Positions 1 through 64,000 of a DNA stretch of 64,000 nucleotides are shown piece after piece (the stretch's first letter is position 1; every line of letters starts with the position of its first letter). The DNA is from an uncultured Tateyamaria sp. (GTDB lineage: Bacteria > Pseudomonadota > Alphaproteobacteria > Rhodobacterales > Rhodobacteraceae), in the NCBI RefSeq assembly GCF_947487805.1, contig NZ_CANKXW010000003.1, positions 62,001 through 126,000 of the forward strand, given 5' to 3'. The position numbers and the translations under genes were made by a program. Below the pieces are notes generated by a model, which was not told where the DNA came from, made no database searches, and was given only the letters and a program-made list of their open reading frames with translations.

Positions 1-437
1 TGTTCGCATCCGACCGCGCAAAGTACATGGGCGGCCCGGTGGACGCTAAACAGATGTGGTACTGGATCGCCGCCGAAGTGGGCAGCTGGCAGCTCAAGGG
101 CTTTGGCAGCTGGGGGCTGATCCGCAACAGCGACGGCGCGTTCATGGGCCAGGTCGGCATCAACCAGCCGCACCACTTCCCCGAGCCTGAGCTTGGCTGG
201 GTCCTGCTTGAAGACTACGAGGGGCACGGCTACGCCGCCGAAGCCGCGACGCTGGCGCGCGATTGGTATTGGGCCAGCTTCGATGCCGACACACTCGTCA
301 GCTATATCACCCCCGGCAACACACGGTCCGAAGCGCTTGCCACCAAACTCGGGGCGACTGCGGATGAAAACGGGCCCTGGCCCGAAGGCGAAGATGCAGC
401 CGAAACCACGGTTTACCGGCACCGGAGGACGGCATGA
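1..437 (+). CDS. GNAT-family N-acetyltransferase, 5' end cut by the window
   Basis: The reading frame is open from base 3 to the stop at 435-437, so the true start lies upstream. The visible residues contain the RSKYMGGP-like region (KYMGGPVDAKQ), the GWVLLEDYEGHGYAAEAA acetyl-CoA loop and the C-terminal NTRSEALATKLGA helix typical of RimJ/RimL-like GNATs, which transfer acetyl from acetyl-CoA to an amine. The substrate cannot be read from the sequence. It is the first of four adjacent paralogues, and its stop overlaps the next start as ATGA, with GGAGG at 424-428 serving the next gene. An internal ATG at 27 exists but would remove part of the fold. Confidence 0.85.
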   Translation, partial: FASDRAKYMGGPVDAKQMWYWIAAEVGSWQLKGFGSWGLIRNSDGAFMGQVGINQPHHFPEPELGWVLLEDYEGHGYAAEAATLARDWYWASFDADTLVSYITPGNTRSEALATKLGATADENGPWPEGEDAAETTVYRHRRTA

Positions 438-961
438 CCACCCTCACCGGCACCCCCATCCTGCGCACCGAACGGCTGACCCTGCGCGCGCCCATCGAGG
501 CCGACGCGGACGCCTTTGTCGCCTATTTCGCAACCCAGCGGTCCGAATTCACCGGCGGGCCCAAGACACGGCGCGACGCATGGAACTTCTTTGGCACGGA
601 ACTCGGCCACTGGGTCATGCGCGGCTTTGGCATGTTCACGGTCACGCGCCACGGCGACGACACCCCGCTGGGCATTGTCGGCCACTGGTACCCGCTGGGC
701 TGGGCCGAACGCGAAATCGGCTGGGTCCTCTTTGACCCAAAGGACGAGGGGCAAGGCATCGCCGCAGAGGCCGCCAAGGCCTGCATCGCCCACGCCTTTG
801 GCCCGCTGGGCTGGGACACCGCCGTCAGCTATATCGCGCCCGGCAACGTGGCCTCGATCCGCCTCGCGGAACGGCTGGGCGCACAGCGCGACGATGACGC
901 GCCGAAACCGGAAACCACCAACCCTTGCCTCATCTACCGCCACCCGAGGCCCGCAGCATGA
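434..961 (+). CDS. GNAT-family N-acetyltransferase (paralogue 2)
   Basis: 175-residue complete GNAT domain, the usual length for the family. The N-terminal strand LRTERLTLRAP is at about 10-20, the acetyl-CoA binding loop DEGQGIAAEAA at 104-114, and the NVASIRLAERLGA helix at 138-150. A strong Shine-Dalgarno (GGAGG, 424-428) precedes ATG 434, which overlaps the previous stop. It is closely similar in layout to its neighbours (GGP, WYPLGWAEREIGW, SYIAPGN), so this is a local tandem expansion. The acceptor substrate is unknown; protein N-terminal, antibiotic or small-amine acetylation are all possible. Confidence 0.88.
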   Translation: MTTLTGTPILRTERLTLRAPIEADADAFVAYFATQRSEFTGGPKTRRDAWNFFGTELGHWVMRGFGMFTVTRHGDDTPLGIVGHWYPLGWAEREIGWVLFDPKDEGQGIAAEAAKACIAHAFGPLGWDTAVSYIAPGNVASIRLAERLGAQRDDDAPKPETTNPCLIYRHPRPAA

Positions 962-1104
962 CCGCATCGCAACCCCTCCGCCCCCAACGGGCTCACGGTG
1001 CAGCCGCCGCCAGGATCGTGTCGCGCGTCAGCGCGCCAATTGGATCAAACCGTGTCAGCGCGCCATTTGGATCACGTCCCGCCAACGGGGGATCGCACGC
1101 ATGA
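958..1104 (+). CDS. possible 48-residue coupled micro-ORF between two GNAT genes
   Basis: ATG 958 overlaps the stop of the upstream GNAT (ATGA), and the stop at 1102-1104 overlaps the start of the next GNAT (ATGA), so the ORF bridges the two genes in a coupled chain. The product is basic and low in complexity, with a repeat of nine residues (RVSAPIGSN, RVSAPFGSR) encoded by the 27-bp-period DNA repeat at 1027-1074. No known family is recognised and no separate ribosome-binding site is seen. The ORF may be an accident of a short repeat insertion that preserved translation coupling. Existence as a protein is uncertain. Confidence 0.3.
   Translation: MTASQPLRPQRAHGAAAARIVSRVSAPIGSNRVSAPFGSRPANGGSHA
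1027..1074. repeat. two 21-bp direct repeats, period 27 bp
   Basis: Bases 1027-1047 and 1054-1074 are identical except one position (core GTCAGCGCGCCA-WTTGGATCA). The pair sits inside the only stretch of the GNAT operon that is not clearly coding. Multiple terminal repeats of about this size occur at the ends of IS21-family elements, so a remnant IS end is one explanation. No transposase is present nearby. Confidence 0.75.
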
Positions 1105-1664
1105 CCTACGCCTGCGAGACACCCCGGCCCGGCGCTGCTGCGCTCTTTGCAATCGCCCTTCAGGGCCACCTGCCCACGCTCGCCACAGACAGGCTGATCC
1201 TGCGGGCGCCGCGCGTGACCGACTTCGACACCTACGCGCAGATCGCCTGCACCGATCGTGGCAAACACCTCGGCGGCCCGATGACGCGCGAAGACGCCTG
1301 GCTCGACTTTTCCCAGATGACCTCCACCTGGCTGCTGCACGGGCACGGGCTCTGGACCATTGGCCACGCGGGCGACATCGCGGGCTTTGTCGTGCTGGGA
1401 TACGAGCCCGGTGATCAGGAGCCGGAACTGGGTTTCATGCTCACCAAAACTGCCGAAGGGATGGGGCTGGCGCAAGAGGCCGCGCAAGCCGCGCTCACCC
1501 ACGCGTTCGGGACACTTGGCTGGTCCACGCTCGTCTCCTATATCGACCCCGCCAACACACGCTCCCTCAAACTGGCGCAGCGCCTCGGCGGCCTGCCCGA
1601 TGGCGAGATCACGCAAGACGGCGACACCACCCTCATCTACCGCTATGTCCGGGAGGTGATGTGA
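1101..1664 (+). CDS. GNAT-family N-acetyltransferase (paralogue 3)
   Basis: 187 residues. The GNAT core begins at about residue 27 (LATDRLILRAP) and includes LGFMLTKTAEGMGLAQEAA (acetyl-CoA loop) and NTRSLKLAQRLGG. ATG 1101 is the start that overlaps the preceding stop, but no Shine-Dalgarno is evident, and the first 25 or so residues have no counterpart in the paralogues. The region just upstream holds the direct repeats, so the 5' end may have been remodelled by an insertion. The stop overlaps the next ATG (TGATG). Function by family only; the substrate is unknown. Confidence 0.82.
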   Translation: MTYACETPRPGAAALFAIALQGHLPTLATDRLILRAPRVTDFDTYAQIACTDRGKHLGGPMTREDAWLDFSQMTSTWLLHGHGLWTIGHAGDIAGFVVLGYEPGDQEPELGFMLTKTAEGMGLAQEAAQAALTHAFGTLGWSTLVSYIDPANTRSLKLAQRLGGLPDGEITQDGDTTLIYRYVREVM

Positions 1665-2266
1665 TGGGCCATCCCGTGATCCCCGTAATCGAAACCCACC
1701 GTCTGATCCTGCGCGGCCCACAGCCCGAGGACTACCCGGACTTCAAGGCCACCTTCGCCTCCTACCGCTCGCGGTTCATGGGCGGGCCACTGAACACCTA
1801 TGAGGCATGGATGCTCTATGCCGCCGAGATCGGGCACTGGGAAATCCGTGGCTTTGGCATGTGGATGATCCACGACAAGGACAGCGACGACACCTATGGC
1901 ATGGCAGGCGGCTGGCAGCCCGCAGGCTGGCCCGAGCGCGAAATCGCCTGGATCATCTGGCCCGACAAGGCCGGCAAGGGCTATGCGCTCGAGGCAACCC
2001 ATGCGGTGCGTGCGCATTACTACGCAAACGGCTGGGACGGCGCGGTCAGCTATATCGACCCGATGAACCTCGACAGCATCCGCCTGGCCGAACGGCTGGG
2101 TGCAGTCAAAGACCGCGACGCACCCACCATTGACGGCTCGGACGCCGTCTATCGCCACCCGTCGCCTGCGGCCCTCGATGGCACGCAACTGGCGCACGGG
2201 ATCGAAATGGAAATCGGCCACTACGCCGACCCGATGTTCAAACCGAAAGGATGGGCGCTTGACTGA
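1664..2266 (+). CDS. GNAT-family N-acetyltransferase (paralogue 4)
   Basis: 200 residues. The core resembles paralogue 2 (GGPLNTYEAW, GWQPAGWPEREIAW, DKAGKGYALEA, NLDSIRLAERLGA) and is followed by a C-terminal extension of about 35 residues (from roughly 165) lacking in the others. ATG 1664 is preferred over GTG 1661 because GGGAGG at 1651-1656 is then 7 bases away and the stop/start overlap is TGATG. The 3' end overlaps the chorismate mutase start by 8 bases. Fourth member of the tandem GNAT set; the acetyl acceptor is unknown. Confidence 0.85.
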   Translation: MGHPVIPVIETHRLILRGPQPEDYPDFKATFASYRSRFMGGPLNTYEAWMLYAAEIGHWEIRGFGMWMIHDKDSDDTYGMAGGWQPAGWPEREIAWIIWPDKAGKGYALEATHAVRAHYYANGWDGAVSYIDPMNLDSIRLAERLGAVKDRDAPTIDGSDAVYRHPSPAALDGTQLAHGIEMEIGHYADPMFKPKGWALD

Positions 2267-2555
2267 TGCCGTTTCCAAAGCAGCCCATGTGCTGGCCGAT
2301 CACCGCGCCAGCATCGACCGGCTTGATGCGATCCTCGTCTACACGCTGGGCGAGCGGTTCAAACACACGCAGGCCGTGGGGAAACTCAAGGCCACACACG
2401 ACCTTCCGCCCTCTGATCCCACGCGCGAAGCCGCGCAGATCAAGCGGCTCGAAGATTTGGCGAACCAGGCCGATCTGGACCCTGAATTCGCCAAGAAGTT
2501 TCTGAACTTCATCATCGCTGAAGTCATTCAGCACCACAAGCAACACCAATCGTAG
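2259..2555 (+). CDS. chorismate mutase, AroQ class
   Basis: 98-residue all-helical AroQ-type protein that converts chorismate to prephenate for phenylalanine and tyrosine synthesis. Recognisable are the N-terminal helix with [19 protein letters not shown], the GKLKA lysine region and [12 protein letters not shown], which supplies the D-x-x-R-E active-site residues. Length fits a stand-alone monofunctional domain. A TTG start at 2259 is chosen because GAAAGGA (2245-2251) lies 7 bases upstream and no ATG or GTG fits; the gene overlaps the last GNAT by 8 bases. Its stop codon lies inside the palindromic repeat at 2551-2574. pheA, which acts on its product, appears at the right end of the window. 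Confidence 0.88.
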
Positions 2556-2574
2556 GGTGGGCAATCTGCCCACC
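2551..2574. repeat. REP-like palindrome, copy 1
   Basis: A 24-bp element beginning CGTAGGGTGGGC, with an 8-bp perfect stem (GGTGGGCA / TGCCCACC) around ATC. It contains the TAG stop codon of chorismate mutase. The identical 24 bp recurs at 29171-29194 and, inverted, at 29115-29138. Confidence 0.85.
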
Positions 2575-2604
2575 ATCCAACTGAAAACCAAAAGGAAATA
2601 CACC

Positions 2605-3003
2605 ATGGCTATGAAAATTCGTCTCGCCCGCGGCGGCTCGAAAAAGCGCCCCTTCTATCGCATCGTCGCAGCCGACAGCCGCATGCCCCGCGATGGCCGC
2701 TATATCGAAAAGCTGGGCACATATAACCCGCTGCTGCCCAAGGACAGCGAAGAGCGCGTGAAAATGAACATGGAGCGCGTCCAGTACTGGCTGGGTGAGG
2801 GCGCACAGCCCACCGACCGCATCAGCCGTATGCTGGAAGCCGCGGGTGTTCTGCCCAAGAAAGAGCGCGCGAACCTGAAAAAAGGTGAGCCCGGCGCCAA
2901 GGCCAAGGAACGTGCCGAAGAGAAAGCCGCCAAGGCAGCAGAGGCCGCCGAAGCCGCCGCCGCACCTGCCGAGGATGCCACCGAAGAAGCCGCCGCAGAG
3001 TAA
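2605..3003 (+). CDS. rpsP: 30S ribosomal protein S16
   Basis: Structural protein of the small ribosomal subunit. The N-terminal motif [20 protein letters not shown] is diagnostic, followed by [20 protein letters not shown]. At 132 residues it is longer than the 80-90 residue core because of a C-terminal tail from about residue 90 rich in Lys, Ala and Glu, common in alphaproteobacteria. ATG 2605 has an AGGAAA-type site 8 bases upstream. It is followed by a hairpin terminator at 3045-3078, so rimM further on is probably separately promoted. Confidence 0.97.
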
Positions 3004-3044
3004 AGCCGCAGCGGCGGGAGCATCCCCGCCCCAAGATCACGATG

Positions 3045-3078
3045 CGCCCGCCCGGTCCCTGACCGCGGCGGGCGTTTC
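3045..3078 (+). terminator. rho-independent terminator after rpsP
   Basis: The 8-bp stem CGCCCGCC (3045-3052) / GGCGGGCG (3067-3074) is followed by TTTC. It lies between convergent rpsP and the SMR gene. Confidence 0.6.
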
Positions 3079-3081
3079 ACA

Positions 3082-3399
3082 TCACCCTGCCGAAATCTTC
3101 AGTCCGGCCACACCCGCGACGATGGCCAGCGCCGACAGCACCTTGAGCGGCGTCAGCGCCTCGCCCAGAAACAGGTAGCCCAGCGTGACCGTGCCCAGTG
3201 TGCCCACCGCCGTCCAGATCGGATAGGCCACGCTGACCGGCAGGTCACGCAGCGCCAGGGTCAGGAACCCGATGCCCAGGATCACCGCAACCACCGTGAT
3301 CAGGCTGGCGCGCAGGTTGGTGAACCCGTCGGCATATTTCATGCTCATAGCAAAGGTCACTTCGAACACCGCCGCAAGTGCCAGATAAAACCACGCCAT
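3082..3399 (-). CDS. SMR-family small multidrug / guanidinium exporter
   Basis: 105-residue inner-membrane protein with four predicted helices, the size and topology of the small multidrug resistance family. The membrane-embedded glutamate that couples proton and substrate movement is visible in the first helix (VFEVTFAMSMKYADGF), along with the AYPIWTAVGTLG segment and the GLKIS end. The sequence around helix 1 and the W-T-A-x-G motif leaves SugE/Gdx-like guanidinium export or quaternary-ammonium efflux both possible. It acts as a dimer; Gdx-type members may work as homodimers, while paired SMR subunits are usually adjacent, and no partner gene is seen here. Single-gene unit convergent with rpsP. 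Confidence 0.88.
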   Translation of the reverse strand: MAWFYLALAAVFEVTFAMSMKYADGFTNLRASLITVVAVILGIGFLTLALRDLPVSVAYPIWTAVGTLGTVTLGYLFLGEALTPLKVLSALAIVAGVAGLKISAG

Positions 3400-3527
3400 C
3401 CCGTTGCCTCACAATTTGGAACCGTTCAGTTCACAAACTATGACAATGACGGCTCGGTGCAAGTCAAATGCCGCGCCATGGGACCGGGAACGCGGGCAGG
3501 CCAGGGCCCGCCCGCGCTTTTGTCATG

Positions 3528-3989
3528 TCAGGTCAGTGCTTTGACGAAGGTGACCTTGTCCTCGCCCGGCCCGAAGAAATCGGGAATGGTCGCGACGTGA
3601 CCGCACCCGCGGGCGGCATAAAACCTCCGTGCCCGCGCCTGATCCGGCAATTGGGTGGTGTCGATCACCAAAAGCCGCGCGCCTGCCAACGCGGCCTCGA
3701 CCGCCGCCAGCAGCGCCGTGCCCGCGCCGCCACCATGGAAGTCCGGATCGGTTGCGATCGCCCGCAGGTTCCATGTGCGGTCGGTCATCGCCTCAGGCTG
3801 AACAAAGGCGAACCCGACCGGGGTGTCGTCGCGTGTCACCACGCGCCACAGGTCATCGCCCTGCCCGGCAAGGGCCGGGGCGATCATGTCGGCCAGCATC
3901 TCGCCGGGAAAGAGCGTGGCATCCGCGATGGCGGCGAGTGTTGGGATATCTTCCGCGCGCGGGGCACGGGTTACGTAGGGGTCTGGCAT
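3528..3989 (-). CDS. GNAT-family N-acetyltransferase
   Basis: 153 residues. The GNAT core is shown by WNLRAIATDPDFHGGGAGTALL (acetyl-CoA loop) and the C-terminal ARRFYAARGCGHVATIPDFF. It differs from the RimJ-like set at the left end of the window and looks more like stress- or amine-acetylating members such as those annotated YhbS/ElaA-like. ATG at 3989 is chosen because AAGGA lies 6 bases before it on the minus strand. It stands alone, reading away from the rimM group. Substrate unknown. Confidence 0.82.
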   Translation of the reverse strand: MPDPYVTRAPRAEDIPTLAAIADATLFPGEMLADMIAPALAGQGDDLWRVVTRDDTPVGFAFVQPEAMTDRTWNLRAIATDPDFHGGGAGTALLAAVEAALAGARLLVIDTTQLPDQARARRFYAARGCGHVATIPDFFGPGEDKVTFVKALT

Positions 3990-4285
3990 GGGCCATCCTT
4001 TTGATTTGGTTTGACTATATGATGAATTCACCCCGACGGGGTGCAGTCGCTTGGGCACACCAACAGCGGTCGCGGCGCGACCTCCCTGTGATCCCTGATT
4101 GCGCGCCCTGGATCGGGCCCGCGGGGCCTGTGCCCGTTTATACCGACATAAAATCTCCATTCCGCGCCCCATGGCACGGATGTCACCAGACTGCCCGCAC
4201 TGCGCACAGGTGGCAAGCCTGCTCTGGACAAACCCCTGTGTCGTGCCCCAAATGCACCGACCATTGACCCCACCCGCAGGTGCCC
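3990..4285. other. non-coding stretch between GNAT and rimM leader ORF
   Basis: About 296 bases without a convincing gene. A perfect palindrome CACCCC-GAC-GGGGTG lies at 4029-4043, with an AT-rich TATAGT-like -10 for the minus-strand GNAT just next to it (about 4014-4020). The rest is GC-rich without further recognisable sites. The promoter for the rimM group is expected here but could not be assigned. Confidence 0.4.
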
Positions 4286-4423
4286 ATGTTTGGCCTGATA
4301 CGCACTGCTGTTCTGATCGGCGTCGCCTTTGTCGGCGGCCTGCTGTTCGAGCGCAGTCAGGCGGCGGATGCCTGTGACGGGTCAGGCGGCGTGATGCGGG
4401 ACGGGATATGCTGGAATGAGTGA
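4286..4423 (+). CDS. 45-residue single-span membrane microprotein upstream of rimM
   Basis: ATG 4286, preceded by GCAGGTG, opens a 45-codon frame that ends 8 bases inside rimM. The product has one hydrophobic segment (about residues 3-20, [18 protein letters not shown]) followed by a short soluble tail with two cysteines (ACDGSGG, GICWNE). The overlap with rimM suggests coupled translation. No characterised family is recognised. The hydrophobic helix, Cys pair and tight coupling make it likely to be real rather than chance. Confidence 0.6.
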
Positions 4424-4922
4424 CGACAAGATCTGCGTGGGCGTCATCAGCGGCGCATATGGCGTGCAGGGCGAGGTGCGGGTGAAATCCTTTTGCGCGC
4501 AGCCGGATGACATCGAAACCTACAGCCCGCTGACCAGCGAGGATGGCGCGCGCAGCTTTGCGCTGGCGCTGATCCGCCCGATGAAGAACGGGTTTGTCGC
4601 GCGCATCGCCGAGGTCGCCACCAAGGAGGAGGCGGACGCGCTCAAGGGCACGCAGCTTTTTGCGCGGCGGGCGCAACTGCCGGTGCTGCCGGACGACGAA
4701 TACTATTACTCCGATCTGGTGGGGCTTGAGGTTTTCGACACCGGCGGCACGTCGCTGGGCCACGTAAAGTCGGTGCAGAACCACGGCGCCAGCGATCTGC
4801 TGGAGGTGCATCAGCCCGGTGCAACGGCCACCGTGTTGCTGCCGTTCACGCAGGCCGCCGTGCCCACCGTTGATCTGGGGGCCGGGCGCATCGTGGCGGA
4901 CCCGCCTGACGGCCTGTTCTGA
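4416..4922 (+). CDS. rimM: 16S rRNA processing/maturation factor RimM
   Basis: 168 residues. RimM binds S19 and helps mature the 3' domain of 16S rRNA. The N-terminal beta-barrel starts with [21 protein letters not shown], and the C-terminal PRC-like barrel contains [20 protein letters not shown] and a typical end [20 protein letters not shown] 4416 overlaps the upstream microprotein. Only 3 bases separate it from the sulfotransferase-like gene that intervenes before trmD. Confidence 0.96.
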
Positions 4923-4925
4923 GCG

Positions 4926-5681
4926 ATGGTGCAGCGGCTGATCGTCCATGCGGGCTTTCACAAGACCGGCACGACCTCGATCCAGAAGGCGCTGAAGGCG
5001 CATCGCGCGCAGTTGCGGCCCCATGCCCGCGTCGGCCTGCGCCCTGCGATTGTCGGTCTGTGCGAGGCCGCGCGCGCCTATTCCGTCAGCCGCAGCGCGC
5101 TGGATCTGGGGCTGGTGCGATACGAGGCGGCAGAGCTGGCGAGTGCGTGGGCGGAGCGGGACGGCACGCTGCTCTTGAGTTCCGAGGACCTGAGCGGCCA
5201 TATGCCCGGACGGCGGGGCCTTCAGGCCTATGACGCCACGCCGAAATTGATGGCGGCGATGGTCGAGGTCTGGCGCGCGGTGTTGGGGGATGTAGGGATC
5301 GATCTGGTGTTCACCACCCGTGAGGCTGGCCCGTGGCTGGCCAGTTGTCATATGCAGCATCTGCGCGCGACGCGGATCACGCAGGCGCAAGAGGACTATG
5401 TCCGCGATTATGCCGGGTCTGCCGATCTGGACGGGATCGTCGATGCGGTTGCTGCGGCGGTGCCGGGGGTGCCCGTCCACCGCTTCGCGCTCGAAGACGC
5501 GCCTTTTGGTCAGATTCTGGCGTTGGCGGGCGTGCCAGAGGACCTATGGCCCGCGATGCCGCATCGCAACCGGGGCGAGCCTGACAGCCTGCGCGCGACC
5601 TTGCTGGAGATCAACCGGTCGGACCTGTCAGACGACGACGCCCGCGCCGCCCGCAAGGCCGCCATGCAGGCCAAGGCTTGA
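4926..5681 (+). CDS. sulfotransferase-like P-loop protein
   Basis: 251 residues beginning LIVHAGFHKTGTTSIQKAL (about 5-23), the PAPS-binding 5'-PSB loop found in sulfotransferases and related nucleotide-binding proteins. The rest of the sequence is poorly conserved; LLLSSEDLSGH and DLVFTTREAGPW resemble the following strand-loop elements of the fold. It starts 3 bases after rimM and precedes trmD, so it is co-transcribed with two RNA-modifying genes, but nothing links it functionally to them. The acceptor could be a glycan or other surface molecule; catalytic activity is inferred from the fold only. Confidence 0.65.
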   Translation: MVQRLIVHAGFHKTGTTSIQKALKAHRAQLRPHARVGLRPAIVGLCEAARAYSVSRSALDLGLVRYEAAELASAWAERDGTLLLSSEDLSGHMPGRRGLQAYDATPKLMAAMVEVWRAVLGDVGIDLVFTTREAGPWLASCHMQHLRATRITQAQEDYVRDYAGSADLDGIVDAVAAAVPGVPVHRFALEDAPFGQILALAGVPEDLWPAMPHRNRGEPDSLRATLLEINRSDLSDDDARAARKAAMQAKA

Positions 5682-5737
5682 AACCGCAGGCGCCTTGCGC
5701 CCATAAGCCGCCCCAGACCCCGCGTGAGTGATGTGAC

Positions 5738-6535
5738 ATGACCGGACCTTCGAAATCCCATGGCCGCAAGGCGATCCGGCCCACCCTGCGGCCTGCGTCG
5801 CTGATGGACGAAGCGCCCGATCTGGTGGGCGTCTGGCAGGCGCGCATCGTGACGCTGTTTCCCGAGACATTCCCCGGCGTGCTGGGTGCGTCGCTGACCG
5901 GCAAGGCGTTGCAGGACGGTAAATGGCAGCTGCACACCCACGACCTGCGCGCCCATGGCGTGGGCAAGCACCGCAACGTCGATGACACGCCTGCGGGCGG
6001 TGGCGCGGGCATGGTGTTGCGCGCCGATGTGGTCAGCGCGGCCCTCGCCGAGGCGCAATCGCACGCCCGCGGGCGCTGGCCGATCCTGTACATGTCCCCG
6101 CGGGGACGCCCCTTCGATCAGGCCATGGCGCGCGATCTGGCGCGCTGTGACGGGGTGACGATGCTGTGCGGTCGGTTCGAGGGCGTGGACGAGCGGGTGC
6201 TGGAACACTGGGGTGTGACCGAGGTGTCGCTGGGTGATTTCGTGATGACCGGCGGCGAGATTGCGGCGCAGGCGATGCTGGACGCCACCGTGCGCCTACT
6301 GCCGGGCGTGTTGGGCAATGCCGAAAGCGCGGTGGAGGAAAGCCATTCGAACGGGTTGCTGGAGCATCCGCAATACACCCGCCCCGCCACGTGGGAAGGG
6401 CGCGACATCCCCGAAGTGCTGATGTCCGGCAACCACGGCAAGATCGCGGCGTGGCGGCAGGAGATGTCGGAGGAACTGACCAAGGAACGGCGACCCGATC
6501 TGTGGGCCGCCGCACAAGGCAAAGCTGAGCGCTAA
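5738..6535 (+). CDS. trmD: tRNA (guanine-37-N1) methyltransferase
   Basis: 265-residue SPOUT methyltransferase that makes m1G37 next to the anticodon and prevents +1 frameshifting. The core begins near residue 35 (WQARIVTLFPETFPGVLG), continues with RNVDDTPAGGGAGMVLR, and contains the trefoil-knot AdoMet site YMSPRGRPFDQ, LLCGRFEGVDERV and EVSLGDFVMTGGE. The N-terminal extension of about 34 residues is longer than in E. coli. The gene ends in a 4-base convergent overlap with the VWA gene. Together with rimM it forms the translation-factor part of this operon. Confidence 0.95.
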   Translation: MTGPSKSHGRKAIRPTLRPASLMDEAPDLVGVWQARIVTLFPETFPGVLGASLTGKALQDGKWQLHTHDLRAHGVGKHRNVDDTPAGGGAGMVLRADVVSAALAEAQSHARGRWPILYMSPRGRPFDQAMARDLARCDGVTMLCGRFEGVDERVLEHWGVTEVSLGDFVMTGGEIAAQAMLDATVRLLPGVLGNAESAVEESHSNGLLEHPQYTRPATWEGRDIPEVLMSGNHGKIAAWRQEMSEELTKERRPDLWAAAQGKAER

Positions 6536-7803
6536 CTGCGGCACACGCCGCCTGCATAGCTTCCAACGCTGCGTTTGACCGCGCTTGGCGCGGCTTCGAT
6601 CCGACGCCCGGTCAATTCGCTGCGCAACACCCGCGTCATCAGGTTGGTCAACGACGTGACGCGGTAACAGGACACCGTGGGCTCTGCATGCGGGTTGCCC
6701 ACGCCGCTGTCATCGGTGAGGAACATATATCGCCCGCCCGTCGCGACCGCACCCTGACGCATGAGGAATTCGAGCTGCGCCTCGGCGCCGCTGGCGGCCA
6801 GACCAAAGACCTGCACACCTTTGACGGCGGCCTTACGGGCTGCGGTGTAGTAGACGCCCACCTGATCGCGATGTGGCGGCTCGTCCCCGATCTGGATGAT
6901 CAGACGTTCCCCACGGCCCCGGCGCCAAGGCAGGGCAACGGCCGTCTCAAGCGATTGCGCCACGGCTTCGGGGTAGCCACCGCCGCCACTTGTGGGCAGC
7001 TCGCGCTGCAACCACCGTTGGAAATGGGACCTGCCTTTGGCAAAGCCGTAGTCCCGCACCGTGTACACATCGCCCCGCGATTTGTAGGTGACAAGGCCCA
7101 GCCGCAGGTCGACACCCCGGGCGGTCGCGCTCACTATCGCCCCCAAATCCGAGATCAGCCATTCGATTTCGTCCGTCATGCTGCCCGTCGTATCCACCAC
7201 AAAGACAAGGTCGACGAATTGCGGCTGCCACGCATGATCCGTGTCCAAGGCGACGATAGTCCGCCTGCCGTTCGTGCGCAGGGTCGCCTGTGTGGCCGGG
7301 CCGTCGTCGTTCGGAAACGCACGCAGTTCAATTCTGTCGGACCGGCGCGCATCCAGCACCGCCGGGAAGGCGGTGATCATGCCATCGACGCCGGAATACC
7401 CTTCGTAAAACGGGTCTGTTGCGCCGGGGTGGCGCAAGGTGAACCGAACACCCGGGGCTGGCGTGCCCGTCGGACCCACAAGTTGCGCCAGCACGGGTTT
7501 GGACAGGTTCATACGCTGCCATTTCAGGTGCCGCGCGGCGCGGGTCTGGTATCGCATAAGCGCGGAGAGGTTCAGGCCGTCATCGATGTCGCCCGCTGTC
7601 AGAACGCCGGATGGCGGCAAGGGGCGCCGTTGGGGTGCGGGGGCCACGGGTGAATTGGGACGCGGCGCGGTGATCGGTACAGCGCTTTCCTGAACGATGA
7701 CAGGCGCTTCGATAAGCGGTTCGACAACCCCGCCCCCCGGCGTGCAGGCCGCAACCCATGCCCCCGCAAAGAGCACGCAAAACAGTCGCTTGGGTATAAT
7801 CAT
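6532..7803 (-). CDS. VWA-domain lipoprotein
   Basis: 423 residues. A signal peptide ends with a lipobox-like CVLFAGAWVAAC, giving a lipid-anchored Cys near residue 20, followed by a proline-rich linker. The central von Willebrand A domain carries a MIDAS motif DLVFVVDTTGSM and extends to about residue 340. Such proteins bind partners through a metal ion at the cell surface or periplasm. ATG 7803 is chosen over upstream codons because TTGGAG lies 7 bases before it. It is divergent from the DUF6502 gene across a 63-bp region with two identical operators. The partner and role are unknown. Confidence 0.72.
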   Translation of the reverse strand: MIIPKRLFCVLFAGAWVAACTPGGGVVEPLIEAPVIVQESAVPITAPRPNSPVAPAPQRRPLPPSGVLTAGDIDDGLNLSALMRYQTRAARHLKWQRMNLSKPVLAQLVGPTGTPAPGVRFTLRHPGATDPFYEGYSGVDGMITAFPAVLDARRSDRIELRAFPNDDGPATQATLRTNGRRTIVALDTDHAWQPQFVDLVFVVDTTGSMTDEIEWLISDLGAIVSATARGVDLRLGLVTYKSRGDVYTVRDYGFAKGRSHFQRWLQRELPTSGGGGYPEAVAQSLETAVALPWRRGRGERLIIQIGDEPPHRDQVGVYYTAARKAAVKGVQVFGLAASGAEAQLEFLMRQGAVATGGRYMFLTDDSGVGNPHAEPTVSCYRVTSLTNLMTRVLRSELTGRRIEAAPSAVKRSVGSYAGGVCRS

Positions 7804-7818
7804 GATGATACTCCAAAA

Positions 7819-7883
7819 AATGTGTATTTTGCACATATTTTGAATCGACTGGCGCCGTCAAGATAAATGTGTATTTTGCACAT
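7819..7883. promoter_or_regulatory. two identical 18-bp operator-like repeats in a divergent promoter
   Basis: AATGTGTATTTTGCACAT occurs perfectly at 7819-7836 and 7866-7883 (same orientation, 47 bp apart). Each copy has ATGTG/CACAT arms around a 7-bp centre. They lie immediately upstream of both the VWA gene and the DUF6502 gene, so one regulator probably controls both directions. Confidence 0.7.
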
Positions 7884-7884
7884 T

Positions 7885-8619
7885 ATGATAACCCTTCTTG
7901 ATGCCCTGCTTGCGCCGCTGGCCCGACTACTGGTCGCGCAAGGCGTGCGATTCCCTGACCTCGCTGAGCGTCTGAAGGGGCATTATGTAGCGGCAGCCGT
8001 GGATCATACGGACGGCAAGGTGACGGACAGCAGGCTGTCGGTCATGACCGGGCTGCAGCGGCGCGATGTTGCGCGGCTGCGGGCGGCGCCGCCGCGATCC
8101 GAGCGGGGCAATGCTCTGTCGGCTGTAGTGGCGCGCTGGCAGACCGACCCAGACTATAGGGGCAAGCCGATCCCCCGCACCGGTTCTGCCCCCTCTTTCG
8201 AGGCGCTGGCCCAGACCATTTCCCGCGACGTCCATCCACGGACAGTGTTGGACACGTTGGTCGCGGCTGGGACTGTTGCGATCTCAGGCGACACGGTCGC
8301 GTTGCAACAGGCGTCCTATCAACCGCTGGCCGGGTCCGAGGACCAGGTGCGATACTTTGCCCACAATCTTGGCGATCACATTGCAGCGGCCACCGACAAT
8401 GTTCTGGGCGCCACCCCGCCCCATTTCGAACGCGCCGTGCATTACACCGATCTGACCGATGAGCAGATCGAGGTGTTGCAGCAGATACATTCCGAACGCC
8501 AAATGGCCCTCTTTCACGACCTGTCGGTCCAGGCCGCCAAAATGAAATCCCGCAATACCAAAGCGCAAGGCAGGTTCCGCGCCGGTGCATTCTTCTTCAG
8601 ATCCAAGGATATGAAATGA
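7885..8619 (+). CDS. DUF6502-type protein with N-terminal helix-turn-helix-like region
   Basis: 244 residues. The start pattern LLDALLAPLARLLVAQGVRFPDLAERLKGHYV, then SRLSVMTGLQRRDVARL, NALSAVVARWQTDPDY and RTVLDTLVAAGTV, matches the layout I associate with DUF6502: a winged-helix-like N-terminus and an uncharacterised helical C-terminus. ATG 7885 is preferred; an upstream ATG at 7867 would lie inside the second operator repeat. It is coupled by ATGA to a small lipoprotein and divergent from the VWA gene. It could itself bind the twin operators, but this is inference. Confidence 0.6.
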   Translation: MITLLDALLAPLARLLVAQGVRFPDLAERLKGHYVAAAVDHTDGKVTDSRLSVMTGLQRRDVARLRAAPPRSERGNALSAVVARWQTDPDYRGKPIPRTGSAPSFEALAQTISRDVHPRTVLDTLVAAGTVAISGDTVALQQASYQPLAGSEDQVRYFAHNLGDHIAAATDNVLGATPPHFERAVHYTDLTDEQIEVLQQIHSERQMALFHDLSVQAAKMKSRNTKAQGRFRAGAFFFRSKDMK

Positions 8620-8786
8620 GATTTTTTGCTGCGCTTATGTCTCTGTTCAGCGTCATTGCCTGCACATCCGCACTGCCTCCTGTTGAGCCAATAATCGAAG
8701 ATCCGGTGATTATTGACGCGACCACCGAGCCATGTGTCACAGGCGATGGTGACGGGATCGGTGGCACGGGATGTCCTGTCGACTAG
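8616..8786 (+). CDS. 56-residue putative lipoprotein
   Basis: ATG 8616 overlaps the stop of the DUF6502 gene. The product has a short hydrophobic signal ending in a lipobox (FSVIAC, Cys at 16), then a proline/acid-rich stretch and a small C-terminal motif with two cysteines and GDGDGIGGTG, which resembles a calcium-binding or disulfide loop. It is small but has all parts of a bacterial lipoprotein and is translationally coupled. Family unknown. It probably acts in the envelope with the divergent VWA lipoprotein. Confidence 0.6.
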   Translation: MRFFAALMSLFSVIACTSALPPVEPIIEDPVIIDATTEPCVTGDGDGIGGTGCPVD

Positions 8787-8790
8787 TCCC

Positions 8791-8819
8791 TTGATCCACC
8801 TGTCGGCTTTGCCTATACA
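8791..8819 (+). promoter_or_regulatory. sigma-70-type promoter for rplS-rpmE
   Basis: TTGATC at 8791-8796 and TATACA at 8814-8819 are separated by 17 bases, a near-consensus housekeeping promoter. It predicts a leader of about 200 nucleotides before rplS. Confidence 0.6.
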
Positions 8820-8824
8820 CCGCC

Positions 8825-9026
8825 CATTCCGACTCGGATTTCTCCGATCGGACCCTTTGTGCTGTGGCATCTTCTTCGGTGCGGCAGGCAGGGCAAGGGG
8901 CAGCACGACAAGGAAATGATGACCTGATCTCTGGCGGGCACTTCGGTGGACCCGGTGAAGACCAAGAGCTCTGAGGCGCGACAAACCTTCGTGGGACAAA
9001 CCACGAGCATCATGAGGAGATGGTCA
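8825..9026 (+). promoter_or_regulatory. long untranslated leader of rplS
   Basis: About 200 bases between the predicted start point and rplS without a credible ORF. CCCTTTGTGCTG near 8851-8862 can pair with CAGCACGACAAGG near 8901-8913, forming a long-range stem that encloses the G/C-rich middle. A ribosomal-protein-binding leader is possible but unproven. Confidence 0.35.
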
Positions 9027-9413
9027 ATGGACCTGATCGCACAATTGGAGGCGGAGCAAATCGCCGCCCTCGGGGCAGATATCCCCGATTTCAAAGCCGG
9101 TGACACCATCCGTGTCGGCTTCAAAGTGACCGAAGGCACCCGCACACGGGTGCAGAACTACGAAGGCGTCTGCATTGCACGCAACAACGGCCACGGCATT
9201 GCCGGGTCTTTCACCGTGCGCAAGATCTCCTTTGGCGAGGGCGTGGAGCGTGTGTTCCCCCTCTATTCGACCAACATCGACAGCATCACCGTCGTGCGCC
9301 GTGGCCGCGTGCGCCGCGCCAAGCTGTACTACCTCCGCTCGCGTCGCGGCAAATCCGCCCGTATCGCAGAGGTCACCAACTACAAACCCAAGTCCGAAGG
9401 AGCCAAGGCATGA
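9027..9413 (+). CDS. rplS: 50S ribosomal protein L19
   Basis: 128 residues; L19 sits at the 30S-50S interface. The family pattern is clear: [31 protein letters not shown], then [20 protein letters not shown] and [21 protein letters not shown]. Start 9027 is chosen because GAGGAGAT (9014-9021) is at the right distance; upstream in-frame codons lack a site. It overlaps rpmE by ATGA, and both end at the terminator at 9659-9685. Confidence 0.97.
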
Positions 9414-9631
9414 AGGCCGATACGCATCCCGACTACCACATCATCGACGTCAAAATGACCGACGGCACCGTGGTGCAAATGAAGTCGACATGGGGCGCCG
9501 AGGGCGACCAGCTGGCCCTGGACATCGACCCCTCCGTGCACCCCGCATGGACAGGCGGCACATCGCGCCTGATGGACACTGGTGGCCGCGTGTCCAAGTT
9601 CAAGAACAAATACGCAGGCCTGGGTTTCTAA
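9410..9631 (+). CDS. rpmE: 50S ribosomal protein L31
   Basis: 73 residues, starting [20 protein letters not shown] and ending in the L31 hallmark [27 protein letters not shown]. None of the four zinc-ligand cysteines of zinc-type L31 is present, so this is a zinc-independent form. Translationally coupled to rplS through an ATGA overlap and followed by a strong terminator. The YkgM type is usually the zinc-starvation replacement, but alphaproteobacterial L31 commonly lacks the cysteines. Confidence 0.94.
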
Positions 9632-9658
9632 AGCCTTCCGGTTTGCCAAAAGATCAAA

Positions 9659-9685
9659 GCCGCCCCGCACCGGGGCGGCTTTTTT
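9659..9685 (+). terminator. rho-independent terminator after rpmE
   Basis: The 9-bp stem GCCGCCCCG (9659-9667) / CGGGGCGGC (9671-9679), with loop CAC, is followed by six T residues. Confidence 0.92.
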
Positions 9686-9725
9686 CGTGCCATACTGGCG
9701 CAGGCGGACGTGACGAGGACTGCAG

Positions 9726-10124
9726 ATGATCGACCACATGACACTCGGCGTGACGGATTTCGCCCGCGCTGTGACCTTTTACGACGCAGCGCTGGCGCCG
9801 CTGGGCATATGCCGTGTGATGACCCTGCCGCTGGACCAGACCGAGGGCGTGCACGTCACAGGCTACGGCAGGGAACAACCCATCCTCTGGCTGGCCAGGG
9901 AGCGCCCGACGACCGGGCTCCTGCATGTCGCCTTTCAGGCTGCAACGCGGGCGGATGTCGATGCGTTTCATGCCGCAGGCCTGGACGCAGGTGGCACCGA
10001 CAATGGCGCGCCGGGCCTGCGGCCACACTACCACGCAGACTATTACGCAGCGTTCCTCCGCGATCCGAACGGGCACAACATCGAAGCCGTCTGCCACAGC
10101 CCGCAGCTCACAGGCCGAACCTAA
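9726..10124 (+). CDS. VOC-family (glyoxalase-like) protein
   Basis: 132 residues, one vicinal-oxygen-chelate domain pair. It begins MIDHMTLGVTDFARAVTFYDAAL with the metal-ligand His of the first module, has LLHVAFQAATRADVDAFH in the middle and ends LRDPNGHNIEAVCH with the usual D-P-x-G-x-x-x-E ligand Glu. Members include lactoylglutathione-lyase-like enzymes and resistance proteins; the substrate is not predictable. It stands alone downstream of rpmE and is convergent with eda, with a palindromic repeat between them. Confidence 0.82.
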   Translation: MIDHMTLGVTDFARAVTFYDAALAPLGICRVMTLPLDQTEGVHVTGYGREQPILWLARERPTTGLLHVAFQAATRADVDAFHAAGLDAGGTDNGAPGLRPHYHADYYAAFLRDPNGHNIEAVCHSPQLTGRT

Positions 10125-10139
10125 AGCATGTAGTCCCAA

Positions 10140-10190
10140 GGGTCGGCGGGCGGGCGCCTTTGCGTCAGCAAACATAGCCGCCCGACGGCG
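10140..10190. repeat. two-stem palindromic element, copy a (between convergent genes)
   Basis: The first 35 bases (10140-10174) match 49221-49255 at 34 positions. An inner hairpin TTTGC-GTCA-GCAAA (10159-10172) is enclosed by GGCGGGCGG on the left and CCGCCCG on the right. It lies between VOC and eda and may serve as a bidirectional terminator. Confidence 0.75.
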
Positions 10191-10192
10191 CC

Positions 10193-10837
10193 TTAGCGCG
10201 CCAACGCCGCCGCGTCGCGGGCCAGTGCCTCGATCCCGGCCCAGTCGCCCGCGATCACCTTGTCCTTGGGCGCAACCCAACTACCACCCGCGCAGACCAC
10301 ATTGGGCAGGCTCAGGTAGCTCTCGGCATTTCCGGGGCTGACACCACCCGTGGGGCAGAACGAAATCTGCGGCAACGGCGCACCAATGGCTTTCAGCGCA
10401 GGCGCACCCCCCGAGGCCTCGGCGGGGAAGAACTTGAGCATGTCGAAGCCCTGCTCCAACAGCGCCATCGCCTCCGACGCGGTGGCCGCCCCCGGCAACA
10501 ACGGCAGTTCTTCGGCCGCACAGGCCGCGATCAGCGCATCCGTCGCCCCCGGCGACACGCCAAAATGCGCGCCTGCCGCCTTGGCGGCTTTCACGTCGTC
10601 GGGCGTGACCAGCGTTCCGGCCCCGACCACACCGCCCTCGACCTGCGCCATGGCGGCAATCACCTCGAGCGCCGCCGGCGTCCGCAGCGTGACCTCGAGC
10701 GCGGGCAGTCCCCCGGCCACAAGCGCCTCGGCAAGGGGACGCGCATGGGCCACGTCCTCGACCACGAGCACCGGCACGATCGGCGCCAGTTCACAGATTT
10801 CACGGGCCCGAACGGATGCGGCCTTGGCAGTCAGCAT
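10193..10837 (-). CDS. eda: KDPG/KHG aldolase (Entner-Doudoroff)
   Basis: 214 residues. It splits 2-keto-3-deoxy-6-phosphogluconate to pyruvate and glyceraldehyde 3-phosphate. The Schiff-base lysine is in FDMLKFFPAE, the catalytic Glu in LPALEVTLRTP, and the phosphate site in CPTGGVSPGN. Start 10837 (MLTAKAAS) fits family length and follows edd by 2 bases, so the two form one operon transcribed from the site at 12686-12717. Trimer-forming class I aldolase of the cytoplasm. Confidence 0.96.
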   Translation of the reverse strand: MLTAKAASVRAREICELAPIVPVLVVEDVAHARPLAEALVAGGLPALEVTLRTPAALEVIAAMAQVEGGVVGAGTLVTPDDVKAAKAAGAHFGVSPGATDALIAACAAEELPLLPGAATASEAMALLEQGFDMLKFFPAEASGGAPALKAIGAPLPQISFCPTGGVSPGNAESYLSLPNVVCAGGSWVAPKDKVIAGDWAGIEALARDAAALAR

Positions 10838-10839
10838 AA

Positions 10840-12651
10840 TCAAAAGTCTCCAAATACGGTTGCGCCGGTATTGGCGGATCCCACGGTGTTGCGGAAGGCC
10901 GTGAACATGTCGCGGCCCACGCCCCACTGGTTCGCGGACAGATCCGCCGTGGCGTGGGCCCTTTGAAGCACACCTTCGGTCAGAACCTCAAGCACACCCG
11001 CCTCGGCATCCAGCCGGATGATGTCGCCATCCTGCACCTGGCCGATGGGGCCACCGTCCAGCGCCTCGGGACAGACATGGATCGCCGAGGGCACCTTGCC
11101 CGATGCACCCGACATGCGGCCATCGGTGACCAGCGCCACCTTTTGCCCGCGGCCCTGCAATATCCCCAGCAGCGGCGTCAGGCTGTGCAATTCGGGCATG
11201 CCGTTGGCCTTTGGTCCTTGGAACCGCACCACAATAATCACGTCGCCAGTGAATTCCCCGGCCTTGAACGCGGCCTTGACCGCTTCCTGATCGTGGAACA
11301 CCCGCGCAGGTGCCTCGACGATGCGGTGTTCTGGCGCCACGGCGGACACTTTCATCACGCCCGTGCCCAGCGATCCCGCCAGACGGCTCAGCCCGCCGGT
11401 CTCCTGGAACGGGTCCGTCGCGGGGCGCAGGATGCCTTGGTTCAGGCTGTCCTTGGTGCCCGGAGTCCAGCCCAGCACGCCGTCGGTCAGTTTGGGCTCA
11501 TGGGTATAATTCTCCAGCCCCTCGCCCGCGACGGTCTGCGTGTCCTCGTGCAGCAGGCCCGACGACAAAAGCTGCCCGATCATAAAGCCCAGGCCGCCCG
11601 CGGCGTGGAACTGGTTCACATCCGCCAACCCGTTGGGATAGACCCGCGCCAGCAGCGGCGTCACCTCGGACAGGTCGGCAAAATCCTCCCAATCGAGCAC
11701 GATGCCCCCCGCCCGCGCCATGGCAATGAGGTGGATCAGCAGGTTGGTGGAGCCGCCGGTTGCGTTCAGCCCGACAATGCCGTTCACGAACGCCTTTTCA
11801 TCGAGAATGTTGCACACAGGCGTGTAGTGGTTGCCCAGCGCCGACAGCGACAGGGCGCGTTTCGCCCCCTCGACCGTCAGGGCGTCACGCAGGTCGGTGT
11901 TGGGATTGACGAAAGACGATCCGGGCAGGTGCAGCCCCATGAATTCCATCAGCATCTGGTTGGTGTTCGCGGTGCCGTAGAACGTGCAGGTGCCCGGCCC
12001 GTGATAGGCGGCCATCTCGGCCTTGAGCAGTTCGGCGCGGGTGGCCTCTCCGGCCGCGAAACGCTGGCGGACCTTGGCCTTTTCATCATTGGGCAGGCCG
12101 CTGGTCATTGGCCCCGCAGGCAGGAAGACGGCGGGCATGTGGCCAAAGGACTGCGCGGCGATGATCAGCCCCGGTACGATCTTGTCACAGACGCCGAGAT
12201 AGACGGCCGCGTCAAAGGTGTTGTGGGACAGCGCCACACCGGCGGCCAGCGCAATCACGTCACGGGAAAACAGGCTCAGCTCCATCCCCGCCTCGCCCTG
12301 GGTCACGCCGTCACACATGGCGGGCACGCCGCCTGCCACCTGCGCCGTGCCGCCTGCCGCGCGCACCGCGTCGCGGATCAGCGTGGGATAGCGTTCGAAC
12401 GGTTGGTGCGCCGACAGCATGTCATTATAGGCGGTCACGATGCCCAGATTGCCCGCGCTTGCCTCGGCCAGCCGGTCCTGATCATCGCCCGCGGCGGCAA
12501 AGGCGTGGGCCTGACCGCTGCACGACAGGTGCGCACGTGCGGGCCCCTGCGATTTGGCGGCGGCCATCCGGTCGAGATAGCGGCGGCGCGTGTCTGCGCT
12601 GCGGTCGATGACGCGCTCTGTCACGCGTTCCAGTGTCGGGTGTAGGGGCAT
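10840..12651 (-). CDS. edd: 6-phosphogluconate dehydratase
   Basis: 603 residues, family length. Edd converts 6-phosphogluconate to KDPG using an iron-sulfur cluster. The cluster cysteines lie in the [13 protein letters not shown] and [11 protein letters not shown] regions and in [13 protein letters not shown]; the C-terminal domain has [17 protein letters not shown] 12651 is chosen over 12675 because GGGAG lies 6-7 bases before it. It is the first gene of the edd-eda operon, giving sugar catabolism through the Entner-Doudoroff route common in this group. Confidence 0.96.
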
Positions 12652-12685
12652 CGTGCTCTCCCGGTTCCAATCCATGTTTGCGCGG

Positions 12686-12717
12686 TCTATAGCACGGCAA
12701 TTCTGATAGCGCTAACA
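12686..12717 (-). promoter_or_regulatory. edd-eda promoter with LacI-type operator
   Basis: On the minus strand TTAGCG (12715-12710) and TATAGA (12691-12686) are 18 bases apart. The -35 region is overlapped by the palindrome TGATAGCGCTAACA (12704-12717), close to the TGTTAGCGCTAACA form recognised by LacI-family sugar repressors. The regulator gene is not in the window. Confidence 0.6.
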
Positions 12718-12843
12718 GGAACCCGGTTGAGTCTGCCGCGCCACGGTGCCGCAGGAAAAGAGGTATGCCCGCTTTTCAACGGGTCAACCACAACATATAG
12801 TGTGCAAAAATTCGCCTAGCGGACGTGCGGTAAGGGGACATCA

Positions 12844-13653
12844 ATGGCGCATATCATCGTCGTCGGCAACGAAAAGGGCGGCGCGGGCAAGTCGACCGTG
12901 TCGATGCATGTGGCCACGGCCTTGGCGCGCATGGGCCACAAGGTCAGCGCACTGGATCTGGATCTGCGGCAACGCACCTTTGGCCGATATGTCGAAAACC
13001 GGACCGCATTCATCGCCTCCTCCGAGCTGGATCTGCCATCCCCGGATGTGCACGACCTGCCCGAGATCGACGCCAGCGCGCTGAAACCCGGCGAGAACAT
13101 TTATGACCACCGGTTGTCGGCCGCGGTCGCGACGCTGGAGCCGGACAGCGATTTCATTCTGATCGACTGCCCCGGATCGCACACGCGGCTGAGCCAGGTG
13201 GCGCATTCGCTGGCCGATACGCTGATCACGCCGCTGAACGACAGCTTTGTCGATTTCGACCTGCTGGCGCGGATCGATGCCAGCGGGGAAAAGATCCTCG
13301 GGCCGTCGGTCTATTCCGAAATGGTGTGGAACGCGCGGCAGTTGCGGGCGCAGGCGGGGCTCAAACCCATCGACTGGATCGTGGTGCGCAACCGGATGGG
13401 CGCACAGCGCATGGTCAACAAGGAAAAGATGGAACGCGCGATCAAGATGCTGTCCCAGCGCATCGGGTTCCGCATCGCACCGGGCTTTTCCGAGCGGGTG
13501 ATCTTTCGCGAACTGTTTCCGCGCGGGCTGACTCTGCTGGACCTGAAGGATATCGGCGTCAAGCAACTGAACATCTCGAACGTGGCCGCGCGGCAGGAGC
13601 TGCGCGAGTTGCTCAAGGCGCTCAAGCTGCCGGGGGTCGAGGTCGACCTTTAG
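12844..13653 (+). CDS. mipZ: division-plane positioning ATPase MipZ
   Basis: 269-residue ParA/MinD-type ATPase that, in alphaproteobacteria, forms a gradient from ParB at the poles and keeps FtsZ at midcell. The deviant Walker A NEKGGAGKST is at 9-18, DLDLRQRTFGRY follows, and DFILIDCPGS is Walker B. The stand-alone location away from parB and the long C-terminal part with RDLKDIGVKQLNISN-like sequence fit MipZ rather than ParA. AAGGGGA precedes ATG 12844. A CcrM-type GANTC site (12729-12733) lies upstream. The 3' end overlaps the convergent esterase by 4 bases. Confidence 0.88.
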   Translation: MAHIIVVGNEKGGAGKSTVSMHVATALARMGHKVSALDLDLRQRTFGRYVENRTAFIASSELDLPSPDVHDLPEIDASALKPGENIYDHRLSAAVATLEPDSDFILIDCPGSHTRLSQVAHSLADTLITPLNDSFVDFDLLARIDASGEKILGPSVYSEMVWNARQLRAQAGLKPIDWIVVRNRMGAQRMVNKEKMERAIKMLSQRIGFRIAPGFSERVIFRELFPRGLTLLDLKDIGVKQLNISNVAARQELRELLKALKLPGVEVDL

Positions 13654-14474
13654 GAGGTTCCGGCCTCGAACCAGTCCATCATCCGCGCGGACCAGCCCTG
13701 CGGCGCGCCGTGCCCGCCCTTGTGCAGCATCAGCTGGATTTCGCCCGCCGCACAGTCGGTCCAGTGGCGGAACCACAGATCCCCATCATAGCTGTTGCGT
13801 TCCGGCTGGCGCGCGTCACAGCCATTGGTTTCGCGCAGGATCTTGAGCGCGGCCCAGACATCGCCCTGTACCACAGCACCACCGCCGAATGACCGCCCTT
13901 CGAGCGGGACGGTCCGGTCGTTCCAGCCGTGGGTGTGAAACAGGCGCACGGGTGCCGCACAGCTGTCGGGCAGGTCATCCCACAGCGCGCCCGCCAGCGG
14001 CGCATAGGCAGTTGCAAAGTCCGGCGTGTAGCAGGCGATGTCCCAGACCATCGACCCCCCGCGCGAGAAGCCCGCAAGGAACACGGTATCCGCCTCGACG
14101 CCTGTGCGGGCGCGGGCATCGGCCAGCACATCGATCAGGAACAGCTTGTCATCGCGGTTGTGCGACGTGCCCTTGGCCTTGACTGACCAGTCCCGCGTCC
14201 AACGGTTTTCCGGGTGCTCTCCGTTCGGCGCGACAAAGACATAGCCGCGTGCGAGGGCTTCCTTGGCCAAACCGGAGGTCAGCAACCCCCGCCCGCGCCC
14301 ACCGCCGCCGTGCAGGTGGATTACTACGCCCTTAGGGGTGGCCACGTCCGGCGTCGCCATATGGTAGCTGCCGCTCTCCACCGTGCAGGGTGTTTCGGCA
14401 GAACCGCACTCCGCCGCATGACCGAGGGTGGGCAGGATCAAGCAGGCGAGGGCGGCAAGGATATGGCGGGGCAT
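13650..14474 (-). CDS. secreted polyhydroxybutyrate-depolymerase/LpqC-like esterase
   Basis: 274 residues with a Sec signal peptide (RHILAALACLILPTLGHAA, cleavage about residue 20) and an alpha/beta hydrolase fold. The oxyanion region is VVIHLHGGGGRGRG, the nucleophile serine lies in LAGFSRGGSM, and the catalytic His is likely in LMLHKGGHGAPQGW. Paired cysteines (C-G-S, C-T, C-Y-T, C-D) suggest a periplasmic or extracellular enzyme. Start 14474 is chosen because AAAGGA lies upstream at good spacing. It resembles feruloyl/PHB-depolymerase-type esterases; the natural ester is unknown. Confidence 0.78.
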   Translation of the reverse strand: MPRHILAALACLILPTLGHAAECGSAETPCTVESGSYHMATPDVATPKGVVIHLHGGGGRGRGLLTSGLAKEALARGYVFVAPNGEHPENRWTRDWSVKAKGTSHNRDDKLFLIDVLADARARTGVEADTVFLAGFSRGGSMVWDIACYTPDFATAYAPLAGALWDDLPDSCAAPVRLFHTHGWNDRTVPLEGRSFGGGAVVQGDVWAALKILRETNGCDARQPERNSYDGDLWFRHWTDCAAGEIQLMLHKGGHGAPQGWSARMMDWFEAGTS

Positions 14475-14540
14475 AAGGTCTTTCCTTTGAACATACCGCA
14501 CCAGCCTGCGGGCGGGCGTGGTCGCAGGCAAATCACATTC

Positions 14541-14978
14541 TCACGACCGGCGGGCCAGCGCCTCCAGCTGCGTCTTGAGCCGTTCGACCTCGGCCTGCGG
14601 CATCCCCTCGACCAGCGCCATGTCATAGTCCTTGGCGATACCGCGCAGGTCGTCATAGACCTTGCGCCCCAGCGCGGTCAGTTCCAGATGCTCCACCCGG
14701 CGGTCATCGCCGTCGCGTTGCCGGATCAGATAGCGTCGCTCGGCCAGACGCTGCACTGCGCGGCTGATCTTGGTCTTGTGCATCTGGGCGCGTTCGCCGA
14801 TCTCGCTGGCGGTCATGCGCGTGTAGATGCCCAGATGGAACAGCACGCGCCACTCGTTGCGCAACATGCCATAGCGGTCCTTGTACACCTTTTGGAAATC
14901 CAGGCTCGACGCCTCCGCCGCCTGATTGAGCAGGTAGGGCAGAAACCCGCGGACATCGAAATCGGGATCATCGTGCAT
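14541..14978 (-). CDS. MarR-family regulator of the hmgA-fahA operon
   Basis: 145 residues. The winged helix-turn-helix is at about 55-105 ([50 protein letters not shown], with the DDRR wing). MarR proteins are dimeric repressors released by small aromatic ligands. It is divergent from hmgA across 68 bp that hold a dyad (14994-15011), so control of homogentisate catabolism, perhaps with homogentisate or a precursor as ligand, is the most economical reading. Confidence 0.85.
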
Positions 14979-14993
14979 TGCATCACCGCTTGT

Positions 14994-15011
14994 TAGTTAC
15001 AAAAACAACTA
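14994..15011. promoter_or_regulatory. dyad operator between marR and hmgA
   Basis: TAGTT (14994-14998) and AACTA (15007-15011) flank ACAAAAAC, an AT-rich inverted repeat in the middle of the divergent promoter. Likely the MarR binding site. Confidence 0.5.
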
Positions 15012-15046
15012 TTACAGACGCAACCATCGCGCAAGGGAGCATTCTC

Positions 15047-16402
15047 ATGAACCGCCAGACCGCCCCACACTCCATGATCCAGGCACCGTCCGGTGCGGGT
15101 ATTACCGCAGGCTACATGCCCGGCTTTGGCAATGATTTCGAAACCGAGGCCCTGCCGGGTGCCCTGCCCGAGGGCATGAACAGCCCGCAAAAGTGCAACT
15201 ATGGCCTTTATGGCGAACAGCTGAGCGGGACGGCGTTCACGGATGTGCGCCCCGAACGCACATGGTGCTACCGCGTCCGCCCGTCGGTCCGGCATTCTGG
15301 CCGCTATGCGCGGATTGACCTGCCGCTCTGGAAGACCGCGCCGCATGTGCCGCAGGATGTCACCAGCCTGGGCCAGTACCGTTGGGATCCCGTGCCGCAT
15401 ACGGGCGAGGACCTGACCTGGCTGACGGGCATGCGCACGATGACGACCGCCGGTGACGTCAATACGCAGGTGGGCATGGCCAGCCATATCTATCTGGTCA
15501 CCGCGTCGATGCAGGACACCTATTTCTATTCCGCCGACAGCGAGATGCTGGTGGTCCCGCAGGAAGGCCGTTTGCGGTTCTGCACCGAGCTGGGCATCAT
15601 CGACGTGGCCCCGCAAGAGATCGCCATCCTGCCGCGCGGCCTCGTCTACCGTGTCGAGGTGCTGGAGGGGCCGTGCCGCGGCTTTGTCTGCGAGAACTAC
15701 GGCGCCAAATTCGAACTACCCGGACGTGGGCCGATCGGGGCCAACTGCATGGCCAACCCGCGCGACTTCAAGGCTCCTGTTGCCGCGTTTGAGGATCGCG
15801 AGACGCCCTCGACCCTGACGATCAAGTGGTGCGGGCAATTCCACGAAACCGCCATCGGGCATTCGCCCCTCGACGTGGTGGCCTGGCACGGCAATTACGC
15901 GCCGCTGAAATACGACCTGACCACCTATTGCCCGGTGGGCGCGATCCTGTTCGACCATCCCGATCCGTCGATCTTTACCGTGCTGACCGCTCCTTCGGGC
16001 CAGCCGGGTGTGGCCAATATCGACTTTGTCCTTTTCCGGGAACGCTGGCTGGTGGCCGAGGATACATTCCGCCCGCCGTGGTATCACAAGAACATCATGT
16101 CCGAGCTGATGGGCAACATTTACGGCCAGTATGACGCCAAGCCCAAAGGGTTCATCCCCGGCGGCATGAGCCTGCACAACATGATGCTGCCGCACGGGCC
16201 CGACAAGGCGGCGTTCGAGGGCGCCAGCAATGCAGCCCTTGAACCGGCCAAGCTGGACAATACCATGTCCTTCATGTTCGAAACCCGGTTTCCCCAGCAC
16301 CTGACCCGCTTTGCCGCGCAGGACGCGCCATTGCAGGACGACTACATCGACTGCTGGTCCGATCTCGACAAGAAGTTCGACGGGACACCCGGCAAGAAAT
16401 AA
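15047..16402 (+). CDS. hmgA: homogentisate 1,2-dioxygenase
   Basis: 451 residues. It opens the aromatic ring of homogentisate (from tyrosine/phenylalanine) to maleylacetoacetate. The iron ligands are visible as [15 protein letters not shown] (His 347, Glu 353) and LPHGPD (His 383). The N-terminal [20 protein letters not shown] motif is diagnostic. ATG 15047 has AAGGGAGC upstream; an upstream in-frame ATG at 14978 would start inside the divergent marR gene and cross the operator. Followed by fahA in the same operon; a maleylacetoacetate isomerase gene was not seen. Confidence 0.97.
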
Positions 16403-16407
16403 CCACG

Positions 16408-16472
16408 TGCGGTGCGCGGTAAACGCACACCCTACCCCGACACTGTAGGGTGCGTATCGACTGCGCACCGCA
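16408..16472. repeat. long imperfect inverted repeat of the REP-like family
   Basis: Bases 16408-16435 and 16445-16472 are inverted copies, with 20 or more of 28 pairs possible. The core GTAGGGTGCGT is related to the GTAGGGTGGGC of the 2551 and 29171 elements. It lies between hmgA and fahA and could fold into one long mRNA hairpin. Confidence 0.7.
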
Positions 16473-16489
16473 ATGAGAAAGACACCTGA

Positions 16490-17746
16490 ATGCCCCTGAC
16501 ACCTTCCTGGGTCGCAAGCGCGAACGACGCCGACAGCGATTTTCCCCTCAACAACCTCCCCTACGGCGTGTTTTCAACTGATACCCTCGATGCGCGCTGC
16601 GGCGTGGCCATCGGTGACATGGTCCTCGACATGGCCGAGGCCGAGGCGCAGGGCATCATCGACCTCACCGACGAGCCGCTCTTTGACGTGCCGTTCTGGA
16701 ACGAGCTGATGGAACAGGGCCCCGCGGTCTGGACCGCCCTGCGCAACCGCCTGACCGACCTGCTGGCCGAAGGGGCCAAGGACCGCGCGCTGGTCGAGCC
16801 GCTGCTGGTGCCCATGGCCGACGCGGCGCTGCATATGCCGCTTGTGGTGTCGGAGTTCACCGATTTCTACGCCGGGCGCCACCACGCCACAAATGTGGGC
16901 ACCATGTTCCGGGGCGCAGAAAACGCGCTGCCGCCCAACTGGCTGCACATCCCCATCGGATATAACGGGCGCGCGTCCTCGGTGGTGGTGTCCGGCACCG
17001 ACATCCGCCGCCCCTGGGGTCAGCTGAAATCCCCTGACCACGCCACGCCTGCCTTCCTGCCTTGCCGGCGCTTCGATCTGGAGCTCGAGATGGGCGCCAT
17101 CGTCGGCATGGCCTCGGACGGGCCCATCACCGTGGCCGAGGCGGACGCCGCCATCTTCGGCTACGTGCTGCTGAACGACTGGTCCGCCCGCGATATCCAG
17201 GCCTGGGAATACCAACCGCTCGGTCCGTTTCAGGCCAAGGCCACCGCGACCTCGATCTCGCCCTGGATCGTGACCAAGGCAGCCCTTGAACCCTTCCGCA
17301 CGGACACGCCCGCGCGCGAATTCGAATTGCTGGATCACCTCAAGGACAGCGGGCCGATGCTCTACGACATCGCGCTGGACATCACACTCGCGCCGCAGGG
17401 CAAGACCGCGACCACCATCGCCCGGACCAACTACAGCCAGATGTACTATTCCGCCGCCCAGCAACTTGCGCATCACGCGACCTCGGGCTGCCCGATGAAT
17501 GTGGGCGATCTGCTGGGCTCAGGCACCATCTCCGGGCCGACCAAACCCGAACGCGGCAGCCTGCTGGAACTCAGCTGGGGCGGCAAGGAACCCCTCACGC
17601 TCGACACCGGAGACACCCGCACCTTCCTCGAGGACGGCGACAGGCTGACCCTGTCCGGCGCGGCCCATGGCGACGGCTACCGCGTGGGCTTTGGCACCTG
17701 CACAGGCACCATCCTGCCCGCCCTCACCGATCCGTTTGCACGCTGA
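16490..17746 (+). CDS. fahA: fumarylacetoacetase
   Basis: 418 residues. FAH hydrolyses fumarylacetoacetate to fumarate and acetoacetate, the last step of tyrosine breakdown. The metal and catalytic motif EFTDFYAGRHHATNVG, the IPIGYNGRASSVVVSGT site, LELEMGAIVG and LLNDWSARDIQAWEYQPLGPF are all present. It is separated from hmgA by 87 bp containing a REP-like hairpin, so the two may be expressed at different levels from one transcript. Confidence 0.97.
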   Translation: MPLTPSWVASANDADSDFPLNNLPYGVFSTDTLDARCGVAIGDMVLDMAEAEAQGIIDLTDEPLFDVPFWNELMEQGPAVWTALRNRLTDLLAEGAKDRALVEPLLVPMADAALHMPLVVSEFTDFYAGRHHATNVGTMFRGAENALPPNWLHIPIGYNGRASSVVVSGTDIRRPWGQLKSPDHATPAFLPCRRFDLELEMGAIVGMASDGPITVAEADAAIFGYVLLNDWSARDIQAWEYQPLGPFQAKATATSISPWIVTKAALEPFRTDTPAREFELLDHLKDSGPMLYDIALDITLAPQGKTATTIARTNYSQMYYSAAQQLAHHATSGCPMNVGDLLGSGTISGPTKPERGSLLELSWGGKEPLTLDTGDTRTFLEDGDRLTLSGAAHGDGYRVGFGTCTGTILPALTDPFAR

Positions 17747-17765
17747 TGCCCCTTCCTTTCGCACC

Positions 17766-17808
17766 AAATACCTCGGGGGAGGCGCACCGCGCCGGGGGCA
17801 GCGCCCCC
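17766..17808. repeat. two-hairpin GC-rich intergenic element
   Basis: AAATACCTCGGGGGAGGCGC is followed by hairpin GGCGC-ACC-GCGCC and then GGGGGC-AGC-GCCCCC (17794-17808). Elements of this form downstream of genes are familiar in Roseobacter-group genomes. Only one copy was noticed in this window. It may act as the fahA terminator. Confidence 0.5.
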
Positions 17809-17834
17809 ACCCGACCTCACAGGCTGCGCAGCGT

Positions 17835-18044
17835 ATGAGTAACAAATACGGCCCCACCCGCGGCGATCTGAAATTCCGGCTGGCGGTGTCGCTGATCGGT
17901 CTTGCCATGGTGGCGGGCGCGCTGGCCTATCGCGGCCTGCCGCAGGGGCCCGGCGGGTGGGAGGCGATCGGACTCGGCACCCTGTTTTTCGGCGGCACCC
18001 TGCTCTGGACGCTGCGCAAGCTGATACGCCGCGACCACAGCTAG
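17835..18044 (+). CDS. small two-helix membrane protein
   Basis: 69 residues from ATG 17835. A basic N-terminus (SNKYGPTRGDLKFR) is followed by two hydrophobic segments at about 16-32 and 43-60 and a basic end (LRKLIRRDHS), predicting a hairpin in the inner membrane with both ends inside. No family recognised. It overlaps the convergent RidA gene by 4 bases. Confidence 0.6.
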   Translation: MSNKYGPTRGDLKFRLAVSLIGLAMVAGALAYRGLPQGPGGWEAIGLGTLFFGGTLLWTLRKLIRRDHS

Positions 18045-18430
18045 GGGGCTGCGGCCCAGACCTCGATCTCGACCACGAATTCGGGCCGCGTGAATCCCGA
18101 CACGATCAACAGGGTCGAACTGGGCAGCACATCGCTCGCGGCCAGAAACGCATCCCGCGCCCGCATGTACCCGGCCATATGCGCACGGTCCGTGACAAAG
18201 GCGCTCACATGGCACACGTCCGCCGCCCCCATGCCCGCCTCTTGCAAAATGGCGGTGATGTTGTCGAAACAGATCCGCGCCTGCGCCTCTGCGCCATCGG
18301 GCACCGTCCCGTCCTGCGCCAGCCCCAATTGCCCGGAGGTGCGCACGACGCGGTGACCGGCGGGCAGTTCTACGCCGTGCGAATAGCGGGCAAAGGGCGG
18401 GGCGATGCGGTCAGGGTTCAGCGATCTCAT
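18041..18430 (-). CDS. RidA/YjgF/UK114-family protein
   Basis: 129 residues, the family length. Members form trimers and often hydrolyse reactive enamine/imine intermediates. Recognisable are VVRTSGQLGLAQDGTVPDGAEAQARICFDNI, the AGMGAADVCHVSAFVTD strand and the end FVVEIEVWAAA. The arginine that binds the substrate carboxylate in RidA proper is one position out of register here (SGFTRPEF), so this may be a Rid subfamily with a different substrate. It is divergent from the glutamine amidotransferase operon and could serve the same pathway. Confidence 0.85.
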   Translation of the reverse strand: MRSLNPDRIAPPFARYSHGVELPAGHRVVRTSGQLGLAQDGTVPDGAEAQARICFDNITAILQEAGMGAADVCHVSAFVTDRAHMAGYMRARDAFLAASDVLPSSTLLIVSGFTRPEFVVEIEVWAAAP

Positions 18431-18538
18431 GACACTACACTTGCGCGGCGGAGAAAAATTTGAAACCCTTGGCCTAAATCTCTGGCACAGATTTCGATCT
18501 CAAGGGCCGCTGACATCCACTTGCAAACGGAGCAAGCA

Positions 18539-19246
18539 ATGGACAAGCGACTTTTGTGCCTGCGCCACGGCGATGGCCCCATGGACGACCGGATCACTAC
18601 ATGGTGCGGGGCGCATCAGGTGCGCTGCGATGCGCGCCGCGCGTGGCAGGGCGATGATCTGGGGCAGGTCACCGACGACCTTGCCGGGGTCGTGGTCTAT
18701 GGCGGCAACTACAACGCCTATGACACTGAATTGCACCCGTTCCTCAACGCGGAATACCGCATCATCGACGCGGCCATGACCGCGGGCGTGCCGCTGTTGG
18801 GGCTGTGCCAGGGCGCACAGATGATTGCCCACCACATGGGGGCCTTTGCCGGTGCGCCGGATCATGGCAACCACGAGTTCGGCTGGTACGAGGTCACCCC
18901 GACGCCGGCAGGCGCAGGGATGTTCGCGGAAACCCAGCATTTCGCGCAAGCGCATTTCCACACCTTCGGCATCCCCGACGGGGCCACGCATCTGGCGCGC
19001 AGTGCGCTTTTCGAGAACCAGGCCTTTGCCGTGGGCGACAACGTACTGGCCTTTCAGTTTCACCCCGAACAGACCATTGCCGGGTTCCAGCGCTGGATGG
19101 CGCGGGGTGAGGGTTGGGGCCGCTATGCCGAACCGGGTGTGCAGAGTAAGTCCGAACAGACCCGCCTGATGCTGGAGCACGACGCAGCGCAGGGCGCGTG
19201 GTTTCGCGGCGTGCTCGACACATTTTTTGCTGGTGCGCTGCGGTGA
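18539..19246 (+). CDS. class I glutamine amidotransferase (GATase1-like)
   Basis: 235 residues. A complete catalytic triad is visible: nucleophile Cys 90 in LLGLCQGAQM and His 175/Glu 177 in AFQFHPEQ. This fold takes ammonia from glutamine or hydrolyses gamma-glutamyl bonds. It resembles the stand-alone GMP-synthase-like amidotransferases found in catabolic operons. ATG 18539 has GGAG 9 bases upstream. It overlaps the next gene by GTGA, so the four genes 18539-22690 form one transcript. The ammonia acceptor is unknown. Confidence 0.82.
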   Translation: MDKRLLCLRHGDGPMDDRITTWCGAHQVRCDARRAWQGDDLGQVTDDLAGVVVYGGNYNAYDTELHPFLNAEYRIIDAAMTAGVPLLGLCQGAQMIAHHMGAFAGAPDHGNHEFGWYEVTPTPAGAGMFAETQHFAQAHFHTFGIPDGATHLARSALFENQAFAVGDNVLAFQFHPEQTIAGFQRWMARGEGWGRYAEPGVQSKSEQTRLMLEHDAAQGAWFRGVLDTFFAGALR

Positions 19247-20418
19247 ACATCCTTGTCCCGCACAGTGTGATTGCCGCGCCCACGGCCTTTGGCGGAAGGC
19301 CGCAGGGCGATTGCCTGCACGGCACGCCCGTGGTTCGCGGGGGCCGTCTGATAGGCCTGGCCCCACCCGAGGGTGCCGCGACACAGATGATCCTGCCCCG
19401 CCTGACAGAGCCGCATTGCCATCTGGACAAATGCCACACCATCGCCCGGCTGGGGCAGGTCGGCGGCGATCTGCGCCATGCCATCGCGCGGCAATACGAG
19501 GACAAGGCCAACTGGACCGAAGACGATCTGCGCACCCGTGCGTCACGCGGTCTGGCCGAGGCACAGGCCAACGGGTGCCACTTCATCCGGTCGCATGTGG
19601 ACTGGGGCGACGGCCCTGCCCCGCCGCTCAGCTGGTCGGTGCTGACGGATTTGGCCGAGGACACGCCCGGCCTGCAACTGGCCGCGCTGATCGGTGTGAA
19701 CCAATGGGCCGATGCCGATTTCGCGGCACAGGCCGCCGCCGCGGTTGCCCGAACGGGCGGTGTGCTGGGCGCCTTTGTGCTGGACCATGACCGGATGCAG
19801 GATGGGCTGACGCAGATCTTTGCCGCCGCCCGCCGCCATGACCTGATACTGGATTTCCACGTCGACGAGGGCCTTGGCGATTTCAACGGGTTGGAAGCCA
19901 TCGCGGACATGGCGCTGGCAACCGGGTTCGACGGGCCGATCCTGTGCGGCCATGCGGTCAGCCTGATGGACCGCAGCCCGCATGATTTCGCCCGCATCGC
20001 CGACAAATGCGCGCGGGCGGGCATCACCGTCTGCACCCTGCCCGTGACCAACCTGTACCTGCAAGGGCGGGTGGACGGCACTCCGGACCGGCGCGGCATC
20101 ACCCGCCTGCGCGAATTGCGGGCCGCGGGTGTGCGCGTGGTCGTGGGGTCGGACAATGTGGCCGATGCGTTCTGCCCGCTGGGAGCGCATGATCCGCGCG
20201 CAGCGCTGGCGCTGGCCTGTGTAACGGCGCATCTCGATCCGCCTTTGGGCGACTGGCTGCCCGCGATCACGACGGATGCGACCGTGGCGCTTGGCCACCC
20301 GGCGGGCCATGTGGACGGGGCCGCGCTGACGGATCTGCTGACCTGCGAGGTGACCCACACCGCCAACCTCATATCCGGGCGAACCGTCCTGCGACCGGCA
20401 CGGGAGACACTCACATGA
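19243..20418 (+). CDS. cytosine-deaminase-like amidohydrolase
   Basis: 391 residues from a GTG start that overlaps the previous stop. The metal-dependent amidohydrolase motifs are present: LTEPHCHLDKCHT (about 55-66), DFHVDEG, LCGHAVSL and VVGSDNVADAFCPLG. This set matches the cytosine deaminase/CodA-like branch, which deaminates or hydrolyses cyclic amidines. The order with an amidotransferase, an oxidase and a dioxygenase suggests breakdown of an unidentified nitrogen-containing compound. Confidence 0.82.
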   Translation: MNILVPHSVIAAPTAFGGRPQGDCLHGTPVVRGGRLIGLAPPEGAATQMILPRLTEPHCHLDKCHTIARLGQVGGDLRHAIARQYEDKANWTEDDLRTRASRGLAEAQANGCHFIRSHVDWGDGPAPPLSWSVLTDLAEDTPGLQLAALIGVNQWADADFAAQAAAAVARTGGVLGAFVLDHDRMQDGLTQIFAAARRHDLILDFHVDEGLGDFNGLEAIADMALATGFDGPILCGHAVSLMDRSPHDFARIADKCARAGITVCTLPVTNLYLQGRVDGTPDRRGITRLRELRAAGVRVVVGSDNVADAFCPLGAHDPRAALALACVTAHLDPPLGDWLPAITTDATVALGHPAGHVDGAALTDLLTCEVTHTANLISGRTVLRPARETLT

Positions 20419-21821
20419 CCTCGATCTCTGGCAAGACCGACATCGATTGGACCGCCTTTGCCGCCGACCTGGCCCCGGTCGAGACGATCACCGAACCCGT
20501 GCTGATCAAAAAGCGCAGCCGCGATTTCTTTTGGTATTCGCCGATCCTGAACGCGGCACTCAAACGCTGCTTTGGCGATCTGGTGGCGCGGCCTAAAACA
20601 CCCGAGGAAATGGCCCATACGCTTGCCGTGGCCTATGCCCATGACGCGCCCGTCGTGGTGCGCGGTGGCGGGACCGGCAATTACGGGCAGGCGGTGCCGA
20701 TGGCGGGCGGGCTGATCATCGACACCACCGCGATGGCGGGCGTCACAGAGATCGGCGACGGGCAGGTGACCGCGCTGGCCGGGACGCTGATGGCGGACAT
20801 CAACGCAGCCCTTGCGCCGTCAGGGCAGGAGATGGCGATGTTCCCGTCCACCCAGGACATCGCGACCATCGGCGGCTTTGTCGCAGGCGGCAGTGCGGGC
20901 ATTGGATCCGTGGCCAACGGCGCGCTGCGCGATCCAGGCAACCTGATCGCGCTGACCGCGCTGTCGGTAGAGGAAATGCCCCGCGCGCGGGTTTTCGAAG
21001 GGGAGGACACGCTGCACATCCATCATGCGTGGGGCCTGAACGGAGTGATCACGGACGTGACCCTGCGTACGGTTCCCAAGCGCGACTGGGTTGGCTGTAT
21101 CGTGACATTTGATGCCTATGAAACTGCCTACGCCGCGGGCCACGCCATCGCCCTGGCCGAGGATATCGCGGCCAAGCTGGTTACGACGGTGGATGCGCGT
21201 ATCTGCGCCTATTTCCCCAAGCTTGAGGGGCATATCCGCGCGGGCAAGCACCTGCTCGTGTCGATGATTCCGGCCGAAGACCGGGCCGCGTTCGAAGCGC
21301 TGACGCAGGGCCATGGCGGACAGATCGACTTGATGCTGACCGATGCGGAACGCCGGGCACTGGGCCTGCCGCACGTGTTCGACTTCAGCTATAACCACAC
21401 GACGTTGCAAGTGCTCAAGGCCGACCGCAGCGCCACCTACCAGCAGGTGGGGTGCCCGGTGCCGCCCGATCCGGCGGCCATCGCGGCCCTGCGGCCCAAG
21501 CTGGGCGATGATGTCTGGATGCACCACGAATTTGCCCGCGTGGGCGGCGATATCGTCACTTTTGACTTGCCGATCATCTGGTTCACCAGCCCCGAACGGC
21601 TGGCCGAGATCAACGACACCTACGAGGCGAACGGTTTCCCGGTTTACGACGCACATACGTGGAACGTCGAAGGCGGTGGGCTCAAGGCCGACTACACCCA
21701 CCTTGCCTGGAAAAAGCGGATGGATCCCAAGGGCCTGCTGAACAGCCCGAAATCCAGGTTCTGGGACGCCGTCAAACACCTCAGCCCCGAAGACATTGCC
21801 GCCAAGGGAGATGCCACATGA
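20415..21821 (+). CDS. FAD-linked oxidase (PCMH/VAO type)
   Basis: 468 residues. The N-terminal FAD-binding domain has PKTPEEMAHTLAVAYAHDAPVVVRGGGTGNYGQAVP and IATIGGFVAGGSAGIGSVANG, typical of GlcD/VAO-type oxidases and dehydrogenases. The C-terminal half is less conserved and ends AWKKRMDPKGLLNSPKSRFW, as in family members. It overlaps both neighbours by ATGA. Such enzymes oxidise hydroxy acids, alcohols or amines; the substrate here is unknown. Confidence 0.85.
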   Translation: MTSISGKTDIDWTAFAADLAPVETITEPVLIKKRSRDFFWYSPILNAALKRCFGDLVARPKTPEEMAHTLAVAYAHDAPVVVRGGGTGNYGQAVPMAGGLIIDTTAMAGVTEIGDGQVTALAGTLMADINAALAPSGQEMAMFPSTQDIATIGGFVAGGSAGIGSVANGALRDPGNLIALTALSVEEMPRARVFEGEDTLHIHHAWGLNGVITDVTLRTVPKRDWVGCIVTFDAYETAYAAGHAIALAEDIAAKLVTTVDARICAYFPKLEGHIRAGKHLLVSMIPAEDRAAFEALTQGHGGQIDLMLTDAERRALGLPHVFDFSYNHTTLQVLKADRSATYQQVGCPVPPDPAAIAALRPKLGDDVWMHHEFARVGGDIVTFDLPIIWFTSPERLAEINDTYEANGFPVYDAHTWNVEGGGLKADYTHLAWKKRMDPKGLLNSPKSRFWDAVKHLSPEDIAAKGDAT

Positions 21822-22690
21822 GAACCACACCGCTCACCGACCGGTTCGGGGTAGAAGTGCACGACATGGATCTGAGCACCATCGAAGATGCAGGATACCG
21901 CACCTTGCGCGGATTGTTCGAAGAGCACTCCGTTCTGCTCCTCCGCAGCCAGTCGCTGGACGACGCAGCCCGTATCCGGCTGGCCCGACGCTTTGGCCCG
22001 ATCGAGGATCGTCTGGCCGATGAACGCCCCGCGGACGAGGATTTTGCCGTGCCGCAGGTCAGCAACGTACGGGAGGATGGCAGCCTGACAGGCGAGATGG
22101 ACCTGCACAGCCTGCACCTGAAGGCCAACATGCTGTGGCATGCCGACAGCACCTTCATGCCCACGCCTGCGCTGACCAATATCCTGACGGCGCGGGTGGT
22201 GACCAAAACCGGCGGCGCGACAGAACTGGCGTCCACCCGTGCGGGATGGGCAGACATGCCGGAAACACTGCGCGCGCAGGTGCGTGACACCGGGTTCTGG
22301 CACCGCTATGCCCACAGCCGCGCGCGGATCAGCCCGGAGCTGGCGCAACTGCCCATGTTTCACAAATGGCCTGACCAGCTGTGGCGCGCGGTCTGGCGCA
22401 ACCCGGTCAACGGGCGCGATGCGCTGTATATCGCCAGCCACGCCTTTGCGGTGCACGGGCAGGACAAGGACACAGGTGCCGCACTTATCGACAGATTGAT
22501 CGAATTCACGACCCAACCGCAATTTGTCTATGCCCACCAGTGGCAGGTCGGAGATGTCCTGATTTGGGACCAAAGGGCGGTTTTGCACCGTGGGACGGCG
22601 TGGAATCACAACGAACCTCGAGTTTTATCCAGTATTTGTATTTCCGCGACCCCGGAAGATGGGGTTGACGCCATGCGCCTGATCGTTTGA
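21818..22690 (+). CDS. TauD/TfdA-family 2-oxoglutarate dioxygenase
   Basis: 290 residues. Iron ligands appear in MLWHADSTF (His 108, Asp 110) and in VLHRGTAWNH (His 257); the 2-oxoglutarate-binding Arg follows at about 268. The family hydroxylates sulfonates, aryloxyacetates and other small acids with release of CO2 and succinate. It is the last gene of the coupled operon with amidotransferase, amidohydrolase and FAD oxidase and is followed by a gene for a solute-binding protein. Confidence 0.86.
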   Translation: MRTTPLTDRFGVEVHDMDLSTIEDAGYRTLRGLFEEHSVLLLRSQSLDDAARIRLARRFGPIEDRLADERPADEDFAVPQVSNVREDGSLTGEMDLHSLHLKANMLWHADSTFMPTPALTNILTARVVTKTGGATELASTRAGWADMPETLRAQVRDTGFWHRYAHSRARISPELAQLPMFHKWPDQLWRAVWRNPVNGRDALYIASHAFAVHGQDKDTGAALIDRLIEFTTQPQFVYAHQWQVGDVLIWDQRAVLHRGTAWNHNEPRVLSSICISATPEDGVDAMRLIV

Positions 22691-22781
22691 ACTTTGGGCG
22701 TCCCCCGCAAGGGGAGGCGATATAATCGCAGGTCAACTGCAACACCGAAAAGGCGGGGCACTCACCTCCGCCGAACAAGGG

Positions 22782-22797
22782 CGCGACATATGTCGCG
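22782..22797. promoter_or_regulatory. 16-bp perfect palindrome before the solute-binding protein gene
   Basis: CGCGACATATGTCGCG is fully self-complementary and lies 21 bp before ATG 22819. It may be an operator or an mRNA hairpin. A smaller CCCC-GCAA-GGGG hairpin near 22703-22715 may attenuate transcription from the upstream operon. Confidence 0.45.
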
Positions 22798-22818
22798 ACG
22801 CCAACAGAGAGGAAGAAC

Positions 22819-24474
22819 ATGACCTTTGTAACCCGTACCGGCAAACCGCTGCCTCAATCCGTTGTGGATTCGGCCGCCAAAGTCGGCACCGACGCGGTCA
22901 ACCGCCGTGAATTCCTGGCCATCGCCAGCGCGTTCGGCGCCACGGCTGCCACAGCCTATGGCATGCTGGGCACTGCTGCACCGGCCATGGCCGACGGCCA
23001 CAAGACCGGCGGCACGGTCCGCATCCAGCAGGAAGTCCGCGGCCTCAAGGATCCGCGCACCTATGACTGGAGCCAGATCGCCAACGTATCGCGCGGTTGG
23101 CTGGAATACCTCGTCAGCTATGAAAATGACGGCACGTTCAAACCGCAGCTGCTCGAAAGCTGGGAAATCAACGACGACGCCACGGTCTACACGCTGAATG
23201 TCCGCAAGGGCGTCAAGTGGAACAACGGCGACGATTTCACCGCAGAAGACGTGGCGCGCAATATCGCGGGCTGGTGTGAAAAAGACGTCGAAGGCAACTC
23301 GATGGCGGGACGTTTCGCGACCCTGATCGACGCAGATACGGGCAAGGCCATCGACGGCGGCATCGAAGTGGTCGACAGCCACACCGTCAAGCTGAACCTG
23401 CCTACCTCCGACATCTCGCTGATCCCCGGCATGGCCGACTACCCGGCGGCCATCGTCCACCCGGACACATCGCTGGAAAACATCGACAACCCCATCGGCA
23501 CAGGTCCCTACCTGCCCGAAACGCTCGAAGTGGGCGTCAAGGCCGTGCTGGTCCGCAACGAGGACCACACATGGTGGAACGCCGGCAATGGCGCATATCT
23601 CGACCGGATCGAATACATCGATTACGGCACCGACCCGTCGGCCTTTGTCGCCGCGGCCGAAGCCGAAGAGATCGACATGACCTACTCGATCGAGGGTGAG
23701 TTCATCGACATCTTCGACACGCTGGATGGCTGGGTGAACAACGAGATCGTGACCGCCGCGACCATCGTGATCCGCCCCAACCAGCTGGCCGAAGTCGATG
23801 GCAAGAAGCCCTATGCCGACGCGCGCGTCCGTCAGGCCATCACCATGGCCGTGGACAACGAAGTGCTGCTCGAGCTGGGCTATGCCGGTCGCGGCATTCC
23901 TGCCGAAAACCACCACGTGGGCCCGATGCACCCGGAATACGCGGAAATCGCACCGCGCAAGGTGGACCCCGCAGCGGCCAAGGCCCTGATGGACGAAGCC
24001 GGCATGGGTGATTTCGAGCACGAGCTGATCTCGATCGACGATGCGTGGCGCAAGGACACCACCGACGCGGTCGCGGCACAGCTGCGTGACGCGGGCATCA
24101 AGGTCAAGCGGACAATCCTGCCCGGCTCGACCTTCTGGAACGACTGGGCGAAATACCCGTTCAGCTCGACCAACTGGAACCACCGCCCCCTCGGCGTGCA
24201 GATCTGGGCCCTGGCCTACCGCACCGGCGAGGCATGGAACGAATTCGGCTATTCCAACCCCGAATTTGACGCGCTGCTGGAAAAAGCGCTGGCCACGGCC
24301 GATGTCGAGGCGCGCCGCGCCCTGATGGCCGAGGGTCAGGCGATGATCCAGAACGACGGCGTGACGATCCAACCTTACTGGCGTTCGCTCTACAACCACA
24401 CCAAGGACGGTCTGGTTGGCGGCGGCCACCACATCTCGTTCGAGATCCGCCCCGCGGAGCTGGCCTGGACCTGA
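22819..24474 (+). CDS. ABC transporter substrate-binding protein, family 5, Tat-exported
   Basis: 551 residues. A twin-arginine signal ([17 protein letters not shown], about 28-44) follows an unusually long N-terminal stretch of nearly 30 residues. The mature part is a family 5 (peptide/opine/nickel type) binding protein with [37 protein letters not shown] and [18 protein letters not shown]. It is 128 bp after the dioxygenase gene and is followed by a strong terminator, with no permease or ATPase beside it. It may deliver the substrate of the preceding operon to a transporter encoded elsewhere. Confidence 0.9.
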
Positions 24475-24494
24475 TCCAAGCCAAATCGATATCG

Positions 24495-24523
24495 AAAGGG
24501 CCGCCACCGTGCGGCCCTTTTTT
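24495..24523 (+). terminator. rho-independent terminator after the binding-protein gene
   Basis: AAAGGGCCGC (24495-24504) pairs with GCGGCCCTTT (24511-24520); the T run extends to 24523. Confidence 0.9.
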
Positions 24524-24581
24524 ATGGAAGCCCCCGAAACATCGCCTCACACGAGACCCCACAACACGCAAAGGCCACATC

Positions 24582-25067
24582 ATGGAAACGACACTGCTGG
24601 CCGCGCAAGCCTTGGCCACTGCCCTGATCGCCGCATGGCTGACACTGGGGGTGCGCGACAATATCCTTCACCCGGCCGTCAACGAAACCTACACCGCCGA
24701 GGTGATGGAGATGACCCGCATGCGCGTCGACTACCCCGACGCATTTGCCCACGTGGCCCATCGCGCCATCACGAACCGCACGCTGCAACGCTGGGCCTTC
24801 CGCGCGGTGGTGACGGCTGAACTGCTGGCTACTCTCGTTCTCTGGGCGGGCACGCTTCTTTTGGCCCTCGCCGCCCTTGGTGCCACTGGCCAGGATCTCG
24901 CACGCAGCCTTGCCCTGTCGGGCGCCATGCTTTTCACCGCCGTCTGGGCCGGGTTCCTGATTGTCGGAAATCACTTCTGCTACTGGTTCTGCCACGAAGG
25001 CGCGCAGAACACGCATTACCAGATGACGCTCTGGGGTGTCGGCACGATGATCCTTCTGGCGCTCTGA
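24582..25067 (+). CDS. DUF2165-type integral membrane protein
   Basis: 161 residues with four hydrophobic segments (about 4-22, 73-97, 108-128, 146-160). The C-terminal signature VGNHFCYWFCHEGAQNTHYQ is characteristic of the uncharacterised DUF2165 membrane family. Stand-alone gene, convergent with the 3HCDH-like gene, with a palindromic repeat between them. No function is known for the family. Confidence 0.78.
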   Translation: METTLLAAQALATALIAAWLTLGVRDNILHPAVNETYTAEVMEMTRMRVDYPDAFAHVAHRAITNRTLQRWAFRAVVTAELLATLVLWAGTLLLALAALGATGQDLARSLALSGAMLFTAVWAGFLIVGNHFCYWFCHEGAQNTHYQMTLWGVGTMILLAL

Positions 25068-25121
25068 CGGGACGGTGGGCGGGGCGTCTTTGCCCGTAAG
25101 GGCAAACAGCGTCCGCACGGC
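25068..25121. repeat. two-stem palindromic element, copy c (between convergent genes)
   Basis: It starts directly after the stop at 25067. Inner hairpin TTTGCCC-GTAA-GGGCAAA (25089-25106) follows a G-rich GGACGGTGGGCGGGGCGTC block. It shares the frame TGACGGGAYGGYGGGCGGGG with copy d at 57098. Confidence 0.75.
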
Positions 25122-25122
25122 G

Positions 25123-25605
25123 TCATGTCTCAATCAAGTCCACAACCCGCACGGCAGGATAGCCCAGTTCTACCACAGCGGCCTGCGGACAGGCCCGCAA
25201 CGCCGTCGCCACTTGGCCGTGCACCAGGGTAACCAGCGCCGCTCCCTCGCACTCGTCGCGCGCCAGCTTCGCAAACCACGCTTCTTCCCGCACCAGATCC
25301 TCGATCAGCGGATCCACCACTGCACCGCCGCCCCCGGGATAGCGGTAAAACCCCCACCCGACGCGGCGGCCCAAACGGCCCTCGTTGACCATGCGGGACA
25401 AGACCGGGGTTGGTGCCGCACCTACGCCGCGCGCGGCCAGAACCACATCCAGCCCAACCAGATCCTGCGCCGCACACGGCCCGATCCCGTAGCCAAAGGC
25501 GACCAGTGCCTCATCCAGTTCCCACGGGTTGCTGTGCCGCAGGATCACATCCTCACAGGCACGCCAGAACCTGTCCTGCAATGGGGTGACAACCGGGGGG
25601 GTCAT
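25123..25605 (-). CDS. stand-alone 3-hydroxyacyl-CoA dehydrogenase C-terminal-domain protein
   Basis: 160 residues. ALVAFGYGIGPCAAQDLVGLDVVLAARG and LVNEG-type VNEGRLGRRVGWGFYRYPGG match the helical C-terminal domain of 3-hydroxyacyl-CoA dehydrogenases, but the NAD-binding Rossmann half is absent. It is coupled to boxR (ATGA) at the end of the aromatic cluster. It could act with a separate NAD-binding subunit, bind CoA esters, or be a degraded remnant. A catalytic role on its own is doubtful. Confidence 0.7.
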   Translation of the reverse strand: MTPPVVTPLQDRFWRACEDVILRHSNPWELDEALVAFGYGIGPCAAQDLVGLDVVLAARGVGAAPTPVLSRMVNEGRLGRRVGWGFYRYPGGGGAVVDPLIEDLVREEAWFAKLARDECEGAALVTLVHGQVATALRACPQAAVVELGYPAVRVVDLIET

Positions 25606-26495
25606 TCAATCCCGACCCGGCCCAGAAACCTGTTCTTGGCAATGGCCGCCAGCAGATCGTTCAGCGACGACTGCACTGTCTTCGACGTCGTATCGACCTG
25701 CGCCTGCGCCTTTTGATAGAGCGGCGTCCGCGTGGTCAGAAACGTCTTCAACTGGTCCATCGCGGCCGGGTTGCCCTCCATCGGGCGCAGGTCCCCCTGC
25801 GCGCGCACACGGGCCATATGCTCGCCGGGGCTCGTGCGCAGCCACACCGTGTGGAACCGCTCCAGAACCTGATCATAGGTGGCCGCGTCCTCGACGATGC
25901 CCCCCGCAACAGCAAGGATAAGCCGGTCATGGCGGTCCACAACGCGCGCAATCGCCTCGGCCTCGAGCGCGCGATACCCGTCCTGACCATAAAGCGCCAT
26001 GACCTCGCTCAGCGGCATGGCCGCCTGCGCTTCGATCTCATCGTTCAACTCGACAAAGGGCACCCTGAGCTTCTCCGCGGCCATCCGGCCCAGCGTTGAC
26101 TTGCCCGCACCACGCAACCCGATCAGGCAAATCCTGTGCGCCCGCAATGCGGTTGGGTTTTCCGGCGCAAGCAGTGCGCGCACGCGCCCCTGCACGGCCT
26201 CAGGTGCCGCCTTGTAAAGGCGCGCAACGCGAGCCACATCGCCATCGAGCGGCCCGTCCTCGCTCAGCAAATCCTCGATCCGGATGTTCAGCGCCTTGGC
26301 CACGCGGTCCAGCAGAATAACCGAGATATTTCCCTCTCCCGCCTCAATCTGCGCCAGATACCGGGGCGACACACCCGACAGCTCCGACAACGCACGACGC
26401 GGCATGCCCTGCCCGGTCCGCGCAGCACGTACACGGGCGGCAAGGCGTTCGATCATAGCGACCGACGCATCAGGGATGGGCTTCGGTGATGTCAT
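25602..26495 (-). CDS. boxR: BoxR/BzdR-type regulator (XRE HTH plus shikimate-kinase-like domain)
   Basis: 297 residues. The N-terminal XRE helix-turn-helix (about 16-77, RRALSELSGVSPRYLAQIEAGEGNISVILLDRVAKALN) is fused to a shikimate-kinase-like domain with P-loop GLRGAGKST (126-134). This exact fusion is the signature of BzdR/BoxR, repressors of benzoate pathways that sense benzoyl-CoA through the kinase-like domain. It is downstream of boxC, boxB and the flavodoxin gene. ATG 26495 is the best start although no strong Shine-Dalgarno is seen; an upstream TTG at 26519 is possible. Confidence 0.92.
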   Translation of the reverse strand: MTSPKPIPDASVAMIERLAARVRAARTGQGMPRRALSELSGVSPRYLAQIEAGEGNISVILLDRVAKALNIRIEDLLSEDGPLDGDVARVARLYKAAPEAVQGRVRALLAPENPTALRAHRICLIGLRGAGKSTLGRMAAEKLRVPFVELNDEIEAQAAMPLSEVMALYGQDGYRALEAEAIARVVDRHDRLILAVAGGIVEDAATYDQVLERFHTVWLRTSPGEHMARVRAQGDLRPMEGNPAAMDQLKTFLTTRTPLYQKAQAQVDTTSKTVQSSLNDLLAAIAKNRFLGRVGIE

Positions 26496-26554
26496 GCGCA
26501 CTTTTACTTGTCTTATCAACTAATCCTAGCGCGGCATTGCGCAAGATCAATGGG

Positions 26555-26977
26555 TTACGCGGCAGGAATGTGAGGCGCGATAACCTGACGCAGACTGGGC
26601 GGCGCAGGCTGGCTCTTGAATTCGTCCGCAATGATGAACACACAGACAAACGTTCCTTCAAAGCACAAAGTTCCGTCCTGCCGCCCATCAACCCGGAACG
26701 TCACGGAAGACGTGCCCAGCGCACTTGGCCACACCGCACAGCGCAGCCGATGGCGCGGCGTCACGGGCGCGCGGAAATCCATGCTCATGTGCACGAAAGG
26801 CGTGCCGATATTGCGGTCGATCTCGAGCTGGTACCAACCATCCCCGCCCAGATGCGCCTCCCACCAGGCGTTGATTGCATCCAGCGCAAACCACGGCAAT
26901 CGCCCGGTATAGGCGATCCGCGCCGGGTCGCAATCGCCCCATGTCACGCGGATCTCATGTTCGAAAACCGGGCTCAC
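26555..26977 (-). CDS. acyl-CoA thioesterase, 4-hydroxybenzoyl-CoA thioesterase-like
   Basis: 140-residue hotdog-fold protein. EHEIRVTWGDCDPARIAYTGRLPWF carries the G-D-C-D-P active-site segment of the 4-hydroxybenzoyl-CoA thioesterase family. The GTG start at 26977 overlaps the flavodoxin stop (GTGA) and removes a non-homologous extension. In this context it may release CoA from stalled aromatic or ring-cleaved CoA esters, a salvage role known for box-pathway thioesterases. Confidence 0.85.
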   Translation of the reverse strand: MSPVFEHEIRVTWGDCDPARIAYTGRLPWFALDAINAWWEAHLGGDGWYQLEIDRNIGTPFVHMSMDFRAPVTPRHRLRCAVWPSALGTSSVTFRVDGRQDGTLCFEGTFVCVFIIADEFKSQPAPPSLRQVIAPHIPAA

Positions 26978-27435
26978 GCGGCCTTGTCGGCGGCCATCTG
27001 CGCCATGATCCCCTGCACCCACGGCAGGGCGATATCTTCGGGCATCTCGAAACTGGACGCATCGTGGATGCCCCGTTCGCCCACCTGCGTGGCGCCTTGG
27101 GCCACCAGCATTGCGGCCAACTTTTCCGAGCCATGGTTGAACGTCTCGGCAAACACCTGATCACCCAGACCAAAGATGGCAAAGCGGATGCCCTTCAGAT
27201 CGGGCTTGCCGCCAGTCAACGCCTCTTCGAATGGCAGCGCGGTCGAAGGCAGGTCGCCATTGCCGTAAGTCGACGTGACAAAAAGATAGAACGCCTCCGG
27301 CTCCAACGCAGACGGGTCCACATCGGCAAGGCTCTGGATGTCGCAGTCGAACCCTGCGCCCAGTTCCGTTTCGATATCCTCGCACAGGATTTCGGAATTG
27401 CCGGTCTCGGACCCGTAATAGATACCAACCTTCAT
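26974..27435 (-). CDS. flavodoxin
   Basis: 153 residues. The FMN phosphate loop YYGSETGNSEILCEDI is at about 6-21, with TSTYGNGDLP and FAIFGLGDQVFAETF as the two other FMN-contacting loops. Flavodoxins carry single electrons. Its place between boxB and the thioesterase suggests that it feeds the BoxB di-iron epoxidase, the more so since no boxA reductase gene is in the cluster. The redox partner is inferred from context only. Confidence 0.88.
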   Translation of the reverse strand: MKVGIYYGSETGNSEILCEDIETELGAGFDCDIQSLADVDPSALEPEAFYLFVTSTYGNGDLPSTALPFEEALTGGKPDLKGIRFAIFGLGDQVFAETFNHGSEKLAAMLVAQGATQVGERGIHDASSFEMPEDIALPWVQGIMAQMAADKAA

Positions 27436-27450
27436 CGCTTCACCTCACTC

Positions 27451-27630
27451 TCAATGCCGTGTCACGGCCATGTCGCCCGCCTTGTAGGCGCGCACCATCT
27501 CGTCCTGCTCATCGCGTGTCAGCATCATGTAGAGCGACAGGCACATCCCGGTACAGCCATCACAGTCCAGCAGGCAAAAGGCCCGGCCCGGTTTGGCGTC
27601 ATTGCGCAACGTGGTTCGATCAATCCGCAT
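27451..27630 (-). CDS. 59-residue Cys4 protein next to boxB
   Basis: ATG 27630 has GGGGAAG upstream. The protein has four cysteines spaced C-x3-C-x2-C-x3-C at residues 19-30 (FCLLDCDGCTGMC), suitable for an iron-sulfur cluster or zinc, followed by an acidic helix. It lies 14 bp after boxB and 15 bp before the flavodoxin gene, in the same direction. No family is recognised. A role in electron transfer to BoxB or in metal loading is a reasonable guess. Confidence 0.55.
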   Translation of the reverse strand: MRIDRTTLRNDAKPGRAFCLLDCDGCTGMCLSLYMMLTRDEQDEMVRAYKAGDMAVTRH

Positions 27631-27644
27631 GTCCACTTCCCCGC

Positions 27645-29093
27645 TCAGGCCATGTGCAATTTGACGTATTCAAAATCGCCGGGCTTGTTGTCGATGCCCA
27701 CACGCGGCGGTGCGATCCAGCTGGCATACTGACCCGGCTCATAACACGGCTTCATCAACGACTGGATAAAAGCGCCGTCCTCCTTGGTGGGCAGCCACTC
27801 CGCCGCGCGTGCCGCCCACGCCTCGGGCGAAATAAACGTGCCCTCCGGCGTGATCGGCTGATTGGCAAATACGCCGATCTTGCGGTGGAACCCTTCGTGC
27901 GGCAGCTTCAGCTCGAATGCGATGCCCGTGCGCGCGATCTGCTTGTTCCAGCGGCGCAAGCCACCGCTCGCATCCCGGACATAGTCATCGCGCAGGCGCA
28001 TGTTGATCGCGGTCAGAGCGGGCACATTTTCGGTCACGATCTGACCATCGCGGATGCTGGCGACCGCATAGGTGTCGCTGGTCAGCTTGTGATCGTCCTC
28101 GATCCGCTGCTCCATATACCGCCCCTTGATCCCTGCGTTGAACGCATTGGCGGCATTGGTGCTGACCTCCTGGCCGAAAAGGTCCAGCGACAGCGTATAG
28201 TGCAGGTTCAGCTTTTTCTGGATGGTAGGCAGGTCGATGACCCCCAGCGCCCGGATCTTGTCAATGTCATAGGGGTCGTCGATCCCGTTGGCCTGCATCG
28301 CCTCCAGCGTGGCCTGAATGGTCCGGCCCACGCCGGTTTCGCCGACGAACATGTGGTGCGCCTCTTCGGTCAGCATGAACCGGCAGGTGCGCGACAGCGG
28401 GTCAAAGCCCGACTGCGCCAGGCTTTCCAGCTGCATCTTGCCGTCGCGGTCGGTGAAATAGGTGAACATGAAAAACGACAGCCAATCGGGCGTTTCCTCG
28501 TTGAAGGCCCCCAACATGCGCGGCGCGTCCTCGTTGCCGGACGAGCGGACCAGCATGTCATCCGCCTCTTCGCGACCGTCCTTGCCGAAATACTTTTGCA
28601 GCAGATAGACCATCGCCCACAGGTGCCGGCCTTCTTCGACATTCACCTGGAACAGGTTGCGCATGTCGTAGAGGCTGGGCGCTGTGAGGCCGAGGAACCT
28701 TTGCTGTTCAACCGATCCCGGCTCCGTGTCGCCCTGAATGACGATCAGGCGTTTGAGCATGTTGCGATACTCGCCCGGCACCTCCTGCCATGCAGGCTCA
28801 CCATAGTGTTCGCCCATCGGGATACGGCGATCCTCGACCGCAGGCGCCAGCAGCACGCCCCAGCGGTAGTCGGGCATTTTCACATAGTCGAACTTGGCCC
28901 AGCCCTTGGGATCAACGCTGACGGCGGTGCGCAGGTAGACCATGGATTTCTGAAAATTCTGCGGGATCAGGTCATTCCACCAGTTGATGTAACCGGGGTG
29001 CCATTTTTCCAGCGCCTTCAGAACCTTGCGGTCTTCGCTCAGCCCAACATTGTTGGGGATGCGGGTGTCATAGCTGACGTTCAATGCTGTCAT
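27645..29093 (-). CDS. boxB: benzoyl-CoA 2,3-epoxidase subunit BoxB
   Basis: 482 residues. BoxB is the di-iron oxygenase that epoxidises benzoyl-CoA in the aerobic box pathway. It starts LNVSYDTRIPNNVGLSEDRKVLKALEKWHPGYINWWND and has ferritin-like ligand regions RNLFQVNVEEGRHLWAM and FMLTEEAHHMFVGE. ATG 29093 follows GGAGGAGATG at good spacing; upstream codons would run into the repeat region. It is separated from boxC by 112 bp containing paired REP-like palindromes, which may alter the boxC:boxB ratio. Confidence 0.95.
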   Translation of the reverse strand: MTALNVSYDTRIPNNVGLSEDRKVLKALEKWHPGYINWWNDLIPQNFQKSMVYLRTAVSVDPKGWAKFDYVKMPDYRWGVLLAPAVEDRRIPMGEHYGEPAWQEVPGEYRNMLKRLIVIQGDTEPGSVEQQRFLGLTAPSLYDMRNLFQVNVEEGRHLWAMVYLLQKYFGKDGREEADDMLVRSSGNEDAPRMLGAFNEETPDWLSFFMFTYFTDRDGKMQLESLAQSGFDPLSRTCRFMLTEEAHHMFVGETGVGRTIQATLEAMQANGIDDPYDIDKIRALGVIDLPTIQKKLNLHYTLSLDLFGQEVSTNAANAFNAGIKGRYMEQRIEDDHKLTSDTYAVASIRDGQIVTENVPALTAINMRLRDDYVRDASGGLRRWNKQIARTGIAFELKLPHEGFHRKIGVFANQPITPEGTFISPEAWAARAAEWLPTKEDGAFIQSLMKPCYEPGQYASWIAPPRVGIDNKPGDFEYVKLHMA

Positions 29094-29114
29094 GTCTTCA
29101 TCTCCTCCGTTGGC

Positions 29115-29194
29115 GGTGGGCAGATTGCCCACCCTACCCAGTTGGACAAGGACCGACCGCGCCGGGACCTCGTAGGGTGGGCAATCTGCCCACC
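29115..29194. repeat. inverted pair of REP-like palindromes between boxC and boxB
   Basis: Two copies of the 24-bp element (29115-29138 and 29171-29194) face each other, giving a perfect 23-bp inverted repeat around 33 bp, while each copy is itself palindromic (GGTGGGCA/TGCCCACC). The right copy is identical to the one at 2551-2574. Confidence 0.88.
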
Positions 29195-29205
29195 AACCGC
29201 GCGGG

Positions 29206-30864
29206 TCACACCCGCTCCATATTGAAATCTCCGCGCACACCGGTCCCGTACCGCTGCAACGCGCCGTCCTGCCCGACCGCATTGGGTCGGTTGAAGATCC
29301 AGTTCTGCCAAGCCGTCAGACGGCCAAAAATCCGCGTCTCCATCGTCTCGGGCCCCGCAAAGCGCAGGTTCGCCTCCATCCCCGTCATCGCATCGGGGCT
29401 GAAAGACGCGCGCTCTTCGAGGAAGATGCGGATCTCATCCTCCCAATCGATGTCATCCAGGATTTCCGTGACAAGCCCGCCTTCGTCCGCCTCGGTGGCC
29501 TCCAGCGCCTCGCCTATCTGATCGCGCAATCCCTCGGCATCATCCGAGCCATAGAACCGCGTTTGCAACCGGGTCAGGTCGTTGCCCATCGGGTAAGCCC
29601 CGAAATTCCCATCGCTCAGCGTGACCGTGGCCAGCGCACGGTTGTCGCCATCAAATTCGTCTTCCATCATGTAGGACCGGTCCACCGACCAAAGCAGTTC
29701 GGCCAGCACGCCCGCGAAACAGCTGCCATGTTCGACCAGTGCCACCAGCGACCGCGATGTCACGTCCACGCGTTTCAGCACGCGCTTCCAGTAGTGGCGG
29801 ATCTCGCGCGCCAACCAATGATCCGGATTGCCGAGGATCAGCGCCTCATGGGCCAGAACCGCCTCGGGATCGCCCTGGCTGCGGATCACCCATACACCGG
29901 CTTCCATCTCGTTGAGACGCAGGTGAAGTACCGCGTCCTCCAACTCGCGCGCCAGACGCAGGATGTAGGCCTGCGCGCCTTGGGCGACCAGCGCCTCCAT
30001 ATCCGCGGGCGCGGCATCGTCCGGCCCCTTGATCAGGATGTCCGCCCGGCGGGCCGTGCGATCCACCGTGACCTCGACCAGCCCGTACGTGACCGACCCG
30101 TCCTCAGCCGCTGTCCGCTCCAGCGGGTCCAGCGTGATCCCCCGCGCCACGTCCGGCTTGTCCGAAGCCGCAGCAAACTCCACCGCCCGCGCCGCGACAA
30201 CCTCGTCGAACCGCGCATTTGGCACCGCCTCGTCCACCAGCTTCCACTGCACTGCGCGCTTGCCCTTGACCCCTTCTTCGGTCGAACAGAACACATCCGC
30301 ACGGTCGCGCCGCACCATGCGCTTGTCCGTCACGCGGGTCAGTCCGCCCGTGCCCGGCAGCACCGCCAACAGCGGCACCTCGGGCAACGCCACGGACGAC
30401 GTCGAATCGTCGGTCAACATGATGTGGTTGCACGCCAGCGCCAGCTCGTACCCGCCGCCTGCGCACGCGCCCTTGACCGCCGCGATGTATTTTTGGCCGC
30501 TGTCGGCCTCTGCGGCCTCAAACGCGTTGCGGGTCTCGTTGGTGAACTTGCAGAAATTGACCTTGTGGCTGTGCGCCGCCCCGCCCAGCATCCGAATGTT
30601 GGCCCCTGCGCAGAACACTTTGTCCTTGGCCGAGCGCATGACCACAACCTTGACCTCGGGATGCTCGAACCGCATCCGCTGGACCACATCGTTCAATTCG
30701 ATGTCCACGCCCAGATCGTATGAGTTTAGCTTGAGCTGATATCCGTCGAACAACCCGCCATCCTCGTCCACGTCCATCCACAACGTGGCCACCGCCCCGT
30801 CATAATCGACGCGCCAGTGACGGTAGCGGGAAGGATCCGTGCGGAAGTCGATGATATTGGACAT
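29206..30864 (-). CDS. boxC: 2,3-epoxybenzoyl-CoA dihydrolase BoxC
   Basis: 552 residues. BoxC opens the epoxide ring of 2,3-epoxybenzoyl-CoA to a semialdehyde acid CoA and formate. The crotonase-like N-terminal half shows VFCAGANIRMLGG (oxyanion loop) and CAGGGYELALACNHIML; the second half with DSTSSVALPEVPLLAVLPGTGGLTR and a long C-terminal extension matches BoxC length. It is the first of the box enzyme genes in transcription order and precedes boxB. Confidence 0.94.
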   Translation of the reverse strand: MSNIIDFRTDPSRYRHWRVDYDGAVATLWMDVDEDGGLFDGYQLKLNSYDLGVDIELNDVVQRMRFEHPEVKVVVMRSAKDKVFCAGANIRMLGGAAHSHKVNFCKFTNETRNAFEAAEADSGQKYIAAVKGACAGGGYELALACNHIMLTDDSTSSVALPEVPLLAVLPGTGGLTRVTDKRMVRRDRADVFCSTEEGVKGKRAVQWKLVDEAVPNARFDEVVAARAVEFAAASDKPDVARGITLDPLERTAAEDGSVTYGLVEVTVDRTARRADILIKGPDDAAPADMEALVAQGAQAYILRLARELEDAVLHLRLNEMEAGVWVIRSQGDPEAVLAHEALILGNPDHWLAREIRHYWKRVLKRVDVTSRSLVALVEHGSCFAGVLAELLWSVDRSYMMEDEFDGDNRALATVTLSDGNFGAYPMGNDLTRLQTRFYGSDDAEGLRDQIGEALEATEADEGGLVTEILDDIDWEDEIRIFLEERASFSPDAMTGMEANLRFAGPETMETRIFGRLTAWQNWIFNRPNAVGQDGALQRYGTGVRGDFNMERV

Positions 30865-30955
30865 GAATCAGTGTCGCTTTCAGGTGTGAGTTGGCATTAT
30901 GATACATTAAATACATCGGAAATCGCATCAAGCGCGTCGCCAATCGGCAATTTGT

Positions 30956-30969
30956 TGCACTTTAATGCG
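30956..30969. promoter_or_regulatory. candidate BoxR/BzdR half-site pair upstream of boxC
   Basis: TGCA-CTTTAA-TGCG (30956-30969) is one base from TGCA-N6-TGCA, the pattern recognised by BzdR. It lies about 90 bp before boxC, at the end of the upstream hydrolase gene. Confidence 0.4.
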
Positions 30970-31783
30970 GGATATCGGGGATTTCGACCACACTATGCTC
31001 CAGGCTATGCAGCGTATCCCAAAACCCGGCGACGGCCTGTGTGACGGTGTCCGCCGCGTCCTGATGCGGCGCATGGCCTGCGCCATCAACCAGACAGACC
31101 TCGACCGGCGCATAGGATCTGTCATGTGCCTCATCGACTTGCGCCTGAGTGCCGTAGGGGTCCTGCGTGCCCTGCACCACCAACGACGGAACGCGCCAGT
31201 GGTCGATCGCATCCCCCACATTCCAATCGGCAAAACCGGGGTCGGTCCACGCATCGTGCCAGCCGAAAAACGCGACATCCGGGTCGTCGTGATGCCGCGC
31301 CAGCCGGCCCTTTAGATCACCGGTGCGGTAGGCCTCGCCCGCAGCACGGATCGCCGCCAGCCCTTCGGGTTCGGCAAAGAAATGCGGCGCAATCAGCACA
31401 AGGCCGCGCACCCGCATGTCCGACACGGTCCCGGCGTAAATGCCCGCAATCGTGGCTCCGTCCGAATGACCCAACAGCACAGCGGATTGCACCCCTGCGG
31501 CATTAAGGACCGGGCCAAGCACCTCCACTGCCTCGCGCGTCATGTAATCCAGCGGGCGCGGCAATGCCGCCGCACTCGACCGGCCATAGCCCGCGCGGGA
31601 ATAGGCCAGCACGCCCATGCCCGTGGCCTGCGCCAACGCGGCAGGCCACTCGCGCCACAGCCCCACGGAGCCCAACCCCTCGTGCAGCATCACCAGCGTC
31701 GGTGCCTGCACCGGCGGCGGCCCCCAGCACGCGTACTCCAGATCGTGCCCGGCTATGGCCATCCGCCCCGCGCTCCACTCCAT
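30962..31783 (-). CDS. alpha/beta hydrolase of the aromatic cluster
   Basis: 273 residues. The nucleophile elbow is LLGHSDGAT, the oxyanion region LVMLHEGLGSVGLWREWP, the acid likely in VVQGTQDPYGT and the catalytic His in VDGAGHAPHQD. ATG 31783 overlaps the stop of the ligase gene (TGATG). Sequence style resembles hydrolases of aromatic meta-cleavage or CoA-ester pathways. It is between benzoate-CoA ligase and boxC, so hydrolysis of an ester or thioester linked to benzoyl-CoA metabolism is likely. Confidence 0.82.
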   Translation of the reverse strand: MEWSAGRMAIAGHDLEYACWGPPPVQAPTLVMLHEGLGSVGLWREWPAALAQATGMGVLAYSRAGYGRSSAAALPRPLDYMTREAVEVLGPVLNAAGVQSAVLLGHSDGATIAGIYAGTVSDMRVRGLVLIAPHFFAEPEGLAAIRAAGEAYRTGDLKGRLARHHDDPDVAFFGWHDAWTDPGFADWNVGDAIDHWRVPSLVVQGTQDPYGTQAQVDEAHDRSYAPVEVCLVDGAGHAPHQDAADTVTQAVAGFWDTLHSLEHSVVEIPDIPH

Positions 31784-33306
31784 CACAGATCCTTTCGCAG
31801 TTTGAACCGCTGTATCTTGCCCGTCGCCGTCTTGGGCAGGCTGTCCACGCATTCGATCCAACGCGGGTATTTCCACTTGCCGATCCGGTCCTTGACGTGG
31901 GCGCGCAACAGATCCTCGAGGTCATCGGCCCGCGCGCCGTTCACCACGACAAAAGCCTTGGGCTTTTCAAGTCCGTCCGCATCCCGCGCCGCGACCACGG
32001 CGCATTCAAGCACCGATGCGTGGCTGCTGATGGCCTGTTCGACCTCAAAGGGGCTGACCCAGATGCCGGACACCTTGAACATGTCGTCCGTCCGCCCGCA
32101 GTAGACAAAGCGCCCGTCGGCGCGCCGTTCATACTTGTCCCCTGTGCGCGTCCATACGCCCTCGAATGTGGCGCGGGTCTTGGCGCGGTTGTTCCAGTAC
32201 CCGTCCGCCGCAGAGGCGCCATTGACCAGCAACTCGCCGATTTCGCCGGGCGCGACCTCAGCCCCGGCCTCGTCCACCAGCCGCACGGTATATCCCGGCA
32301 CCGGCACGCCCGAGGTGCCGTAAACCACATCGCCGGGCGCATTGCTGAGAAAGATGTGCAGCATCTCTGTTGATCCAACCCCGTCGAGGATGTCCGCGCC
32401 CATCAGCGCCTTCCACCGCTGGCCCACATCCTTGGGCAGGGCTTCTCCCGCCGAGATGCACAGGCGCAGCGGAACATCCGGCGCGCCCTGCGCCTCGATC
32501 TGCGCGACCATAGCGGCGTAAAGCGTCGGCACACCGCAAAAGATCGTCGGCCGTTCCTGCACCAGAATGTCGATCACCCCACCCGGCGTCGGACGCCCGC
32601 CAAAGATCACGACCGTCGCCCCCACCGACATCGGAAAGCTCATGGCGTTGCCCAGCCCGTAAGCGAAAAAGAACTTGGCCGCGGAAAAGATCACGTCATC
32701 CTCGCGAATGCCCAGCACCTGCGCGCCGTAGGTGTCAGAAGTCGCGCGCATTGCCGCATGGACGTGGTGCACGCCTTTTGGTGCGCCGGTGGAGCCTGAG
32801 GAGTAGAGCCAGAAGGCCGTTTCGTCGTCATGCGCGTCGTGGGCGGGTATGGGCCCGGTCGCCTGCGCCATCAAGTCGTCATAGCTGGTGGTGCCCGCAG
32901 GCGCGTCGCCGATCACGATCACCGATGTCAGGTATGGGTTGTCCAGCACAGGCGCCACGACGTCGAACAGCGCCTCGGATACAACGAGGGTTGTCGCCCG
33001 GCTGTCGCGCAGGATCGCGTCATAGACCGGGGTGGCCAGCAAGGTGTTGAGCGGCACGGGAATGACACCCGCCTTGAGCGCGCCAAAGAACAGCACCGGA
33101 AACTCGATCTGATCCAGAACCAGCATGGCCATCCGATCTTCGGGCCGGACACCATGCGCCAACAGGGCGGACGCGGCACGCCCTGACGCGTCAGCAAGCG
33201 CGCCATAGGTCAGGCTGCGCCCCGTGCCCACCTCGCGAAAGGCGGTCTTGTCTGCGCGGCCCTCGTCCACGTGGCGATCCACGAAATATACGGCGGCATT
33301 GCTCAT
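31783..33306 (-). CDS. bclA: benzoate-CoA ligase family protein
   Basis: 507-residue adenylate-forming enzyme. The P-loop-like motif WLYSSGSTGAPKGVHHVH, the A5 region GVGSTEMLHIFLSN, and the C-terminal GRTDDMFKVSGIWVSP and KTATGKIQRFKLR lysine motif are complete. The sequence AAVYFVDRHVDEGRADKTAFRE at the start and STEMLHIFLSN are typical of benzoate/4-hydroxybenzoate-CoA ligases. GGGAGG precedes ATG 33306. It makes the aryl-CoA substrate for BoxB. Confidence 0.92.
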   Translation of the reverse strand: MSNAAVYFVDRHVDEGRADKTAFREVGTGRSLTYGALADASGRAASALLAHGVRPEDRMAMLVLDQIEFPVLFFGALKAGVIPVPLNTLLATPVYDAILRDSRATTLVVSEALFDVVAPVLDNPYLTSVIVIGDAPAGTTSYDDLMAQATGPIPAHDAHDDETAFWLYSSGSTGAPKGVHHVHAAMRATSDTYGAQVLGIREDDVIFSAAKFFFAYGLGNAMSFPMSVGATVVIFGGRPTPGGVIDILVQERPTIFCGVPTLYAAMVAQIEAQGAPDVPLRLCISAGEALPKDVGQRWKALMGADILDGVGSTEMLHIFLSNAPGDVVYGTSGVPVPGYTVRLVDEAGAEVAPGEIGELLVNGASAADGYWNNRAKTRATFEGVWTRTGDKYERRADGRFVYCGRTDDMFKVSGIWVSPFEVEQAISSHASVLECAVVAARDADGLEKPKAFVVVNGARADDLEDLLRAHVKDRIGKWKYPRWIECVDSLPKTATGKIQRFKLRKDL

Positions 33307-33391
33307 GCGCGGCCCTCCCAAACACACGGATGATGCGTTATCCTGCGCCCTGCGGCATGCTGCCGCAACGCTGGCGCTTCATTTTAGCATT

Positions 33392-34264
33392 TTACTGCAA
33401 CCCCAGCAGCCCTGCGGCGTTGTTCTTGAGGATGTCCGGGCGCACGCTGTCCTTGATGTCGATGCCCTCGAAATCGCTCAGCCACCGTTCGGGCGTGATC
33501 ATCGGCCAGTCAGAGCCAAACAGCACCTTCTTGCGCAGGATCGAATTGCAGTACCGCACGAGGATCTGCGGAAAATACTTGGGCGACCAGCCACTGAGGT
33601 CGATATAGACGTTTGGTTTGTGCTGCGCGACGGCCAGTGCCTCGTCCTGCCAGGGGAAGCTGGGATGGGCGAGGATGATCTTGAGATCAGGGAAATCCAC
33701 GGCGACATCGTCCATATACATCGGGTTCGAATATTTCAGCCGCATGCCATTGCCGCCCGGCATGCCCGACCCGACCCCGGTTTGCCCGGTATGGAACAGC
33801 GCGATGCCGCCCTCCGCCTCGATCGCCTCATAAAGCGCATAGGCCATCCGGTCGTTGGGATAGAACCCCTGCATGGTCGGATGAAACTTGAACCCCTTGA
33901 TGCCGAAATCGCGCATCAGCCGCCGCGCCTCGCGCACGCCCATCTTGCCCTTCCACGGGTCGATGCTGGCAAAGGGGATCAGAACGTCGCTGTTCTCGGC
34001 GGCGATCTCGGCAACCTCTTCGTTGGCGTAGCGGCGGTATCCCGTCTCGCGCTCCGCATCGACCGGGAAGATCACGGCGGCAATGTTCTGCGCCCGGTAA
34101 TGTGCCGCGGTCTCGGGGACTGTCGGCGGGTGTTTCCACGGCGCGCGGAAATATTCGGCCATCGTGGATTGCAACATGTCATAGCCGTCATCCGGGTGGC
34201 ACCCGCAGGGTTCCTCGGCATGGGTGTGGATGTCGATGGCGCGAATGGCCTCAAGGTCGATCAT
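33392..34264 (-). CDS. amidohydrolase-superfamily protein (ACMSD/resorcylate-decarboxylase-like)
   Basis: 290 residues. Metal-ligand motif AIDIHTHAEEP at the start, GFKFHPTMQGFYPNDRMAY, ALFHTGQTG, IILAHPSFPWQDEAL and the last motif LFGSDWPMITPERW are arranged as in amidohydrolase family 2 (decarboxylases and lactonases acting on aromatic acids). Coupled to the feruloyl-CoA synthetase gene by ATGA. It could decarboxylate or hydrolyse a hydroxycinnamate or benzoate breakdown product. Confidence 0.82.
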   Translation of the reverse strand: MIDLEAIRAIDIHTHAEEPCGCHPDDGYDMLQSTMAEYFRAPWKHPPTVPETAAHYRAQNIAAVIFPVDAERETGYRRYANEEVAEIAAENSDVLIPFASIDPWKGKMGVREARRLMRDFGIKGFKFHPTMQGFYPNDRMAYALYEAIEAEGGIALFHTGQTGVGSGMPGGNGMRLKYSNPMYMDDVAVDFPDLKIILAHPSFPWQDEALAVAQHKPNVYIDLSGWSPKYFPQILVRYCNSILRKKVLFGSDWPMITPERWLSDFEGIDIKDSVRPDILKNNAAGLLGLQ

Positions 34265-36033
34265 AGCAAGATACTCGCCGGGTCAGCGTCGTCATAAAGC
34301 CGGTCCACCAGCGCCGCTCGGCGCGCCAGCAGCTTGGCAAAGTTGATATTGCCCTTGGCCGTCACCTCGCCCGACCCGATGTCCGGCGGATCGGCCAGAA
34401 CCAGCGCCCGAACCACCGTGCGGGCAGAGCCGCTGGTGCCCTTTGCATGCGTTTCCATACTTTTCCGTATGTCACGCGATGCTGCGCAGCGAAGCGCACC
34501 TTGATCCACGTCCCCCGTCGCGCTGTCCGGGCCGGGAAAGATCAGGATGCCCACATGGTCACGCCCCGCGCCGCACACCACCACATCCCGCGCAAGCGGC
34601 CCAAGCGCGGCCAGCATGTCAAGGCGCAGCTGTGCGGCCTGCACCCATGTGCCGGTGCTGAGCTTGAAGTCCTCCGACAGGCGGCCGTCAAAGACCAGAC
34701 CGCGGGACATATCACCCGGATCGGTGAAACGCATCGCGTCGCCTGTAATAAAAAATCCCTCTTCATCAACAGCTTCCACCGATTTTTCCGCATTCTGATG
34801 ATAGCTCTGAAATATGCTCTGCCCCGCCACGCGCACATCCATGCGCCCGCTTCCGTCATCCACCAGCTTGACCGTCACACCGGGCAATGGCACGCCGACC
34901 ATGCCTGCGCCTTTGGCCGGCTCGTGCTGCAACAGGGCGGCAGGCGCAGTTTCCGTCAGCCCCCAGCTCGATGTGATCAGCGGCATCCGACCCGCCGTTT
35001 CCATCGCCATACGCTCAAGTACGCTCCACACGTCCTGCGGCAGGGACGCACCGGCATAAAAGATCATGTCGAGGTCGCGGAAATAGATCTCGCGCAGGGC
35101 GGCGTCCGCCTCCATCGCCTTGACCAGGTGCGCAAAGCCAACGGGCACGTTGAACGACATCGTGCACGGCACAAGGCCGAGGTTCTCTATCGTCCGCCCG
35201 AACATGGCGGGCAACGGGGTGCCGTCGTCGATATAGAGCGATCCGCCATTGGCCAGCACGAGGTTAAAGTTGTGCGACCCGCCGAACACATGGTTCCACG
35301 GCAGCCAATCCACCAGAACCGGCGGGCGCGCCTGTACGAAGGGCAGGCCCACCGCAATCTGCGCCTGATTGGTGGTCATCATGCCATGGGTCGTCACAAC
35401 CGCCTTGGGGTCAGAGGTGGAGCCGGAGGTGAGCAGCAGCTTGGCCACTGTGGACGGCCCGACGTTTGCGTGGGCCGCATCCACATCCGCCGCGCCGCGC
35501 AGGTCGGCCAAGGTCCCCGCCCGCCCCGTCTCGACGCGGGACACCAGCTTGGGACAGTCAAACAGATCCAGCGCAGGGCCAAAGGCATCATCATCCGCCG
35601 CATAGACCAGACCGGGCCGGGCCAGACCGCGCACATACTCCAGCCGCGCCCGCGCCGCCGGGATCAGGCTGTATTGCGCGGCAACGGGCATGGTCACCAG
35701 CCCGACATATTGCGCCGCAAGGGTCAGCACCGCGTGATCGATGGAATTGCCGGACAGGATCAGGATGGGCCCGTCGATACCGTGCGCCAACAGCCCACCC
35801 GCGATGCGCCGCACCTCGACGCGCGCCTGTGCAAAAGACAGCCTGCGCCACCCCGCCCCCGCCCGCTCGGCCAGAAATGTCCGGTCCGGCGCCGCCTCGG
35901 CCCAACGGTCAAGCCAAACGCCGGTTGACCGTTCCGCAGGCGGCAGATCATAGCCTGAACGCAGCAGGATTGTGCCATCCGCACGGTCCTCGCGCAGCAC
36001 TTTGTGCGGTCTGAGGCCCAGGTGCGCCGTCAT
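34261..36033 (-). CDS. fcs: feruloyl-CoA synthetase
   Basis: 590 residues, longer than typical acyl-CoA ligases, as in the feruloyl-CoA synthetase group. The ATP loop is LLLTSGSTSDPKAVVTTHGMM; other motifs are LVDWLPWNHVFGGSHNFN, SSWGLTETAPAALLQHEP and FKLSTGTWVQAAQLR. It would activate hydroxycinnamates such as ferulate or p-coumarate with CoA in the cytoplasm. Coupled by overlaps to marR upstream and the amidohydrolase downstream. The exact acid is inferred from family and context. Confidence 0.88.
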   Translation of the reverse strand: MTAHLGLRPHKVLREDRADGTILLRSGYDLPPAERSTGVWLDRWAEAAPDRTFLAERAGAGWRRLSFAQARVEVRRIAGGLLAHGIDGPILILSGNSIDHAVLTLAAQYVGLVTMPVAAQYSLIPAARARLEYVRGLARPGLVYAADDDAFGPALDLFDCPKLVSRVETGRAGTLADLRGAADVDAAHANVGPSTVAKLLLTSGSTSDPKAVVTTHGMMTTNQAQIAVGLPFVQARPPVLVDWLPWNHVFGGSHNFNLVLANGGSLYIDDGTPLPAMFGRTIENLGLVPCTMSFNVPVGFAHLVKAMEADAALREIYFRDLDMIFYAGASLPQDVWSVLERMAMETAGRMPLITSSWGLTETAPAALLQHEPAKGAGMVGVPLPGVTVKLVDDGSGRMDVRVAGQSIFQSYHQNAEKSVEAVDEEGFFITGDAMRFTDPGDMSRGLVFDGRLSEDFKLSTGTWVQAAQLRLDMLAALGPLARDVVVCGAGRDHVGILIFPGPDSATGDVDQGALRCAASRDIRKSMETHAKGTSGSARTVVRALVLADPPDIGSGEVTAKGNINFAKLLARRAALVDRLYDDADPASILL

Positions 36034-36479
36034 GAACCCACCTCAATCCGGCCCAAGGCCTTGCGCACCGTCGCCACCTCGTCCGCGCGCAACCCGTCCA
36101 ACATGCGCCGGTCATGCGCCTCGACCGCCGCGCGCGCCTGATCATAGACGCAGGCCCCGGCCTCGGTGCAGTGCAGCGCGTGCGCGCGCCGGTCCAGCGG
36201 ATTGGGCGCGCGCGTGACCCACCCGGCCTGTTCCAGTTGATCCACGTAGACCACCATATTCGCCCGTTCGATCAACAGCGCCTCGGCCAGCTGGCTGGGC
36301 CGCAGGCCGGGGTTTTCCACGATCATCGACAGAGTGGAAAATGTCAGCATCCGTAACCCGAACGGCTGCAACGTGCGCGCCAGATCCGCCTGCAACACGT
36401 TCATCGCGCGTTTCATGTTATAGCCTACAAAGGCCCGCAAACGCGCGTCGGACACGGATGTGGCCTCGGCCCGCATCAC
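36030..36479 (-). CDS. MarR-family regulator (FerR/CouR-like)
   Basis: 149 residues. The winged helix lies at about 50-110 (LRPSQLAEALLIERANMVVYVDQLEQAGWVTRAPNPLDRRAHALHCTEAG, with the D-x-R wing). It is encoded between the hydratase and fcs genes with 4-base overlaps on both sides. Related MarR proteins in hydroxycinnamate clusters are derepressed by the CoA thioester that Fcs makes. The shared motif at 37252 and 40402 is its likely operator. Confidence 0.86.
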   Translation of the reverse strand: MMRAEATSVSDARLRAFVGYNMKRAMNVLQADLARTLQPFGLRMLTFSTLSMIVENPGLRPSQLAEALLIERANMVVYVDQLEQAGWVTRAPNPLDRRAHALHCTEAGACVYDQARAAVEAHDRRMLDGLRADEVATVRKALGRIEVGS

Positions 36480-37237
36480 CGAAACCTCGGCGCGCGCTTT
36501 TCCAGAAACGCCGCCAGCCCTTCGACCGCGTCGGGCGAGGTCTGCGCAAGGGCCGCCGCCATGCTTTCGACAAACAGCCCGTCCTGCCGCGACATGTCGG
36601 CAATGCGCGCGATCCCCTGGATCATCATGTAATTGGACAGGGGCGCGTTCCCGGCGATCTGCTGCGCGATCTCCATCGCGCGCGGCAGCGCCTCGCCCGG
36701 CCCCACGGCGTAGTGGGCCAGACCCAGAGCCACCGCATCCTCGGTGCCATATTTCCGACCCGTCAGCATCATCTCGGTCATGCGGTCCGGGCCAAGGATC
36801 CGCCCGACCCGCACCGTCGCCCCACCACCGACAAAGATACCGCGCCGCCCTTCGGGCAGTTGAAAGATGCAGTCGGGTTCAGCGATGCGCACATGGGTCG
36901 ACGTGGCCAGTTCCAGCCCCCCGCCGATCACCGCACCGGTCATCGCGGACACCACAGGCAGGCCCGATCCCTGCACCTTGTCCATCACCGCATGCCAGCC
37001 GCGCGAATGATGCAGCGTGCCCTCGGCATCGCGCGCCACATGTTCGCTGAGGTCCAGACCGGCGCAATAGTGCCCGCCCGCCCCGGTGATGACCGCCACC
37101 CGCACGCCTTCGGGCGGTGCGGAGAAAAACGCGTCAATCTCGGCCAGCAGCCCGTCGGACATCGCGTTGCGTTTGGCCGCGCGGTTCAGGGTCAGAACCG
37201 CCACTGCATCGCGCACGTCTACCAGCAAATCCGCCAT
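36476..37237 (-). CDS. enoyl-CoA hydratase/isomerase (crotonase) family
   Basis: 253 residues. Crotonase motifs: NRAAKRNAMSDGLL, GAGGHYCAGLDLSEH (oxyanion loop) and GAVIGGGLELATSTHVRIAE. It may hydrate feruloyl-CoA-type substrates, although it is not clearly the hydratase-lyase that yields vanillin. ATG 37237 is preferred (GGGATG upstream) over 37243. First gene of the hydratase-marR-fcs-amidohydrolase unit, right after the palindrome at 37252. Confidence 0.88.
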   Translation of the reverse strand: MADLLVDVRDAVAVLTLNRAAKRNAMSDGLLAEIDAFFSAPPEGVRVAVITGAGGHYCAGLDLSEHVARDAEGTLHHSRGWHAVMDKVQGSGLPVVSAMTGAVIGGGLELATSTHVRIAEPDCIFQLPEGRRGIFVGGGATVRVGRILGPDRMTEMMLTGRKYGTEDAVALGLAHYAVGPGEALPRAMEIAQQIAGNAPLSNYMMIQGIARIADMSRQDGLFVESMAAALAQTSPDAVEGLAAFLEKRAPRFR

Positions 37238-37251
37238 GAACATCCCGTTTG

Positions 37252-37271
37252 GTTATGCTTCATAACTATCT
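37252..37271. promoter_or_regulatory. MarR-type operator, copy 1
   Basis: GTTATG-CTT-CATAAC is a perfect 15-bp palindrome followed by TATCT, 15 bp before the hydratase start. The 20-bp consensus GTTATGCWWCRYAACTATST is shared with 40402-40421 (15 identical positions). Confidence 0.7.
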
Positions 37272-37308
37272 AGGCACGATTCGACCCGCGCGCACAAGCG
37301 CGACGCTC

Positions 37309-38661
37309 TCAGGGAATGAGGAACAAGGTGATCGCCGGAAACAGCACCAAAAGCACAACCCGCACAATGTCCGACCCAACAAAGAACAGCACCGCCTTGT
37401 AGGTCTCGGTCATCGGAGTCGTCCGGTCCATTGCGTTGATGATGAACAGGTTCATCCCCACCGGCGGCGTAATCAACCCGACCTCGACCACGATCAGCAC
37501 CAGAATGCCGAACCAGATCGCCACATGTTCCGGCGTCATCCCGAAATCGAGCCCCTGGATCACCGGGAAAAAGATCGGCACCGTCAGCAGGATCATCGAC
37601 AGGCTGTCCATCACACAGCCGAACACGAGGTAGAACACGAGGATCACGCTGAGCACCAGAATGGGTGTAAACCCTTGGTTCAGGACGTAATCTGCCAGCC
37701 ATTGCGGCGCGCCGGACAGCGCGAGAAAATTGTTGTAAAGCGAAGCGCCCAGCACGATGAAAAAGATCATCGCCGTGGTCTTGGCCGTGCCGATCAGCGC
37801 CTCACCCAACACCGCCCACGTGAGGTTGCCACCCACCAACGCCACGAACCCGGTGCCCGCGGCACCGATGGCGGCCCCTTCGGTCGGGGTGAACCAACCG
37901 GCATAGATACCGCCCACAACGATGGCAAAGATCGCAAGCACCGGCCAGGTATCGCCCAGCGCCTTCCATCGTTCCGCCATGGGAACCGGTGGACGCGTGC
38001 CCGCCGACCCCGGAAACAGCCGCACATAGATCGAGATGGTGATGACATAGCCGATGGCCGCCAGAATGCCGGGGACAAACGCCGCCAGGAACAGCTTGGC
38101 AATGTTCTGTTCGGTGATGATCGCATAGATCACGAGGATCACAGACGGCGGGATCAGGATGCCCAGCGTTCCCCCTGCGGCCAGCGTCGCCGTCGAAAAT
38201 CCGCCCGAATAGCCATAGCGTTTCAACTCCGGCAGGGCCACGCGGCTCATTGTGGCCGCAGTGGCCAGTGACGACCCACAGATCGCGCCGAAACCGGCAC
38301 ATGCGCCCACGGCGGCCATGGCCACGCCCCCGCGACGGTGTCCCAGAAACCCTTCGGCCGCTTTGAACAGCGCGGTGGACATGCCCGACAGGGTCGCGAA
38401 CTGCCCCATCAGCAGGAACATCGGGATGATGGTCAGCGAATAGTTGGAAAAGGTCGTGTAGGTCTCGGATTTCAGCTTGGCCAGAATCGGGATCGGATTG
38501 CCGTTCATGGCAAATATCCACCCAAGCAGCCCGCACAGGAACATGGCCAGCCCGATGGGTGCGCGCAGGAAAATCAGGCCCAGCAGGATCGGGAATGACC
38601 AAAAGCCCAGCTCAAGCCGGCTGAGGCCCACGAATTGAACGATGTCGCGTATCCAGTCCAT
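37309..38661 (-). CDS. dctM: TRAP transporter large permease (DctM type)
   Basis: 450 residues with about 12-13 hydrophobic helices. DctM-type motifs include GLIFLRAPIGLAMFLCGLLGW, GACAGFGAICGSSLATAATMSRVALPELKR, GTLGILIPPSVILVIYAI and FTPTEGAAIGAAGTGF. It is the ion-driven channel subunit of a tripartite ATP-independent periplasmic transporter, with dctQ 3 bases upstream. Last gene of the TRAP unit, ahead of the hydroxycinnamate genes. Confidence 0.93.
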   Translation of the reverse strand: MDWIRDIVQFVGLSRLELGFWSFPILLGLIFLRAPIGLAMFLCGLLGWIFAMNGNPIPILAKLKSETYTTFSNYSLTIIPMFLLMGQFATLSGMSTALFKAAEGFLGHRRGGVAMAAVGACAGFGAICGSSLATAATMSRVALPELKRYGYSGGFSTATLAAGGTLGILIPPSVILVIYAIITEQNIAKLFLAAFVPGILAAIGYVITISIYVRLFPGSAGTRPPVPMAERWKALGDTWPVLAIFAIVVGGIYAGWFTPTEGAAIGAAGTGFVALVGGNLTWAVLGEALIGTAKTTAMIFFIVLGASLYNNFLALSGAPQWLADYVLNQGFTPILVLSVILVFYLVFGCVMDSLSMILLTVPIFFPVIQGLDFGMTPEHVAIWFGILVLIVVEVGLITPPVGMNLFIINAMDRTTPMTETYKAVLFFVGSDIVRVVLLVLFPAITLFLIP

Positions 38662-38664
38662 CGC

Positions 38665-39231
38665 TCAGCCTTCCGGTAGGATCATGCGGCCGGTCGCGGC
38701 CTCGACGAGGCGCGCATAAGCGCAATAGATGGCCGTGATGCTGGCGATAATCGCGGCGCCCACGGCTGCGGCATAGGCCCACCAGACCGGGAATTGCAGG
38801 AACAGCGTCGTCTCTCCATTGCCGAGATACCGCAGCATCCCCTCGTAAAGGCGCAGCGATATGAACACGATGACCGCCGCCAGCACGATTTCCCAGAACG
38901 CCCGCAGCCACCCAAGGGGCCGCTGTCCCAACCGCGAGGTAAACACATCCACCGTCGCGTGCTGGCCATAGAACTGACAGACCGGAAAGAACGCAAAGAT
39001 GGCAAAGGCCACGCCCGCTTCGGTCAACTCGTAGGTGCCGTTGATCTCGTCCACGCCCGTCGAGACGATGAAATTACCAAGGGCCGCCAGCGCACCATCG
39101 CCCAGCGCATGCCCCATCTTGGACAGCTCGCGCCCGACGATGGACAGGGTGGTCAGGACAATCAGGATCAACAGGACAATCCCGCCGATCACTGCCGACG
39201 CGCGCGCCAGCCATTTCACCACCCCATACAT
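38665..39231 (-). CDS. dctQ: TRAP transporter small permease (DctQ type)
   Basis: 188 residues with four transmembrane segments (about 10-28, 63-84, 105-125, 148-168). FFPVCQFYGQHATVDVF is a typical DctQ region. ATG 39231 is used because an upstream codon (39291) would add a hydrophilic extension not found in the family. Partner of dctM. Confidence 0.9.
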   Translation of the reverse strand: MYGVVKWLARASAVIGGIVLLILIVLTTLSIVGRELSKMGHALGDGALAALGNFIVSTGVDEINGTYELTEAGVAFAIFAFFPVCQFYGQHATVDVFTSRLGQRPLGWLRAFWEIVLAAVIVFISLRLYEGMLRYLGNGETTLFLQFPVWWAYAAAVGAAIIASITAIYCAYARLVEAATGRMILPEG

Positions 39232-39304
39232 GCCTGCCTTACCCCTTTGGACAAATCGGGCCGCGGCATGGCTGCCACGGCCCGGTTTCACGTTTTGCGC
39301 GGGC

Positions 39305-40342
39305 TTAGCCCTCGTAGGCGTCCATCAAAGCGCGCGCCTCGTCGATCAGCGCCTGACCGTCGATGCCCTTGCTTTCCATATCGGCGACCCATTCGTCATA
39401 GATCGGCTGCGACACAGCGCGCCATGCGTCCAGATCGGCCCCGGACACGGTCACGATGTTGTTGCCATTGTCCACCGCCAGCGCCCGCGCGGGCCCATCG
39501 GAATCCGCCTGTGTGCCACCGGCAAAAATGCTGAACTCAAGGCCCGAATTGTCATCAATGACCTTTTGCAGGTCCGCCGGCAGGCCCTCGTAACGGTCCT
39601 TGTTCATCGCCAGCACAAAGGTCAGCGTATAAAGCGCTTCGCCTTCAAACTCGGTGTGGTTGCCCACCAATTCCGGCACTTTCAGCGCGGCAGTGACTTC
39701 CCACGGGATCGTGGTGCCGTCGATCACACCCTTGCTCAGGCCCTCGGGCACGGCTGGCACCGGCATGCCGACAGGTGTGGCACCCATCTTTTCCAGCAGG
39801 TTGTTGACGGTACGCGACCCGCCGCGGATCTTCAGACCCTCCATATCGGCGGGGGTCTTCACCTCTTTGTTGACGTGGATCATGCCGGGGCCGTGCACCC
39901 ACGTGCCCAGGATGTGCACATCCTTGAACTCTGTGTCCTTCATATGCTTTTCGAACATCTGCCAATAGGCCGACGACATCGCACGTGCGTTTGTCATCAT
40001 AAAGGGCAGCTCGAACACTTCGGTGCTGGGATAACGGCCGGGGGTATAGCCCACCACGGTCCAGACAATGTCTGCCACGCCGTCGATCGCCTGATCCATC
40101 AGCTCGGGCGGACGCCCCCCCAGCTGCATCGACGGATAGCGGTCAATCTTGATCCGCCCATCCGAGGCCGCTTCGACATTGTCGGCCCAGACGTCCAGAA
40201 CCAGTTTCGGCACGTTCGCTTGCGCGGGCAGGAACTGGTGCAGGTTCAGCGTGACCTCTTGCGCCAGCGCCGCCGTTCCCGAGCCCACGGCAAAGGCGGC
40301 AGCACCCACCATGTTCAGGAATGATTTGCGAGTGAATGACAT
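39305..40342 (-). CDS. dctP: TRAP transporter solute-binding protein (DctP type)
   Basis: 345 residues. A signal peptide ends near residue 27 (GSGTAALA). DctP features: LNLHQFLPAQANVPKLVLDVWADNVEAASDGRIKI, GVADIVWTVVGYTPGRYPSTEVFELPFM, and GLKIRGGSRTVNNLLEKMGATPVGMPVPAVPEGL, which contains the ligand-carboxylate Arg. It probably recognises an organic acid. Its place before the fcs genes and the shared operator suggest a hydroxycinnamate or benzoate-type acid. Confidence 0.93.
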   Translation of the reverse strand: MSFTRKSFLNMVGAAAFAVGSGTAALAQEVTLNLHQFLPAQANVPKLVLDVWADNVEAASDGRIKIDRYPSMQLGGRPPELMDQAIDGVADIVWTVVGYTPGRYPSTEVFELPFMMTNARAMSSAYWQMFEKHMKDTEFKDVHILGTWVHGPGMIHVNKEVKTPADMEGLKIRGGSRTVNNLLEKMGATPVGMPVPAVPEGLSKGVIDGTTIPWEVTAALKVPELVGNHTEFEGEALYTLTFVLAMNKDRYEGLPADLQKVIDDNSGLEFSIFAGGTQADSDGPARALAVDNGNNIVTVSGADLDAWRAVSQPIYDEWVADMESKGIDGQALIDEARALMDAYEG

Positions 40343-40401
40343 AGATTTCCTCCCATTTGCCGGTCAGGCACGAACCGCGTGACTCGGTCTTCGCTGGGAT
40401 T

Positions 40402-40421
40402 GTTATGCAACGCAACTATGT
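40402..40421. promoter_or_regulatory. MarR-type operator, copy 2, before the TRAP operon
   Basis: The 20 bases match the consensus GTTATGCWWCRYAACTATST seen at 37252-37271. They lie 60 bp before dctP. Suggests that uptake and CoA activation are co-regulated. Confidence 0.6.
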
Positions 40422-40467
40422 CTGTCACCCGCCTTTGTAACTATATCACCGCTTTCTCGCGCTTTGG

Positions 40468-42882
40468 TCAGCTCCGCGGATGCGTCGTCTGCGGGTCATA
40501 GGGACCGGGCGCAATAACCTGTGCGCCCACGTCATGGCCCAGAATATCCACCGTGAATTCAGTGCCTTGTTCGGAATGCTCCGGCTGCACAAAGGCATAA
40601 GCCAAGTTCATGCCAACCCGGTGCCCCCAATCGCCCGACGTCACCGTGCCGACAACGGCACCATCCTGCATCACGGATGCGCCGGGATGGGCGGGTGTGG
40701 TGGTGCTGTCGATGCGCAGCGACACGAGGCGACGGCTGACGCCCCTGGCCTGCCGCGCCTCAAGGCCCGCCTTGCCGACGAACGTCTTGTCCATCTTCAC
40801 GAACCGGTCCAGCCCGGTCTCGAACGGGTCGAACTCGGTGATCAGGTCGGCCTTCCAATGCAGGTATCCCTTTTCCATCCGCATCGACTCCACTGCGCGC
40901 GCGCCAAACAGGCGCAGCCCATGCGCGTCTCCAGCCGCCCGCAGCGCCAGATAAGCCGCATAAAGCTGGTTGTTCGGCACGTGGATTTCATAAGCCAGTT
41001 CGCCCGAGAAACTGACCGACATGACAACCGCAGGCGCGATACCGACAAAGGCGCGCCGCACCGACAACCATGGAAACGCCGCCTTGGACCAATCACCCCG
41101 CGATACGGCGGACAAAACGTCGCGCGCCTTGGGCCCGGCCAGAACAAGGATGGTGTGATCATTGGTCAGCGACCGCAACGAGACGTCAAACCCGTCCGCA
41201 TGGGCCTCGAGCCAGTCCATGTCGTGCCACTCCGCCGCTGCCGCGGATCCGAACCACACCGGCCCACCGGGAATATTGGCAATGGTCGCCTCGCCCTTCA
41301 CACAGCCATGGTCGTTCAAAAGATACCCCAGACCCACCTTGCCGGGCTTGCGCGGCACCCGGCCACAGATCACGTGATCCAGAAAGGCATGGGCGTCCGG
41401 CCCATCAATCTCGATCCGGTTGAACCCGTTGACCTCGGCCAGGCCTGCGGCGCTCTGCACTGCCGCGACCTCGGCCGCCACCACGTCGAACGCCTCGTCA
41501 AAATGGAACCCGTGCGTGACAGCAAAATCAGGCGCCGGCTTGAAATACTCGGCCCGCTCCCACCCGTTCACAACCGTGAATTCCGCCCCCTCGGCCGCCA
41601 GCACCGGCGTAAGCGGCGTGGTCTTGATCGGCCGCCCAGCGGGACGATGTTCATGCGGGAAATGGAACCGGAATTCGTTCTGGTAATCCTCAATCGCCTT
41701 CAGCGCCGTCAACTCGACATTGCCATGGCCCGTGAACCGGCGCGGATCGATCACCCATGTGTCATAGCACGCCTCGCCATGCACGATCTGCTGGGCCAGC
41801 AGCCACCCATGGCCACCCCCCTCGCCCAAACCGGCACGCAGCCCGATGATGCAGAACGCATTCCGCTTGCCGGGGATCGGCCCCACCAGCGGCGCGCCGT
41901 CGATCGTGTAGGTGATCGGCCCGTTCACGACGTTCTTGATCCCCACCTCGGTCAGGGCCGGCATCCGCGCAAACGCGCCCTCCAGCACATCCGTGATCCG
42001 GTCCAGATCGTCAGGGCACAGATCGTTCGAGAAATCTGGGGAAATCCCGTCCATGCCCCAGGTCTTGCAGTCCTGCTCGTAAAATCCCAACAGCAACCCG
42101 TTCTTTTCCTGACGGCAGTAATAGTCGCTGATCGGACACCGCAAGAGCGGCATCCGGTGCCCCGCTGCAACAATGCCGGGGATCTCGTCAGTCACGAAAT
42201 ACTGATGTTCCATCGAGGCCACGGGGTGATGCACCCCCATCATCGCCCCCACCTCGTTCACGCGGTAGCCGCAGGCATTGACGACCACTTCGCAATCGAT
42301 GTCGCCCTTGTTCGTGTGCACGGTCCAGCTGTCATCCTTGTGCTGGGTCAACCCGGTCACATTGGTCTGACGGTACACCTCCGCACCCGCCTTGCGCGCA
42401 CGCCGCGCCAAGGCCTGGCACAGGGACGCAGGGTCGATATCTCCGTCATTGCCATCCCAAAGACCGCCCAGCAGGTTGTCGGTCGAGATAAGCGGGTGCC
42501 GCCGCGCGCATTCCGCCGCGTCGATCACCTCGAACTCCACCCCCATGCCCCGCGCCATTGACGCGAAATGGCGATAACCGTCCATCTGCGCCTCCGTATT
42601 GGCCAGCCGGATGCCGCCGTCGCCGTGATTGTACTGCACCGGGTAATCCAGATCGTCGCGCAACTCCTGATACAGAGCAATCGAATGCGACTTCAGCCCC
42701 ACCATCGTCTGGTTCATCCCGAAATTCGTGACCTGCGCCGCCGAATGCCAGGTCGTGCCGCTGGTCAACTCGTCCCGCTCGACCAGCACCACATCGGTCC
42801 ACCCCTCTTGCGTGAGGTGATACAGGGTCGAACACCCTGCAATGCCACCGCCGATCACCACGGCTCGGGTCTGGGTTTTCAT
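40468..42882 (-). CDS. dimethylglycine/sarcosine dehydrogenase-like FAD-GcvT fusion
   Basis: 804 residues. The N-terminal FAD domain begins AVVIGGGIAGCSTLYHL and has SGTTWHSAAQ, whose His is the usual site of covalent FAD. The C-terminal folate-binding GcvT domains start near residue 430 (GRVPRKPGKVGLGYLLNDHG, FGARAVESMRMEKGY). Such enzymes demethylate N-methyl amino acids and pass the one-carbon unit to tetrahydrofolate. ATG 42882 has GGAGAG 6 bases upstream. It is divergent from an MttB homologue, which fits a methylated-amine role such as betaine breakdown. Confidence 0.9.
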   Translation of the reverse strand: MKTQTRAVVIGGGIAGCSTLYHLTQEGWTDVVLVERDELTSGTTWHSAAQVTNFGMNQTMVGLKSHSIALYQELRDDLDYPVQYNHGDGGIRLANTEAQMDGYRHFASMARGMGVEFEVIDAAECARRHPLISTDNLLGGLWDGNDGDIDPASLCQALARRARKAGAEVYRQTNVTGLTQHKDDSWTVHTNKGDIDCEVVVNACGYRVNEVGAMMGVHHPVASMEHQYFVTDEIPGIVAAGHRMPLLRCPISDYYCRQEKNGLLLGFYEQDCKTWGMDGISPDFSNDLCPDDLDRITDVLEGAFARMPALTEVGIKNVVNGPITYTIDGAPLVGPIPGKRNAFCIIGLRAGLGEGGGHGWLLAQQIVHGEACYDTWVIDPRRFTGHGNVELTALKAIEDYQNEFRFHFPHEHRPAGRPIKTTPLTPVLAAEGAEFTVVNGWERAEYFKPAPDFAVTHGFHFDEAFDVVAAEVAAVQSAAGLAEVNGFNRIEIDGPDAHAFLDHVICGRVPRKPGKVGLGYLLNDHGCVKGEATIANIPGGPVWFGSAAAAEWHDMDWLEAHADGFDVSLRSLTNDHTILVLAGPKARDVLSAVSRGDWSKAAFPWLSVRRAFVGIAPAVVMSVSFSGELAYEIHVPNNQLYAAYLALRAAGDAHGLRLFGARAVESMRMEKGYLHWKADLITEFDPFETGLDRFVKMDKTFVGKAGLEARQARGVSRRLVSLRIDSTTTPAHPGASVMQDGAVVGTVTSGDWGHRVGMNLAYAFVQPEHSEQGTEFTVDILGHDVGAQVIAPGPYDPQTTHPRS

Positions 42883-42897
42883 GGCCACTCTCCGGAT

Positions 42898-42979
42898 TTG
42901 CATATTTGCCGGAACAATGAAGAGCACACCCCCAAGGTCAATCGAGACCCTGTAGTTTCATTGTTCTGAAAATATGCAT
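42898..42979. promoter_or_regulatory. large dyad in the divergent promoter (two mirrored sites)
   Basis: Left arm GCATATTT-GCCG-GAACAATGAA (42900-42921) is mirrored by TTCATTGTTC-TGA-AAATATGC on the right (42957-42977). The inner 10 bp and the outer 8 bp are perfect inverted copies; only the 3-4 bp spacers differ. Two identical operators in opposite orientation are the likely meaning. Confidence 0.7.
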
Positions 42980-43020
42980 TTGCTGACGTCGAAACCCATG
43001 GCGAAGGCTTGCCTGATGCG

Positions 43021-44568
43021 ATGACTTGGCGGCCTGCTGACGGCATGTCCGATCCAAAACCCATCCGAAAAGGGCGCAGCGCGCGCAAACGGGCCCGCGC
43101 CGCCGGGCCACCGATGAACCCCGCCCCACCCGGTCAGCGTGGCGGGCAATACGCGCCGCTGTCATCCAGCGATGTGAGCAACATTTATACAGCCGCGCTG
43201 CGACTGCTGGCAGAGCTTGGGATGGGCGAGGTGCCGGACCGGTTACACGACGTACTTGTCGCGGCAGGCGCGCAGCCCTTGGCCAACGGGCGCGTCGCCC
43301 TGCCTGCGGCCCTTGTCGAAGAAGCCATTGACGCCGCCCCCAAATCCTTTCCCTTGCATGGCCGCGATCCTGCCCGGACCATCGAAGTGGGCGGAGACGC
43401 CGTTCATTTCGGCACGGGCGGCGCGGCAGTGCAGACCCTCGACAGGCAATCCCGCCGCTACCGCGCGTCGACGCTGGCGGATCTGCATGACTTTACCCGC
43501 CTTCAGGACACGTTGACCAATGTCAGTTGGTTCACCCGCTGCTGCATCGCCGGGGATATGCCGGATCCGTGGCTTTTGGACGTCAACACCGCCTACGCGC
43601 TCCTGCGCAACACCACGAAACCCGTGGCGACGGCCTTTACCCTGCCCGAACATGTGGCCCCGCTGGTGGCCATGTTCGACATGGCCGCCGGTGGTGCGGG
43701 GCGCTTTGCCGCGCGCCCCTTCGTCAAGGCGCATATCAGCCCGGTGATTTCCCCCATGCGCTTTGGCGAGGATGCCGTTGACACGGTGTTCGAATGCCTT
43801 GCTCACAATATCCCGCTCAGCTGCATCACCGCCGCCCAGGCCGGGGCAACGGCGCCTGCGACCCTTGCGGGCTTTTTGTCGCAATCGCTGGCCGAAACGC
43901 TGGCCAGCCTTGTGATGGTGCACGCGATCAAACCCGGCCACCCGATGGTCTTTTCCAACTGGCCGCTGGTCATTGACCTGCGCAGCGGGGCGTTTTCAGG
44001 CGGGGGTGGCGAGATTGCCGTGATGAACGCCGCATCGGCGCAGATCATCAACCATCTGGGTCTGGTCTCCGGCGTGGCGGCCTCCATGACCGATGCCAAG
44101 GCGATCGATGCGCAATACGGCGTGGAGAAGGGGCTGACCTCGCTGGCCGCCGCACTGGCCGGGGGCAACCTGATCTATGAAAGCTCGGGCATGACCGCGG
44201 CCCTGCTGGGCGCCAGTTTCGAGGCGTTCGTGCTGGATGACGAGATGCACGCCGCCACCTACCGCATCCTGCGCGGCGTCGAAGTGTCAGAGGATGCGCT
44301 GGATCATCAGGGCATTTGCGACGCGGTTCTGGGCGAGGGGCACTTCCTGGGCGGTGCCGCGACCATCGCGGCGATGGAGCGGGACTATGTCTATCCCGGG
44401 CTCGCGGACCGGGACACGCCGCGCACGTGGGAAGGCACCGGTGCGCTGACCGCATGGGACCGGGCCGCGGCGCGCGTGGACGAGATCCTTGCAAACCACC
44501 ACCCGTCCTATATCGATGAGGCAACCGACGCGGCGATCCGCGCCGCCTTCGACATCCGCCATCCCTGA
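43021..44568 (+). CDS. non-pyrrolysine MttB-family methyltransferase
   Basis: 515 residues related to trimethylamine methyltransferase MttB but with an uninterrupted frame, so no pyrrolysine codon. Family-like segments include TALRLLAELGMGEVPDRL, FHFGTGGAAVQTLDRQSRRYRAST and GVEKGLTSLAAALAGGNLIYESSGM. Homologues without pyrrolysine include glycine betaine methyltransferases that pass a methyl group to a corrinoid protein. Start is uncertain: ATG 43021 has GAAGG upstream; ATG 43045 is an alternative. No corrinoid protein gene is adjacent. Confidence 0.88.
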   Translation: MTWRPADGMSDPKPIRKGRSARKRARAAGPPMNPAPPGQRGGQYAPLSSSDVSNIYTAALRLLAELGMGEVPDRLHDVLVAAGAQPLANGRVALPAALVEEAIDAAPKSFPLHGRDPARTIEVGGDAVHFGTGGAAVQTLDRQSRRYRASTLADLHDFTRLQDTLTNVSWFTRCCIAGDMPDPWLLDVNTAYALLRNTTKPVATAFTLPEHVAPLVAMFDMAAGGAGRFAARPFVKAHISPVISPMRFGEDAVDTVFECLAHNIPLSCITAAQAGATAPATLAGFLSQSLAETLASLVMVHAIKPGHPMVFSNWPLVIDLRSGAFSGGGGEIAVMNAASAQIINHLGLVSGVAASMTDAKAIDAQYGVEKGLTSLAAALAGGNLIYESSGMTAALLGASFEAFVLDDEMHAATYRILRGVEVSEDALDHQGICDAVLGEGHFLGGAATIAAMERDYVYPGLADRDTPRTWEGTGALTAWDRAAARVDEILANHHPSYIDEATDAAIRAAFDIRHP

Positions 44569-44578
44569 GAGGTCCCCG

Positions 44579-44980
44579 ATGCCCGTCAAAGACACCCACG
44601 CCATGATCGCCGGCATGACCCCCGTTCTCGATCCCGGCGACTGGGTGTTTTGCGCCGTGACCGGGGCGGGTGCCCTGCCTGCCGATGCCTTCGCTGTCAT
44701 TCAAGAGGCCGAGGGCACGACCCTGATCCTGCCGCAGGCGACAGCGCAAGCGGGTGGATACGACAGCAGCCCGGTGATGAAAAAGATCACGCTCGAGGTG
44801 AATTCAGATCTGGAAGGTGTCGGCCTGACCGCCGCCGTAGCAACCGCACTCGCAGCCCAGGACATCCCGTGCAATGTCGTGGCTGGTTATCACCACGACC
44901 ACATTTTCGTGCCCCAAGGCATGGCCGGGGCGGCATATGCCGCGTTGCAGACCGTACAGGAGGCAGCGCAGGGCGCGTAG
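44579..44980 (+). CDS. ACT-domain protein of the DUF2241/COG3602 type
   Basis: 133 residues. MIAGMTPVLDPGDWVFCAVTGAG, AFAVIQEAEGTTLILPQATA and GLTAAVATALAAQDIPCNVVAGYHHDHIFVP match a small family of double ACT-like proteins of unknown function. GAGAGG at 44566-44572 precedes ATG 44579, 10 bases after the MttB gene; the two are probably co-transcribed. ACT folds bind amino acids, so a sensor role is possible. The tRNA repeat array begins 5 bases after its stop. Confidence 0.82.
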   Translation: MPVKDTHAMIAGMTPVLDPGDWVFCAVTGAGALPADAFAVIQEAEGTTLILPQATAQAGGYDSSPVMKKITLEVNSDLEGVGLTAAVATALAAQDIPCNVVAGYHHDHIFVPQGMAGAAYAALQTVQEAAQGA

Positions 44981-44984
44981 GGTT

Positions 44985-45391
44985 CGGGGCATTCCCACCC
45001 TTTGAACCAGCGTGCCGCCAAAGGCGGCGCGCGTCGCCCCGGCAGCGTAGCCGCGTAGCCGATGCGCGAGAGGGGCCGGTCCAACAATCTGCACCGGTCG
45101 GCCAGGCCCCTCGCAGGCGCTCGGGGCATTCCCACCCTTTGAACCGACCACCGGACGCTTCAATTTTCTTCGAAAACCGGATGTGAATGGTGGCGTGGGG
45201 GAGACTTGAACCAGCGTGCCGCCAAAGGCGGCGCGCGTCGCCCCGGCAGCGTAGCGGCGTAGCCGATGCGCGAGAGGGGCCGGTCCAACAACTTCAACCG
45301 GTCGGCCAGGCCCCTCGCAGGCGCTCGGGGCATTCCCACCCTTTGAACCGTCCACCGGACGCTTCAATTTTCTTCGAAAACCGGATGTGAA
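44985..45391. repeat. tandem 204-bp repeat array abutting tRNA-Met
   Basis: No gene in this 400-bp stretch. Modules in order: M1 (44985-45008), R1 (45009-45121), M2 (45122-45145), G1 (45146-45187), T1 (45188-45212, a copy of the tRNA 3' end), R2 (45213-45325), M3 (45326-45349), G2 (45350-45391), then the tRNA. The exact period is 204 bp, with a few substitutions between copies. R has hairpins GCCGCC-AAA-GGCGGC and GAGGGGCC...GGCCCCTC; G has TTTTC-TTC-GAAAA. All junctions are at TTGAAC, the complement of the tRNA T-loop. Confidence 0.93.
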
Positions 45392-45468
45392 TGGTGGCGT
45401 GGGGGAGACTTGAACTCCCGACCTATCGATTATGAGTCGATCGCTCTAACCAACTGAGCTACCGCGCC
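45392..45468 (-). tRNA. tRNA-Met (CAT), elongator type
   Basis: 77 bases including encoded CCA. Cloverleaf: acceptor GGCGCGG/CCACGCC, D arm GCTC...GAGC, anticodon stem ATCGA/TCGAT with loop CTCATAA, T stem GGGAG/CTCCC with loop TTCAAGT. The ACTCATAAT context matches elongator Met; tRNA-Ile2(CAT) is less likely. The acceptor stem has one mismatch, C5-A68, and A68 lies in the 24-base 3' part that is copied at 45188-45211. Confidence 0.92.
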
Positions 45469-45522
45469 ACTGGAGGCGTGACCTATGCCAGCCCCCGGGA
45501 GTCGTCAAGACCGAAATCGGGC

Positions 45523-46566
45523 TTAACCACCCCGGACCGTCTCGATCATCAGCGTCACGTTCTCCGGGTCGGCATCCGGCGTGATCCCGTGGCCCAGATT
45601 GAAGATATGCGGCCCCTTCGAAAACGCCTGCACAATCGCGCGCGTCTCATCCACCAACGCCTGCCCGCCGGTTACCATATGCGACGACGCAAGGTTGCCC
45701 TGCACACACCCGCCCGTTTGCACATGCGCGGCCCCCCACTCCGGCGAAATCGAATTGTCCAGCGCCACACAGTCCACGCCAGTGGCCGCGTGGAACCCGA
45801 TATAGCCATCGCCCGCCTCGCGCGGAAAGCCGATGACGGGAATATGCGGATAGCGCGCCTTGATGGCCGCCGTGATCTCGGCGCAAGGCGCAACGGCATA
45901 TTTCTGGAACGCCTCGCCCTTGAGTGACCCAGCCCAGCTGTCGAAAATCTTGACGACCTCGGCCCCGGCATCGATCTGGGCGGCGAGATATTCGATGGTC
46001 GCGGCCGTGATCCGCGCCAACAGCGCCTCGAACGCCGCGACATTGCCCTGCATGAACGCATGCGCCGGCCCCTGATCCGGCGTGCCGCGCCCTGCGATCA
46101 TATAGGTCGCAACCGTCCACGGCGCACCGGCAAAGCCGATCAATGTGGTGTCTTCGGGCAACTCGCGCCGCAGGATGCGCACGGTCTCATAGATCGGCGA
46201 CAGCGTCTCGTGAATGTCGTCCACCGGCTTGAGCGCATCAACCCCGGCCTGATCGGTGATCGTGGACAGACGCGGCCCCTCGCCTGTGACAAACCACAGA
46301 TCCGCACCCAACGCCTGCGGCACCAGCAGGATGTCGGCAAACAGGATCGCCGCATCAAACCCGTAACGGCGGATCGGCTGCAAAGTGACCTCGGCGGCCA
46401 GCTCGGGGTTGTAGCACAGCGACAGGAAATCCCCGGCCTGCGCGCGGGTGGCGCGATATTCGGGCAAATACCGCCCGGCCTGACGCATCATCCATATTGG
46501 CGGCGTCGGCAATGTCTCGCCCGCCAGCGCCCGCAAAATCGTCTTGCCCGTTCCGCCATCTTTCAT
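45523..46566 (-). CDS. hemE: uroporphyrinogen decarboxylase
   Basis: 347 residues, family length. HemE converts uroporphyrinogen III to coproporphyrinogen III. Diagnostic [21 protein letters not shown] near the N-terminus contains the substrate-binding Arg residues; [18 protein letters not shown] and [16 protein letters not shown] follow. ATG 46566 is chosen because AGGGA lies upstream; ATG 46584 is possible. Divergent from hemC with a TGT-N12-ACA site between them. Confidence 0.96.
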
Positions 46567-46596
46567 TGCAGAAGTCCCTATCATGCCGTTTACAGT

Positions 46597-46614
46597 TGTC
46601 AGGATAAGTTGACA
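46597..46614. promoter_or_regulatory. CrtJ/PpsR-type site between hemE and hemC
   Basis: TGTCAGGATAAGTTGACA fits TGT-N12-ACA with inverted TGTCA/TGACA ends. It sits 30 bp from hemE and 18 bp from hemC, where a repressor could block both promoters. Confidence 0.6.
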
Positions 46615-46632
46615 CACTTAAAAGATAAACCC

Positions 46633-47589
46633 ATGACAGTGCGACTTCCTACCCCTTCCGCGCCGCTCCGTATCGGAACGCGCGGCTCGCCCCTGGCCCT
46701 GGCCCAGGCCCACGAGACCCGCAGACGCCTGAGCGCTGCGTTCGATCTGCCGCTCGAGGCCTTTGAAATTGTTGTGATCAAGGTCACAGGCGATGATCGG
46801 TCGATGATTGCCGCCGACCGCCCGCTTAAGGAAATCGGCAACAAGGGCCTGTTCACCCGCGAGATCGAAGAAGACCTGATCGCAAGCAAGATCGACATCG
46901 CCGTCCACTCGATGAAGGACATGCCGACCGTCCAGCCCGAGGGGCTGATTCTCGATACCTACCTGCCGCGCGAGGACGTGCGCGACGCCTTTGTGTCGCC
47001 AAGCCTGTCGCAGATCACCGATCTTGCCCAGGGGGCGACGGTCGGCACCTCGTCCCTGCGCCGCCGCGCGCAACTGCTTAACAAGCGCCCCGACCTGAAC
47101 GTCGTCGAGTTTCGCGGCAACGTGCAGACACGGCTCAAGAAACTGGGCGACGGTGTGGCCGATTGCACGTTTCTGGCCTGCGCCGGGCTGAACCGGCTCG
47201 AAATGACGGACGTTCCCGCCACGCCGGTTGATCCCGCGCATATGCTGCCCGCCGTGGCCCAGGGCGCCATCGGCATCGAACGGCGCATGGATGACGCCAA
47301 CACCCAGACCCTGCTGGCCGCGATCCACGACACGCCCACCGGACAGCGTCTAGCGGCGGAACGGCAGTTCCTGTTCACGCTCGATGGCTCCTGTGAAACC
47401 CCGATTGCGGGGCTGGCGACGCTGGACGGTGATACGCTGACCCTCACCGGCGAAGTGTTGCGGCCCGACGGATCCGACGCACTGTCCGGCAGCCGGACAG
47501 GGGCTGTCGCCGATGGCCCCGCGATGGGCACCGAACTGGCGCAGGATCTGCTGAAACAGGCGGGGCCGGGGTTCTTCGACTGGCGCTGA
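46633..47589 (+). CDS. hemC: porphobilinogen deaminase (hydroxymethylbilane synthase)
   Basis: 318 residues. Joins four porphobilinogen units using a dipyrromethane cofactor bound to the Cys in LDGSCETPIAG. RIGTRGSPLALAQA, KVTGDDRS, HSMKDMPTVQPEGL, GTSSLRRRAQLL and EFRGNVQTRLKKL are classic HemC motifs. Divergent from hemE, so two tetrapyrrole steps share one control region. Confidence 0.97.
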   Translation: MTVRLPTPSAPLRIGTRGSPLALAQAHETRRRLSAAFDLPLEAFEIVVIKVTGDDRSMIAADRPLKEIGNKGLFTREIEEDLIASKIDIAVHSMKDMPTVQPEGLILDTYLPREDVRDAFVSPSLSQITDLAQGATVGTSSLRRRAQLLNKRPDLNVVEFRGNVQTRLKKLGDGVADCTFLACAGLNRLEMTDVPATPVDPAHMLPAVAQGAIGIERRMDDANTQTLLAAIHDTPTGQRLAAERQFLFTLDGSCETPIAGLATLDGDTLTLTGEVLRPDGSDALSGSRTGAVADGPAMGTELAQDLLKQAGPGFFDWR

Positions 47590-47631
47590 TCGCCCTTGAC
47601 CGCAGGGCCGCATCGGGCCCACGATCTGCAC

Positions 47632-49218
47632 ATGCCCACCCCGAACGGCGACCTGCCGACCCACCAGGTTGAAAACCAACCCCCGCCCCTAGGCGACCGG
47701 GATTTCTATCTCTCCGATCCGATCCTGCGCGCCACGGCCCCGCGCACTCTGCAACCATACGGCACCGCAATGGGCGCGCAGGACACACAGGCCCACGCAC
47801 GCGACGCCAACCGCAACCGCCCCGAACTGATGACCTTCGACGCGGGCGGGCGACGACTGGACGAGGTCCGGTTTCATCCCGCCTACCACCACATGATGAC
47901 GCTCAGCCAATCGGCTGGCTACGCCGCCTGCGCCTGGGACGGCGGCAGCCACCTGGAACACGCGGCCATGGTCTACATGGCCAGCCAGGTCGAGCCGGGC
48001 CACTGCTGCCCCCTCACCATGACCTACGCCGCCGTGCCTGCCCTGCGCGCCAACCCCGAAATCGCCGCAGCGTGGGTGCCCAAACTGACCGCGCGCGCCT
48101 ACGATCCAAGCGTCCGCCCCGTCGCACAGAAACGCGCGGCAACATTGGGCATGGCCATGACCGAAAAACAGGGCGGCTCGGACGTGCGCGCCAACACCAC
48201 GCAGGCCACGCCCGACGGTGAACACTGGCGGCTGACCGGACACAAATGGTTCTGCTCCGCCCCGATGTCCGACGGGTTTCTTACGCTGGCGCAGACGGAT
48301 GGCGGCCTCACCTGCTTCCTCGTGCCCCGCTGGCTCGAGGATCAGCGCAACAGGATCCACCTGATGCGGCTCAAGGACAAGCTCGGCAATATCTCCAACG
48401 CCTCCGCCGAAATCGAATATCATGACGCCTTTGCCATGCAACTCGGCGACACAGGGCGCGGCGTGCAGACCATCATCGAAATGGTGCACCACACCCGGCT
48501 CGACACCGCCATGGCACCCGCCGGTCTGATGCGCGGCGCGCTCACCCACGCACTGCACTGGGTCAGACACCGCCGGGCGTTCCAGAAAACTCTAATCGAT
48601 CAACCACTTATGCAGGCCGTCCTCGCCGACATGATCCTCGACTGGCACACCGCCACATGGCTCGGCCTGCACGTGGCCACCGCCTTCGATGACCCCGACG
48701 CCCGCCCCTTCGCACGCATAGCCGTCGCGCTGGCCAAGTTCCTCAACAACAAACTCTGCCCCCGCGTCACTTACGAGGCGATGGAGGCCATAGGCGGCAT
48801 GGGCTATGTCGAGGATACCGCCCTGCCGATGTTCTATCGCGAAGCACCGCTCAACAGCATCTGGGATGGGTCCGGCAACGTGATCTGCCTCGACATCCTG
48901 CGCACCCTCGCCCGCGACCCACAAGCCCGCGACGCGCTGCACGCTGCCCTGTCCACACCACGCGGCACAGATGCACGCTTCGATCAGGCCCTGAGCGCGT
49001 GGCACACCCGCTGGCGCGGCAATCCAGCGGAAATCGAGGCCCGCGCCTTTGCCGAACACACCGCCCTCCTGCTGGCCGGATCCGTCCTGATCCAGCACGC
49101 CCCCCACGCCGTCGCCGACGCCTTCATCACCAGCCGCCTGCACGCCCCGAACGGCCATATCGCAGGCAGCACAACCGGCCTCGACACACAGACGATTCTC
49201 AAAAGCTTCACGGACTGA
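47632..49218 (+). CDS. acyl-CoA dehydrogenase, AidB-like
   Basis: 528 residues. Acyl-CoA dehydrogenase fold with LGMAMTEKQGGSDVRANTTQA, GHKWFCSAPMSDGFLTLAQ, YEAMEAIGGMGYVEDTALPMFYREAPLNSIWDGSGNV; these and the length place it in the AidB/isovaleryl-CoA-dehydrogenase-like group. AidB itself is linked to alkylation damage, but many homologues are of unknown substrate. ATG 47632 is used; no good ribosome site is seen. Follows hemC in the same direction without evident functional link. Confidence 0.85.
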   Translation: MPTPNGDLPTHQVENQPPPLGDRDFYLSDPILRATAPRTLQPYGTAMGAQDTQAHARDANRNRPELMTFDAGGRRLDEVRFHPAYHHMMTLSQSAGYAACAWDGGSHLEHAAMVYMASQVEPGHCCPLTMTYAAVPALRANPEIAAAWVPKLTARAYDPSVRPVAQKRAATLGMAMTEKQGGSDVRANTTQATPDGEHWRLTGHKWFCSAPMSDGFLTLAQTDGGLTCFLVPRWLEDQRNRIHLMRLKDKLGNISNASAEIEYHDAFAMQLGDTGRGVQTIIEMVHHTRLDTAMAPAGLMRGALTHALHWVRHRRAFQKTLIDQPLMQAVLADMILDWHTATWLGLHVATAFDDPDARPFARIAVALAKFLNNKLCPRVTYEAMEAIGGMGYVEDTALPMFYREAPLNSIWDGSGNVICLDILRTLARDPQARDALHAALSTPRGTDARFDQALSAWHTRWRGNPAEIEARAFAEHTALLLAGSVLIQHAPHAVADAFITSRLHAPNGHIAGSTTGLDTQTILKSFTD

Positions 49219-49220
49219 AA

Positions 49221-49273
49221 GGGTCGGCGGGTGGGCGCCTTTGCGTCAGCAAACAGACCACCCCGCCGGACCA
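49221..49273. repeat. two-stem palindromic element, copy b (between convergent genes)
   Basis: 34 of 35 bases match copy a (10140-10174). Inner hairpin TTTGC-GTCA-GCAAA at 49240-49253; the outer arm GGCGGGTGG pairs with CCACCCCGCC. Compared with copy a, the C-to-T change in the left arm is matched by G-to-A in the right arm. Confidence 0.78.
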
Positions 49274-49301
49274 CAAGCACACCTGTCCCCGCGGGGACAG
49301 A

Positions 49302-50195
49302 TCAGTGCCACTTGGCCAGGGGCGGCAAGGACATCAACACCGCATTGGCATCATGACCCGTCTCCAGCCCGAATTTCGTCCCCCGGTCATAGACCAGATT
49401 GTACTCGGCATAGAGCCCACGATGCACCAGCTGTTGATCCTTGTGATCGGCATCCCACGGCTGTACGCGCCGCTTTTCCACCAGCGGCACATAGGCAGGC
49501 AGGAACGCGCGCCCGATGTCCTGCGTCAGCGCAAAATCGGCCTCCCAGTCGCCGGTGCACAGATCGTCCATAAAAATACCGCCCACACCCCGCGCGCGAT
49601 TGCGGTGCGGAATATAGAAATACTCGTCCGCCCACGCCTTCAGCTTCGGGTAATGATCGGTCCCATGCGGATCCAGATGCGCCTTCTGCGCGGCATGAAA
49701 ATGCGCAGTGTCATCGGCATATTCGATGCACGGGTTCAAATCCGACCCGCCCCCGAACCACCACGCATGGGGCGTCCAGAACATCCGGGTGTTCATGTGC
49801 ACCGCAGGGCAATGCGGGTTCTGCATATGCGCCACCAGCGAAATGCCCGACGCCCAGAACCGCGGGTCGTCCTTCATCCCCGGAATGCCCTTGCGCGCGG
49901 CCATGGCCATCTGCGCCCGCGCGCCCAGGGTGCCATAGACGGTCGAGATGTTCACGCCGACCTTCTCGAACACCCGACCACCGCGCATGACGCTCATCAA
50001 CCCGCCGCCCGCATCCGATCCATCCTCGGACGACCGCGTCGTCTCGGTCACTTCAAACGTACCGGGCGCCGCATCCGACATCGGCCCGGTCCCGTGCGAC
50101 GCCTCCAGCGCCTCAAAGGCCGCAACGATATCGTCGCGCAGCTGCCGGAACCAACCCGCCGCGCGGGCCTTTTGCGTGTCGAAATGCTCTGTCAT
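49302..50195 (-). CDS. hemF: oxygen-dependent coproporphyrinogen III oxidase
   Basis: 297 residues. HemF oxidatively decarboxylates coproporphyrinogen III to protoporphyrinogen IX. Motifs: FEKVGVNISTVYG, NPHCPAVHMNTRMFW, WWFGGGSDLNP, KAWADEYFYIPHRNRARGVGGIFMDD and EYNLVYDRGTKFGL. ATG 50195 is used since AGGACA precedes it at normal spacing. A TGT-N12-ACA site is just upstream, as for hemE/hemC. Confidence 0.96.
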   Translation of the reverse strand: MTEHFDTQKARAAGWFRQLRDDIVAAFEALEASHGTGPMSDAAPGTFEVTETTRSSEDGSDAGGGLMSVMRGGRVFEKVGVNISTVYGTLGARAQMAMAARKGIPGMKDDPRFWASGISLVAHMQNPHCPAVHMNTRMFWTPHAWWFGGGSDLNPCIEYADDTAHFHAAQKAHLDPHGTDHYPKLKAWADEYFYIPHRNRARGVGGIFMDDLCTGDWEADFALTQDIGRAFLPAYVPLVEKRRVQPWDADHKDQQLVHRGLYAEYNLVYDRGTKFGLETGHDANAVLMSLPPLAKWH

Positions 50196-50201
50196 GCGCA
50201 C

Positions 50202-50219
50202 TGTCCTGTTTGGTTGACA
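50202..50219. promoter_or_regulatory. CrtJ/PpsR-type site before hemF
   Basis: TGTCCTGTTTGGTTGACA fits TGT-N12-ACA and shares TGTC...GTTGACA with the hemE/hemC site. It lies 7 bp from the hemF ATG. The arms ACTGTC and GACAGT are perfect inverted copies. Confidence 0.55.
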
Positions 50220-50254
50220 GTTTTCTAGCGCACCCGCCCCCGTGGGGCCAAGTG

Positions 50255-51058
50255 TTAATGCGCGGGCACGTCCACGGGATCCAGCAGGCTGCGCCCGCCA
50301 TCCACGGTCATCACGTCCCCGGTCACGAACCCTGACCCGTCAGAGGCGAGGAACTGTACCGCGTCCACCAATTCAGTAGGGCTGGCAATCCGGTGCAGCG
50401 GGGTGTGCGCCTCGATCTCGTCGCGCCAGTCGGGATGATCCCCGATCGATGACTGAAGCGACGCGGACATGACCGACCCGAAGGCCACCGCATTCACCCG
50501 GATCCGGTGCGGTGCCAGCGCCAGCGCCATCGACCGCGTCATCTGCTCCAACCCCGCCGACGCGATGGAATAGCCCAAGAGCTCGGGCCGGGTCTGGTGT
50601 GCGGCAATCGAACTGAGATTGACGATAGAGCCCACACTCTCGTCGCCCGACCGCCCCTCGCCCTGCTTGATCATCCGCCGTGCCACCTGCTGGCTCAGCC
50701 GCAGGGCGGTCAGCACGTTCTGCTCGAACAGGGCCGAAACCGACTCGTCCTCCGCATCCAGCGCATTGGTCTCGGTCACCTGACGGGATGCGTTGATCAG
50801 AATGTCGATCTCGTCAAAGGCGTCGATGGTCGCCGACACCAGATTGGCAATCGTCAGCCGCTGGCGCAGATCACCGGCGAAATAGCGAATGTTGCCCTCT
50901 TCGGCGACGTCGCCCAATTCGGCCACCAGCCGTTTTTCATCCATATCGGCGCACATCACATTCGCCCCGCGGTCGGCGAAATGGCGCGCGATGGCAAGGC
51001 CGATGCCGTTGGCCGCACCGGTCACGATGGCGGTCTTGCCGTTGATCGAAAAGGACAT
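50255..51058 (-). CDS. SDR-fold protein with altered catalytic residues
   Basis: 267 residues. The short-chain dehydrogenase nucleotide motif TGAANGIG (13-20) is intact, but the N-A-G structural motif is changed to N-A-S (89-91), and the Y-x3-K active site reads YSIAS (163-167), with Ser in place of the catalytic Lys. The Ser of the tetrad (SS 149-150) is present. It may have lost normal oxidoreductase activity or use another residue. It stands upstream of hemF and 2 bases after rsmC. Function unknown. Confidence 0.75.
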   Translation of the reverse strand: MSFSINGKTAIVTGAANGIGLAIARHFADRGANVMCADMDEKRLVAELGDVAEEGNIRYFAGDLRQRLTIANLVSATIDAFDEIDILINASRQVTETNALDAEDESVSALFEQNVLTALRLSQQVARRMIKQGEGRSGDESVGSIVNLSSIAAHQTRPELLGYSIASAGLEQMTRSMALALAPHRIRVNAVAFGSVMSASLQSSIGDHPDWRDEIEAHTPLHRIASPTELVDAVQFLASDGSGFVTGDVMTVDGGRSLLDPVDVPAH

Positions 51059-51060
51059 GC

Positions 51061-52044
51061 CTATCTCCGTATCCGCTTTGGCCGTTCGGCCCGCACCAGT
51101 TTGAACCGTGCATCGCCGTCCAGTTCAACCACTTTGGCGAAATTGGCGGTCAGCGTGTCCTCATAGGGCAGGTGCCGGTTGGCCACCATCCACAGCGCAC
51201 CGTGGGGCCGCAGCACGCGGGCCGCATTGGCGATGAACGCCTGACCAAGGCCCGGCTCGGCGCTGCGCGACTTGTGAAAGGGCGGGTTCATCACAACCGC
51301 ATCGACCGGGGCGGGCGGTTTCCACTGTGTTGCATCGGCCCAGTGAAACTGTGCACGCGGGTCGGTCACGTTGTGGCGCGCGCATTGCAACGCCATGTCA
51401 TGCGCCTCGACCAGATGCACGGCATCGGCCCCCCGGTCCAGCACGTGCGCCGACAGATACCCCCAACCGGCCCCCAGATCGGCCACGGTGCCCACCATCG
51501 TCTCTGGCAGGGCCGCCACCAGCAAGGCAGAGGCCGGATCGACCCCGTCTGCCGAGAACACGCCCGGCGCAGTCCAGAATCCGCCCGGCTGCAATTGCGG
51601 GCCCGCAGCCCAGTCGGCAAAGGCCGCACTTGGCTCTGTCCAGTAAACCTTGCCATGCGCCTTGGAAATTGGCCCGCCCATCTGCGTGCGTTGCCGCATC
51701 GCCTTGAGCATCGAATCCGCGCCATCGGTCTTTTGGCCGTCGATGATCACCAACACGTCGGTACAGGCCATGGCCGCCGCGACCAGCGCCTGTGCTTCGG
51801 CCCGCGCGCGGGTCAGGCACAGGATCGACGCGGCCACCCGAACATCCGGGTCCAGCGCTGCCGCCGTGTCATAGCCACGCGCCGCAAAGGCCGCGCAAAC
51901 GGTCGCCATCGGCGACACCACCCGCACGCGGTCGCGCGGAAGGGCGGACAGGTCGGCATCGGCATCCGGATGCAGCACCGCAAGGGTGCCCGCACCGGGC
52001 AGCGTCACCGCGTCCAGCGCCAGAGGCAAGCGATCACCGATCAC
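51061..52044 (-). CDS. rsmC: 16S rRNA m2G methyltransferase RsmC-like
   Basis: 327 residues. The C-terminal Rossmann domain has VADLGAGWGYLSAHVL (AdoMet site) and the base-methylation motif VVMNPPFHK; the N-terminal half is the degenerate methyltransferase domain of RsmC. The GTG start at 52044 fits the family N-terminus (RLPLALDA), 4 bp after clpS; an ATG at 52101 would lie inside clpS. It modifies G1207-type positions in 16S rRNA if orthologous. Confidence 0.82.
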   Translation of the reverse strand: MIGDRLPLALDAVTLPGAGTLAVLHPDADADLSALPRDRVRVVSPMATVCAAFAARGYDTAAALDPDVRVAASILCLTRARAEAQALVAAAMACTDVLVIIDGQKTDGADSMLKAMRQRTQMGGPISKAHGKVYWTEPSAAFADWAAGPQLQPGGFWTAPGVFSADGVDPASALLVAALPETMVGTVADLGAGWGYLSAHVLDRGADAVHLVEAHDMALQCARHNVTDPRAQFHWADATQWKPPAPVDAVVMNPPFHKSRSAEPGLGQAFIANAARVLRPHGALWMVANRHLPYEDTLTANFAKVVELDGDARFKLVRAERPKRIRR

Positions 52045-52048
52045 TGGC

Positions 52049-52414
52049 CTATTCTTCTTTTTCCATGGTGCATTGCAGCGGATGCTGGTGACGGCGGGCA
52101 TAGTCCATGACCTGCGCCACCTTGGTCTCCGCGATCTCGTGGCTGAACACGCCGACCACGGCCAGCCCTTTCTTGTGGACGGTCAACATGATCTCGAACG
52201 CCTGCGCGTGGTTGAGACCAAAGAACCGTTCCAGCACGTGCACGACGAATTCCATCGGCGTGTAGTCGTCATTGAGCAGCATCACCTTGTAGAGCGGTGG
52301 CCGCTTGGTCTTGGGCTTGGTTTCGGTGATGACGTCGGTGTCGTTCTCATCCCCCGACGGACCGGCCATCATCGTGGCGATCAGATGCACGTCTGTATGC
52401 ATGTACGTCTTCAT
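52049..52414 (-). CDS. clpS: ATP-dependent Clp protease adaptor ClpS
   Basis: 121 residues. ClpS delivers N-degron proteins to ClpAP. The conserved block [24 protein letters not shown], the [19 protein letters not shown] segment and the binding-pocket residues are intact. The N-terminal tail is about 40 residues and polar. Start 52414 is tentative since no strong ribosome site is seen; ATG 52372 would shorten the tail. clpA is not in the window. Confidence 0.95.
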
Positions 52415-52491
52415 CAAACCGGGAATCCTGTGGTGCGCTTGGGCTGCTCTATATAACGTGTAACGGCACTTAGAAAAGAGGGCCGTTCAAA

Positions 52492-53220
52492 ATGTCCGCC
52501 ACGCAACGGCCCACAGGCTTTGATCCGACCCTGGTAAAATGCATCGCCTTCGATGCCGATGACACCCTGTGGCACAACGAACGGTTCTTCAAACTGACGC
52601 AAGACAGGTTTGCCGAGCTGCTGGCCCCGCATGTGGATATGCCCGATCTGGACGCCCGCCTGATGCAGGCCGAGCGGCGCAACCTCGGGCACTACGGGTT
52701 CGGCATCAAGGGCTTTGTCCTGTCGATGATCGAGACCGCGCTGGAGGTGACCGAGAACCGCGTACCGGGTGCTGTCATCGCCGACCTGATCGCCACCGGT
52801 CAGGACATGCTGCGCCATCCCATCGACCTCTTGCCCCACGCCGCCGAGGCCGTCGCCGCCGCCAAGGCGCGCGGGCCCGTCCTGCTGATCACCAAGGGTG
52901 ACCTGCTGGACCAGGAACGCAAGCTGGCGCAATCCGGGCTGGGCGAGATGTTCGATGGGGTCGAGATCGTGTCGGACAAGCAAAGCCACGTCTATACCCG
53001 CATCTTTGCAGATTGGGGCGGGGCGGCGGCGGGCATGATGATCGGCAATTCGATGAAATCCGACGTGCGCCCGATGATCGACGCAGGCGGCTTTGGCGTG
53101 TTCGTGCCCCACGATCTGCAATGGGATTTCGAGGCGGCAGAGGCCCCCGTGGACTGCCCGCGCTATACCGCCCTGCCTGATTTGGGGAGCCTGCCCGGCC
53201 TGCTTGGCACGGGCGGGTAA
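52492..53220 (+). CDS. HAD-superfamily hydrolase
   Basis: 242 residues. HAD motif I IAFDADDTLWHNERFF with the nucleophile and acid Asp, motif II LLITKGD, and motif IV MIGNSMKSDVRPMIDAG are all present. A helical cap lies between about 35 and 105. It is a probable phosphatase or dehalogenase-type hydrolase with unknown substrate. Divergent from clpS and followed by a hairpin around 53250-53281. Confidence 0.86.
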   Translation: MSATQRPTGFDPTLVKCIAFDADDTLWHNERFFKLTQDRFAELLAPHVDMPDLDARLMQAERRNLGHYGFGIKGFVLSMIETALEVTENRVPGAVIADLIATGQDMLRHPIDLLPHAAEAVAAAKARGPVLLITKGDLLDQERKLAQSGLGEMFDGVEIVSDKQSHVYTRIFADWGGAAAGMMIGNSMKSDVRPMIDAGGFGVFVPHDLQWDFEAAEAPVDCPRYTALPDLGSLPGLLGTGG

Positions 53221-53249
53221 CCGCCGCCACATTCCTGCCACAATCGCCT

Positions 53250-53281
53250 GTGTTGGGGGCGGCACGACGCCTGCCCCCACA
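53250..53281 (+). terminator. possible terminator hairpin after the HAD gene
   Basis: TGTTGGGGGC and GCCCCCACA form a stem with one bulge and a 12-base loop. There is no T run after it, so rho-independent termination is uncertain. Confidence 0.3.
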
Positions 53282-53426
53282 TGTTGACATCACCGCCCGC
53301 AGAAAAACGGAAATGTGAGGTGGATCAACACTTTATCGAAAACCGCGCCTGTGTTAGCCTATAGGTAATCAAAAAATTGGCCAGTCGAATAATCGGCGGT
53401 CTGAGGCAGTCATAGGCAGGTTCACC

Positions 53427-54875
53427 GTGAAGGTACGACATCACCCGTCGGCCCGTGCAGGGCTATTCATCATTGCAGCGATCTGGATGTTGGTGTTCGT
53501 GCCGGTCTCCGTTCTGGCCGCTCCTTACGCCGCCTTCGTCATGGATGCGCGCACCGGCGAGGTGCTGCATTCGCGCAATGCCGACACCCGGCTGCACCCC
53601 GCATCGCTGACCAAGATGATGACGCTCTACGTCGTCTTTCAGGCAGTCGAACGGGGCGAGATCACGCTGGACACCAAGGTCAAGATCTCGGCCAAGGCCG
53701 CGTCCGAGCCGCCCTCTAAACTGGGGCTGAAGGCCGGGTCGCACATCAAGCTGCGCTATCTGATCCGCGCCTCTGCCGTGAAATCCGCCAATGACGCGGC
53801 CACCGCCATGGCCGAGGCGATCTCGGGCTCCGAGGCCGCCTTTGCCCGCCGGATGAACCGCACGGCGGCGTCGCTGGGCATGACCCGCACCACGTTCAAG
53901 AACGCCCACGGCCTGACCGAAAGCGGGCACATGTCCACCGCCCGCGATATGTCGATCATGGGCCGCCACATGATCTATGATTATCCGCAATACTATAACC
54001 TGTTCTCGCGCACCTCGACCCATGCGGGCATCCGCGAGGTGGCCAACACCAACCGCCGCCTGCTGGGCGCCTACAAGGGTGCCGACGGGATCAAGACGGG
54101 CTATACCCGTGCCGCGGGCTTCAACCTTGTCGCATCTGCCGAACGCGGCAACGAACGCATCATCGCCACCGTGTTCGGCGGCAAATCCACCGTATCGCGC
54201 AACGCCAAGGTCGCAGAGCTTTTGGATCTGGGCTTTCGCCGCGCCCCCAGCCGCGCGCCCGTGCGTAAGCCCAAGAAACCGGGATATGTGCCGGGTGATG
54301 ATCCTGTGATCGTGGCCGGAAACCAGACCGCCCCCAAAGGCGCGGGCAAGGTCATCCGCCTGAGCGGCGCGGTCAAGACATCAATCCGGCCCAAGCTGCG
54401 TCCCGGCGCAGAGGCCCCTGTCCTGCTGGCACAGGCTCCGGTGGCCGCGACCGTCCTGCCTGACGACATCCAGACGGCCCTGCAAGCCGCCCAGACAACC
54501 GAGGAAACCGCGCCCGTGGCCGCCGCCGCCCTTTCGCAGGCCCTGACCCCGACCATCCGGCCCGAAGCACGCCCGCAAAATGTGGTGCTGGCCAAGGCCG
54601 AACCCGAAGTTGTCACCCGCATCTCGACCTCCGGGGGTCGCCATTGGGGCGTGAATGTCGGCCGTTATACCAGCCGCTACAAGGCGGAAAAGGTGCTGTT
54701 GCAAACCGCCCTGACCGAGATGTCGACGCTGGATGGATCGCTGCGCAAGGTGGTGCGCAAGCCCACCGGGTTCGACGCCAATTTCATGGGCATGACCCGC
54801 GACAGCGCCGACCTCGCCTGCCGCCGCTTGCAGGCCCGCAATGTCACCTGCTTTATGATCGGCCCCAAGTCCTGA
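53427..54875 (+). CDS. dacC: D-alanyl-D-alanine carboxypeptidase with C-terminal SPOR domain
   Basis: 482 residues. Signal peptide to about residue 31. Penicillin-binding motifs S60-x-x-K (PASLTKMM), S120-A-N and K223-T-G are complete, so it is a class C low-molecular-weight PBP that trims peptidoglycan pentapeptides. After about residue 260 a Pro/Ala-rich linker leads to a SPOR-like domain (WGVNVGRYTSRYKAEKVL, about 412-480), which usually binds denuded glycan at division sites. No amphipathic anchor of the DacA type is obvious. Confidence 0.9.
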   Translation: MKVRHHPSARAGLFIIAAIWMLVFVPVSVLAAPYAAFVMDARTGEVLHSRNADTRLHPASLTKMMTLYVVFQAVERGEITLDTKVKISAKAASEPPSKLGLKAGSHIKLRYLIRASAVKSANDAATAMAEAISGSEAAFARRMNRTAASLGMTRTTFKNAHGLTESGHMSTARDMSIMGRHMIYDYPQYYNLFSRTSTHAGIREVANTNRRLLGAYKGADGIKTGYTRAAGFNLVASAERGNERIIATVFGGKSTVSRNAKVAELLDLGFRRAPSRAPVRKPKKPGYVPGDDPVIVAGNQTAPKGAGKVIRLSGAVKTSIRPKLRPGAEAPVLLAQAPVAATVLPDDIQTALQAAQTTEETAPVAAAALSQALTPTIRPEARPQNVVLAKAEPEVVTRISTSGGRHWGVNVGRYTSRYKAEKVLLQTALTEMSTLDGSLRKVVRKPTGFDANFMGMTRDSADLACRRLQARNVTCFMIGPKS

Positions 54876-54908
54876 CGCCTCATTTGGCGTAACGGCCCGC
54901 TGGTGTTA

Positions 54909-54922
54909 CCCTGACGTCAGGG
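54909..54922. promoter_or_regulatory. 14-bp palindrome overlapping the ribosome-binding site
   Basis: CCCTGACGTCAGGG is perfect. Its right arm runs into the AGGGGG that serves as Shine-Dalgarno for ATG 54932, so a hairpin could mask translation, or it may be an operator. Confidence 0.45.
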
Positions 54923-54931
54923 GGTATCGCC

Positions 54932-55753
54932 ATGGCGGACACAGACGCGTTCGAACGGATGGAGCGGGATGGCTGGGGCAACCCGGACATCGCCAAAGGG
55001 TACGCCGACGGGTTTGACCGTGCGTCACGACAGGTGGCGGCGGCCCTTTCCGAGGTTGCCGCACCCGGTGCCGATGTTCTCGACCTGTGCACGGGGCACG
55101 GCGTGGTCGCCGCGGCCTGTGTTGCCAAAGGCGCGCGGGTCACCGGCCTCGATTTCTCCGAGGCGATGATCACGCTGGCCCGCGAAAACGTGCCCGAGGC
55201 GACATTCGTGCACGGCGACGCGATGCATCTGTCCTATGACGACGACTGCTTTGACGCGGTCACTATCGGCTTTGGCGTGCCCCATTTTCCCGACCCTGCC
55301 CGCGGTCTGGCCGAGGCCGCGCGGGTGCTGCGCCCCGGCGGGCGGATCGCGTTTTCGATCTGGTACGGCAAGGGATCGCCCGGCTCTTTCGGATGGCTGT
55401 TCGACGCGGTGGGCCGTCTGGGTGACAGCAGCGTGACCCTGCCCCCCGGCCCCGACGCACATTGGCTGACCGACCACGGTGTCGCCACGCGCATGGTGAC
55501 GCAGGCGGGATTTTATGACGTGGCCTTTGCCGATCTCGACACGGATCTTTGGGTGCCCACGCCCGCGGCGCTCTTTGATGTCTTCGCCGGCGGTGCCGTG
55601 CGCGCCGCATCCCTGCTCAGCGGCCAACCCACGGACCGGCGCGACGCAATCCGCGCCGACCTGGCGCGCTGCGTACTGGCCCAGGGCCGCGCAGAGGCCG
55701 GCGGCCATTTCGTGCCCGCGCCGTCGCTGCGGATCACCGCCACGGCGACCTGA
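54932..55753 (+). CDS. class I SAM-dependent methyltransferase
   Basis: 273 residues. AdoMet motif VLDLCTGHGVVAAACVAKG with acidic residue in VTGLDFSEAM, motif II-like FHGDAMHLSYDDDCFDAVTIGFGVPHFPDPARGLAEAARVLRPGGR. Substrate cannot be assigned; Ubi/COQ5-like methylases have this layout. It follows the carboxypeptidase gene by 56 bp and is convergent with the LysR gene. Confidence 0.82.
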   Translation: MADTDAFERMERDGWGNPDIAKGYADGFDRASRQVAAALSEVAAPGADVLDLCTGHGVVAAACVAKGARVTGLDFSEAMITLARENVPEATFVHGDAMHLSYDDDCFDAVTIGFGVPHFPDPARGLAEAARVLRPGGRIAFSIWYGKGSPGSFGWLFDAVGRLGDSSVTLPPGPDAHWLTDHGVATRMVTQAGFYDVAFADLDTDLWVPTPAALFDVFAGGAVRAASLLSGQPTDRRDAIRADLARCVLAQGRAEAGGHFVPAPSLRITATAT

Positions 55754-55759
55754 ACCCAC

Positions 55760-56638
55760 CTATCCCTGCCGGGCCGCGCGCCGAATCCACCGCAAAAAGG
55801 ACCGCAAAGGCGGGCGGTGCACCCCCGGACGCGTCACCAGGTGATAACCCGCCCCCGGCGTCGCATCCTCGTGCAGCACGCATAGCCGACCGGCCTGGAT
55901 ATCCGCCTCGACAAAGGTGCGCACCGTCACCGCAACCCCCTGCCCGTCGCGCGCACCGTCCAGCATCAGGTTGCCCGGCACCTGCGTCAGCGTGCCCCGC
56001 AAGCCCCCCGGCACACCATGCGTCGCCAGCCACCGGGTGCTCTCGCTCGTGCCCACCTCTTCGAGCCAGGGCAGCGCCCCGATGCGCGACAGATCCGACA
56101 GGTCGTGCCCCGCCAGCAGATCCGGCGCCCCCACCACGACAATCGACGTCTCGATCAGCAATTCATCGTCCAGCCCGTCCCAGCCGCCCGTCCCGTAACG
56201 GATCGACAGATCCACGCCGCCGGGGCTCAGCGTGACCAGCTCTGCCGTGGGGTCCAGCACAAGGTTGATGTCAGGAAAGGCCTGCCGAAATTCCGACAGC
56301 CGCGGCATCAGCCATGCGGCGGCAAAACTTGGCGTGGGCGAGATATGCAAGGGGCGCGCGGCCTCCACCCCCGTCACCAGCGCCACCGCGCGCGCGATGG
56401 CCCCGAAACCCTCTGTGCATCCCTGCGCCAGCACCTCGCCATCGGGCGTCAGGCGCATCGCCCGGCCCGACCGGTCCAGCAAGGCCACACCCAGATGCGC
56501 CTCAAGACTGCGCAACTGCTGACTGACCGCTGCATGGCTGACCGAAAGCGCCTGCCCCGCAGCCACCACATTGCCCGTCTCAACAAAGGCGGCAAAGGCC
56601 CGCAAACTGGGCAAGGGCGGCATGTCGCGCCACTCCAT
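55760..56638 (-). CDS. LysR-family transcriptional regulator
   Basis: 292 residues. N-terminal helix-turn-helix (about 6-65, PPLPSLRAFAAFVETGNVVAAGQALSVSHAAVSQQLRSLEAHLG) as in GcvA-like LysR proteins; the co-inducer-binding domain begins near residue 90 (RPLHISPTPSFAAAWLMPRL). ATG 56638 is chosen with AGGTGAGG upstream. Divergent from two tiny genes at 56738-57099, which are its most likely targets. Confidence 0.88.
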   Translation of the reverse strand: MEWRDMPPLPSLRAFAAFVETGNVVAAGQALSVSHAAVSQQLRSLEAHLGVALLDRSGRAMRLTPDGEVLAQGCTEGFGAIARAVALVTGVEAARPLHISPTPSFAAAWLMPRLSEFRQAFPDINLVLDPTAELVTLSPGGVDLSIRYGTGGWDGLDDELLIETSIVVVGAPDLLAGHDLSDLSRIGALPWLEEVGTSESTRWLATHGVPGGLRGTLTQVPGNLMLDGARDGQGVAVTVRTFVEADIQAGRLCVLHEDATPGAGYHLVTRPGVHRPPLRSFLRWIRRAARQG

Positions 56639-56737
56639 ATTAAACCTCACCTTACATATCGTCCAGCCAATTGACTCGCATGAACGCGCAAAACGGTCAA
56701 GAAAGAAGGAACAACGACAACATCAGGAGACTTCGAC

Positions 56738-56866
56738 ATGCTGGACATCTACGCTCAGACTTTCATGAATGCGACCCGCAACCGCCGCTGCACGTCGGTC
56801 AAACTGCCGCGCAAACGCTGGTGGCACGGGCCCCGCACCACGTGCATCAACCTGGACCGGCTGTGA
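56738..56866 (+). CDS. 42-residue basic small protein
   Basis: ATG 56738 is preceded by AGGAGA at ideal spacing (7 bases), the best ribosome site in the area. The 42-residue product is strongly basic with two Cys and a motif LPRKRWWHGPRTTC. It overlaps the next gene by GTGA. No family is recognised. The strong site and coupling argue that it is translated; it may also act as a leader peptide. Confidence 0.55.
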   Translation: MLDIYAQTFMNATRNRRCTSVKLPRKRWWHGPRTTCINLDRL

Positions 56867-57099
56867 TCCGCGCGCTGCGGTGGTCCACCGGAACGGACAC
56901 GATCAAATGGGCCGCCTCGGTGGCCCAGATCCTCGGCTACGGTGCGACGGCGATGCAGGCCACGCCGCTCAACCTCTATTTCTTCATGGTCGGTATCGCG
57001 GGCTGGTTCATCGTCGGATGGCGCTGGAACGACAACGCCATCATGCTGATCCACGTGGTGGCCGTGGCCGCGATGATCTTCGGCATGGCCGCAGGCTGA
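56863..57099 (+). CDS. 78-residue small membrane protein
   Basis: The GTG at 56863 overlaps the preceding stop. The product has three hydrophobic stretches (about 14-31, 36-52, 60-77): KWAASVAQILGYGATAM, LNLYFFMVGIAGWFIVG and AIMLIHVVAVAAMIFGM. It looks like an inner-membrane protein of a small uncharacterised family (DUF6552-like layout). Coupled to the 42-residue ORF, divergent from LysR, convergent with yejF. Function unknown. Confidence 0.6.
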   Translation: MIRALRWSTGTDTIKWAASVAQILGYGATAMQATPLNLYFFMVGIAGWFIVGWRWNDNAIMLIHVVAVAAMIFGMAAG

Positions 57100-57160
57100 C
57101 GGGATGGCGGGCGGGGTGTCGTTGCCCCTGCCAAGGGGCAACGCACGTCGTCTCCATCCC
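57098..57160. repeat. two-stem palindromic element, copy d (between convergent genes)
   Basis: Begins at the stop codon of the small membrane gene. Outer arms GGGATGG (57101-57107) and CCATCCC (57154-57160) are perfect; the inner hairpin pairs GTTGCCCC with GGGGCAAC (57121-57142). The left flank is shared with copy c. Confidence 0.78.
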
Positions 57161-58737
57161 TAATGCGTGGCCTGCAACAACAGGCGCGTATAGTCGGTCT
57201 GCGGACGCTCGAACAAATCCTCCGCGGCCCCCTGCTCGACCACATCGCCCTGCTTCATCACCAGCACCTTGTGCGACATCGCCCGCACCACCTTGAGGTC
57301 ATGGGAAATGAACAGGAACGCCAACCCGTACTTCTGCTGCAACCCGCGCAGCAGCTCCACGATCTGCACCTGCACCGTCATGTCCAGCGCCGATGTCGGC
57401 TCGTCCAGCACCACCAGCTTGGGCCGCAGCACCATCGCCCGCGCAATCGCGATCCGCTGCCGCTGACCACCCGAAAACTCGTGCGGATACCGATCCATCG
57501 TGGTCGGATCGAGGCCCACCTCGGCCATGACCTCCGCCACAACCTCGCGCGGGCTGCGCCCATCCTCGATCCCGTGCACACCCAGGCCCTCGGCAATGAT
57601 CTGCATACAGGTCATGCGCGGGCTGAGTGACCCGTAAGGATCCTGAAACACGATCTGCATGTCCTTGCGCAACCGGCGCAACTCGCGCACCGACCACGCC
57701 CGGATGTCCTGCCCCATATAGACAATGCCGCCCTCGGACGAAATCAACCGCATGATCGCCAAGGCCAAGGTGGTCTTTCCCGACCCGCTCTCGCCCACAA
57801 TGCCAACGGTCTCGCCCGCATGGACCTGCAAGGTCGCGTCGTTCACCGCCTTCACATGGCCCACCGTCCGGCGCAACAGTCCTGCCGTAATCGGAAACCA
57901 CACCTTCAGATGCGATGTCTCCGCAATCAGCGGCGCATCGGCGGGCACCGGCGCGGGCTGCCCCTTGGGCTCCGCGCTCAACAGCTTTTGCGTATAGGGA
58001 TGCTGGGGTGCGTCGAAAATCTCTGCTGTCGGGCCGGTCTCCACGATCTCGCCGTTCTGCATCACGCATACACGGTCCGCGATCCGCCGCACGATCCCCA
58101 GATCATGGGTGATGAACAACAACCCCATCTGTTCGGTCTTTTTCAACTCGGCCAGCAGGTCGAGGATCTGCGCCTGGATCGTTACGTCCAGCGCCGTCGT
58201 CGGCTCGTCTGCAATCAAGACATCAGGCTTGTTGGCCAGCGCCATGGCGATCATCACCCGCTGCCGCTGCCCGCCCGACAACTGGTGCGGATAGGCCGAC
58301 AAACGGCTTTCGGCGTCACGGATGCCCACCTTGTCCAGCAGTTCCAGAATGCGCCCCCGCGCGCTCTCCCCCACGATCCCCTGATGCAGGGCAAGGCTTT
58401 CACCCAACTGCTTTTCGATCGTGTGCAGCGGGTTCAGGGACGTCATCGGCTCCTGGAAGATGAACGAAATGTCGTTGCCGCGCACCTTGCGCAGCAAACG
58501 CTCATCCGCGCCAATCATCTCTTGCCCGTCATAAGTCACTGACCCTGACACCTCTGCGCTGTCGCCCAGCAAGGACACGGTCGACAGTGCCGACACCGAC
58601 TTGCCCGACCCGGATTCGCCCACCAACGCGACGGTTTCACCTCGGTCCACATGGAACGAAACGCCCCGGACCGCCTGCGTCAGCTGGCCATCCTGACGAA
58701 ACCCGACCTTCAGGTTCTCCACATTCAACAGCGCCAT
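57160..58737 (-). CDS. yejF: dual ATPase of a peptide ABC importer (YejF type)
   Basis: 525 residues with two fused ABC cassettes. Walker [14 protein letters not shown] and [13 protein letters not shown]; signatures LSGGQRQRV and FSGGQRQRI; Walker [12 protein letters not shown] and [10 protein letters not shown]. Both sites appear functional. Coupled to yejE by TGATG. Energises the importer encoded by yejABE just upstream. Confidence 0.95.
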
Positions 58738-59915
58738 CAGGAAAACGTCTTTCGCGGGTCAAAGGCATCGCGGATGCCCTCGAAAATGAAAATCAGCAGG
58801 CTCAGCATGACCGCAAACACCGTGAACGCAGTAAATGCCAACCACGGCGCCTGCAGGTTCTGCTTGGCCTGCAAGGTCAGTTCCCCCAGCGACGGCGCCG
58901 AGGACGGCAGACCAAAGCCCAGGAAATCCAGCACCGCCAGCGACGAAATCGTGCCCGTGATGATGAACGGCAGCATCGTCAGCGTCGCCACCATCGCATT
59001 GGGCAGCATGTGGCGGAACATGATCGTCACGTTGCCAACACCCAGAGCCCGCGCCGCGCGCACATATTCAAGGTTCCGCGCACGCAGGAATTCGGCCCGC
59101 ACCACGCCCACAAGGCCCGTCCACCCAAACAAAACCAGCAGAAACACCAGCAACCAGAAACTTCGGCCAAGGATCGCGAACATGATGATGATCACATAGA
59201 GGCTGGGCGTCGACGACCAAATCTCGATGATCCGTTGAAAGATCAGGTCCGTGCGCCCGCCGAAATAGCCCTGCACCGCACCGGCAATGATGCCGATCAC
59301 CGCGCTGGCCCCCGTGACGATCAACGTGAACAGAACCGACAGGCGAAAACCGTGGATCACCCGCGCCAGCACGTCGCGTTTGGTCCCGTCCGTGCCCAGC
59401 AGGTTTTCCGCATTGGGCGCCAGCGGCGCCGCACCGGGCCGGTCCACGGCCGTGTCATAGCTGTAGGGAATGAGCGGCCAGATCGTCCAGCCCTTGGTGA
59501 TTGCTTCGCCGTCAACCTCGCCGTCCTGCGCGTCTTCGATCACGCCTTCGGGGTCGTCAAAACACGCATCCAACCCGCCCGACACGATCAGGCATTCAAC
59601 CTCCGGGTCGCGGTAACTCGCCTCGGTCTGGAAATCGCCGCCAAAATCCGTCTCGGCATAGAAGTTCCAGATCGGCGTATAGAACTGGCCCTGATAGCGT
59701 ACGAGGATCGGCTTGTCATAGGCGATCAGCTCGGCACAGAGCGACAGGCCAAAGAGCACCGCAAAGATCCACAGCGACCAATAGGCCCGGCGGTTTTTCT
59801 TGAAATTCCGCCAGCGTCGCTGGTTCAGCGGGGACAGGGTGAACATGCCCCGTCGCGGCGCAGGCGCGGCGGCAGGGGTCGGTTCGATCTCGATTGCGGG
59901 ATCGGGCTGCGCCAT
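58737..59915 (-). CDS. yejE: peptide ABC transporter permease (YejE type)
   Basis: 392 residues. A cytoplasmic N-terminus and first transmembrane segment (about 44-62) are followed by a large periplasmic region of about 110 residues, then five C-terminal helices with the permease motif AEFLRARNLEYVRAARALGVGNVTIMFRHMLPN. This large insertion is typical of YejE. Overlaps both neighbours by one base. Confidence 0.94.
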   Translation of the reverse strand: MAQPDPAIEIEPTPAAAPAPRRGMFTLSPLNQRRWRNFKKNRRAYWSLWIFAVLFGLSLCAELIAYDKPILVRYQGQFYTPIWNFYAETDFGGDFQTEASYRDPEVECLIVSGGLDACFDDPEGVIEDAQDGEVDGEAITKGWTIWPLIPYSYDTAVDRPGAAPLAPNAENLLGTDGTKRDVLARVIHGFRLSVLFTLIVTGASAVIGIIAGAVQGYFGGRTDLIFQRIIEIWSSTPSLYVIIIMFAILGRSFWLLVFLLVLFGWTGLVGVVRAEFLRARNLEYVRAARALGVGNVTIMFRHMLPNAMVATLTMLPFIITGTISSLAVLDFLGFGLPSSAPSLGELTLQAKQNLQAPWLAFTAFTVFAVMLSLLIFIFEGIRDAFDPRKTFS

Positions 59916-61006
59916 CAGCCTTCCCTCCGCTCAAAGTCGATCCGTGGATCGACCAGCACATACATCAGGTCAGAGATGATCCCGACCAAAAGACCCATCA
60001 GCCCAAAGATATAGAGCGTGCCGAACACAATCGGATAATCCCGCGCCACTGCCGCCTCGAACCCCAGCCGCCCGAGGCCGTCGAGGCTGAAAATCGTCTC
60101 GATGATAAGCGAGCCGCCAAAGAACACGCCGATGAACACCGCCGGAAAGCCCGCGATCACGATCAGCATCGCGTTGCGGAACACATGGCCGTACAGAACA
60201 CGCCGCTCAGACAGCCCCTTGGCCCGCGCCGTCATCACATAGAGCTTCTTGATCTCGTCGAGAAAGCTGTTCTTGGTCAGCAGCGTCAGCGTCGCAAACG
60301 CCCCGATGGTGCCCGCCAGAACCGGCAGGGTGATGTGCCAGAAGTAATCCGCCACCTTGCCCAGCGCGCTCAGCTCGTCGAAATTGTCCGACGTCAGGCC
60401 GCGCAGCGGGAAGATCTGGAAATAACTGCCGCCCGCGAACAGAACCAGCAGCAGGATCGCAAAGAGAAAGCCGGGGATCGCATAGGCCGCGATGATCGCG
60501 CCGGAGGTCCATGTATCAAACGGCGTGCCGTCGCGCACCGCCTTGCGGATGCCCAGCGGGATCGACACCAGATAGGCAATCACCGTCGACCAAAGGCCCA
60601 GGGTGATCGATACAGGCAGCTTTTCGATCACCAGGTCTATGACTCCGATACTTCGGAAATAACTCTCGCCGAAATCGAACCGCGCATAGTTCCACACCAT
60701 CAGCAAAAACCGCTGCATCGGTGGTTTGTCGAAGCCGAACTCGGCCTTCAGCTCTTCGATGAACTCGGGCGGCAGGCCCCGCGCGCCCACATATTCGCTG
60801 TCGGACGCGGTGTTCAGCTCGTCCGCGCCCGCATCATTGTTGCCCCCCGCAAAGCCGCCGAACACGTCGCCGCCCCCCTGCGCACGGGCGATGGCCTGTT
60901 CGACCGGGCCGCCGGGCACAAACTGCGTCAGCGTAAAGTTCACCAGCAGAATGCCAAGCAATGTCGGGATGACCAGCAACAGCCGGCGCAGGATGTACGG
61001 GCCCAT
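59915..61006 (-). CDS. yejB: peptide ABC transporter permease (YejB type)
   Basis: 363 residues. First helix [35 protein letters not shown]; a longer periplasmic loop to about residue 130; permease EAA-type motif [23 protein letters not shown]. Pairs with YejE to form the channel. Seven bases after the binding-protein gene. Confidence 0.94.
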
Positions 61007-61013
61007 GCTGCGA

Positions 61014-62963
61014 CTACCTCAGCGCGCCAGAGGCCTTGAGCGCGTCGGCCTTGTCCGCATTGTACCACCAGAAATCCAGCTGCCCCAAGGCATAGGGCGG
61101 GATCGTGTCGGGATATTCGTACATGTCATAGAACGCGACCCAATGGGTGGGCTTGTACCACAGCGGGATCATGATGAACTCATGCCGCAGCGCCCGGTCC
61201 AGCGCGGTCACCGCCGCCAGCTCTTCTTCGCGCGTGGTGGCGTTCAGCGACGCCTCGATGATCGCATCGACCAGAGGGCTGGCCAGCCCCGCCGGGTTGA
61301 ACAGCGAAAACTCCGCCGCCTCGGACCCAAACCGCTGCATCAGGCCGGTGCCCGTGCCCAGGAACGCCGCATAGGCGTCATAGACAAGGTCATAGTCCCG
61401 GTCGCGTTCCCGCGACGTATATTGTGACGGGTCCACCTTTTCGAGGGTGATATTGATGCCCAGTTTCTGCACGTTGGAGACAAAGTTCTCCATCGCACCG
61501 GACAGCGTGTCCGGCGAGGACGAGTTGAACAGGAAATTGATGTCCAGCGTCTTGCCGTCCTTGCGACGGATCCCGTCATCACCCACGGGCCACCCGGCCT
61601 CGTCCAACAGCGCCATGGCCTTGCGCGCATTGCGCCGGTCAAACAGCCGCGCCTCGTTGGAGGTGTGCGGCATCCGCGCCTCTTCGGTAAAGAGTTCCTG
61701 CGGCACCAGATCGCCCAGACCCTGCAAAAACGCCAGTTCCGCGCCCTCGGGCACGCCGGTCGCCATCACGGGCGTGTCCTGGCTGAACGAGGCGCGTTGC
61801 TGGAACAGGCCATATTGCAGCGACGCATTGGTCCACTCGAAATTATAGGCCAGCGCCACGGCCTCGCGCACGCGCTTGTCCTCGAACACATCCGAATTGA
61901 GGTTGAAGATGATGCCCGAGGGTGTGGGGGGCGATCCGTCCGGCAATTCGCGCTTTACGATCGCACCGCTGTTGACCTTGGGCGTGTCATAGCGCGTCGC
62001 CCACTTCTTGGAATCGTTTTCCGTCCGATAGGTGAATTCACCCGCCATGAACGCCTGAAACGCGGCCTCGGCGTCGCCGAAATATTCAATCCGGATGGTG
62101 TCGAAATTGTTGCGCCCGACGTTGAACGGCAGGTCCTTGGCCCAGTAATCAGGGTTCCGCTTGTACACGATCCGGCGGTTCACATCGACCGTGTCGACCA
62201 CGTAAGGCCCTGAACCGGGGGAGATCTCGAGCCGGGATTCGTCCAGCCCCGCGCCGGTTTCCTCGTACCACTTCTTGGACCATGCAGGCACGAATCCAAC
62301 CTGATCGATCAGGCTGCGCCGCGAAATTCCTTCGGTGAAATAGAACTTGATCGCGTGATCGTTCAGCACCTCGACCTTGGGGATGCGCTTGCGCACCGCA
62401 TCCGCATAGGATTTCAGCCCCTCGTCCAAAAGCAGGTTGTGCGAAAATGCGATGTCATGCGCCGTCACGGGCGAACCATCGGAAAACCGCGCCTCGGGCC
62501 GCATGTGGAAAATGACCCAGTTCTTGCCCTCGTCATATTCGATCCGCTCTGCCAGCAGGCCGTAATATTCGCCGTACACATCCGCCGGTGCCGCGGTGCT
62601 GTTGATACCCTCGCCCAGCAGGCTTTCGTAGATCGACGACGACAGCGCCCCGGCGCGGCCCTTGCGCGTATAGGGGTGCATCGAATCAAATGTGCCCACC
62701 GTGCCCAGCGAAATCTCGCCCCCTTTGGGCGCATTCGGGTTCACATAGTCGAAATGCGGATAATCCTCCGGGTATTTCAGATCGCCGTAAAACGAGAACC
62801 CGTGGGACGAGATGATCTTTTCATGCTCGGCCGCCCGCGCGACACCGGCAAGGGCAAGCGTGACGATGAGACCCAGGACACCCAGCGCCGACCAGACCAG
62901 ATAACGGTTGCGGGCGGCAATCACACGCGCTTCGGCTTGGTTCCTGTTTCGGGTATTGCCCAT
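61014..62963 (-). CDS. yejA: peptide-binding protein of a YejA-type importer
   Basis: 649 residues, family 5 binding protein. The signal segment (about 24-45) follows an N-terminal basic stretch. [31 protein letters not shown] is the YejA hallmark, with [16 protein letters not shown] and [13 protein letters not shown] further on. Importers of this set take up oligopeptides and peptide antibiotics such as microcin C. First gene of the yej operon. Confidence 0.94.
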
Positions 62964-63097
62964 GGCAGATCCTCCTGTGTGGCGTTCGGGGCCGTCTTGT
63001 TGTTGAAAGGTAAGCTAAAGCGCAGGCGCGCCAATAGGCAACTTGAGATTATGTGATCAACCGCTCGTCCTCGTGACCGAACTGTAACATCAGACAG

Positions 63098-63134
63098 CAA
63101 AACGGCCGCGATGCGGGTGCACGCGGCCGTCTTT
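63098..63134. terminator. bidirectional terminator between yej operon and cycY
   Basis: ACGGCCGCG (63102-63110) and CGCGGCCGT (63122-63130) form a 9-bp stem. The minus-strand side ends in TTTTG, so it can end the cytochrome transcript. Confidence 0.65.
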
Positions 63135-63154
63135 CGTCAGAATTTTCGTCACGA

Positions 63155-63664
63155 TCAGTTGTCGAGGCTGTCCAGATAGGCGATCACGTCCGCCCGGTCC
63201 TCGACCTTGGGCAGGCCGTTGAACGCCATCGACGTGCCCGGCGCCCAGCCTTTGGGGTTCTCGAGGAACGCGTTCAGCGCCTCGGCCGTCCAGTCGCCTT
63301 CGAGGTCGGCCAACGTGCCGGAATAGGACCCATAGCCATCCACGCTGGCAATGTCGCGGCCCACGACACCGTAAAGGTGCGGGCCGGTGCCGTTCGCACC
63401 ATCTTCGACCTTGTGGCAGGCGCTGCACTTGCGGAACACCTTGGCACCGTCGGCCACATCAGCCGAGGCAAGCACAACGGAAAAATCGATCTCGGGCTCC
63501 GGTTCGGCGGTCTCGTCCACGCCGGTGTCAATCACATAGGACTGTTCGCCACCGTGGCCGCCGGCGTGATAAATCTCTTCAGCCGCCCATTTGCCCAGCA
63601 GCAACACCAACAGGGCGCCGCACAGGCTGCTGGCGATTTTGGTAAAGGTCATCGTGTCGAACAT
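63155..63664 (-). CDS. cycY: membrane-anchored cytochrome c (cytochrome cy/CycM type)
   Basis: 169 residues. An uncleaved N-terminal anchor (about 8-28) and an acidic linker (EEIYHAGGHGGE...EPEPEID) precede a class I cytochrome c domain with C80-x-x-C83-H84 and a distal Met in GTSMAF (about 146). This layout is that of cytochrome cy, which carries electrons from the bc1 complex to oxidases (and to reaction centres in phototrophs). A promoter is visible upstream. Confidence 0.9.
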   Translation of the reverse strand: MFDTMTFTKIASSLCGALLVLLLGKWAAEEIYHAGGHGGEQSYVIDTGVDETAEPEPEIDFSVVLASADVADGAKVFRKCSACHKVEDGANGTGPHLYGVVGRDIASVDGYGSYSGTLADLEGDWTAEALNAFLENPKGWAPGTSMAFNGLPKVEDRADVIAYLDSLDN

Positions 63665-63708
63665 GTGGATTCGGTTCCCGTGCCAAAAGTGTTCATGTGT
63701 CCGGCGGG

Positions 63709-63737
63709 TATCTATTGCTTCCCCTCGGCACTGGCAA
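63709..63737 (-). promoter_or_regulatory. sigma-70-type promoter of the cytochrome gene
   Basis: On the minus strand TTGCCA (63737-63732) and TAGATA (63714-63709) are 17 bases apart. The site lies inside an inverted repeat GGTATCTAT (63707-63715) / ATAGATACC (63741-63749). Confidence 0.55.
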
Positions 63738-63812
63738 GGTATAGATACCGCGACCAATCGCCCTGCCTTGCGCGCAGCGGCACAAACGACGTCTACAGGG
63801 CAGGGCAAGACA

Positions 63813-64000
63813 ATGCGCATCGCGTTTCAAGGGGATCTGGGCGCCTACGGCCACGAGGCCGTGCTCAAGGCGCGCCCCACCGCAACTCCCGTACCTTGCC
63901 ACGCCTTCGAGGATGTGATCGACACAGTGCGCTGCGGGGCCGCCGGCATGGCCATGCTGCCGGTGGAAAACACCACCTACGGGCGCGTGGCCGACATCCA
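63813..64000 (+). CDS. pheA: prephenate dehydratase, 3' end beyond the window
   Basis: 63 codons to the window end. MRIAFQGDLGAYGHEAVL and GAAGMAMLPVENTTYGRVADI are the start of the prephenate dehydratase domain, which makes phenylpyruvate from prephenate. CAGGGCAAG precedes ATG 63813. It uses the product of the chorismate mutase at the left end. Divergent from the cytochrome gene. Confidence 0.88.
   Translation, partial: MRIAFQGDLGAYGHEAVLKARPTATPVPCHAFEDVIDTVRCGAAGMAMLPVENTTYGRVADI

Follow-up and report, generated by a model that had tools for sequence, protein, structure and literature searches.

Why does the end of a tRNA gene recur, at a regular spacing, downstream of the gene itself? 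The question is raised by an array behind a tRNA-Met gene in a DNA stretch of 64,000 nucleotides from an uncultured Tateyamaria sp. (the window, analysed at its full length). Our analysis indicates that this array represents a single locus of a family of short, non-coding hairpin elements. The elements are found downstream of a host gene, in most cases one of five tRNA genes and in one case sodB, and separate its 3' end from the sequence that comes next, which is often a terminator-like hairpin.

Structure of the array downstream of tRNA-Met

The array occupies positions 44984-45468 of the minus strand. It starts with a tRNA-Met gene (anticodon CAT, with encoded CCA; 45392..45468, detected by ARAGORN and by the Rfam tRNA model at 71.8 bits), which is the source of the repeated 3' end. 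The first element (45212..45391, 180 nt) extends from the tRNA CCA to a 24-nt copy of the tRNA-Met 3' end (45188..45211, T-loop to CCA, GTTCAAGTCTCCCCCACGCCACCA) that has no mismatches in its last 23 nt. Direct reading of this element revealed a hairpin, TTGAAGCGTCC-GGT-GGACGGTTCAA (45343..45367), and the R module (45212..45281), which consists of two hairpins, CTCGCGCA-stem-TACGCTG and GACGCGC-stem-ACGCTG, and has the hairpin motif common to the type-1 elements described below. The copy is followed by a second element (45008..45187). A first-pass annotation had noticed tandem 204-bp units with a copy of the tRNA-Met end, and these were readily recovered as two direct repeats of exactly 204 nt (45002-45205 and 45206-45409; 97% identity), each composed of a 180-nt element and a 24-nt segment. 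In unit 1 this segment is the tRNA-Met 3' end, whose last 24 nt have one extra copy in the array, between the two units. Unit 2 is closed by a copy of an element-internal segment (45007-44984) which also starts with GGTTCAA; in this terminal stretch (44984..45007) GTTCAA is joined to element-internal AGGGTGGGAATGCCCCGA and the tRNA end is absent. A 25-nt segment occurred three times in the array, at 44984, 45121 and 45325. Next to the array is a convergent gene on the plus strand (44579..44980) with an ACT domain (Pfam ACT_3 and ACT_7), and by eye the sequence after the tRNA-Met locus in several relatives was like that at this gene.

Several statements of the first-pass annotation could be refined on this basis. 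GGTTCAA, which it had placed at every R boundary, is indeed found at the boundaries of these units, but one GGTTCAA per unit is internal and lies in the TTGAAGCGTCC-GGT-GGACGGTTCAA hairpin. It had also assumed that the tRNA was restored each time; the tRNA gene is intact, but the last unit ends in the element-internal segment. The 204-bp period, ascribed to repeated insertion, is local and reflects tandem duplication of one unit. As to the proposed lack of coding capacity, no known gene is present within the units, but a 187-codon frame runs across the array on the tRNA strand (44804-45367, minus). This frame had no Pfam match, is uninterrupted in both units, as 204 is a multiple of 3, and was taken as spurious. 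An annotated frame (tpr) is also carried by the E. coli tyrT repeats. In an Rfam scan of positions 43000-48000 of the window (E<=1), tRNA alone scored above the gathering threshold, and the predicted fold of the tRNA together with the array was not unusual (z -1.30).

Copies of tRNA 3' ends elsewhere in the genome

We identified 39 tRNA matches in the genome that contains the window and searched the 1,300 nt downstream of each for its terminal 25 nt; 38 were testable. Near-exact copies of their own 3' ends were found for five of these genes: Met (copy at +179, 1 mismatch of 25 nt), Ala-GGC (copies at +92 with no mismatches and at +294 with 1), Thr-GGT (+90, no mismatches), Val-CAC (+147, 3 mismatches) and Val-TAC (+87, 2 mismatches). 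A sixth match, for tRNA-Asp, was a true second tRNA gene at a contig end. For the remaining 32 genes (the set without the five copy-bearing genes, the Asp gene that precedes a second full Asp gene and the Asp gene at a contig end), no 25-nt match in the same downstream range had fewer than 9 mismatches, which excludes chance as an explanation for the copies. At all five genes, the copy was preceded by a GC-rich hairpin of one kind. The idea of a structured non-coding element that recurs at tRNA 3' ends and leaves the tRNA whole was thus borne out, and the competing possibility of a single local duplication was refuted by the copies at the Ala, Thr and two Val genes and by the occurrence of copies at the same five tRNAs across the genus. 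Two neighbouring tRNA-Asp genes were present at the start of one contig (C7:2-193) and the same tRNA at the end of another (C11:146424-146500), probably representing one assembly break.

Type-1 elements and their distribution

The commonest unit of the family, designated type 1, has a length of ~114 nt and combines an ~85-nt element with 28-31 nt of tRNA. Its organization, as seen at the tRNA-Met loci of relatives, is CCA, a spacer of ~45 nt, GG, the arm, nn-ACGCGC, a short stem-loop and ACGCTG, followed by the tRNA T-stem, T-loop, acceptor strand and CCA again. The T-loop sequence GGTTCAA had been proposed as a general junction; in this main form, the junction is instead at GTC / first T-stem base.

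A covariance model of the type-1 core had matches in 18 of 20 Tateyamaria genomes, and the other two (G011 and G019) were element-free. We examined 87 loci of the five tRNAs in these genomes, comprising covariance-model matches and loci found by pattern (13 of the 100 genome-by-tRNA cells were without data). Extra copies of the own 3' end, defined as having up to 7 mismatches in 23 nt, were present at 48 of them: Met 10/20, Ala 12/17, Thr 11/18, Val-CAC 7/13 (including a doubtful one in G010, at +74 with 6 mismatches) and Val-TAC 8/19. The first copy started at +85 to +97 in 41 of the 48 loci, and the number of copies per locus ranged between species from none to three. A recognisable copy was absent from 39 loci, some of which retained the element (Thr in G001 and G017, Met in G012 and G015); Ala in G015 and G017 was scored as copy-less merely because the contigs end there, and contig ends of these two genomes (L163 and L160) hold such Ala arrays. 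At several loci, the element was not followed by a copy or the last unit was truncated, and many copies were decayed. Draft contigs were found to break within arrays (L163 at the start of G015:C3, L160 at the end of G017:C10), suggesting that copy numbers in short-read assemblies are probably too low.

Outside the genus, matches were detected in 8 of 198 genomes of the family (one per genus, the genome of the window included), where they again followed tRNA-Met, tRNA-Thr and tRNA-Val genes, with sodB as the host gene in G230. At the class level, 1 of 385 genomes matched, namely the genome of the window. These large-scale searches were strictly filtered, and both counts are lower bounds. A loosely defined hairpin pattern was not very informative across the genome (398 matches versus 240 in the control), and 6 of the 17 stretches from a contig scan seem to be chance matches, with no tRNA found there. 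One 8.5-kb contig of Sulfitobacter sp. DFL-14 (L212) contained two element arrays (5580-5900 and 7090-7330) behind truncated 3' parts of tRNA-Val, resembling the attR ends of islands that enter at the anticodon loop. In addition, the RNase P RNA of the genome of the window (RF00010; L173, C5:118970-119016) has a hairpin, CTTACGGGCA-stem-TACCCTGAG, that scored 28 bits with the element model; the likeness is either fortuitous or due to an element hairpin that resides in the ribozyme.

Match between the hairpin arm and its target

The basal 5' arm of the hairpin differed by target: it was reverse complementary to the 6-9 nt with which the copied tRNA segment begins (the variable-loop/T-stem start). 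The arm was CCCGAC for GTCGGG at Met and Val-TAC, CCTGAC for GTCAGG at Val-CAC, TCTCGAC for GTCGAGA at Thr and CGCTGAC for GTCAGCG at Ala, where the genome of the window has CGCCGAC (one mismatch). Compared with tRNA types of different sequence, the own tRNA gave the strictly longest arm match in 56 of 72 units, tied in 10 and was worse in 6; this test took in type-2 and composite units, the source of several failures. One genome (G095) has a variant tRNA-Thr with GTCGACA, and the arm there is TGTCGAC, next to a decayed copy.

Paired positions of the hairpin changed together. With all 65 type-1 units (59 distinct rows), covariation was 0.390, compared with 0.149 (sd 0.011) in shuffles and at most 0.114 in slid controls, and doubly changed cells numbered 164 versus 59.7 in shuffles. 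Similar values were obtained with one unit per locus (0.393 versus 0.152, 49 loci) and with 42 hand-picked cores (0.393 versus 0.151), which comprise 41 of the 65 tRNA units plus the sodB member and omit tandem duplicates and some atypical rows. Two cruder measures of the five applied to these cores did not stand clearly above the shuffles (pairs with a double change, 12 versus 10.4; further pair types, 23 versus 24.5). The shuffles ignore relatedness; the slid control, which keeps it, was far lower, although the structure was drawn from the tested sequences themselves, which favours it over slid controls. The pair beside the arm, encoded by the element on both sides, was Watson-Crick (T-A, C-G or G-C) in 43 of 47 parsed loci, compared with 0 of 20,000 shuffles; 3 of the 65 units were unparsed, and two of the four non-pairing loci (Met in G017 and Val-TAC in G092) look like parse errors that were counted as failures. 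Compensatory pairing that includes a pair of the element's own suggests, at the level of sequence, that the hairpin fold seems to be selected and not merely inherited with the copied target.

A member downstream of sodB

In G230, the same hairpin was found directly behind the stop codon of the iron superoxide dismutase gene sodB (Pfam Sod_Fe_N and Sod_Fe_C). The last 33 nt of sodB are repeated after the hairpin (5 mismatches by eye), and the repeated stretch begins, in sodB itself, with GTCAATTGG, to which the arm CCAATTGAC is reverse complementary. Further downstream are another hairpin, which is degenerate, and after it a terminator-like hairpin. A duplicated gene end with a matching arm behind a protein gene implies that the rule is not tRNA-specific, and the element is not confined to tRNA T-loops as had been thought.

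The sodB member also bears on the possibility that the direct repeats are scars of attachment sites, left by tyrosine-integrase islands which entered these tRNA genes and lost nearly all of their cargo. Direct repeats that extend to the tRNA 3' end are a usual feature of tRNA attachment sites, and the arrays behind truncated tRNA-Val halves in Sulfitobacter DFL-14 fit such an origin. One study also describes partial tRNA copies left by integrative elements (PMC9897764). However, the cargo in our set is nearly constant (80-92 nt in 64 of 72 units), and a conserved, target-matched hairpin at five tRNAs and sodB is unexpected for independent deletion remnants. In addition, a search with the window array recovered no similar sequence among 72,556 plasmid and 50,697 phage records. 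An origin from degraded islands is therefore highly improbable.

Type-2 and composite units

The units in the window belong to a longer form, designated type 2, with a leading hairpin and a double hairpin (R), the latter having the CGCGC-stem-ACGCTG motif in common with type 1. A type-2 unit also follows type 1 at tRNA-Ala in the same genome (L002), and composites of R and type 1 were present at tRNA-Thr in G003 and G010. R-related stretches in the genome of the window were located at C3:175380, C1:407274, C5:200010, C1:414178 and C11:142819; those at C5:200010 and C1:414178 are R-like double hairpins without a tRNA. The type-2 junction is at GGTTCRA. A target-complementary arm was visible at Ala (TTGAAC preceding the R module) and was not clear at Met. 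In G010 (L067), past the tRNA-Met copy, the leading hairpin of a type-2 unit can take in the CA of CCA plus the trailer, with CATCAAATTC pairing with GAATTTGATG. A locally matched arm may also exist at the left end of type-2 elements.

Empty sites, possible movement between loci and local amplification

Empty sites in relatives, which would be expected for an insertion, do exist. At Val-CAC, a terminator-like hairpin (TCAAAAGCACACC..GGTGTGCTTTTG) comes straight after CCA in G001 and G007 (a similar one is present in G013) and after the end of the copy in G003 and G005. Comparison of these empty and filled sites places the element plus the duplicated tRNA end between CCA and the terminator-like hairpin. 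An empty site may never have held the element, or may have lost it precisely, given that the duplicated ends form direct repeats; such losses by recombination would also yield "empty" sites, and this was counted against insertion.

One genome, G014, provided examples of apparent movement. Its Met and Val-TAC elements are 96% identical, and each is followed by a copy of its own tRNA. A third, near-identical whole unit with the Met 3' end lies alone on another contig (L138, C10:11900-13300), ~200 nt from a NikA-like mobilisation gene (MobC was below the cut-off) and with no tRNA gene within the 1.4 kb examined; homology of its left flank with G016 and G007 ends at the element border. Mobility is thus supported, as far as sequence comparison goes, by one cross-locus case and one ectopic copy, both in G014. 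Elsewhere, spacers of different loci were unrelated (median likeness 0.57-0.62), with similar values within one genome between different tRNAs (0.60) and across species at the same tRNA (0.62). Adjacent units within an array, in contrast, had a median of 0.96. The spacer comparison suggests that movement between loci is rare and amplification within loci common; the single near-identical cross-locus pair likewise suggests that recent transposition is rare. Presence of the same five loci in most species is compatible with vertical inheritance. Many loci can accordingly be explained by vertical inheritance and local duplication, without the repeated insertion at the tRNA that had been proposed.

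The near-identity of neighbouring units could also be produced by hairpin-driven replication slippage, in which the arm pairs with the T-stem start, the growing strand re-primes and the tRNA end and element are duplicated in tandem, with neither mobility nor function. Several arrays end in a partial unit or a copy-less element, the type-1 junction lies at the hairpin end, where the arm would place it, and the E. coli tyrT copies are tandem too, all of which agree with slippage. It does not account for the single-unit loci (Val-CAC, G003 and G005), which end in the copy followed by the empty-site sequence with no second hairpin, as insertion would give, and it leaves unexplained both the first arrival at five tRNAs and sodB with matching arms and the ectopic unit in G014. 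We consider slippage as the whole explanation to be distinctly unlikely.

Sequence constraint and a possible role in the transcript

Orthologous loci with spacer identity below 0.6 showed divergence of 0.27-0.30 in the hairpin, about half of the 0.47-0.55 in the spacer, and 0.13-0.16 in the copy; for 13 closer pairs, the values were 0.22, 0.33 and 0.12. A 10-nt slice with the arm diverged nearly as fast as the spacer (0.30-0.44), in part because the slice does not track the arm exactly. Copies resembled their own tRNA: no more than 2 of 28 nt were mismatched in 43 of 65, and each of the 12 Thr copies examined was nearest to the allele of their own species among the variants present. Such tracking could result from selection acting on the transcript, from gene conversion involving the tRNA or from recurrent renewal.

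These data could indicate an RNA trailer similar to rtT, an ancestral 3' extension of five pre-tRNAs, in which the hairpin and copy act in the transcript (in 3' processing, release of a small RNA or as a decoy) and the tandem units owe their amplification and their homogeneity to ordinary recombination. The slower divergence of the hairpin, its strong compensatory pairs and the closeness of copies to their own tRNA would all fit, the Val-CAC elements precede the terminator-like hairpin and are therefore probably inside the transcript, and E. coli rttR/RtT offers a precedent. On the other hand, the sodB member is no tRNA trailer, 39 of the 87 loci have no recognisable copy (although some of them keep the element), many copies have decayed, and folding gave no sign that the arm or element influences the acceptor's choice of 3' end. 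On balance, a trailer function appears somewhat unlikely as the basis of the family.

The folding analysis had been concerned with a more specific idea, an insulator or RNA switch in which the arm masks the extra 3' end. In Vienna predictions for 31 units, the 5' acceptor strand paired with the distal copy with real, shuffled or swapped elements (0.80-0.85 versus 0.84), which implies that the preference for the distal copy comes from the energy model and the copy and not from the element. Scrambling of the arm in 39 units also had no effect on the predicted choice of 3' end (p 0.15 and 0.64), and the switch was rejected for now.

A possible insertion mechanism

The explanation that we tentatively favour, at a little less than an even chance, is insertion with target duplication coupled to an attC-like recognition of a folded strand. 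Units carry a copy of the last 28-33 nt of the host gene, which is itself intact, and the hairpin is closed by pairing between the element arm and the initial 6-9 nt of this copy. The element would duplicate this target end on insertion, and the folded single strand, consisting of arm, hairpin and target start, would be recognised by a recombinase encoded elsewhere, in the way that integron integrases recognise attC. Recombination between the direct repeats of 28-31 nt may subsequently add units to arrays or remove them, and the 204-bp array of the window would be a larger type-2 member that was duplicated once. The attC-like recognition is suggested by the fold alone, and the finding that no recombinase was linked to the elements argues against insertion.

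A bolder form of this proposal is a new class of minimal mobile element, built of an attC-like hairpin and a target-complementary arm, which inserts behind genes, duplicates their last 28-33 nt and has its target chosen or acquired by base pairing of the arm. Such an element would be programmable and gene-sparing, with its enzyme outside the element; we regard this form as rather doubtful. If the arm does specify the target, it would represent base-pairing-guided insertion that spares the host gene.

Comparison with known systems

A literature search, confined for the most part to freely accessible papers, found none that seemed to describe such repeats. In the literature searched, they therefore stand as an undescribed family, real and recurrent, of target-matched hairpin repeats at gene 3' ends.

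Islands that integrate into tRNA genes resemble these repeats in having a direct repeat from the T-arm to CCA at both ends (attL/attR) and in restoring the gene. In contrast, the cargo here is ~85-180 nt and non-coding, no integrase is present inside, and the same hairpin occurs at several tRNAs. REP/BIME sequences and their RAYT proteins (Y1_Tnp) are similar in that short imperfect hairpins are dispersed in a bacterial genus, and we know of no REPs that duplicate host gene ends. A RAYT helper was rejected, as Y1_Tnp was detected in only 4 of the 20 genomes, 3 of them above the cut-off. It was found in both element-free genomes, G011 and G019, and was absent from the genome of the window and most carriers.

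Integron attC sites are imperfect hairpins whose outer arms need only mutual complementarity; they have a short fixed boundary motif, GTTRRRY, and form tandem arrays. By this general description, the covarying hairpin of the type-1 units may be attC-like, and a short fixed boundary motif and tandem units are seen here as well. The repeats differ in lacking cassette genes, in the boundary, which is GTC plus target with GTTRRRY not seen, and in that each unit restores the host gene end.

The closest case is the E. coli rtT RNA and tyrT repeats (RF00391; rttR), so the unit, of a kind that the first-pass annotation could not name, does have a named precedent. In both cases, a tRNA gene is followed by non-coding units in tandem, and each unit terminates in a repeat of the tRNA 3' end that includes CCA. 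RtT RNA is a separate RNA that is released from the transcript of the tRNA. Copies of the tRNA-Tyr 3' end at E. coli tyrT/tyrV (4 mismatches in 23 nt) comprise three behind tyrV, 178 nt apart, and one between tyrT and tyrV, and by reading of the sequence, a 10-nt stretch of the E. coli element, GGGGAAGGAT, is the reverse complement of the copied ATCCTTCCCC. The RtT covariance model, which gave four matches in the positive control (E. coli tyrT), had no match in positions 43000-48000 of the window (E<=1) or in nine further loci (eight arrays and sodB; E<=0.1), where tRNA alone was above threshold in Rfam; the elements were therefore not filed as RtT. They also differ from rtT in occurring at five tRNAs and sodB, in having a different unit, and in an arm that pairs with the 5' side of the T-stem, compared with the 3' side in E. 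coli. To our knowledge, the E. coli tyrT repeats have been treated as an isolated oddity. A tyrT-like architecture is now seen in one genus and a small number of relatives, downstream of five tRNA genes and a protein gene. Its hairpin is matched to each target and kept by compensatory changes, and tail repeats can now be tested in several cases as mobile elements, functional RNAs or by-products of replication.
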